Shown piece after piece: positions 1 to 26,916 of a DNA stretch of 26,916 nucleotides. The DNA is taken from IMG/VR virus record IMGVR_UViG_3300006086_000029, positions 1 through 26,916 of that record. One strand, given 5' to 3'. Position 1 is the stretch's first letter. Every line of letters starts with the position of its first letter. Source of the DNA: a virus. The notes beneath the pieces are model-generated. The model did no database searches, was not told where the DNA came from, and saw nothing but the letters and a program-made list of their open reading frames with translations. The translations under genes were made by a program, and so were the position numbers.

Positions 1-18
1 AAAACAATGCCCATAGAA

Positions 19-61
19 AAACTCCTAATAATGTGTTATGTATTTACATTATTAGGAGTTT
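19..61 (-). terminator. Rho-independent terminator closing the minus-strand operon
   Basis: A perfect 16-bp inverted repeat (19-34 with 46-61) surrounds an 11-nt loop. It begins 6 nt after the stop of the KTSC-domain gene. Read on the minus strand, the second arm ends in GGAGTTT and runs into TTTCTAT, giving a short U-tract. The stem is long and AT-rich except for a GGAG/CTCC core. It most likely ends the transcript that carries the packaging genes. Confidence 0.8.
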
Positions 62-67
62 GTTTGG

Positions 68-1204
68 TTAAAGCGCCAGCTTCTTTATAGCTTCTGGGAT
101 TTCATCTGTTTCATCACCATTATATAGCAGTAAAACAAATTTATCTATATGGTCAGTCAACACTGCACGGTTATCATTGAAAATAAACCAAGCATATTTA
201 ACACCTTCATAACCAGGTTGATGATCTAGCTTGAAGTGTGCAGTAAACATTGTACGTAAAATAGTTGCACGAACACTAGCATGAGTTTCAGGTGTGGTAT
301 GTATAGTTACTTCAATCATTTCACCAACGTCCGTACGATCCACAACACTAGCTTCAAACTTTTTACTAATATTTTGTACAACTGCCTGCAGCGTATAGTT
401 TGATGACATACTATCTATTGGTGGATTAATAGCAACGCTGTCAATGTTGGTTAACAATGTGTATAAAACACCGTCAACAGTTTTCTCAACAGGCACATAA
501 ACATCATACGCTACTTTACCTTCGTAAAAGTGTATACCAGCAATGACACAACCACGAGCAACATTATCAGAGAATGCTAAAAAGCCGCTCAATCCAAATG
601 CTACCATAACCGACTCACCTATAGAGAATGCGGATTGCAACATAGGTTGCTCATTCAGAGACGGTAACTCATACTCACGATAAACTATTGGAGCATTAGA
701 TGAAAGACTTTGCAAGCGTTGGCCCGTCTTAACATCCTTAATCTTGTCGTTGTAGTATCTGCCTTGAGATTTACTGGTTTCAAACAACAAGGCTTCTTTA
801 GGAGATACATTCTCATATTGCCAGACAGCACCACTGCGAAACTCTAATGTTAGAGTCTTTTTAACTTTATCGTAATAACCCTGCTTGAACATAGTACTAT
901 CAATATGAACTTCGTTCTCTTGTCTAGGTACATCCGAACCACCTACGCCAGGAACAACTTTGTAGTTACCTATACGTCCAGCATAACCTGAAGAGTTCTT
1001 AATCATACGCTCTGCATCGAAAGTTTCTACAGGCATCTGAACATCGCGATCCATATCTACGAAATGATAGCGCGATCCTGCTTTCTTTAGTCCAAACACT
1101 TCACCCTTAGTTAAAGATAATTCGTGTTCGTCCGTTTCCAACTTCAGGTTACGTCCGTTATACGTAAACCATTTGTATACTCTAGGATCGCGCTTAGTAG
1201 CCAT
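68..1204 (-). CDS. KTSC-domain phage protein, 378 aa
   Basis: Residues about 100-157 match the KTSC pattern: a short beta meander with an F-x-S/G-G-x-x-W/Y-x-Y core (EFRSGAVWQYENV), then a helix and S-x-G-R-Y-Y-N-D-K-I-K. KTSC is a small domain named from a C-terminal part of lysyl-tRNA synthetase-like proteins and is common in phages; its molecular role is poorly defined. The flanking regions (about 1-95 and 200-378) look beta-rich and are not recognised. The ATG overlaps the stop of the 255-aa gene as TAATG, so translation is probably coupled. A second KTSC protein lies at 15850-16074. Its position next to the terminase suggests a virion or packaging-associated role, but that is inference. 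Confidence 0.85.
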   Translation of the reverse strand: MATKRDPRVYKWFTYNGRNLKLETDEHELSLTKGEVFGLKKAGSRYHFVDMDRDVQMPVETFDAERMIKNSSGYAGRIGNYKVVPGVGGSDVPRQENEVHIDSTMFKQGYYDKVKKTLTLEFRSGAVWQYENVSPKEALLFETSKSQGRYYNDKIKDVKTGQRLQSLSSNAPIVYREYELPSLNEQPMLQSAFSIGESVMVAFGLSGFLAFSDNVARGCVIAGIHFYEGKVAYDVYVPVEKTVDGVLYTLLTNIDSVAINPPIDSMSSNYTLQAVVQNISKKFEASVVDRTDVGEMIEVTIHTTPETHASVRATILRTMFTAHFKLDHQPGYEGVKYAWFIFNDNRAVLTDHIDKFVLLLYNGDETDEIPEAIKKLAL

Positions 1205-1971
1205 TAGTTATCCCATCCAAGTATGTCAGATAAATCAGAATCTACAATACCCGCAGTTTTAAGATCAATAGGTTCGTCTTCGTCACCAGCATGTGATGCA
1301 GGTTCTTTTCGACGCATAGTATGAATATCGTGAGGACCTTTAAGTTTTTCCGTATGTTCAGAATTGTCAGGCTTCTTAATAGACTTTGCACCATGTGGTA
1401 ATCTACCATCCATAGAAGTACCACCGACATGAGTATCTTCTGGCAAGGTCGGATGTTCATCTTTCTTTTGTGCCATGCGCATTATAAAATTCACACGAGT
1501 CACACTACCATCCAGTTTTGCTACACCTACAGTAAGTTTTGTCCAACCATGTGCCATCATAGTTTTATCAAACATCGGAATAAACTTCAATAACAGTTCT
1601 TCAGATAAGTTAAATGCTACGAATGCAAAACCTATTGTACCTTCTGATCGAGAGTACAAATAACAGGAATGTTGAATGCTACGATCCAAACCTAAACGCT
1701 TAGCAATGTCAATAACTAAAGGTTTTAACGCGGAGTCTGGAATAGGTACAGCAGCACGAGGTGGATTGTAAAGGTACTCAACACCATGTTCTACAAGATT
1801 ATGTTTAAACACAGCCTTTTCATGGCGACGTGAGTTACCAACAGGAACATGTTTCTCAGTTCTTGGTAGAACACCACCTGGACGATATAGTCCTTGCAAT
1901 TTATGCTGGTCTTGCACACCTGCAGCTTCTGCGGATAGTAGAGCATCGCTAGTTAATACTTCAATTTCCAT
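1204..1971 (-). CDS. Uncharacterised phage protein, 255 aa, hydrophilic C-terminus
   Basis: No family recognised. The middle (about residues 70-170) looks like a folded alpha/beta domain. The last 90 residues are hydrophilic and low in hydrophobic content, with many K, D, H and P residues, and are probably disordered. They end in a short acidic segment with hydrophobics (DLSDILGWDN), which could be a docking peptide. An AGAGG Shine-Dalgarno site lies about 7 nt before the ATG. The gene sits 38 nt after the terminase stop and overlaps the next gene's start, so it belongs to the terminase transcript. A head-assembly or packaging accessory role would fit the position; nothing in the sequence proves it. 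Confidence 0.8.
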   Translation of the reverse strand: MEIEVLTSDALLSAEAAGVQDQHKLQGLYRPGGVLPRTEKHVPVGNSRRHEKAVFKHNLVEHGVEYLYNPPRAAVPIPDSALKPLVIDIAKRLGLDRSIQHSCYLYSRSEGTIGFAFVAFNLSEELLLKFIPMFDKTMMAHGWTKLTVGVAKLDGSVTRVNFIMRMAQKKDEHPTLPEDTHVGGTSMDGRLPHGAKSIKKPDNSEHTEKLKGPHDIHTMRRKEPASHAGDEDEPIDLKTAGIVDSDLSDILGWDN

Positions 1972-2009
1972 GATACAACCTCTTTAATATAATGCTCTAA
2001 ATTACTTCA

Positions 2010-4205
2010 CTATCTAGCATTCCGAACCATGACACCGATAGAAGAATTATGTGACATAGAGCCACTATTTCCCCCAAAGCCTATACCACCACCGCCACCA
2101 GAAGCTAAACGACTGACAGCCATTAAGCCGCTAGATTTCTGTTCTGGAGCTGCACCAATAAGTAACTCGGCGTATTTATCTGTACTGAGTCCATATACAC
2201 CTAATGCTAATGCGCGCCACGTATCATCAGTTAAACCATCACCTTTGATAACTTGTAGAGTAGTGTCTTGCACAGTTTGCATTTGCATAGCTAGATGATC
2301 TACAGGACGTCCTGCAAAACAGTTAGGATATATCTCATTATCAAATTCCAGTAGTTCGTGGAACTCTGATTTTGTTTCGCGCTTTGGTAATACAAGCGTA
2401 CCTGCTTCTAAGTGAGATTTAGTAATGCCTATATCTTTGTATTTCAAACTATACTGCTCCGCAGTTACACCAGGAAATTCTGCTTCAATGTCGGACAATA
2501 TCTTAATACTGTTCCATCTGTCAGCAAGAACTACCTTAACATTACGCGCAGTGATGATAGGTGATATTACGTTATCATAAATTTGCGTGTAGTTTAATGG
2601 TATGCCAGGTTCTGGAATAATCTCACACATCAACTGTGCAACAAACTCACCAGTCTTTTCATCTATGTGTAATACCGTAATTGAGAAGCTGTTAAAACTA
2701 ACACCTGCATCTATCGTCAACATAGACGGTTTAGTGCCACGTTTAATCTTTTCGATTCTAGCCCATTTGTTTGCTTGACCAGTTTGTTTTCTGTTTTTAA
2801 CAACAGTTTTCAGTTTTATAGGATTAGACTTACCACGAAACGCTTGAGCTATATATGTAATGTTTGACAAATAAGGATTTGCAGATAGTGGAGGGTTAGC
2901 ACCATAGTTACGTTCAGCATCCGCAGGGTTACGTGTATAAGCATCCACAATAACCGTACTATTTCTTGGGAAATCTGGATTCACTTCCCATGTAGGTCTG
3001 TGAATACCATACATTGTCTTACTGCCACGTGCCTGACGAACCAGCGTACAAATCTTGTCACGCTGAGAAACAGGTGACGAAACATTCATACTATAGCCGG
3101 TTAAGATGTTATCATAGCCACTCTTGAGGAGCCTGTTCGCAGCACCGCGTACGGTCAATAGGCTGGCGTCCAGAGCGTCATACACGTGGTGCGCTGAAGT
3201 CTTTACTTTATTGCTGGCAGCATCATTATCGAAGTATCCGATCTCATCTATACCACCAAACACGCGTGTACGGCCACGAAGAACCCGTTTATCTGGACCG
3301 GCTGGATACCACATAAGACTACGTGGTCTGTAGACAACGAATGTATCATTTAGTTTTAATAAAGATTGTCCGTATTTACCTTCATAGTAGCGCAACATGC
3401 TATTATAATTTTTAAACCACTCGGAAGTCATCAGAGTGCCGTAGTAGAATTCCCACAAAGTTTCTTTTGCTTGTGCATACGTCAAAGCACAAAAGGTACC
3501 ATGAAGCATAGTAGAGGATGCAATGCCGAATACGTTGCACGGCTTTTGCATTTTGAGAACTCTGTGAGTCATATAAGGCGTTAGAATACCACCAACACAG
3601 GCGGTCTTACCAGAACGCTGACCAGCTTGTACGGCAAGTTCTTGGTAAAATGTCATCTCCTCTGACAGAACCATTTCACTTTTACGTGCTTTACATGCTG
3701 GGCAAACACCGTGCTCTAGCAATTGTACCTTACGTAAAAATTGAGGTACTGTATCGTCTACTTTATGTGAATGGAATAAATATTCTAAATCTGAACATCT
3801 TGCACAATATTCCCCAAACAAAACTACGCCCCAGATTAACTGCTCTAGGAACGGAGTGATAACAGTACCAGCAAACGAGTCGCGTGATACCCAATCATAA
3901 ACATTCTTTGCTAAGGGGAAATCACCATCATCAATCTTAATGTCTTTTGGTACGAGAGCATTCTCATCCAACACACTGCGCACCATATTGGCAATGTTGA
4001 ACTCCTCTGCAATCATATCAATATCGAAATTTCCAGAAGGCTTTAATAAACCGCCTGATTTTGCAAGTTCAGGATCGAAGTCGTCTCGAGGAACAAGATC
4101 ACCCGACTTCAAACTAGACAACACTGCAAATGGGTCTTGCCCCAATTTCACTAAATCGTAATTGATTAATCCGCTTGACGTTAGAATAATGTCGGATTTT
4201 TTCAT
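2010..4205 (-). CDS. terL: Terminase large subunit (packaging ATPase and nuclease)
   Basis: This is the DNA-packaging motor. Numbered from the chosen ATG, it shows a Walker A motif GQRSGKT near 195-201 and a Walker B motif VFGGIDEIGYF with the catalytic D-E near 320-321. An RNase H-like nuclease domain starts at TIDAG (Asp about 499), with further acidic positions at VLADRW (about 562) and TDDTW (about 660). A four-cysteine cluster, CARC (134-137) and CPAC (168-171), lies between the N-terminal arm and the ATPase and probably binds zinc. The C-terminus is a Gly/Ser-rich tail. The ATG at 4205 is preferred because GGAG sits 11 nt upstream; a GTG at 4217 would be in frame but directly abuts that GGAG. 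At about 731 aa it is longer than typical 450-600 aa homologues, because of its N-terminal extension. A terminator precedes it. Confidence 0.95.
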   Translation of the reverse strand: MKKSDIILTSSGLINYDLVKLGQDPFAVLSSLKSGDLVPRDDFDPELAKSGGLLKPSGNFDIDMIAEEFNIANMVRSVLDENALVPKDIKIDDGDFPLAKNVYDWVSRDSFAGTVITPFLEQLIWGVVLFGEYCARCSDLEYLFHSHKVDDTVPQFLRKVQLLEHGVCPACKARKSEMVLSEEMTFYQELAVQAGQRSGKTACVGGILTPYMTHRVLKMQKPCNVFGIASSTMLHGTFCALTYAQAKETLWEFYYGTLMTSEWFKNYNSMLRYYEGKYGQSLLKLNDTFVVYRPRSLMWYPAGPDKRVLRGRTRVFGGIDEIGYFDNDAASNKVKTSAHHVYDALDASLLTVRGAANRLLKSGYDNILTGYSMNVSSPVSQRDKICTLVRQARGSKTMYGIHRPTWEVNPDFPRNSTVIVDAYTRNPADAERNYGANPPLSANPYLSNITYIAQAFRGKSNPIKLKTVVKNRKQTGQANKWARIEKIKRGTKPSMLTIDAGVSFNSFSITVLHIDEKTGEFVAQLMCEIIPEPGIPLNYTQIYDNVISPIITARNVKVVLADRWNSIKILSDIEAEFPGVTAEQYSLKYKDIGITKSHLEAGTLVLPKRETKSEFHELLEFDNEIYPNCFAGRPVDHLAMQMQTVQDTTLQVIKGDGLTDDTWRALALGVYGLSTDKYAELLIGAAPEQKSSGLMAVSRLASGGGGGIGFGGNSGSMSHNSSIGVMVRNAR

Positions 4206-4231
4206 GTGAAAAGTCACTCCGCAGACAATAA

Positions 4232-4264
4232 AAAAGGCACGGAGAACGAATCCCAGTGCCTTTT
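4232..4264 (-). terminator. Terminator between the 284-aa gene and terL
   Basis: A 9-bp stem (4232-4240 with 4256-4264), read AAAAGGCAC / GTGCCTTTT on the minus strand, is followed by more T residues. It lies immediately after the stop of the 284-aa gene. The A-run on one side and T-run on the other make it potentially bidirectional. No convincing promoter lies between it and terL, so it is probably leaky, or terL is expressed by read-through at a reduced level. Confidence 0.75.
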
Positions 4265-4267
4265 AAA

Positions 4268-5122
4268 TTACTGATTTATTTCTTGATCTTTTTGGGCTCG
4301 GAAATGACCTTCACGGTTTCGCATAGCACCAACAGGGTTATTACCCATGTCAGATACGTTGTTTACTTTACCTTCGGCACTTCTAAATCTAGCAACCAAG
4401 TTTTGCAATAACGAACTATACTTACCTCCGACTTCTTTCTTACGCATATCTGTAACAGTTTCAGTAGCAAGTAGTTTCGCTACCTCGCGCAAATACACGT
4501 TTTTAATGTTATCAGGTATTGAATTCGACCTAGAAAGGAAATGGCTTGTCACAGATAGACGCGCAATGTTTTCTAATGCAGGTACGACTTCCGCTGAAAC
4601 CTCCATATTAATGTTTAAACCATCACGCATAATAGCCTGAGTGGTAGAAGAAGCATTATCGAAAGCAATAAAGTTTGCTACACAATCTCGCAGTATAATG
4701 GATTGTGTAGATTCTGTAAGGTCGTTCAGTAAATCTTTAAAAGCATTTACTTCATCCACATCAATTTCAAACTCGTTTAAAACATCAATACTTTCAGAGG
4801 CTTGCCGCTCAGGTATATTAGATTCAACTAATTCTTGATTAACACCGAACACTGGATGTATTTGTTTATCAACATCGGGTATGGTTGTGTACGTTTCTTC
4901 TCGTAGCTGCTCAGCAACATACGTATTAACAGGGACTGCTCTACCTAAAGTAATATTAGGTTGTGACTCCAAATGAACACGTATGTGATAATCGCGTATT
5001 TTTCTAGCGCGATTTCTAAGCAATTTAGAAAAAGATTTAGCAGATGATGCCCTTCTAGGATTTATAGTTGGGCTAACATCGTCTGTTTTATCGTACACCC
5101 CCATTATAGGGTTTGTTTTCAT
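4268..5122 (-). CDS. Uncharacterised phage protein, 284 aa
   Basis: No family recognised. The N-terminal 60 residues are basic and Ser/Arg-rich (for example KSFSKLLRNRARKIRDYHIR). The remainder is mostly helical, with an acidic stretch near 105-140, and the C-terminus is polar. A GAGG Shine-Dalgarno site lies 5 nt before the ATG. It sits between the replicative helicase and the terminase large subunit and is followed by a terminator. A small-terminase or helicase-loader role would be possible from position alone, but I see no helix-turn-helix or other motif to support either. Confidence 0.8.
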   Translation of the reverse strand: MKTNPIMGVYDKTDDVSPTINPRRASSAKSFSKLLRNRARKIRDYHIRVHLESQPNITLGRAVPVNTYVAEQLREETYTTIPDVDKQIHPVFGVNQELVESNIPERQASESIDVLNEFEIDVDEVNAFKDLLNDLTESTQSIILRDCVANFIAFDNASSTTQAIMRDGLNINMEVSAEVVPALENIARLSVTSHFLSRSNSIPDNIKNVYLREVAKLLATETVTDMRKKEVGGKYSSLLQNLVARFRSAEGKVNNVSDMGNNPVGAMRNREGHFRAQKDQEINQ

Positions 5123-5133
5123 TATGACCTCAT

Positions 5134-6573
5134 CTATGCTAGAACGGGAGACTCATCATTCTGTTGGTCATCAGATTCTTCCTCTAACAAATTGCGCTTC
5201 TTCTTTTTCTTCTTGTCTTTCTTTTTTGTAGAAGATTTAGTCGGAACGTCATCACCATCATCAGAATCATCTTTGTGTCGACCGTTAAACTCAGAACCGC
5301 CGTCTGTATCCGACATGTTATCAACACGCATAACATCATAACGCTCACCGAGATTAAACGAAAACAATTCACCATCACGAGCTTTAGAAACCTCAATAGG
5401 TAATATACGAAGTTCACGTTGTTCTTTTTTAGCGTAGTTCCAAGTCCAAACTAAATCAGCGTGTTCTTTCATACCTTGTGAATAGCGAATCTTATTCGTC
5501 TCACCATCAATCTGACACAATATGATTACTAAACACTTAGCTTCCCTAGAGAATATTTTAGCTTTACGGATGATAGCACTTAGTACACGCCACTGATTGT
5601 CTTCATCGACACCTTCAAGCAAACTAACGTAGTCGAGACCTATTACTTTTGGACCAAAAGGCTTTACAGCACGAAAGGCATCATCAATAGTCATACCTTT
5701 AGTAGGACTGATTGACGAAAATGTACAATCGTTTTCCACACCAAACGCTTCAAAATCTTTGAATGCTTTTAAGAATCTCTGCTTCTCCGCAGGAGACATT
5801 CTACCTTGCTTGATTTTCCAGAAAGGTACACCACTTAACCTAGAACCCATTCTTTGAATTTCTTGAATATCACCCATCTCAAGTGATATACGTTTGGTAC
5901 TAACTCTGTTCAAGCGATGTATGTTGATAAGTAAGTTCATCAACACCGTAGATTTACCGCCAGAAGTGGTGGCACCAATAATCATCACACCTTCTTTTGG
6001 TACACCACCATTACGATCATCGTATTCTGTAAATCCAGTTTTGTACATTTCATTGATTGTTTTGTTGACAGCTTCTTCAATCAATTTTGCAGAGTTACTG
6101 TTCTTACCAAAGTGTACAAACTCATCTTCTACACCTATATTACGTTGTGCAGATAATAGCTTGTCACCTAAAGCACCTAGCAGTTTCTCAACATCAACGT
6201 CCTCAGATTCTACCTTTTCTAAGGCATCATTACACATATCGTAAACAATACGAATCTTACGGTAGTTGTCCAACAGCTCAACAATACTTTTTACTTTCTT
6301 TTTACTGTGCGCGTGTTCAGCGTCAGATTCCCGTAGAATATCACGAAATTCCTCTGACACGGCAGGGTCACTAACAAGTTCGTCGAAATCAATCAAAGCA
6401 AATCGTTTCTTTGCAATGTTATCAATACGATTGAATGCCGCTTGACACGGAGGATAATGGAAAAACTCTTTAGAGAGTTTGCCTAGTAAGTTACTCCGTA
6501 CAAGTTCGGGGACTTTCAGACTCGTTAGTGTTTTAATACAAATCATTTCAACACTTTGGTCGTATATCTGCAT
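5134..6573 (-). CDS. dnaB-like: DnaB-family (SF4) replicative DNA helicase
   Basis: This is the probable replication-fork helicase. An N-terminal helical domain (1-140) is followed by a linker and a RecA-type ATPase: Walker A GATTSGGKST (200-209), Walker B VIGLDYVSLL with Asp about 314, the H4-type motif ILCQID with sensor Gln about 354, and a probable arginine-finger region SKARDGE (396-402). All these features are typical of DnaB and T7 gp4 or T4 gp41-type helicases, and 479 aa is normal for the family. The last 55 residues are unusual: an acidic Asp/Gly segment is followed by a lysine run (KKKDKKKKKKRN) and a short acidic end. This tail is probably disordered and may bind nucleic acid or a partner. 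A GGTGA site precedes the ATG. No recognisable primase lies in the window. Confidence 0.93.
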   Translation of the reverse strand: MQIYDQSVEMICIKTLTSLKVPELVRSNLLGKLSKEFFHYPPCQAAFNRIDNIAKKRFALIDFDELVSDPAVSEEFRDILRESDAEHAHSKKKVKSIVELLDNYRKIRIVYDMCNDALEKVESEDVDVEKLLGALGDKLLSAQRNIGVEDEFVHFGKNSNSAKLIEEAVNKTINEMYKTGFTEYDDRNGGVPKEGVMIIGATTSGGKSTVLMNLLINIHRLNRVSTKRISLEMGDIQEIQRMGSRLSGVPFWKIKQGRMSPAEKQRFLKAFKDFEAFGVENDCTFSSISPTKGMTIDDAFRAVKPFGPKVIGLDYVSLLEGVDEDNQWRVLSAIIRKAKIFSREAKCLVIILCQIDGETNKIRYSQGMKEHADLVWTWNYAKKEQRELRILPIEVSKARDGELFSFNLGERYDVMRVDNMSDTDGGSEFNGRHKDDSDDGDDVPTKSSTKKKDKKKKKKRNLLEEESDDQQNDESPVLA

Positions 6574-6586
6574 AACGTCACCGTAC

Positions 6587-7006
6587 TTACACTATGGTTG
6601 GAGCCACCAGACTCGCGAATTCAGGATTAGTTTTTAATACTAAATCCATCCATTCATTTATTATCGTTGAACCTTCAGTAGGTTTAAGTGATAGTTGGAT
6701 AGCGCGTTTTCTATTTGGCGCTGCTGGTAATACAAACTTAGTAACAGTACCATACATCGCACTATTGGATAATGCGTTTACGGCTATCTGAACATCGGCT
6801 TCAACGAATGAAAAATGCGTATCTAAGTACCAAGCAAGTTTATTGGTAGTTATACGAACATTCTCTTTTATTGTTGCATAGGTTAAATACAACAATTGAC
6901 GCTTGTACTCATCTGGCCGAACAACAGGGAAAGAATTGAAATACAATTTCTCCGCATCTTCGGCAGATAATGCTTGTACGTTATTCTGCGATGGCTGCTG
7001 CTGCAT
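6587..7006 (-). CDS. Uncharacterised protein, 139 aa, upstream of the helicase
   Basis: No family recognised. After a Gln/Ser/Asn-rich N-terminus (residues 1-12) the protein has a short helical domain and then beta-leaning segments, with no Cys clusters or membrane segments. The ATG at 7006 is chosen because GGAG lies about 7 nt upstream; an in-frame GTG immediately before it would only add one residue. The first 26 nt overlap the end of the 390-aa gene, and the stop is 13 nt before the helicase start. Co-translation with the helicase makes a loader or other replisome accessory a reasonable guess, but this is based only on position. Confidence 0.78.
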   Translation of the reverse strand: MQQQPSQNNVQALSAEDAEKLYFNSFPVVRPDEYKRQLLYLTYATIKENVRITTNKLAWYLDTHFSFVEADVQIAVNALSNSAMYGTVTKFVLPAAPNRKRAIQLSLKPTEGSTIINEWMDLVLKTNPEFASLVAPTIV

Positions 7007-8153
7007 CACTTGTCTCCAATTGTTTTGCGATTTCTGGATACGCGGAATATCCTACTTCTTTTACAAACTTGCGGGCTTTGTCTTCACATAAATGTAAGAA
7101 TCTGCACACGTTATCAAAGTAGGCTTCTTGTCCTGCTGTATCATAGAAATCAACATTGTCTTTTGACGCATCTATTTTCGCACGACGGCGAAGGAAACGT
7201 GAAAAGCGTTTATGCTCTTGGCACGCTAACAATTCTAACAACGTCTTACGCTTTGCGGTTACACCATATCTACGAATTATTGATTGGAAGTTAAGTTCAC
7301 TATCACGAGCACGTTCATCATCAAAACATGCACCAGCATCACGCAAGTCATCTAATCCAATTTCTTCACCTTCTGCAACACCAAAGGCTTTCAACAATTG
7401 ATTTTCAGAAACAGTAACTAGATCAAAACGAGTTTGGCCAAAACCATCCTTTACACCTGAATTAATTATACGCGCACGTTTTTGTGTGGTGTAAGATTTA
7501 ATCATATTAATGGTGTGATTATTAAGCGAGGTGCGTATGATATTAGCCACATGCAATTCACTTTTCTGAATAGGTACCATTTTGATATAAGTTTGCAATG
7601 CTTTGCACATCAATTCCATGTGCAAGTCATAGAACTCAGTATTAGATGATACAGTTAAGAACCTTAACTTGGTAAATGTTTTACTACGTATGTGCTTCAT
7701 CAGATCAGGATAAATTGTTTTGAATGTTTTGAATACAGATTTATACGCACCTTCTGTAATCAGGTTCTCAGGTACTTTAGCCGCTGCCTGAGACATTGCT
7801 CGCTTGAATTCACTTTTCTGTAATAATGACCTTAGTATTACGGCATCATTCCTAGAAATATCAAATATATCCAAATACTTTTGAATACGTTGTACAGTGG
7901 GTCGGCGCTGCATTACATTCAACACGAAGAATTTTAAATTTATGTTTATGTAAGCCGTAGAGGCGATAACAAGTCTAAACTTTTGCGCACTATACTCAAA
8001 GTTCTTTCTTTCAATCAGATCTTTAAACTTACGTTGGCATGTATAGGCATCATCAACACCTACAACATGGAGTAAAATAGCTTCTGCTATAGAAAGCAAT
8101 TCAACATCATCACCCAACTTACGAATAGTATTATATAGGGAGTGTTGTGACAT
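6981..8153 (-). CDS. Uncharacterised protein, 390 aa, replication block
   Basis: No family recognised. The protein is predominantly alpha-helical, rich in Lys, Arg, Leu and Phe, and basic overall. There are no Walker motifs, Cys pairs or transmembrane segments. Its C-terminus ends in an alanine-rich segment. AAGG lies 6 nt before the ATG, and the gene starts 8 nt after the stop of the 279-aa gene. It is the largest unassigned gene next to the helicase. A DNA-binding replication or recombination factor would suit the charge and position, but there is no motif to prove this. Confidence 0.82.
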   Translation of the reverse strand: MSQHSLYNTIRKLGDDVELLSIAEAILLHVVGVDDAYTCQRKFKDLIERKNFEYSAQKFRLVIASTAYININLKFFVLNVMQRRPTVQRIQKYLDIFDISRNDAVILRSLLQKSEFKRAMSQAAAKVPENLITEGAYKSVFKTFKTIYPDLMKHIRSKTFTKLRFLTVSSNTEFYDLHMELMCKALQTYIKMVPIQKSELHVANIIRTSLNNHTINMIKSYTTQKRARIINSGVKDGFGQTRFDLVTVSENQLLKAFGVAEGEEIGLDDLRDAGACFDDERARDSELNFQSIIRRYGVTAKRKTLLELLACQEHKRFSRFLRRRAKIDASKDNVDFYDTAGQEAYFDNVCRFLHLCEDKARKFVKEVGYSAYPEIAKQLETSDAAAAIAE

Positions 8154-8161
8154 GATTCACC

Positions 8162-9001
8162 TTAACCGTTAACGTCAATGCTGTATACGCCTTTTTCATG
8201 CGCAGTTTTTCTTAATGTGGTATCCGATTTCTGTTTCTTTTTCTTAGAAACAGCTTTAACATCGAAACCACTTTCGATTGCATTAACAATAGCGACAAGA
8301 TCATTAGGAGCATTAGTCTTATTTTTCTTAATACCGCTTTCTTTGAATACGCGGTCAATCGTAACGATTTCGATACGATCAATTACATCAGTCACACCTA
8401 ATTCATATTCTTCTTCACAACGAATACGTTTAGATACAAGACGTTGAACATTTGGATCAACATAGCGTACGCTCTTCACCATCTTTTCTTTCAGTGGTTG
8501 GAACGCATCGTATGAAATAATAGCGTCTGTGGCATTACCACAAAACGTCATGCAACATTTACCATCTTTACTTGTAACACGTATCATGTCATTATCTGCA
8601 AACAAAATATATGCAAGCATGAAATTTGACAGATAGTTTGATTTTGTCATACCGCGATAACGGACATAAACACGTTGACCAATATTATAGCCAGCGAGTC
8701 TCGTTCTGTGTTCGCGCATAAATGCAGCACCAACTAAACGTAGTTTATCTTCTGGAATACAATTCATTAGTTCGGCTAGCGCACCGAACGTACCCTTAGA
8801 ATCAATAAGTGTAGATAACTTACCGCTATCGGGCTTAAATTGTTTGCATGGTTTATCAGATGCGATTATACCTACACCTTTACATAACTTTTTATCCTTT
8901 AAAATCTCTGTACAAAATCCGACACACTCACCACAGGTCAGTTGCTGGCTTTTCAGACTCGCTTTCACCTTTGCTTGTACGTTCCGTTCTACGGTTGTCA
9001 T
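8162..9001 (-). CDS. Cys-rich N-terminus protein, 279 aa
   Basis: The N-terminus holds five cysteines in a compact pattern: C23, C26, C30, C40 and C52 (CGECVGFC, then LCKG, then PCKQF). This resembles the small metal-binding heads seen on assorted phage proteins. The middle is a mixed alpha/beta domain with another Cys cluster (KCCMTFC near 150). The C-terminus carries basic, lysine-rich stretches (VSKKKKQKSDTT). GAGG lies about 8 nt before the ATG, and the first 74 nt overlap the end of the HNH gene. A nucleic-acid-binding regulator or replication accessory is plausible from the zinc-like motif and basic tail, but I cannot assign a family. Confidence 0.8.
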   Translation of the reverse strand: MTTVERNVQAKVKASLKSQQLTCGECVGFCTEILKDKKLCKGVGIIASDKPCKQFKPDSGKLSTLIDSKGTFGALAELMNCIPEDKLRLVGAAFMREHRTRLAGYNIGQRVYVRYRGMTKSNYLSNFMLAYILFADNDMIRVTSKDGKCCMTFCGNATDAIISYDAFQPLKEKMVKSVRYVDPNVQRLVSKRIRCEEEYELGVTDVIDRIEIVTIDRVFKESGIKKNKTNAPNDLVAIVNAIESGFDVKAVSKKKKQKSDTTLRKTAHEKGVYSIDVNG

Positions 9002-9440
9002 TATGTAGTCCTCTAGATTTTAGCGTATGCGCTATACAATACAGTACCGCTTGATCTAAACTTTTCAATTGAGGAAGTTCAGACTTCAACATCATCAACC
9101 CAGCGTGGATGTTTGCGGGTACCGTAGTTTGTAGTTTGTACTCTTTATCTTCCTGTTGTACAGGTGGATGAAGAATAGATTGGACCAGTATCTCAAGCCA
9201 TTTTTGCGCTCGCTCAAGATCACCAGGTCTTGGCCAGAAATTCTTTTTAATAGGTTTTAAACTGCGTATACGTGCTACAATAGCATTTGCATGTGCATGT
9301 AATACGTTATGGCAGTCAGAACATAAAGGAATTTGCAGGCTGTTTACCCCACCAAGTGCCTGGGGTATAGTGTGGTGCCAATGGAGCAAAGAGAAATACT
9401 TAGTACATATAGTACAGTCACCGCTAGTATACTTCTCCAT
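8928..9440 (-). CDS. HNH endonuclease, 170 aa
   Basis: The first 55 residues carry a textbook HNH signature. C9-x2-C12 and C40-x2-C43 form the structural zinc site. HWHHTIPQALGG (20-31) supplies the catalytic His pair and the loop, and CHNVLHAH (43-50) completes the beta-beta-alpha metal fold. HNH proteins nick or cleave double-stranded DNA; in phages they occur as homing endonucleases or as terminase and replication accessories. The C-terminal 110 residues are hydrophilic and unrecognised. GGAG lies 7 nt before the ATG. The last 74 nt overlap the start of the next gene. The gene is embedded in the replication block rather than beside terL. Confidence 0.92.
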   Translation of the reverse strand: MEKYTSGDCTICTKYFSLLHWHHTIPQALGGVNSLQIPLCSDCHNVLHAHANAIVARIRSLKPIKKNFWPRPGDLERAQKWLEILVQSILHPPVQQEDKEYKLQTTVPANIHAGLMMLKSELPQLKSLDQAVLYCIAHTLKSRGLHNDNRRTERTSKGESESEKPATDLW

Positions 9441-9452
9441 GCCTACTCTCCA

Positions 9453-10628
9453 TTAGAGCGCACTGGTTGTGTTAGAATCCCACGGCCAGCCCCATGACGC
9501 ATCAGCCATGTTACCTTTACGTGCGAATTGATTCTTAACAGCACGTGGTACAATCCAAGCTAAAGCGATACGACCGTTCGCAGGACAAAATTCAAAGTGT
9601 GAGGACATTAAAGTGTAATCGGTACCGGCTTTAGAATTTATACGATCAAGTACCTTAAGTACGAAATCTTCTTGTAGCTTTAAATGTTCTGCGGTACGTT
9701 TACGTGCAGCCAAAGTGTTTGTATTTGCAACACGTTTGGTTTCTGTGATTGGTTTACCGTCATCATCTAATAGCACATCACCATCTTCATCCAAAACAGC
9801 AACTTTACTATTCTTGAAAGTCACCGAGTCGGCGGATTTACGAACAACTTTCTTACCTACAGATTCACCTACAGGTGTAGTAGCAATAGCATAATCGAAT
9901 GCCAGTAAGTATTGGTTGTTGAATACGATGAATGAGTCAGCTATGTGCGTGTAGTCTAAGCCTGTTGTTCGTAGAAACTTAGGGTCTAACGCGGTGAAGT
10001 CGATAGCAGGTACTACGGGGAGTTCTAACATTAAGAATTGTTTACCTTTTAACGTGGTAGGTAAACGACTAGCAAATTTACGGTATGCTTCCAGCTGTTG
10101 GTGAGCGACCTTATTCTCTTTAGAAACAACATCAGCTTCTGATATTTTTTCACCCCTAATATTTTTCAAGGTCTGTTCCATCATATTGACGGTTGCCTTA
10201 CTTGCGTTCTTTTGTTTTGCGAATTTGATTTCCCCTACCAAGTCGTCTTCTGACATATTTGGTTCCAGGGTTTTAGAGTGTGCAATAATATCTCGCACAA
10301 TAGGAAGTGTTACTTCTTTGTAGCTGTCACGAAACGATTTAGCCGATGCTATGGTTCCTATTTCTATACCACGATCTAGAGCATCTAAGTTTTTATTTAG
10401 TTTTACTAAGAATTTCGTGAAAGACTTTATTGGTGCCGTAGCTAGTCCCCCGGACGCAGCTAATTGTTGTACACCTTTTGTTTGATTTTGTAGTTCAGAA
10501 ATGTGTCGGCGAAGTTCCGCTTGCGCACTGAGATTTTTTAGAGAGTTTACATAGGAATGAAATTTAGACACATGTTCGATATATGCAACAACAATATCAA
10601 AAACATGCTTTTGTACTTGATTTGCCAT
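9453..10628 (-). CDS. Uncharacterised helical protein, 391 aa
   Basis: No family recognised. The first 190 residues look like long amphipathic helices (possible coiled coil) rich in Lys, Gln and Ala. The second half is mixed alpha/beta and includes an acidic-basic stretch (DEDGDVLLDDDGKP) near 280-295. The C-terminus is rich in tryptophan (ASWGWPWD near 377-385). AAGGAAA lies 7 nt before the ATG. It is the first gene after a 127-nt structured intergenic region, so it may start a transcript that continues into the replication and packaging genes. Either a virion component or a DNA-binding protein is possible. Confidence 0.82.
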   Translation of the reverse strand: MANQVQKHVFDIVVAYIEHVSKFHSYVNSLKNLSAQAELRRHISELQNQTKGVQQLAASGGLATAPIKSFTKFLVKLNKNLDALDRGIEIGTIASAKSFRDSYKEVTLPIVRDIIAHSKTLEPNMSEDDLVGEIKFAKQKNASKATVNMMEQTLKNIRGEKISEADVVSKENKVAHQQLEAYRKFASRLPTTLKGKQFLMLELPVVPAIDFTALDPKFLRTTGLDYTHIADSFIVFNNQYLLAFDYAIATTPVGESVGKKVVRKSADSVTFKNSKVAVLDEDGDVLLDDDGKPITETKRVANTNTLAARKRTAEHLKLQEDFVLKVLDRINSKAGTDYTLMSSHFEFCPANGRIALAWIVPRAVKNQFARKGNMADASWGWPWDSNTTSAL

Positions 10629-10718
10629 TTATATTTCCTTGTGATAGGTAATACCTATATTTGATAGCCAATAGACTGCGGCTATAGTTGATAAGCCTTG
10701 TATAAACAGCTTATGATA
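10629..10718 (-). other. Structured leader before the 391-aa gene
   Basis: This gene-free stretch holds three small inverted repeats: ATAGGTA / TACCTAT around one base (10644-10658), a GGCTAT / ATAGCC pair upstream of it, and ATAAGC / GCTTAT (10691-10714). The TATAGGTAT core of the first echoes the leader element found at three other places in the window. I see no convincing -35/-10 pair. The region may be an RNA leader or an operator cluster. Confidence 0.4.
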
Positions 10719-10757
10719 AAACGCTCGATAAATTAGTATAATCTCTATCGAGAGTTT
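10719..10757 (-). terminator. Possible terminator after the 132-aa gene
   Basis: A perfect 7-bp stem CTCGATA / TATCGAG (10724-10730 with 10746-10752) extends past one mismatch by four more pairs (AAAC / GTTT). The loop is 15 nt. On the minus strand the far arm runs into GTTTTATC, a modest U-tract. It overlaps the stop codon of the 132-aa gene. The short U-run and large loop make this a weak terminator at best. Confidence 0.4.
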
Positions 10758-11154
10758 AGTTGCTACTGTTATTTACAACTTTCATTTCATCCTCATTAAG
10801 AGGAATCCATTTAGATGTTGTTTTCAGTATAAGCAAATAGAACGCTTTAGTAGGACGTAAACCATGACACTTTATTTGGTGCGTGTAGCTTTCACACCAA
10901 GTGTAATTGTTTAAAATAAAGGCTCTATCTATTCTAGTTAATCTAGTCAATTTGTTTGACTTTGAAACTTGGTGTTTACCACAGAAAGAACAGCGACCTA
11001 CACTACGATATTCCCAAGATCGGACGTTATGCTTAAACTGTTTGGCAATCTTTTTGTGTAAGACAACCATTCGTTTGCAAAATCGTTTACGTAAGGTATC
11101 GAAGTTAGATGCGTTCTTTCTGGGCACACAAACATCAAATCCTAGATGATACAT
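10756..11154 (-). CDS. Small Cys-containing basic protein, 132 aa
   Basis: A CSFC pair (C55, C58) plus C87 and C96 could form a treble-clef-like zinc site around a basic segment (KSNKLTRLTRIDR). The N-terminus is strongly basic (RKRFCKRMVVLHKKIAKQFK). No family is recognised; a nucleic-acid-binding protein is the simplest reading. The ATG at 11154 is chosen over an upstream in-frame start because AAAAGG lies about 7 nt before it. It is the last gene before a possible terminator. Confidence 0.75.
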   Translation of the reverse strand: MYHLGFDVCVPRKNASNFDTLRKRFCKRMVVLHKKIAKQFKHNVRSWEYRSVGRCSFCGKHQVSKSNKLTRLTRIDRAFILNNYTWCESYTHQIKCHGLRPTKAFYLLILKTTSKWIPLNEDEMKVVNNSSN

Positions 11155-11164
11155 GTTATACCTT

Positions 11165-11527
11165 TTATAAGTTGGGACGATGTACCCCAATTCTATTGTT
11201 ATGTGTTATTCCATTGTGAACAGGTATACAGGCTTTGCGTCTACACACGCGCTCTAGTCGATCTACATATCCATATATGTCCAAATGGTGAGTGGCTGCT
11301 CTGTGTAATGATTCTAATAAAGCGGCTGCCATAACACGGCGCATTCCCATCTTGTCTAATGCAATGAGAGCGAACTGTGCTAATAACGGACCGTTTTCTT
11401 CCGAATACATTTCGTCAAACACATCAGCAATAAGTGATTCCAGAGTTTCACCTTCTACTGCATTTTGACGTAAAAACACAAGCAGTGAATCATCAAACAC
11501 ACGAGTCATAGATAATTGAGCGTTCAT
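11165..11527 (-). CDS. Uncharacterised protein, 120 aa
   Basis: No family recognised. It is mainly helical, with an acidic middle (ADVFDEMYSEENG) and a basic Arg/His-rich C-terminal third. The ATG at 11527 has TTTGGAG 6 nt upstream and is preferred to a TTG four codons earlier. A two-codon ORF with its own strong Shine-Dalgarno site sits 20 nt upstream of this start and could affect how ribosomes reach it. The gene is part of the short unit driven from the promoter near 12065-12093. Confidence 0.75.
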   Translation of the reverse strand: MNAQLSMTRVFDDSLLVFLRQNAVEGETLESLIADVFDEMYSEENGPLLAQFALIALDKMGMRRVMAAALLESLHRAATHHLDIYGYVDRLERVCRRKACIPVHNGITHNNRIGVHRPNL

Positions 11528-11546
11528 AAAAATCTCCAAATAAAGT

Positions 11547-11570
11547 TCAAGACATAAAATAATTCTCCTT
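11547..11570 (-). other. Two-codon minigene (ATG-TCT-TGA) with strong Shine-Dalgarno
   Basis: On the minus strand a TAAGGAG site is followed 9 nt later by ATG-TCT-TGA (11555-11547). Another ribosome site and the true start of the 120-aa gene follow within 28 nt. Two-codon minigenes such as lambda bar are known to bind ribosomes and release peptidyl-tRNA. Here the arrangement may instead be a chance start in a spacer. Confidence 0.3.
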
Positions 11571-11595
11571 ACGATTAATGTTTTAGTGTGTTAAT

Positions 11596-11991
11596 CTACG
11601 ACTGCACACTACTCACTCTAACAGCATTCCATGCGAAGCGAGAAACGCTCGCCTTACTACTCCTATTCCATGCAACAAAATCATGTTGCCATGAAACTAA
11701 ATCTAAAGCTGCTTTATGTATATCTTCCTCAGAAACATTCAGACCCTCAGGACTACATAAATCTAGTGCGACAAAATGTGCAGGAGTTAGGTGTCTTATG
11801 TGCTCTTCTGGAACTCGCGCAATTACAGTAGCGGTTTGAAAATAATTCGTATACGTTTTAGGTAGTATAGAAAGATACAACCTGTAGTACACGGCAAAGT
11901 GTGGATAAACTTCTCTATCAAAATCGTTTATGTCAATCGGAACGGAAATGCCTGATTTTATACCAGCGATTATTAATTGTTGTAAATCCAT
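11596..11991 (-). CDS. Uncharacterised protein, 131 aa
   Basis: No family recognised. It is helical and mildly acidic, with several aromatic residues (YPHFAVYYRLY) in the middle and no membrane span or Cys motif. GGAG lies 6 nt before the ATG. It is the first gene after the promoter at 12065-12093, with a leader of about 65 nt that contains a copy of the shared leader element. Its expression is therefore probably co-regulated with the genes at 26772 and 19638. Confidence 0.78.
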   Translation of the reverse strand: MDLQQLIIAGIKSGISVPIDINDFDREVYPHFAVYYRLYLSILPKTYTNYFQTATVIARVPEEHIRHLTPAHFVALDLCSPEGLNVSEEDIHKAALDLVSWQHDFVAWNRSSKASVSRFAWNAVRVSSVQS

Positions 11992-12002
11992 TAAACTCTC
12001 CG

Positions 12003-12029
12003 AATGTTGCCTATCAGCTATACCTACAA
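12003..12029 (-). repeat. Shared leader element, third (partial) copy
   Basis: Read on the plus strand, these 27 nt follow the pattern AATnTTGnnTATnnGnTATACC then TAnAA. The same pattern occurs at about 19688-19714 and 26817-26843. The block lies about 35 nt downstream of the -10 box of the promoter at 12065-12093 and just upstream of the 131-aa gene. The outer parts of the longer repeat are missing here. Confidence 0.6.
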
Positions 12030-12064
12030 TGTCGGCGAAAGGAAGTTTCTTTAGCGCTTATCGC

Positions 12065-12093
12065 ATTATAGCACATTCATATTTATTTTTCAA
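12065..12093 (-). promoter_or_regulatory. Sigma70-type promoter for the 131-aa gene
   Basis: On the minus strand TTGAAA (12093-12088) and TATAAT (12070-12065) are separated by exactly 17 nt. TGC directly precedes the -10 box, giving the extended -10 form TGnTATAAT. The -35 overlaps the stop codon of the 196-aa gene. Transcription should start near 12058, leaving a leader of about 65 nt. Confidence 0.8.
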
Positions 12094-12680
12094 TCTTCAT
12101 ATTCAGAATTTCGTTTTTGGAACACTTGCGGTTTGTTAGTTTCTTCTATAGACAGGCCAGCATCATACAAACTTTTTATGTAACTAGGTATTACCACGTT
12201 CATAGAGCAATTGTCAACAATTTGATGGAACGTACCTACTTTCATTGTGTAAAGGGGAGCTGCGATCTGCATTCCATATTTCGTGTAACTGGTATGGATA
12301 AAATGATCTACGTTCAAACGTACACCCAAACCTTGCAGCAATGGGTAAGTTATGCAAGTGATTTTATTTGAACCACTTACCATGTTTTCAAATATTCGTT
12401 TTCTATCTGCACTTAATGTATTGCCAGTTATGATATTGGCATCGAGTAACATGGCAAGCTGATCTACTTCTTTTATAAGAGGGCAGGCAATTATAACAAC
12501 ACCTTCTAATGTAGAAGCATAATCTGCAATACGTTGATACCGACCTTTATACTGCGATATGTGATTACGCGCGGCAACAAAACCGTGTAACTTGAGCTGT
12601 TCAGCCGTAGAGTTCTTATTAGGTAAGCTAGTGGGAGCAATCACACGCTTTTCAATACCTGTGAAGTATGTTACTTTCAT
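12090..12680 (-). CDS. SF2-helicase C-terminal-like protein without catalytic motif VI, 196 aa
   Basis: Residues 60-130 follow the order of the second RecA-like domain of superfamily 2 helicases: a motif IV-like segment (VVIIACPLIKEVDQLAMLL), IITGNTLSADRKRIFENM, then ITCITYPLLQGLGVRLNVDH in the place of motif V. The expected QxxGRxxR of motif VI is absent, and no Walker A or DEAD-type box is present. It may be a degenerate or regulatory half-helicase rather than an enzyme. The start overlaps the preceding stop as ATGA, and AAGG lies upstream. The fold assignment rests on pattern similarity only. Confidence 0.8.
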   Translation of the reverse strand: MKVTYFTGIEKRVIAPTSLPNKNSTAEQLKLHGFVAARNHISQYKGRYQRIADYASTLEGVVIIACPLIKEVDQLAMLLDANIITGNTLSADRKRIFENMVSGSNKITCITYPLLQGLGVRLNVDHFIHTSYTKYGMQIAAPLYTMKVGTFHQIVDNCSMNVVIPSYIKSLYDAGLSIEETNKPQVFQKRNSEYED

Positions 12681-13525
12681 TTTCGGGCCTTTTTCTTTTT
12701 CGGTTTATTTGCAATCAGGTTACGCTTTTTGATTTTATTTCTCTCGCTTTCTGCCAACAGTCGTTTAGTTTGTAACAGTACCGATGCCTTCAACTCATTA
12801 AACAATTCAAAATCATCGTTCGCAAGTTGTGTCGTAAGTAACTGGACCAAATGTTGTGCGCTACATATTTCAAAATTCTGGTTCACACGGTTATCTTGGA
12901 AACTTAAATAGTGATCAGGATATTTAAAACTGTTTTGAATGAAGTCATAGTCATACGCGAAACGGTCAACAATTCGTTCCTCTTCCGATATCTGGTCATA
13001 CTCTAATATAATTGTATCCAGACAGTTGAAGTCAAGGTCATGATGTTTTATATCCGCATAAACTTTTTCCAACAAAGCAGCATTAGGATTGGATATAGCT
13101 ACCAACACATCGAATCGCTTAATGTTTGTAACGACCTTATCATCTAAGACAGTCTGATTATACAATGATAGTTCACTTAGTTCATCACACATGATTGTTA
13201 TTAAGGCGGTGTACACTTCCGATATATCGCGGTAGATAAAAAGACCGTCTAACAAATCAATGTGTTTTATTTCTTTATCGCCTGCAAGTAAGAGATTATT
13301 CCTACCAGCTAGTGTTATCATGCGAATGTGAGGCATAAACACGGAGGCAATCAGCGCATAGTTAATGTACACATGGTGGTAATCATCGCCAACAAATACG
13401 TAAGGTAAGTAGCTGTCTTCTGGATTTCGCGCGTGAATTCGACCACTCTTGTATCGAATAGGATTAGAATTAATATCAGCGTGTGGTAGATGTATAGGAT
13501 TTACGTGTACGGCCCAATCAAACAT
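12677..13525 (-). CDS. Uncharacterised protein, 282 aa, basic tail
   Basis: No family recognised. The protein is alpha/beta with many aromatic and acidic residues, and ends in a strongly basic tail (KIKKRNLIANKPKKKKAR). A hydrophobic strand ending in acidic residues (CLDTIILEYDQI near 165-177) resembles a Walker B strand, but there is no Walker A. It overlaps the half-helicase gene by four bases. The two could form one complex that reconstitutes a split, degenerate helicase; that is speculative. The ribosome site is weak (GAGTGAG). Confidence 0.78.
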   Translation of the reverse strand: MFDWAVHVNPIHLPHADINSNPIRYKSGRIHARNPEDSYLPYVFVGDDYHHVYINYALIASVFMPHIRMITLAGRNNLLLAGDKEIKHIDLLDGLFIYRDISEVYTALITIMCDELSELSLYNQTVLDDKVVTNIKRFDVLVAISNPNAALLEKVYADIKHHDLDFNCLDTIILEYDQISEEERIVDRFAYDYDFIQNSFKYPDHYLSFQDNRVNQNFEICSAQHLVQLLTTQLANDDFELFNELKASVLLQTKRLLAESERNKIKKRNLIANKPKKKKARK

Positions 13526-13527
13526 AT

Positions 13528-13870
13528 TTACTCACTCTTTTTAATGTTGTATGGTAATACTTTTTCTTGCAAAACTTTTGTCACTCTGGATAGCTGCAAT
13601 ATGCGAACTGCCTGCTTATCTAAATCCATAACAGTAACATAAGGTTTTGCAGCCTTAGATACTTTTACTACGATTCCCACGGTATTGCGTGGATTGTTCT
13701 GTAATTCGACCAACATAAAGGGTTTTAGGTTGTGGGTCATACATTTCTGTGACAGATGGTCCTGTTGCATTTTGTTTACCTGCTGGCAATGAAACAACAG
13801 ACGGGGTTTGGGCAAACTCTTTGTTGTCTCTAAAGATCGCATCAAACTGTGCGTCAAATGATAGGGTCAT
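13528..13870 (-). CDS. Frameshifted small gene, about 113 aa when joined
   Basis: Translation should start at the ATG at 13870, with GGAGAAA 9 nt upstream. That frame reads sensibly for about 50 residues (from MTLSFDAQFDAIF to YDPQPK) and then degenerates. The continuation, PFMLVELQNNPRNTVGIVV and onward to the stop at 13528, lies in the +1 frame. It looks like a real beta-rich domain (GIVVKVSKAAKPYVTVMDLD). The shift coincides with a run of four A residues (minus strand CCTAAAACCCTTT, around 13723-13726). Either one A is an insertion or assembly error, or a +1 programmed frameshift joins the parts. No function is recognised. Confidence 0.65.
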
Positions 13871-14300
13871 TATAATATTTCTCCGATTGTACTTTCATTT
13901 CTTTTCTAAGTTTTCTATCGAACGAAGATAGAGACATAGGTCCGAAATTCTTTTTATAGAAAACGTCTCTTGGGATTTCAGAGAATTTTGGATTTAACAC
14001 AGTATCTTGTGAATGATAATACTTACAGGCGATTCGGTCATTCATATCAAAATAACTATGCAAATATTCTTTATGTGATACATACGGATTGAATTTATAT
14101 ATCTTACAATATTGCCTGAGTTCGACTTCATTATAAGATACCCAAACACTTCCATCATCTGCAATAAAGAAATTAGGTGCACACGTTAGCTTTTTAAAAT
14201 CACGTAACCACAACTGACGAAACAACCGTAAGTTGTCGTAACGTACAACAATGTCACGGTGCACGTATTTAGGTTTTAGCAAACCCTTTAGTTTAACCAT
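13854..14300 (-). CDS. Uncharacterised basic protein, 148 aa
   Basis: No family recognised. It is basic and rich in Tyr, Phe, Lys and Arg, with a central region (FFIADDGSVWVSYNEVELRQ) that reads like a short beta-hairpin domain. The HNH or AP2-like DNA-binding protein families share this look but no diagnostic residues are visible. The ATG at 14300, not the longer upstream start, is chosen because AAAGG lies 8 nt before it and the upstream gene's stop is at 14305. Its 3' end overlaps the next gene by 17 nt. Confidence 0.75.
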   Translation of the reverse strand: MVKLKGLLKPKYVHRDIVVRYDNLRLFRQLWLRDFKKLTCAPNFFIADDGSVWVSYNEVELRQYCKIYKFNPYVSHKEYLHSYFDMNDRIACKYYHSQDTVLNPKFSEIPRDVFYKKNFGPMSLSSFDRKLRKEMKVQSEKYYNDPII

Positions 14301-14304
14301 TTTA

Positions 14305-14523
14305 CTAACCTTTATAGTCAGCTGGAAATGTGTCAATGTGTCCGACGGGTTGTCCAGACAGTAAAACAACATTTCTGTTACATTCTCGCACAATAGTAAC
14401 GGGTGCCACGTAATAGATACTATGTAATGTTAGTAACAGTTCTCTAAAACTAGACACAGTAAATTCTATTGCAGATTGGTGAGGTAAACTTGATTTATTT
14501 CCTAATACTACCTTGCTGTACAT
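14305..14523 (-). CDS. Small uncharacterised protein, 72 aa
   Basis: No family recognised. It has one central helix (FRELLLTLHSIYYV) and short beta-like segments, with no Cys pair or membrane span. The ATG at 14523 has GGAG 7 nt upstream and gives a compact protein; the longer open frame to 14595 would overlap the preceding gene. It ends 4 nt before the next ATG, so the two are probably translated together. Confidence 0.7.
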   Translation of the reverse strand: MYSKVVLGNKSSLPHQSAIEFTVSSFRELLLTLHSIYYVAPVTIVRECNRNVVLLSGQPVGHIDTFPADYKG

Positions 14524-14564
14524 AATAAAACTCCATTTGATTACATGTATTACACTATTTACAG

Positions 14565-14996
14565 TTAGTCGCTCCAAACGTACGGAGAGAAGCAACTAGT
14601 ATGATCTTGCATACTGCTAACAACATCGGTAAATCGCGTAACATCTATCGCTGTTGGAAAATAAGATCGAACTAGTTTCTTGAAGTCGGCAGCAAACATT
14701 TGAATCAGTTCGTGCTCACCGTCGTCATCCAGTTTATGGTCGTGCAACAAGTTCAGTAACTTGTCACGCTCCGTATTATCTGGAATTTGCTGCAACAACG
14801 GTATTAAATTTGCAGGCTGTAGAGCATCGAAGTATTCACCAAACGCATCATACTTTACGGCAGCTATTTCTTTACTACCTTCGATAACACCTTGATTTGA
14901 AGCATGTACTAACTTGTAGTGTTCAGAGTAGCGCCACGCGTATGGTACAATAAGTTTAACTTCTTCAGCCAAAGCTAAAATTTCTTTTACGTCCAT
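14565..14996 (-). CDS. Uncharacterised protein, 143 aa
   Basis: The central part (EIAAVKYDAFGEYFDALQPANLIPLLQQI is spread over residues about 43-71) loosely recalls the small phage proteins that carry an A-x-P-A-x-L-L pattern, such as Ea22-like products. The similarity is weak and is not a firm assignment. The remainder is helical and acidic. The ATG at 14996 overlaps the preceding stop as TGATG, with GGGGTG upstream, which indicates translational coupling. Confidence 0.72.
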   Translation of the reverse strand: MDVKEILALAEEVKLIVPYAWRYSEHYKLVHASNQGVIEGSKEIAAVKYDAFGEYFDALQPANLIPLLQQIPDNTERDKLLNLLHDHKLDDDGEHELIQMFAADFKKLVRSYFPTAIDVTRFTDVVSSMQDHTSCFSPYVWSD

Positions 14997-15433
14997 CACA
15001 CACCCCAATTGTCAAAGTTATCAATCAAGTTACCCGGATACTCACGATCTTTACTTTTCTGAGCATCCCACGCTAATTGCTTTTGATCTGCATTTGGAAA
15101 ACCGTTAGCGTATGCGAAACACACATCATCAATATTAATGTGTGTCTTATTTTTACTTACAGCAATGTAGTGTAATGAATGTGCGTACAGAACAACATCC
15201 GCAGGTGATTCACACAAATCTACTAGGAATACCATAAGTGGTTGATACACTGTAATGTTGACAGCATCAAGTCGTGCCTTCATTACTTTATATCCAAATC
15301 CTGGATCAACATCTGACGGTATTTTAAAATTCGGATTCTCTTTTTCCATCAGTATGATACGCATCAACAATTCCGAAGTCTTTTCGACCATTGGCGTTTG
15401 TTCGTACTTATGTAACGGTTTTAATTTGGTCAT
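14996..15433 (-). CDS. Uncharacterised protein, 145 aa
   Basis: No family recognised. It is mainly helical, with a hydrophobic core (YQPLMVFLVDLCESPADVVLYA is split over residues 63-84) too polar at its ends to be a clear membrane span. The C-terminus is polar and ends NFDNWGV. A weak GAG site precedes the ATG. The stop overlaps the next start. Nothing in the sequence indicates a role beyond its place in a run of small phage genes. Confidence 0.72.
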   Translation of the reverse strand: MTKLKPLHKYEQTPMVEKTSELLMRIILMEKENPNFKIPSDVDPGFGYKVMKARLDAVNITVYQPLMVFLVDLCESPADVVLYAHSLHYIAVSKNKTHINIDDVCFAYANGFPNADQKQLAWDAQKSKDREYPGNLIDNFDNWGV

Positions 15434-15442
15434 GATTATATC

Positions 15443-15853
15443 TCAACAAATAAAACTTAATGGTTGTTTTTCTGCTAACTGTTTCATTTCAGAAACAAGC
15501 AATTTCTTTTTACCGACTATGTGCCTCGCATTCAACATGAACACAAAGGTTCTTCCAGTGTTGTCAGTAGAATTATAGCCAAATGCAAAGAAGGCTTTAT
15601 CTACTGTGAAGCTCTGGTCGTCGTGACCAAAATCAAGATCAATAAAACCATTAGGCTTTAATTGACTTTGGGCAGTAACATGAATACGACCTAGATTACT
15701 ATCTACCAAGCAGGTATCTTTGTGCGTACCCGCAGAGTTGGTAACATTTTGTAAAACAGAGGCAGCGTAACCTAAACTGTTCAGATTGGCGGCGACTAGA
15801 TTAGCAAGACTTAATTTACGATCACACTTTGTGGTACCTACAATTTTCGTCAT
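15443..15853 (-). CDS. Uncharacterised protein, 136 aa
   Basis: No family recognised. An N-terminal helix is followed by a beta-rich part with Gly, Asn and Asp turns (GFIDLDFGHDDQSF, then FFAFGYNSTDNTG) and a C-terminal helix. This would fit a small alpha/beta domain. The start overlaps the KTSC gene's stop as ATGA, and GAGGAAA lies 6 nt upstream, so it is probably made together with the KTSC protein and may act with it. Confidence 0.75.
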   Translation of the reverse strand: MTKIVGTTKCDRKLSLANLVAANLNSLGYAASVLQNVTNSAGTHKDTCLVDSNLGRIHVTAQSQLKPNGFIDLDFGHDDQSFTVDKAFFAFGYNSTDNTGRTFVFMLNARHIVGKKKLLVSEMKQLAEKQPLSFIC

Positions 15854-16074
15854 TCTATTTCCTCGACTTCTTTCACAGGTTTGATAAATTCGTTTAAATA
15901 CTTACCTTGAGATTCTGCTAATGTAAATGCCATAAACTCTTTCACGGACACGTCAGAATAAATATACTTCTTACCCGACTTAAACGTAACAGATAACTTT
16001 TTCTGCGTAACATGGTATGCTGCTTTTTCTATGTTACTACTAACTATTTTTAATTTCCACACTGGCCTGGTCAT
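15850..16074 (-). CDS. Stand-alone KTSC-domain protein, 74 aa
   Basis: Nearly the whole protein is one KTSC domain: SSNIEKAAYH, then SVTFKSGKKYIYSDV, then FTLAESQGKYLNEFIKP. The central F-x-S-G-x-x-Y-x-Y and the S-x-G-x-Y-x-N-x-x-I-K are the same core seen inside the 378-aa protein at 68-1204. Single-domain KTSC proteins are frequent in phages and bacteria, with roles that are not well established. AGGAGA lies 8 nt before the ATG. The start overlaps the end of the membrane-protein gene by 35 nt. Confidence 0.85.
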   Translation of the reverse strand: MTRPVWKLKIVSSNIEKAAYHVTQKKLSVTFKSGKKYIYSDVSVKEFMAFTLAESQGKYLNEFIKPVKEVEEIE

Positions 16075-16270
16075 GCGACTTCTCCTCTATAACATGTTGC
16101 TTGTGTATAGGCAACATAGCAATCATCATAATAAACCAAAGTATGCCAGCCCGAAGTATAATCTTAGGTTTATCAGTTTCTTTGATTTTAAGGTATTGTG
16201 GGAATAAAGCTACGGTAAATAGAATTGCCCACAGCAACCATTCTACAAAACATTGAATGTAGTAAAACAT
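16040..16270 (-). CDS. Small two-helix membrane protein, 76 aa
   Basis: Two hydrophobic segments are visible, about residues 3-25 (CFVEWLLWAILFTVALF) and 38-54 (ILRAGILWFIMMIAMLP), separated by a basic loop (KIKETDKPKI). The C-terminus is polar. The pattern fits a small inner-membrane protein, such as a spanin, holin-like or superinfection-exclusion product, but two helices alone cannot decide. It lies two genes downstream of the MgtC-family gene, so the two membrane proteins may act together. The Shine-Dalgarno site is weak (GAGAAA). Confidence 0.72.
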   Translation of the reverse strand: MFYYIQCFVEWLLWAILFTVALFPQYLKIKETDKPKIILRAGILWFIMMIAMLPIHKQHVIEEKSHDQASVEIKNS

Positions 16271-16272
16271 TT

Positions 16273-16758
16273 TTATTTCTCGTCAGGTACTACTAAAGTT
16301 AGTTTTTCAGCAGTGAGAGAAGTCCACTGTGTAGTGATTTGTTTAATGCGTTGTCGTGTTTTAATAATGCGGCTGTCTATATCGTCCGATACGCCAACTT
16401 CGGAAGCAAACATGGCAGAGGAAGTAGATACCTGACGTTTCAACTGGTCCAATTGTTTAGACACGTAGTACAACTTGGTGTATTCCAATCTAAGAACGTA
16501 CAAGGCTAAATTCTGTACGTCTTGCTTGAACTGCTTCGGTTTAACAGTGTCTGGAAGTAATTGTTTAGAGAGTTTTGAACTAGAGGCTACTTCTTGCAAT
16601 ACAGGTAGCACACCATCGAGTAACTGATATAACTTGCCACCACCTAGTTCGATTGCAATTGCCGTGATACACAGTGCAGCCACTTCTGTAGCATAGTTGT
16701 ACGAGTCTTCATCAAACTGTGATAATACGTTGCGGATTTTATCTTGTAAGTTTTCCAT
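16273..16758 (-). CDS. Uncharacterised helical protein, 161 aa
   Basis: No family recognised. The protein is nearly all helix. The first half has a moderately hydrophobic stretch (ATEVAALCITAIAIELGGG), and the second half has a heptad-like pattern suggesting coiled coil (YVSKQLDQLKRQ and IKTRQRIKQI). AGGA lies 9 nt before the ATG. It lies directly between the MgtC-family gene and the small membrane protein gene, with 2-4 nt gaps, so it may be a soluble or peripheral partner of a membrane complex. Confidence 0.75.
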   Translation of the reverse strand: MENLQDKIRNVLSQFDEDSYNYATEVAALCITAIAIELGGGKLYQLLDGVLPVLQEVASSSKLSKQLLPDTVKPKQFKQDVQNLALYVLRLEYTKLYYVSKQLDQLKRQVSTSSAMFASEVGVSDDIDSRIIKTRQRIKQITTQWTSLTAEKLTLVVPDEK

Positions 16759-16762
16759 TATG

Positions 16763-17482
16763 TTATCCTATGATTGCTTTTCTGTTATGGGAATCTGCAC
16801 GTAAACGACAAGCTGCTCGAATGGCACCATCTACCTCTTCATAGTCCTCGCCAACTTGCCACCAAATACCAAACATTGTTTTGCGCTGCACAATATAGGT
16901 GTCAGGCATCAAAACATTATTTTTGACAGACACCCTATATACGGGTTTACTAGAGAATAAGTTTTTAGATTTCTTAACAATAGCGTCATCCACTTCATTG
17001 ATAACTATTAACAAAGTTACGCCTACTGTAGCAAGTATTACAGCAACAGGTAAGTAACCTATTCCAATACATACACCTAACGCGGCAAGGAACCATATAG
17101 TGGCAGCAGAAGTGAGGCCGCTAACTTTGTTATCTTTCGTAAACATCACACCAGCACCAAGAAAGCCTACACCAGAAACTATCTGTGCAATGATACGTGT
17201 TGGGTCTACTTGACTACCTGTAACGTGTACAGATATTGCGGTGAATATGTAAGTGCCTAGAATAATAAAGATGCTTGTGCGCATACCAAGTTCTTTCTTG
17301 CGCAACATGCGTTCCCAACCAATCAAACTGCCGCAGAAGATTGAAACACCAATAGCATGCCAGTCAAGCGGTGCAATTGATTTAATGGTAGCGATTAGTG
17401 CAGTGAAGTTGAAGTCGCACAAAACAGACAGTGCGAGGGTTCCCAATAACAATGGTAATATTGCGAGATAAAGTTTTGACAT
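16763..17482 (-). CDS. mgtC-like: MgtC/SapB-family membrane protein, 239 aa
   Basis: Residues about 41-165 carry the MgtC/SapB family signature: GSLIGWERMLRKKELGMRTS (51-70), then RIIAQIVSGVGFLGAGVMF (96-114), then VSGLTSAATIWFLAALG (120-136), with 5-6 membrane helices including an N-terminal one. Bacterial MgtC is an inner-membrane virulence factor that in Salmonella lowers F1Fo ATP synthase activity and aids growth in low magnesium. The C-terminal 60 residues differ from MgtC's usual domain: they contain YIVQRKTMFGIWWQV and a helix (DGAIRAACRL), a pattern common in tiny phage proteins, so this may be a fusion. The ATG at 17482 is chosen because AAGGA lies 8 nt upstream; a longer in-frame start would overlap the previous gene. 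Confidence 0.88.
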   Translation of the reverse strand: MSKLYLAILPLLLGTLALSVLCDFNFTALIATIKSIAPLDWHAIGVSIFCGSLIGWERMLRKKELGMRTSIFIILGTYIFTAISVHVTGSQVDPTRIIAQIVSGVGFLGAGVMFTKDNKVSGLTSAATIWFLAALGVCIGIGYLPVAVILATVGVTLLIVINEVDDAIVKKSKNLFSSKPVYRVSVKNNVLMPDTYIVQRKTMFGIWWQVGEDYEEVDGAIRAACRLRADSHNRKAIIG

Positions 17483-17483
17483 G

Positions 17484-17828
17484 TTACACGTCCTTTCTAG
17501 TTGCAATTTTGTTGAAGTGTACCGCTTGTTTTTCAAGCTGAGCTGTTTGGATTAGTCCCATAAATCGTGTTAGATTTATAAAGTTTTTATCTACGATATT
17601 TTCTTCATAGTCGTTATGTAATATAAAATCTTTAACTGCTGCGTAAACTGCGGAGACTAACATAGGTACATTGCGCTTAGCACAGGTAGCACATTTGCGG
17701 CGTTTGTTGCTAACAAATGATATATCTGCGAATGATCGAATAGAATAAACCATCGTTTCAAATTCAGTGATAGGAATATTAAGCCTATCAGTAACATTGT
17801 TTGTATCGACCGTTATTGATATTTGCAT
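17484..17828 (-). CDS. Uncharacterised protein with one CxxC, 114 aa
   Basis: No family recognised. A basic segment carries one CATC pair (C46, C49; KRRKCATCAKR). One pair is half a zinc site, so it may bind metal as a dimer or hold a disulfide. The rest is helical. The ATG at 17828 with AAAGG 9 nt upstream is preferred to a longer frame beginning within the preceding gene. Its last codons contain the ribosome site of the MgtC-family gene (stop TAA, one base, ATG), so the two are translationally linked. Confidence 0.75.
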   Translation of the reverse strand: MQISITVDTNNVTDRLNIPITEFETMVYSIRSFADISFVSNKRRKCATCAKRNVPMLVSAVYAAVKDFILHNDYEENIVDKNFINLTRFMGLIQTAQLEKQAVHFNKIATRKDV

Positions 17829-17844
17829 GATATTTACCTTTACG

Positions 17845-18348
17845 TTAAATGTCGTTGTTAGTGTTTTCTTTCTCGGCTTCTTCCTTCGCAATATCTTTCT
17901 GATATTGTATATCAATTTCTAATCTGCGAATAGTTTCTTTAACTTGATCCGCCAACAATGCAAACTTTTCAGCAGCATAAACAAGTTCAGCGTGATACAG
18001 ACGCACTGGATCCAATTGCTCAGACTTAGTTACATCGTTATCCCACACATGTTCCGCTTCTAAGTAAAACTCTTTCAACAGAGGAATCGTTTCTGTTTCC
18101 ATTTGAACTAGAGGAGTGGATTTGAGCGTTGGTTTGCGTAACAAATCGAAAACACTGTGCATAGCGTTCATTTGAGAATTGCTAGAGGCTGTGCGAATTT
18201 CACTAGACTCCAAGCGATCTACATTTACCATGAAATTGGCGAATGCTGTGCGGTAATGATCTTCGTCTTCTTGAAAACATGGAGCTCTAAAGCCACGTTG
18301 CTTAGCGCGGTTAACAACTGATTCGTGTGTTGGAAATGACATAGGCAT
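17845..18348 (-). CDS. Uncharacterised helical protein, 167 aa
   Basis: No family recognised. The protein is highly helical and charged, with a probable coiled coil in the second half (from VYAAEKFALLADQVKETI to the acidic-basic end KDIAKEEAEKEN). No membrane segment or metal site is visible. The start is either the first ATG or an ATG two codons later; the Shine-Dalgarno is weak for both (GAGACC). The stop is 17 nt before the next gene. Confidence 0.72.
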   Translation of the reverse strand: MPMSFPTHESVVNRAKQRGFRAPCFQEDEDHYRTAFANFMVNVDRLESSEIRTASSNSQMNAMHSVFDLLRKPTLKSTPLVQMETETIPLLKEFYLEAEHVWDNDVTKSEQLDPVRLYHAELVYAAEKFALLADQVKETIRRLEIDIQYQKDIAKEEAEKENTNNDI

Positions 18349-18350
18349 GA

Positions 18351-19043
18351 TTAAGGTCTCTTGTTAGTTTTTAAATTTAGGGTTTTAACAACATTAACAG
18401 GTAGTTTAAACAAGTGTTGCTTGAATGTTTCACCTGCAAAGTCATTACGACTTTTATAAATAGTACCAGTGCCCATATCAAATATGGTATCGCAGAAATT
18501 TAACACGGCAACAGGCAGACTAGTAATAGGTAGATAGTGGTAAAAATAATCACCACCGCTGTATGAAAACGTAGGAACGTCTCTGAAAAAAGTATTTATC
18601 ATAGGCAGTTGTAGTCTAGCTATAACACCAACAGTGCTAGGTAGAAAACTATTTAAACATTCCGGCACTCGCATATAGCGTATATGGGCCTCACCGTCTT
18701 GTTCGTACACCTCACACATAACTTCAAAACACGAAATTTTCTGCAAGATGCCAAACTGCGCAATAAGATTATTGTGCTGTCCTAGAGACACTGTAAGAAC
18801 AGTTTTCAAATCCGTTAGAGAAACCTCTTTAGCTAATGGCGTTTCTACAACTTCAAAGTAAGACAACTTAGGACTAAGGTGTGCAAAGATAGAATCTAAT
18901 GCTACCACAGAGTCCGATTTCTCACACAGTAATTCAATTGCTGTCTTGCGTGAATTGGCGTTATGTTGCTCTGCCAAGGCAGCTCGCGCTGCCGTCTGCG
19001 TATGCTCTAAAGCGTTCTTTAAGCCTACAGTTGTTTTACTCAT
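18351..19043 (-). CDS. Uncharacterised protein, 230 aa
   Basis: No family recognised. A helical N-terminus (1-45) is followed by an alpha/beta domain with aromatic-rich strands (FSYSGGDYFYHYLP). The C-terminus is basic. The start overlaps the previous stop as ATGA (19040-19043), with no strong Shine-Dalgarno, so it probably depends on translational coupling to the 87-aa gene. The neighbours are Cys-pair proteins and the 68-aa protein. Confidence 0.75.
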   Translation of the reverse strand: MSKTTVGLKNALEHTQTAARAALAEQHNANSRKTAIELLCEKSDSVVALDSIFAHLSPKLSYFEVVETPLAKEVSLTDLKTVLTVSLGQHNNLIAQFGILQKISCFEVMCEVYEQDGEAHIRYMRVPECLNSFLPSTVGVIARLQLPMINTFFRDVPTFSYSGGDYFYHYLPITSLPVAVLNFCDTIFDMGTGTIYKSRNDFAGETFKQHLFKLPVNVVKTLNLKTNKRP

Positions 19044-19303
19044 GCTACATTTACCACTAGTGTGAATGAGGGTGAAACAGGAGCATTAACAAGAGCCCGT
19101 TCCAACATTTTAGGTACGTCAGAAAACAATGTACCAGCTGGTATCAAAACAGATTCGCGGTGTTCACAACCTTTGTGAGAACATTCGATTTCTGCCACAG
19201 AGAACGCACAAGCATTAACAGGCGTGTACGCTCTCATTTTCAGAGGTAAAGTTTTCGGGTCAATCTTCTTGCTACAACCTTTACAAGTGTATTTAGTTTT
19301 CAT
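19040..19303 (-). CDS. Small Cys-pair protein, probable zinc ribbon, 87 aa
   Basis: Two cysteine knuckles, C7-x2-C10 (CKGC) and C41-x4-C46 (CSHKGC), are about 30 residues apart around beta-like segments, which is the layout of a small zinc ribbon. Such proteins in phages are often nucleic-acid or RNA-polymerase-binding regulators, but no specific family is recognised. Translation is coupled on both sides: the ATG overlaps the previous stop as ATGA, and its own stop overlaps the next ATG. A GAGG site lies 7 nt upstream. Confidence 0.82.
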   Translation of the reverse strand: MKTKYTCKGCSKKIDPKTLPLKMRAYTPVNACAFSVAEIECSHKGCEHRESVLIPAGTLFSDVPKMLERALVNAPVSPSFTLVVNVA

Positions 19304-19506
19304 TGCGAAACCTCATTGTTGTTTATTTTAAGGCGACCGTACGCAACGACTGCCTCACATTGAGCTTTGGTGAATTCACCACTCACACGATCCAAACTAG
19401 GTGGACGTGTTGAATGGATTTCTTTACACGTTACAGAACTACCATCATTGAATTCGTAACGTACATTACCAGTACCATCGTAAACATCATCTACTACACG
19501 TAGCAT
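19300..19506 (-). CDS. Small uncharacterised protein, 68 aa
   Basis: No family recognised. It has a beta-rich N-terminal half (DDVYDGTGNVRYEFNDGSSV) and a short helix (FTKAQCEAVVAYGRL). AGG is 8 nt before the ATG and overlaps the stop of the 40-aa gene. It is the second gene after the promoter at 19748-19776. Its stop overlaps the start of the zinc-ribbon gene, so it is part of a tightly coupled string of small genes. Confidence 0.72.
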   Translation of the reverse strand: MLRVVDDVYDGTGNVRYEFNDGSSVTCKEIHSTRPPSLDRVSGEFTKAQCEAVVAYGRLKINNNEVSQ

Positions 19507-19515
19507 AATAATTAC

Positions 19516-19638
19516 CTACACTAACAAGGCTATGGAAAGCATAAATAGAAAGAGGTCGCGATTAGTAACAATCTTTCTAACACTCTTAACTATTTTGCGG
19601 TGACGTTTTCGTAAGAAATTCTTACGCTTGTTTTTCAT
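19516..19638 (-). CDS. Basic small protein, 40 aa
   Basis: A 40-residue ORF that begins very basic (MKNKRKNFLRKRHRKIVKSV) and ends in a hydrophobic helix (FLFMLSIALLV). That order, basic then hydrophobic, fits a small membrane-associated peptide or a nucleic-acid-binding head with a membrane tail. It is the first ORF after the promoter and leader at 19673-19776. A very strong GGAGGAGGT site lies upstream, but 20 nt from the ATG, which is too far for normal use. A TTG-ACG-TAA minigene lies at the proper distance instead. Expression of the 40-aa ORF is therefore uncertain. Confidence 0.5.
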   Translation of the reverse strand: MKNKRKNFLRKRHRKIVKSVRKIVTNRDLFLFMLSIALLV

Positions 19639-19672
19639 AGTAGTTACGTCAAAAACGTACCTCCTCCAAAAG

Positions 19673-19729
19673 TTTACAAACATTTCAATATTGATTATGA
19701 GCTATACCTATAAAGTGCAGACAGGATAT
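19673..19729 (-). repeat. Shared leader element, full copy
   Basis: This block and 26802-26860 are near-identical over 57-59 nt. Both contain TTTACAAACATTTCAAT, then a TATACCTA core, then AAGTGCAGACAGGATA (plus-strand reading). Both lie the same distance downstream of matching promoters and upstream of the first gene. A shorter copy is at 12003-12029. Confidence 0.85.
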
Positions 19730-19749
19730 TCTTTATAGGTATAGCTCAT
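19697..19749 (-). promoter_or_regulatory. Perfect 19-bp stem-loop at the predicted transcription start
   Basis: The arms 19697-19715 and 19731-19749 are perfectly complementary, with a 15-nt loop. The dyad reaches into the -10 box. The transcript, expected to start near 19741, would begin inside the stem and form a 5'-terminal hairpin. It could be an operator at DNA level or a 5' stabilising or regulatory hairpin at RNA level. The other full copy of the leader (26802-26860) keeps the downstream arm but not a perfect stem. Confidence 0.8.
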
Positions 19750-19776
19750 TATATCATATTTTAAAACAGGATGCAA
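19748..19776 (-). promoter_or_regulatory. Sigma70-type promoter, near-duplicate of the one at 26877-26905
   Basis: On the minus strand TTGCAT (19776-19771) and TATAAT (19753-19748) are 17 nt apart. The spacer closely matches the spacer of the promoter at 26877-26905 (TGTTTTnAAAATnTGA in both). It begins immediately after the stop of the 269-aa gene and should drive the run of small genes below 19638. Confidence 0.88.
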
Positions 19777-19777
19777 A

Positions 19778-20587
19778 CTATGCAGGCAAGCTAAATTCCG
19801 TATCAGGTGCACCGTTATCCGACTCACCTTCTTTTTCAGGAACAAGCTCACCAGTTTCGTTTGATACGTAACGTGGTGCCGACGCTATTGCAAGTGCCAA
19901 TACATCTTTATCAAATGTATGGTCCGCGAGTGCGGTAGTATCGCCGTACGTTACACCATCGACTGTAATGAATGCAGGTGGTTGCTTTGGATTTAAGTCA
20001 CTTTCATTATCTTCATCCTCGTAACCATAATCATCTTCGTCATCATCGAGAGGTTCATCAGGAAATTGATCGCGCATAGCACTCTCTACAGCTTCGGCAA
20101 CATCGTCCGTATCTATTTCCATATCCTGACCCTCAAACTGATTAGGATGTTCGTCTTCAAAAGTTATAGCAGTATCTTTTGGCATAGCAATTTTCTCTAA
20201 GTTAAGTGTAGGACAATCAATTCTAATGTAAGGCATACCACCAGGTAGTACCTTCCACATTTCTCTCGGCAAAATAAAACTAACATAACCTGCAGCGAGA
20301 CCAAGCGCGGTAAGCATATCCATTATAGCATGTGTGCCTGTCCATTGGACGTCATCGTCGCGCATACACATATTTAAAAATGAGGCACCTTGTGTTTTAG
20401 AGGTACTACAGAAATCTTGCGGTAATTCTGCAAGCATTGTAATAATATCTTTACGGTGCAGCTCTAACTTTAATGAATTAAACTTTACGTCTAAACGAAG
20501 GGCTTTGGCATCAATGTATGCAACGCCGTCCATTTGCGTAAGACATTCTTCAAATACACTAACTACGTTATCAGAAGTGAGTTGCAT
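19778..20587 (-). CDS. Uncharacterised protein with LPGGMPY motif and acidic tract, 269 aa
   Basis: The N-terminal 125 residues form a folded domain with FILPREMWKVLPGGMPYIRI (104-123) at its end. I have the impression of a widespread phage and mobile-element family with an LPREMW and LPGGMPY signature, but I cannot name it. Residues 155-200 form a highly acidic, likely disordered stretch (for example DEPLDDDEDDYGYEDEDNES), followed by a second small domain. GAGGAG lies about 9 nt before the ATG and inside the preceding 29-aa ORF, and start and stop overlap as TAATG. The acidic tract in both genes suggests a related function. Confidence 0.82.
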   Translation of the reverse strand: MQLTSDNVVSVFEECLTQMDGVAYIDAKALRLDVKFNSLKLELHRKDIITMLAELPQDFCSTSKTQGASFLNMCMRDDDVQWTGTHAIMDMLTALGLAAGYVSFILPREMWKVLPGGMPYIRIDCPTLNLEKIAMPKDTAITFEDEHPNQFEGQDMEIDTDDVAEAVESAMRDQFPDEPLDDDEDDYGYEDEDNESDLNPKQPPAFITVDGVTYGDTTALADHTFDKDVLALAIASAPRYVSNETGELVPEKEGESDNGAPDTEFSLPA

Positions 20588-20676
20588 TATAATTGCTCCT
20601 CATCAATATCTTCGTCATCGTAATCTTCCGAATCTATCTCATTAGAATCTTCAAAATCTTCTTCATTATCCGCCAT
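20587..20676 (-). CDS. Extremely acidic 29-aa ORF
   Basis: On the minus strand an ATG at 20676 opens a 29-codon frame whose stop overlaps the next gene's start (TAATG). AGG lies 7 nt before the start. The peptide has 17 Asp or Glu among 29 residues and no Lys or Arg (MADNEEDFEDSNEIDSEDYD, then DEDIDEEQL). Such composition is typical of DNA-mimic or charge-buffering tails. Its stop-start overlap with the 269-aa gene supports real translation. It could also be an upstream coupling leader for that gene rather than a working protein. Confidence 0.6.
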   Translation of the reverse strand: MADNEEDFEDSNEIDSEDYDDEDIDEEQL

Positions 20677-20713
20677 ACCATTACCTATTGAACTTTATGT
20701 GAAAAATCAGGAA

Positions 20714-21385
20714 TTAAATTTCTTGCGTTTTAAAAAATATTACATCACCTTCTTCTGTAGGAAAATCAATATTAATACCGAATTCCATACTCGCTTTTAC
20801 CTCAGTTATATCATCTTTAAATCGTACCAATTTAAGTATTGGTCCCTGATACACACATTCATTATTGCGCATGACTTCGACAGTATCAAGAAAATGACCT
20901 ACACCGTACGTCATCTTGCATCCAGACATATAGATAGGTGTATCACCAGATTTCGTAAATACATCCGACACAAAGGCGCGACCAACATAATCACCTTTCA
21001 TATCTAATGAATCTGATATGACAATATCTTCCACACCTACAATACTTATTTTGTCGCCACTTAAATGCGCAGTTGTTACAATGTGAAATAATATGGTTAC
21101 AGTGTTCAACAAATACACTTCATCGGTTGGATGAATCTGCGGCACTTTGTGCAGTTCACTTGACAGTATACTCATTAGATGCAATAGGAAATAATGGAAC
21201 TCGGCAATCATACGATTTGACATTCCAAGTTCATTCCCATTGCTACCTAAAAACATGTTTAAAGTTTTAGGCCACTTAGAAACAAATGGAAGTTTGTACT
21301 CTATCAACCTTCTTAGATCCTCGTCTGAAACTAAAGTTATGATTGCGGGTCCAGTAGACGGTGTGTATGCTATAAGAGCAGACAT
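20714..21385 (-). CDS. Uncharacterised protein, 223 aa
   Basis: No family recognised. The N-terminal half is helical with a hydrophobic stretch (FHYFLLHLMSILSSEL) that may be a buried helix. The C-terminal half is beta-rich and acidic (DITEVKASMEFGINIDFP). The Shine-Dalgarno is a GGGG run 8 nt before the ATG. The gene ends 4 nt after the exonuclease gene begins its own unit in the same direction, so it is transcribed with the exonuclease. Confidence 0.75.
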   Translation of the reverse strand: MSALIAYTPSTGPAIITLVSDEDLRRLIEYKLPFVSKWPKTLNMFLGSNGNELGMSNRMIAEFHYFLLHLMSILSSELHKVPQIHPTDEVYLLNTVTILFHIVTTAHLSGDKISIVGVEDIVISDSLDMKGDYVGRAFVSDVFTKSGDTPIYMSGCKMTYGVGHFLDTVEVMRNNECVYQGPILKLVRFKDDITEVKASMEFGINIDFPTEEGDVIFFKTQEI

Positions 21386-21388
21386 AAT

Positions 21389-22039
21389 CTATAACCCCAA
21401 TTTGTTTAGAAGCCAAATAGCGTGAACTGCTTGATTCTTTGCATCATCAAGAGCGTTGTGGTAAATGCCTTCACGAATTATTTTACGAGAAGGATAGAAA
21501 CCTTTCAATGTGCGGTAACAAGCTAGGTTAAAGAACTTCCACGGTTCTTCCATACTACAATGATAATAAGCGTGTCGCAATATAGGCACATCAAACTCAG
21601 AACCACATCCCCATAGTTTAGAACCTTTTGGGAACTCATTGAAGTAATCTCTAAACGCTATTAGCGCTAAAGGCAAAGTAGTACCATCACGTTCGGCAAA
21701 ATCAAATATAACGCGAGCTTCTTCTGGTTTAGTTGTCCACCACGTTATAGTTTCCTCGTCCTCATTTAGTCCGTGGAAGACGTTACTACTACGATTGATA
21801 GTAACATAGAATGGTTTAGTTAAATGCGGATAAGGTAGTTTCAACCAATCTACTAAACGTACCCACATTCGCTTTGCAAATTTTTGTGGAGGTCGTGCGA
21901 AACCAACTGCACCTATTGCAAGCACTGAATCACCAGGACGAGTACCTATAGTTTCAATGTCTAGCATAATATCGGTGTATTTAGGTTTAACATAAGCAAT
22001 GACGTGCTTTAAAAACCAATTTAAAAACTTCTGTTTCAT
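21389..22039 (-). CDS. dexA-like: DEDDh 3'-5' exonuclease, T4 DexA / RNase AS-like, 216 aa
   Basis: The DnaQ-superfamily signature is complete: D27-I-E29 (IMLDIETIGTRPGDSVLAIG spans 24-43), D150 in LWGCGSEFDVPILRHAY, and H194-x4-D199 (YHNALDDAKNQAVHA). These are the two-metal-ion residues of 3'-5' exonucleases. The arrangement and length match T4 DexA and the RNase AS type, which trim single-stranded nucleic acids or RNA tails. GGAAG lies 8 nt before the ATG. The first 20 residues (basic with Trp, Phe) precede the fold and could be an interaction helix. The 223-aa gene follows directly. Confidence 0.92.
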   Translation of the reverse strand: MKQKFLNWFLKHVIAYVKPKYTDIMLDIETIGTRPGDSVLAIGAVGFARPPQKFAKRMWVRLVDWLKLPYPHLTKPFYVTINRSSNVFHGLNEDEETITWWTTKPEEARVIFDFAERDGTTLPLALIAFRDYFNEFPKGSKLWGCGSEFDVPILRHAYYHCSMEEPWKFFNLACYRTLKGFYPSRKIIREGIYHNALDDAKNQAVHAIWLLNKLGL

Positions 22040-22411
22040 TTATATACTTCCAGATGATAAAATTAATGGAATGTTCATTTCAACACATAATTCCAAGGCT
22101 TCAACAAAATAAAACAATTCTGTTGGTGCAGGAAGTTTCGTTATTTGTTCCAATACAGGTAATATACTGGACGGAGTCGCGTATTGCAAAACACTTAATA
22201 TGAGTCCATGTATAAAATCTATAATAGAATCATACAGCAAACGCACAGTAGAAGTATGCAATACACAATCTGTATGGCGTACTAGATTTTCTGCAAAATC
22301 ATGTGCAATAGAGAATATACTGTATCTTTGAACACAGTGCTCAATAACGTGTGGAGACCACCTATAGTTACGGAGGAGAGCACTGCGGGACCACATATAA
22401 AACGCACACAA
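22040..22411 (-). CDS. Uncharacterised protein, 118-123 aa, start unclear
   Basis: No family recognised. The protein is mostly helix with a hydrophobic middle (VRLLYDSIIDFIHGLILSVL) and no clear membrane topology. The longest frame begins at a TTG at 22411; an ATG at 22396 is the first conventional start, but neither has a good ribosome site at normal distance. A strong AAGGG-ATG pair at 22419 instead opens a different frame that ends after 45 codons. A -1 shift or a one-base error would join the two. It lies directly upstream of the exonuclease gene. Confidence 0.65.
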   Translation of the reverse strand: MCAFYMWSRSALLRNYRWSPHVIEHCVQRYSIFSIAHDFAENLVRHTDCVLHTSTVRLLYDSIIDFIHGLILSVLQYATPSSILPVLEQITKLPAPTELFYFVEALELCVEMNIPLILSSGSI

Positions 22412-22440
22412 GCGGACATAGCTAACCCTTTTCTAAACAA

Positions 22441-22770
22441 TTAACTGTTGGTTTGTTCGCAAGGCATACCTTTAGGTGTTACCCAATAAGAATCGTGATA
22501 ATATTTATCATCTTCTATATCGACCAAATCTGTTATAGGTAGTTCAGGAGTTAACCAGAATTGGAATACGGGTACTGATTCGTGTGTAGTGCGAATAAAA
22601 CGCCATGTGGATTCAGACCACTTTGGTAACGCTAATAAATCAGTGGCGTGGTTATCTTGTATAACACACGATGCACCACAATGGAAAAATGTTAAGCAAG
22701 GCTTATCTTTCAAAGTGAGTTGAGTTAGAATTTGATGTAACGTGTAAATTTTACCGGACTCTGGTTTCAT
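22441..22770 (-). CDS. Uncharacterised protein, 109 aa
   Basis: No family recognised. The sequence reads as a compact beta-rich domain with a central Cys pair (FFHCGASCVIQD) and several aromatic strands (FQFWLTPELP). It is followed by an acidic segment (DLVDIEDDKYYHD). AAAGGAAA lies 7 nt before the ATG. Nothing in the sequence assigns a role beyond the run of small genes between the exonuclease and the metabolic block. Confidence 0.75.
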   Translation of the reverse strand: MKPESGKIYTLHQILTQLTLKDKPCLTFFHCGASCVIQDNHATDLLALPKWSESTWRFIRTTHESVPVFQFWLTPELPITDLVDIEDDKYYHDSYWVTPKGMPCEQTNS

Positions 22771-22782
22771 TTTATATTTCCT

Positions 22783-23139
22783 TTAAATCAAGTCTATTTG
22801 AATATCAGAACAAGTCTTAATACTGTTTGCAAGAAGTGCAAGCATACCAGAATAAACTTCAATCTGCAAAGTAGTTTCAACCGAGACTAACTTATTATAA
22901 GATACAGATAACACGTCACGCATAGTATTAGCAAAAATTGGATATAATGTGTGAGCATCATCCAAACGTAAATCTGCACGATAAATATCAGCATCATCAG
23001 ACAGATTAAATAAACCAGACAGCGCTAGATTAGAACACACTGCTGGTGTTGTATGTAACCGAGCAAGACAGGTTTGTAATTCTTTTAATGCTAGAATTAC
23101 GGTCACGCTGGTAGTTTTTATTGAAATTTTAGTTGACAT
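22783..23139 (-). CDS. Uncharacterised protein, 118 aa
   Basis: No family recognised. It is helical with balanced charge, a hydrophobic N-terminal segment (TVILALKELQTCLARL) and a C-terminal helix rich in Leu and Val. The ATG at 23139 is chosen because AGG lies 9 nt upstream and the longer frame would begin inside the preceding gene. The upstream bases (ACTTTATAGGTA) partly resemble the shared leader element, but the match is too short to be sure. Confidence 0.75.
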   Translation of the reverse strand: MSTKISIKTTSVTVILALKELQTCLARLHTTPAVCSNLALSGLFNLSDDADIYRADLRLDDAHTLYPIFANTMRDVLSVSYNKLVSVETTLQIEVYSGMLALLANSIKTCSDIQIDLI

Positions 23140-23158
23140 ATATTTGTACCTATAAAGT

Positions 23159-23782
23159 TTAGTTGGCGAACACAAAATTCGCGTTTTGTTTTACGATACC
23201 ATGACGTGTACGAACATCATCATAGAGTTGTTGAAGGTTCTTACCTTCAGGATTCTTTATATAATCGGACCATGTATTGTGCCGATCATCTAAAGCATTT
23301 TGCACACGTTGAATATCAGGGCGTAATGCAAACACTGGTTGAATATGCTCATACGATTCTACACCTATAGCTCGATAATTATTAGGTGTTTTTCTAATCC
23401 ATATCGGAATGATAGGTTGTGGAAATGTAGGCATATCGTAGAACGTATTGTTAGTATTATCTACAACAGGCACAGGTGAGTGCATACCCGGGTAAATATC
23501 ACCAAACTTTTTGTGGAAAGTAGAAGTGACACACATCGAACCGCTGGTAGAAAGAATAGGAGCTTCTACCAATACATCTTGTTCTGTTACCAAATCTAAG
23601 AATACTGCGGAAGGCAAACCATCAGCAGGTTTAGTAGACTTGCTGTAACCAACAATCATAAACTCATACTCTCGACCTACTTCCAAGGTAGCGAGAATAT
23701 CTTTGTTGAAGAATGAAACGCAGTTTGGTAACTGCGCATACAGTGAATCATTGCGAGTCGATTTTAAAACAGTTGCTCTCAT
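23159..23782 (-). CDS. Uncharacterised protein, 207 aa
   Basis: No family recognised. The first 75 residues look like a small beta-barrel (VGREYEFMIVGYSK then AVFLDLVTEQDVLV), which could be an OB-like or similar fold. The middle is Pro-rich and flexible (MPTFPQPIIPIWI), and the C-terminus is a helical segment. The ATG at 23782 has AAAGG 7 nt upstream. The first 35 nt overlap the 94-aa gene. A nucleic-acid-binding role is a guess from the possible barrel. Confidence 0.78.
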   Translation of the reverse strand: MRATVLKSTRNDSLYAQLPNCVSFFNKDILATLEVGREYEFMIVGYSKSTKPADGLPSAVFLDLVTEQDVLVEAPILSTSGSMCVTSTFHKKFGDIYPGMHSPVPVVDNTNNTFYDMPTFPQPIIPIWIRKTPNNYRAIGVESYEHIQPVFALRPDIQRVQNALDDRHNTWSDYIKNPEGKNLQQLYDDVRTRHGIVKQNANFVFAN

Positions 23783-24032
23783 GTGAGTTACCTTTAGTAA
23801 TAGGAATAAATGGGTTCGGTGAGTTCCACGAGTCAAACACTGTTAGTTCAAACACACCAGATACACGGGTTGAATGGAAATGTACGTACTCTTTTGTATC
23901 GAAACGAACACCTCTAATCCAGTAGTTTGAAGTGGGGCGATCTTTACGTTTCGACAAAAATAGAATGTTTGCAGGACCACTATCAAACATTACACGCAAT
24001 ACATGACCATAAGTTAAATCTTCAATTTGCAT
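23748..24032 (-). CDS. Uncharacterised protein, 94 aa
   Basis: No family recognised. It is beta-rich with aromatic and charged residues (NYWIRGVRFDTKEYVHFHS) and reads like a small SH3-like or beta-barrel domain. The sequence following NSWNSPNPF is polar and probably disordered. AAGGAGA lies 6 nt before the ATG. The 3' end overlaps the next gene by 35 nt, which is common in this tightly packed region. Confidence 0.75.
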   Translation of the reverse strand: MQIEDLTYGHVLRVMFDSGPANILFLSKRKDRPTSNYWIRGVRFDTKEYVHFHSTRVSGVFELTVFDSWNSPNPFIPITKGNSHESNCFKIDSQ

Positions 24033-24045
24033 AACACTTCTCCTT

Positions 24046-24492
24046 TTATTTTAATGATACTACATTAGACAATGCTTTGTCATATTTTAATGATTCTCGC
24101 GTACTATGGCGAACGATAGTAATTGGAGATTTTGCAAGAACGACACCAGAAAAGAACAGCAGTAGAGAGGCTATATTCATAATCTCTACAACGAAAAGAG
24201 TAGCCAACTCTTCCTTCACATTAATACCTTCTTTGTGCGTGTTAAGCAATTCGAGAAGTGCCTTGTAAATAATAATAACCTCGGACGCAGGCAAAGTAAA
24301 AGCCTCAGAACGATACAAATTTTTCTCAATACGAAACATTGCAGGCTTATCTAACCACAATAACAAACGCGGTATACTAGAGACAGGTTCAATGTTCTTA
24401 ATGCAAGAGGCAATTGAATGGAACAGCGTAAAGTTTATACTAAGAGTAGGCTTATCTGCTACCGTTGTATTGAAATAGATTAAATCGTCCAC
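24046..24492 (-). CDS. Small membrane protein, 148 aa, GTG start
   Basis: Residues about 97-120 form a hydrophobic span (TLFVVEIMNIASLLLFFSGV) flanked by charged residues. The N-terminal part is a soluble mixed domain and the C-terminus is basic. It may be a single-pass inner-membrane protein. Translation probably starts at GTG 24492: GGAGG lies 6 nt upstream, within the last codons of the acetolactate-synthase-like gene. That coupling links its production to the enzyme. No family is recognised. Confidence 0.75.
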   Translation of the reverse strand: MDDLIYFNTTVADKPTLSINFTLFHSIASCIKNIEPVSSIPRLLLWLDKPAMFRIEKNLYRSEAFTLPASEVIIIYKALLELLNTHKEGINVKEELATLFVVEIMNIASLLLFFSGVVLAKSPITIVRHSTRESLKYDKALSNVVSLK

Positions 24493-24494
24493 AA

Positions 24495-26288
24495 TTAACC
24501 TCCTGGAGTTGCTGATTGTTGTGCCAAACCTTTAATACGATCACCCATTGGTGGTACTTCATTGCGATCAATGCGCACATCAATCAATGTAGGACCGTTG
24601 CGCAGAAACAAAACATTAAGGTCGATAGCATCTAATTCTTTTGTTGTTCGTACAATTGTACCGTACGCCCCACTTGCTTTTGCTATTGCAGCGAAATCGA
24701 CAACATTCAATTCCCAGCCGATGCTTTCTTGTCCTCCAAGCTTTTGTCCGTGCATCACCATACCCATAGCACTGTCATTCAGAACTAAAAACACAATGGG
24801 AAGATTATGCTGGACAGCTACAGTTATCTCATGCGAGGACATTAAGAATGAACCATCACCAACTATACAAACAGTAGGTTCATTTGTAGCGAACGCGCTA
24901 CCTATAGCAGCACCAACTGACCATGCCATACTGCCGAAGCCCATTGCAATGTGATACTTACCATCACTGTTCTTGCGTGTTAGATAGTGCGTGGCCCATG
25001 CCCAACTATTACCAGCATCTACAAATATACGAGCATCGTCTACTAGATTGTGACTGAGGCGGTGCATAAGATACTGCGGCTTTATAGTGCTACTTGGTAA
25101 TGTGCAGGCTTTGGAGTTTTTCAATTCAGCATAACCACCGCAAGCATTTAATTGAGTCTTATCTGAAACATTGCTCCACGCTAATTCCGCACCGATAAGA
25201 TTTTCAACCTCAGTATTCATACACTCAAACACGTACTTGATATTGCCGTACACTTGCAACTTAGCCATACCAGAGCGTGTGAAATGTTCTGCACAACTAT
25301 CAATGTGGACCAATTTGTAGTTCAACAAATCAGGACTCCAACCAGACGTACTCAACTCATCTAAAGTGCAACCAATTGCGATAACTGTAACAACGCGAGT
25401 AGATTGGAGTAATTGTTTAGCAGAAGCGTGTCCAGCAAATCCGTAAACACCTAAATAATTCTTATGTGTTTCATCAACAAACGATTTACCTATTGGTGTA
25501 GACATAAAAGGTAAATCTGTTAAATTCAAAAACTCCATAATCTCTTGACTAGCTTCGTGGCAACCTTCACCTACAATCACAGCAATAGAGCTATCTTGCT
25601 CTAAGATATTTAACAATTCTTTTAGTGCATCCGTATCAACAAAATGGTCGTGATTGTTCGTGACACGTTTGATAGCGTGTTTGCAGGTATCTTGGCGAAG
25701 CACATCACTTGGAATACTCAAGTGTACTGGACCTTTATTTTGATAAGCAGCTAACAATGCCGCACGTAGTTTGTGTTCAAGTTGGTCTGCATGTGAAACC
25801 AAAGTGTTGTAATGTGTAATACTTTGGAACATTGCCACAGTGTCTACAGAAGTACAACTACTTTCTTGTAAAGCACGACGGCCGAATTTTGGTAATGGGG
25901 TTTGTGCAGTGATGATAAGCATTGGAATATTATCAGAATACGCGCTTGCAACACCAGTAATTAAATTGGTAGTACCTGGACCAGTAGTGCTGAACACAAC
26001 TGCGAGTTTGCGGGTTTCACGATAGTAACCATCTGCCATGAATGCTGCACCAGTTTCGTGGCGAGCAATAACGGAACGGATAGGACCAAATGCTTTTTGA
26101 TTGCGAGATACAGCATTCAACAGAGGTTCGATAGCACCACCTGGAACACCGAACATAGTATCAATGTTATGCGCAAGGAGATAATCTAATAACATATCTG
26201 CGCTTGTATAAACATCAGAGTAGTGCAGGGCTTGGAATACAGTGTGTGATAATGGGTATTGTGGTGCAGTGATAGCTAATTGTTGCAT
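24495..26288 (-). CDS. ilvB-like: Acetolactate-synthase-like ThDP enzyme, 597 aa
   Basis: This is a full-length thiamine-diphosphate enzyme of the acetohydroxyacid synthase group. The PYR domain has GVPGGAIEPL (47-56), the catalytic Glu in IARHETGAAFMADGYYRETR (74-93, Glu 78), TTGPGTTNLITGVASAYSDN (101-120) and the FGRRALQESSC segment. A central FAD-fold-like domain spans about 190-360. The PP domain has the metal/ThDP motif from GDGSFLMSSHEI (477-488) to LVLNDSAMGMVMHG (501-514), with N-D in place of the more usual N-N. Such enzymes condense pyruvate to acetolactate, the entry to branched-chain amino acids and acetoin; the exact substrate cannot be fixed here. No small regulatory subunit is present. 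AAAGG lies 9 nt upstream. Probably acquired from a bacterium. Confidence 0.93.
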   Translation of the reverse strand: MQQLAITAPQYPLSHTVFQALHYSDVYTSADMLLDYLLAHNIDTMFGVPGGAIEPLLNAVSRNQKAFGPIRSVIARHETGAAFMADGYYRETRKLAVVFSTTGPGTTNLITGVASAYSDNIPMLIITAQTPLPKFGRRALQESSCTSVDTVAMFQSITHYNTLVSHADQLEHKLRAALLAAYQNKGPVHLSIPSDVLRQDTCKHAIKRVTNNHDHFVDTDALKELLNILEQDSSIAVIVGEGCHEASQEIMEFLNLTDLPFMSTPIGKSFVDETHKNYLGVYGFAGHASAKQLLQSTRVVTVIAIGCTLDELSTSGWSPDLLNYKLVHIDSCAEHFTRSGMAKLQVYGNIKYVFECMNTEVENLIGAELAWSNVSDKTQLNACGGYAELKNSKACTLPSSTIKPQYLMHRLSHNLVDDARIFVDAGNSWAWATHYLTRKNSDGKYHIAMGFGSMAWSVGAAIGSAFATNEPTVCIVGDGSFLMSSHEITVAVQHNLPIVFLVLNDSAMGMVMHGQKLGGQESIGWELNVVDFAAIAKASGAYGTIVRTTKELDAIDLNVLFLRNGPTLIDVRIDRNEVPPMGDRIKGLAQQSATPGG

Positions 26289-26302
26289 GATATTTACCTT
26301 TA

Positions 26303-26319
26303 GTGAAATTTAGTGGAAC
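26303..26319 (-). repeat. 17-nt repeat before the acetolactate-synthase-like gene
   Basis: On the minus strand TTCCACTAAATTTCACT lies just upstream of the ribosome site of this gene. It matches 26785-26801 with one mismatch (TTCCACTAAATATCACT), at the same place before the 133-aa gene. Both genes therefore share a short 5' motif. Confidence 0.65.
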
Positions 26320-26338
26320 ATTTAATGACATTTAGTTG

Positions 26339-26358
26339 GAGTAGCAATTGCTACTCCT
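26339..26358. repeat. Perfect 20-bp palindrome
   Basis: GGAGTAGCAATTGCTACTCC is an exact palindrome between the 133-aa gene and the acetolactate-synthase-like gene. As RNA it would be a hairpin with at most an 8-bp stem and AAUU loop, but no T-run follows on the minus strand, so it is not a standard terminator for these genes. It may be an operator, an RNA processing site, or a weak plus-strand stop. Confidence 0.75.
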
Positions 26359-26370
26359 ATTTATTTACTG

Positions 26371-26772
26371 TTAAGCTACTTCTGGTTCTACTACATTGTT
26401 TGCACGGCGTTGTTGCTCGATGCGCCAAAAATCTTCAAAGTTTTGAGCAGTTGGTACTGTAATGCCATACCAGTTATATACAAACACTTTGTTTTGTTCT
26501 TCTGAGAAATCTTCTGCGAGTAAACCATCACCAGGCTCACCTGTAGCAGAGTTCACAACAATTGCGGTTAGTAAAGGCAATTGGTGATGTTGGCACCAGT
26601 TTTGAATCATATCAAGTGTTTGTGCAAACACACCTGCGCCATCATAACCTATATGACCAGCTAGGTCTTTGTACGTCAGCGTTTCGGCACGTGTTGCATA
26701 ACCCATTAAAATAATATAGATTTGAACTGCACGATTTGTGCGAGTAGGGTTATCAGAATAATGTGAATACAT
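26371..26772 (-). CDS. 133-aa protein with winged-helix pattern resembling alkyltransferase-like proteins
   Basis: Residues 12-100 follow a conserved-looking pattern: TNRAVQIYIILMGYA, then TLTYKDLAGHIGYDGAGVFA (31-50), a helix, then PLLTAIVVNSATGEPGDGL (66-84). The T-x-Y-x-x-L-A / G / A-x-x-L order and the following V-V-N-x-x-T-G-x-x-G segment recall the winged helix of MGMT and ATL DNA-repair proteins. The PCHR active-site segment is replaced (PLLTAIV), so alkyl transfer is not expected. This fold call is inference. The gene is the first after the promoter at 26877-26905, with GAGG 6 nt before its ATG. It directly precedes the acetolactate-synthase-like gene. Confidence 0.8.
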   Translation of the reverse strand: MYSHYSDNPTRTNRAVQIYIILMGYATRAETLTYKDLAGHIGYDGAGVFAQTLDMIQNWCQHHQLPLLTAIVVNSATGEPGDGLLAEDFSEEQNKVFVYNWYGITVPTAQNFEDFWRIEQQRRANNVVEPEVA

Positions 26773-26784
26773 ATAAACCTCGAA

Positions 26785-26801
26785 AGTGATATTTAGTGGA
26801 A
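26785..26801 (-). repeat. 17-nt repeat before the 133-aa gene
   Basis: On the minus strand TTCCACTAAATATCACT lies between the shared leader element and the GAGG ribosome site. Its partner is at 26303-26319. Confidence 0.65.
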
Positions 26802-26860
26802 TTTACAAACATTTCAATCTTGCCTATGTGATATACCTACAAAGTGCAGACAGGATAGAT
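26802..26860 (-). repeat. Shared leader element, second full copy
   Basis: Near-identical to 19673-19729, with the same order of TTTACAAACATTTCAAT, TATACCTA and AAGTGCAGACAGGATA (plus-strand reading). It lies between the promoter at 26877-26905 and the 133-aa gene. The 19-bp stem of the other copy is not preserved, so sequence rather than only the hairpin appears to be conserved. Confidence 0.85.
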
Positions 26861-26876
26861 ATTTCTTTCACAACTC

Positions 26877-26905
26877 ATTATATCACATTTTCAAAACAAG
26901 TGCAA
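26877..26905 (-). promoter_or_regulatory. Sigma70-type promoter with T-tract upstream
   Basis: On the minus strand TTGCAC (26905-26900) and TATAAT (26882-26877) are 17 nt apart, preceded by a T9 run at the window edge that could act as an UP-like element. The spacer and downstream bases closely match the promoter at 19748-19776. It should drive the 133-aa gene and probably the acetolactate-synthase-like gene. Confidence 0.88.
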
Positions 26906-26916
26906 ATAAAAAAAAA

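Follow-up and report, generated by a model that had tools for sequence, protein, structure and literature searches.

What kind of enzyme does a phage acquire, and what might it gain, by carrying a complete gene of the ThDP-dependent type? This question is raised by positions 24495–26288 of IMG/VR record IMGVR_UViG_3300006086_000029, of which the whole stretch of 26,916 nucleotides, here called the window, was analysed. The gene at these positions encodes a protein of 597 aa, P0001, originally predicted to be an acetolactate-synthase-like enzyme.

The gene and its jumbo-phage setting

The gene lies on the minus strand, for which the original prediction gave no strand, and reads from 26288 to 24495 as an uninterrupted open reading frame with an ATG start and a TAA stop; the plus strand is crowded with stops in the same interval. 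Pfam recognizes three full-length ThDP domains in P0001, namely the N-terminal PYR domain (residues 29–142, 25863–26204, minus strand; PF02776, TPP_enzyme_N, 5.8e-39), the central domain (residues 223–353, 25230–25622, minus strand; PF00205, TPP_enzyme_M, 2.1e-23) and the C-terminal PP domain (residues 424–571, 24576–25019, minus strand; PF02775, TPP_enzyme_C, 1.9e-32). The alignment places the catalytic glutamate at Glu78 (codon 26055–26057, minus strand; sequence context ARHETGAAFMADGY), which is invariant in 13 aligned sequences, and sequence and alignment together place the GDG of the ThDP/Mg motif at residues 477–479 (24852–24860, minus strand), followed by X24 and Asn504. This domain and motif evidence for a ThDP protein is far above chance. 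Judged by the three TPP domains, the catalytic Glu and the GDGX24-27N motif, P0001 belongs to the ThDP decarboxylase/carboligase superfamily, and the predicted presence of a complete ThDP enzyme with catalytic Glu and GDG in a phage genome is borne out by reading frame, Pfam domains and motifs alike. AlphaFold gives a model of moderate confidence (pLDDT 72.6, built from only 13 sequences), with the active-site stretches 131–148 and 509–525 falling below a pLDDT of 50.

The window is a jumbo-phage fragment, as its large terminase (2010–4217, minus strand) is 53% identical to that of the Pseudomonas jumbo phage PaBG. Positions 71–10628 are collinear with 72.2–81.1 kb of PaBG over about ten genes, including a DnaB-like helicase and an HNH gene, and the P0001 gene occupies the far end of a 16-kb variable region whose genes, on the same strand, are small and mostly uncharacterised. 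The window also encodes an MgtC-family protein of 257 aa in the variable region (16763–17536, minus strand; PF02308, 4e-31), an Rv2179c-like 3'-5' exoribonuclease/exonuclease (21389–22039, minus strand; PF16473, 1.2e-33) and two KTSC-domain proteins (68–1204 and 15850–16074, minus strand), the larger of which also has a KMPT-N metallopeptidase-fusion domain.

The P0001 gene has a phage-like GC3 of 0.32, compared with 0.50–0.61 in its bacterial orthologues, and its codon usage correlates with that of the phage core genes (r = 0.83). Since both GC3 and codon usage are phage-like, the gene is not a recent chimera; codon usage and gene order together rule out a recent joining of bacterial and phage DNA. 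In addition, of 100 alignment columns that hardly vary among 45 bacterial orthologues, P0001 retains 97, while IlvI, BbmA, CsmA and others keep 62–72. The conservation of these positions, taken with the phage-like codon usage, indicates long residence in the phage under constraint. With its catalytic residues also kept, P0001 does not look like a member of a non-decarboxylating or inactive clade, the placement that the original prediction had named as refuting it.

No other phage with the gene was found in IMG/VR, by protein, orthologue-alignment and DNA-motif scans, or in INPHARED, and the gene was absent from PaBG and two IMG/VR terminase relatives in a search run without a positive control. 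As the gene is known from a single phage in IMG/VR and INPHARED, any benefit that it brings may not extend to phages at large. Fold matches to P0001 in BFVD are limited to two giant-virus enzymes with 18–21% identity. Its sole PHROG match, phrog_11199, represents the general acetolactate-synthase family rather than a phage-specific one, because it matches every one of the 14 bacteria and archaea used as controls and gives IlvI-like genes higher scores (577–624 bits) than P0001 (318 bits).

Judging from gene arrangement, the ThDP gene appears to stand second in an operon, and a single transcription unit would be the simplest picture. The likely first gene, located 5' of it, encodes 133 aa (26371–26772, minus strand), has no assigned function and has no Pfam, PHROG or NCBIfam match; on the other side, a phage gene of 148 aa, also without assigned function (24046–24492, minus strand), starts 2 nt past the ThDP stop. 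The ThDP gene had been credited with its own consensus-like promoter. This is not confirmed: TTTGCA-18-TATAAT, the strongest promoter-like candidate (26877–26906, minus strand; 10/12 match, -10 preceded by TG), is upstream of the 133-aa gene and about 590 bp from the ThDP start, and the 10 promoter-like sites in the region are at chance level (9.1 +/- 2.7 in shuffles). A 17-nt leader repeat, TTCCACTAAATWTCACT, precedes the two consecutive genes, as TTCCACTAAATATCACT before the 133-aa gene (26785–26801, minus strand) and as TTCCACTAAATTTCACT directly before the ThDP start (26302–26318, minus strand), with a weaker third copy between the two genes (26324–26340, minus strand). Three matches at up to 3 mismatches compare with 0.39 expected, and one of 100 shuffles reached three. 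Between the same two genes lies a perfect 20-nt palindrome, GGAGTAGCAATTGCTACTCC (26338–26357), a possible operator or RNA hairpin.

Bacterial orthologues and their sensory module

A genome scan recovered 17 orthologue loci with 51–60% identity to P0001 over residues ~25–597, the N-terminal ~25 aa of P0001 being divergent. The hosts are Cellvibrio, other Cellvibrionaceae, Teredinibacter, Pseudomaricurvus, Bowmanella, Alteromonadaceae and related MAGs. The orthologues of Cellvibrio, Teredinibacter, Pseudomaricurvus and Bowmanella share with P0001 both the motifs and a C-terminal SATPGG tail (24498–24515 in the phage gene, minus strand), which is present in 12 aligned close bacterial orthologues, one of them reading SMTPGG; TPGG is invariant in 13 aligned close orthologues. 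Strong ThDP matches, defined by E <= 1e-90 in a scan of 294 genomes from the order that includes Cellvibrio mixtus, occur in 41 of those 294 genomes and in 38 of 369 of the class (about 10–14%). In a maximum-likelihood tree from a quick search, in which the P0001 branch is long (0.92), P0001 groups with the Cellvibrio, Teredinibacter and Pseudomaricurvus sequences (SH-aLRT 98), and the Alteromonadaceae rows fall outside this group. By these comparisons P0001 is a member of a ThDP orthologue group of aquatic gammaproteobacteria which, as far as found in the open-access literature searched, is undescribed.

In bacteria, the orthologues belong to a recurrent c-di-GMP sensory module, whereas P0001 is alone among phage genes. 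Around 37 orthologue loci, a histidine kinase (HK) or REC-(PAS)-GGDEF-EAL cluster is present at 34, a TonB receptor at 30, two citrate-synthase-like proteins, A and B, at 32 and 34, respectively, and a PF04392 (ABC_sub_bind) periplasmic binding protein at 18, some of the absences being due to contig ends. The parts of the module vary, and two Cellvibrio loci have MotAB instead of the citrate-synthase pair. The module forms a single operon in some of the genomes. At locus L063, this operon has six same-strand genes with near-zero gaps, the last protein of which combines sCache, HAMP, HK, REC, Hpt, GGDEF and EAL domains. The linkage is also apparent at the genome level: a citrate-synthase-like protein is encoded in 34 of the 41 genomes with the ThDP orthologue and in 8 of the 253 without it (294 genomes; Fisher p = 5e-30, uncorrected for kinship). 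The two proteins of the pair are half-size, at ~270 aa each (12461–14165 in L022, 10690–12311 in L063 and equivalents), and resemble citryl-CoA lyase 6hxp. Their His-bearing motifs are replaced in both the alignment and the family consensus, so that they may not be ordinary enzymes. An HMM search detected no other module gene in the window, which covers only part of the far larger phage genome and has the ThDP gene at its end. No description of the module was found in the open-access papers searched.

Enzyme class and proposed role

The best PDB relatives of P0001 are BbmA (8x3x) and CsmA (8x3z), by sequence (273.7 and 238.6 bits vs 181 for a plant AHAS), by profile (355 and 326 vs 261 for AHAS I) and by fold, where one search gave a small lead with CsmA tied with pyruvate oxidases. 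Their PDB titles read 'ThDP-dependent HKA synthase', where HKA stands for alpha-hydroxy-beta-keto acid, a name also used in PMC13307353. NzsH and CqsB3 couple indole-3-pyruvate with pyruvate (PMC9822442, PMC7466098) and are of the same functional kind; unlike the module orthologues they are found in natural-product gene clusters and not beside c-di-GMP genes. As in P0001, the RFDDR stretch of AHAS is absent from BbmA and CsmA, its place being taken by a stretch similar in form to CTLDELSTSGW in the P0001 central domain, and a small residue occupies the position of the AHAS specificity Trp (QWQ). In the alignment this residue is Gly514 of P0001 (24747–24749, minus strand) and Gly484 of BbmA, and the replacement suggests a carboligase with room for a partner bulkier than pyruvate alone. 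In the tree BbmA and CsmA lie next to the module clade of 46 rows but not within it, on long branches, and they are about 26–30% identical to P0001, so that its reaction could differ from theirs. The best NCBIfam match, to the ScyA-related TPP enzymes (NF035927), scores 309.9 bits, and with a cutoff of 1000 bits P0001 is not a member of that family. On the basis of these relatives P0001 is likely a carboligase, and its product may be of the acyloin type.

The original prediction had taken an N-D in place of N-N in the ThDP motif as a possible sign of a different substrate or a catabolic type. The pair is real (Asn504-Asp505, 24774–24779, minus strand) and the idea of another substrate was roughly right; the N-D itself is unremarkable, as the GDGX24-27N motif requires a single Asn (PMC3534367) and ND is invariant in 13 aligned close orthologues.

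We give an even chance to the reading that P0001 is a functional orthologue, carried by a jumbo phage whose core resembles that of PaBG, and that it makes an acyloin-type molecule belonging to a c-di-GMP sensory circuit of the host. As a first step, a 2-oxo acid would likely undergo ThDP-dependent decarboxylation and then be joined to another oxo acid. The resulting compound, perhaps with the participation of the citrate-synthase-like pair, would then be the molecule handled by the receptor, the binding protein and the kinase, and the kinase in turn may act through the GGDEF-EAL output on motility or surface life. A phage with the synthase alone would raise the level of the product during infection; its likeliest use of the enzyme would be to sustain or overdrive the molecule of the module, resulting in a shifted host c-di-GMP state or metabolism. 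The signalling ketone listed in the original prediction was roughly right in direction. A stronger version, in which the module is a make-and-sense circuit, with an acyloin-type signal read through TonB receptor, binding protein and kinase into c-di-GMP, and in which the phage captured the synthase alone to drive host signalling, is unlikely on the present evidence. The module itself reads almost equally well as one of nutrient uptake, sensing and catabolism.

The main alternative, possible if somewhat unlikely, is that the module takes up, senses and degrades an external compound, with the ThDP enzyme as a catabolic lyase or decarboxylase whose phage copy supplies carbon or redox. The TonB receptor and periplasmic binding protein would suit such a function, as would the NMT1-type ABC transporter directly upstream in several Cellvibrio loci, and relatives of citrate synthase and citryl-CoA lyase suggest carbon metabolism. 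However, the alignment shows no matching catalytic-His motifs in the citrate-synthase-like proteins, and the conserved genes include no dehydrogenase, thiolase or acyl-CoA ligase. What recurs constantly beside the enzyme is a c-di-GMP output protein, not a set of catabolic enzymes.

That P0001 is a true acetolactate synthase, drawing off pyruvate into acetolactate free of valine feedback and so feeding branched-chain amino acid or acetoin formation, is very unlikely. The enzyme shares with AHAS (IlvB, IlvG, IlvI) and AlsS the superfamily, the catalytic Glu and the GDG...N motif, and acetolactate models are among its better-scoring NCBIfam matches. Nevertheless, its scores are at most slightly above half of the respective cutoffs (TIGR00118, 298.3 bits vs 538; AlsS TIGR02418, 228.1 vs 551), and it lacks the RFDDR, the IPKD lysine and the QWQ Trp of the aligned IlvI/IlvB, having CTLDELSTSGW, IPSD and HGQ in their place. 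Moreover, bacteria with an orthologue carry an IlvI-like gene besides, 28–30% identical to P0001, and the maximum-likelihood tree sets P0001 apart from the IlvI/IlvB rows (SH-aLRT 99). No ACT-domain, IlvC or IlvD gene was present among the window ORFs scanned. Cutoffs, motifs and tree thus exclude P0001 from AHAS and AlsS. With them falls the acetolactate-synthase-like assignment, and the proposed supply of branched-chain amino acids or acetoin is not supported. The argument that the enzyme escapes valine feedback lapses as well, since P0001 is not an AHAS large subunit.

Acetolactate synthases reported from phages were considered as a precedent and rejected: the 57 INPHARED records are all below 35% identity to P0001 and apparently mostly bacterial contamination. 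Host-size contigs point this way, as does an ilvD-ilvB-ilvC-leuA operon in one record (MT880872, L005). Many ilv-bearing 'phage' records, this one, AFYI01000001 and OR847010 among them, resemble bacterial contamination and would distort any census of metabolic genes in phages.

Finally, a chance passenger, or a non-catalytic moonlighting protein or binding decoy, would fit a gene known from one phage so far and is very unlikely for one that is intact and codon-ameliorated and that has kept all catalytic residues and 97 of the 100 near-invariant positions despite its long branch.

Significance and comparison with known systems

What was read as a phage acetolactate synthase becomes a pointer to a conserved bacterial module, undescribed as far as the open-access literature shows. 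If the product is a signal, c-di-GMP control would have a chemical input of a new kind, and the phage would be an example of a virus that delivers the synthase of a host circuit and nothing else of it. With the enzyme, the module and hosts in culture (Cellvibrio, Teredinibacter, Bowmanella), the idea is directly testable.

Among known systems, alpha-hydroxyketone signalling, represented by LqsA in Legionella and CqsA in Vibrio, offers a comparison in how it works, with a small-molecule synthase beside a two-component sensor. Neither LqsA nor CqsA is known to be a ThDP enzyme. A parallel on the phage side is provided by Phaeobacter prophages, which carry LuxI systems (PMC13345283): there too a host-type signal synthase resides on a phage, as P0001 would if its product serves as a signal.
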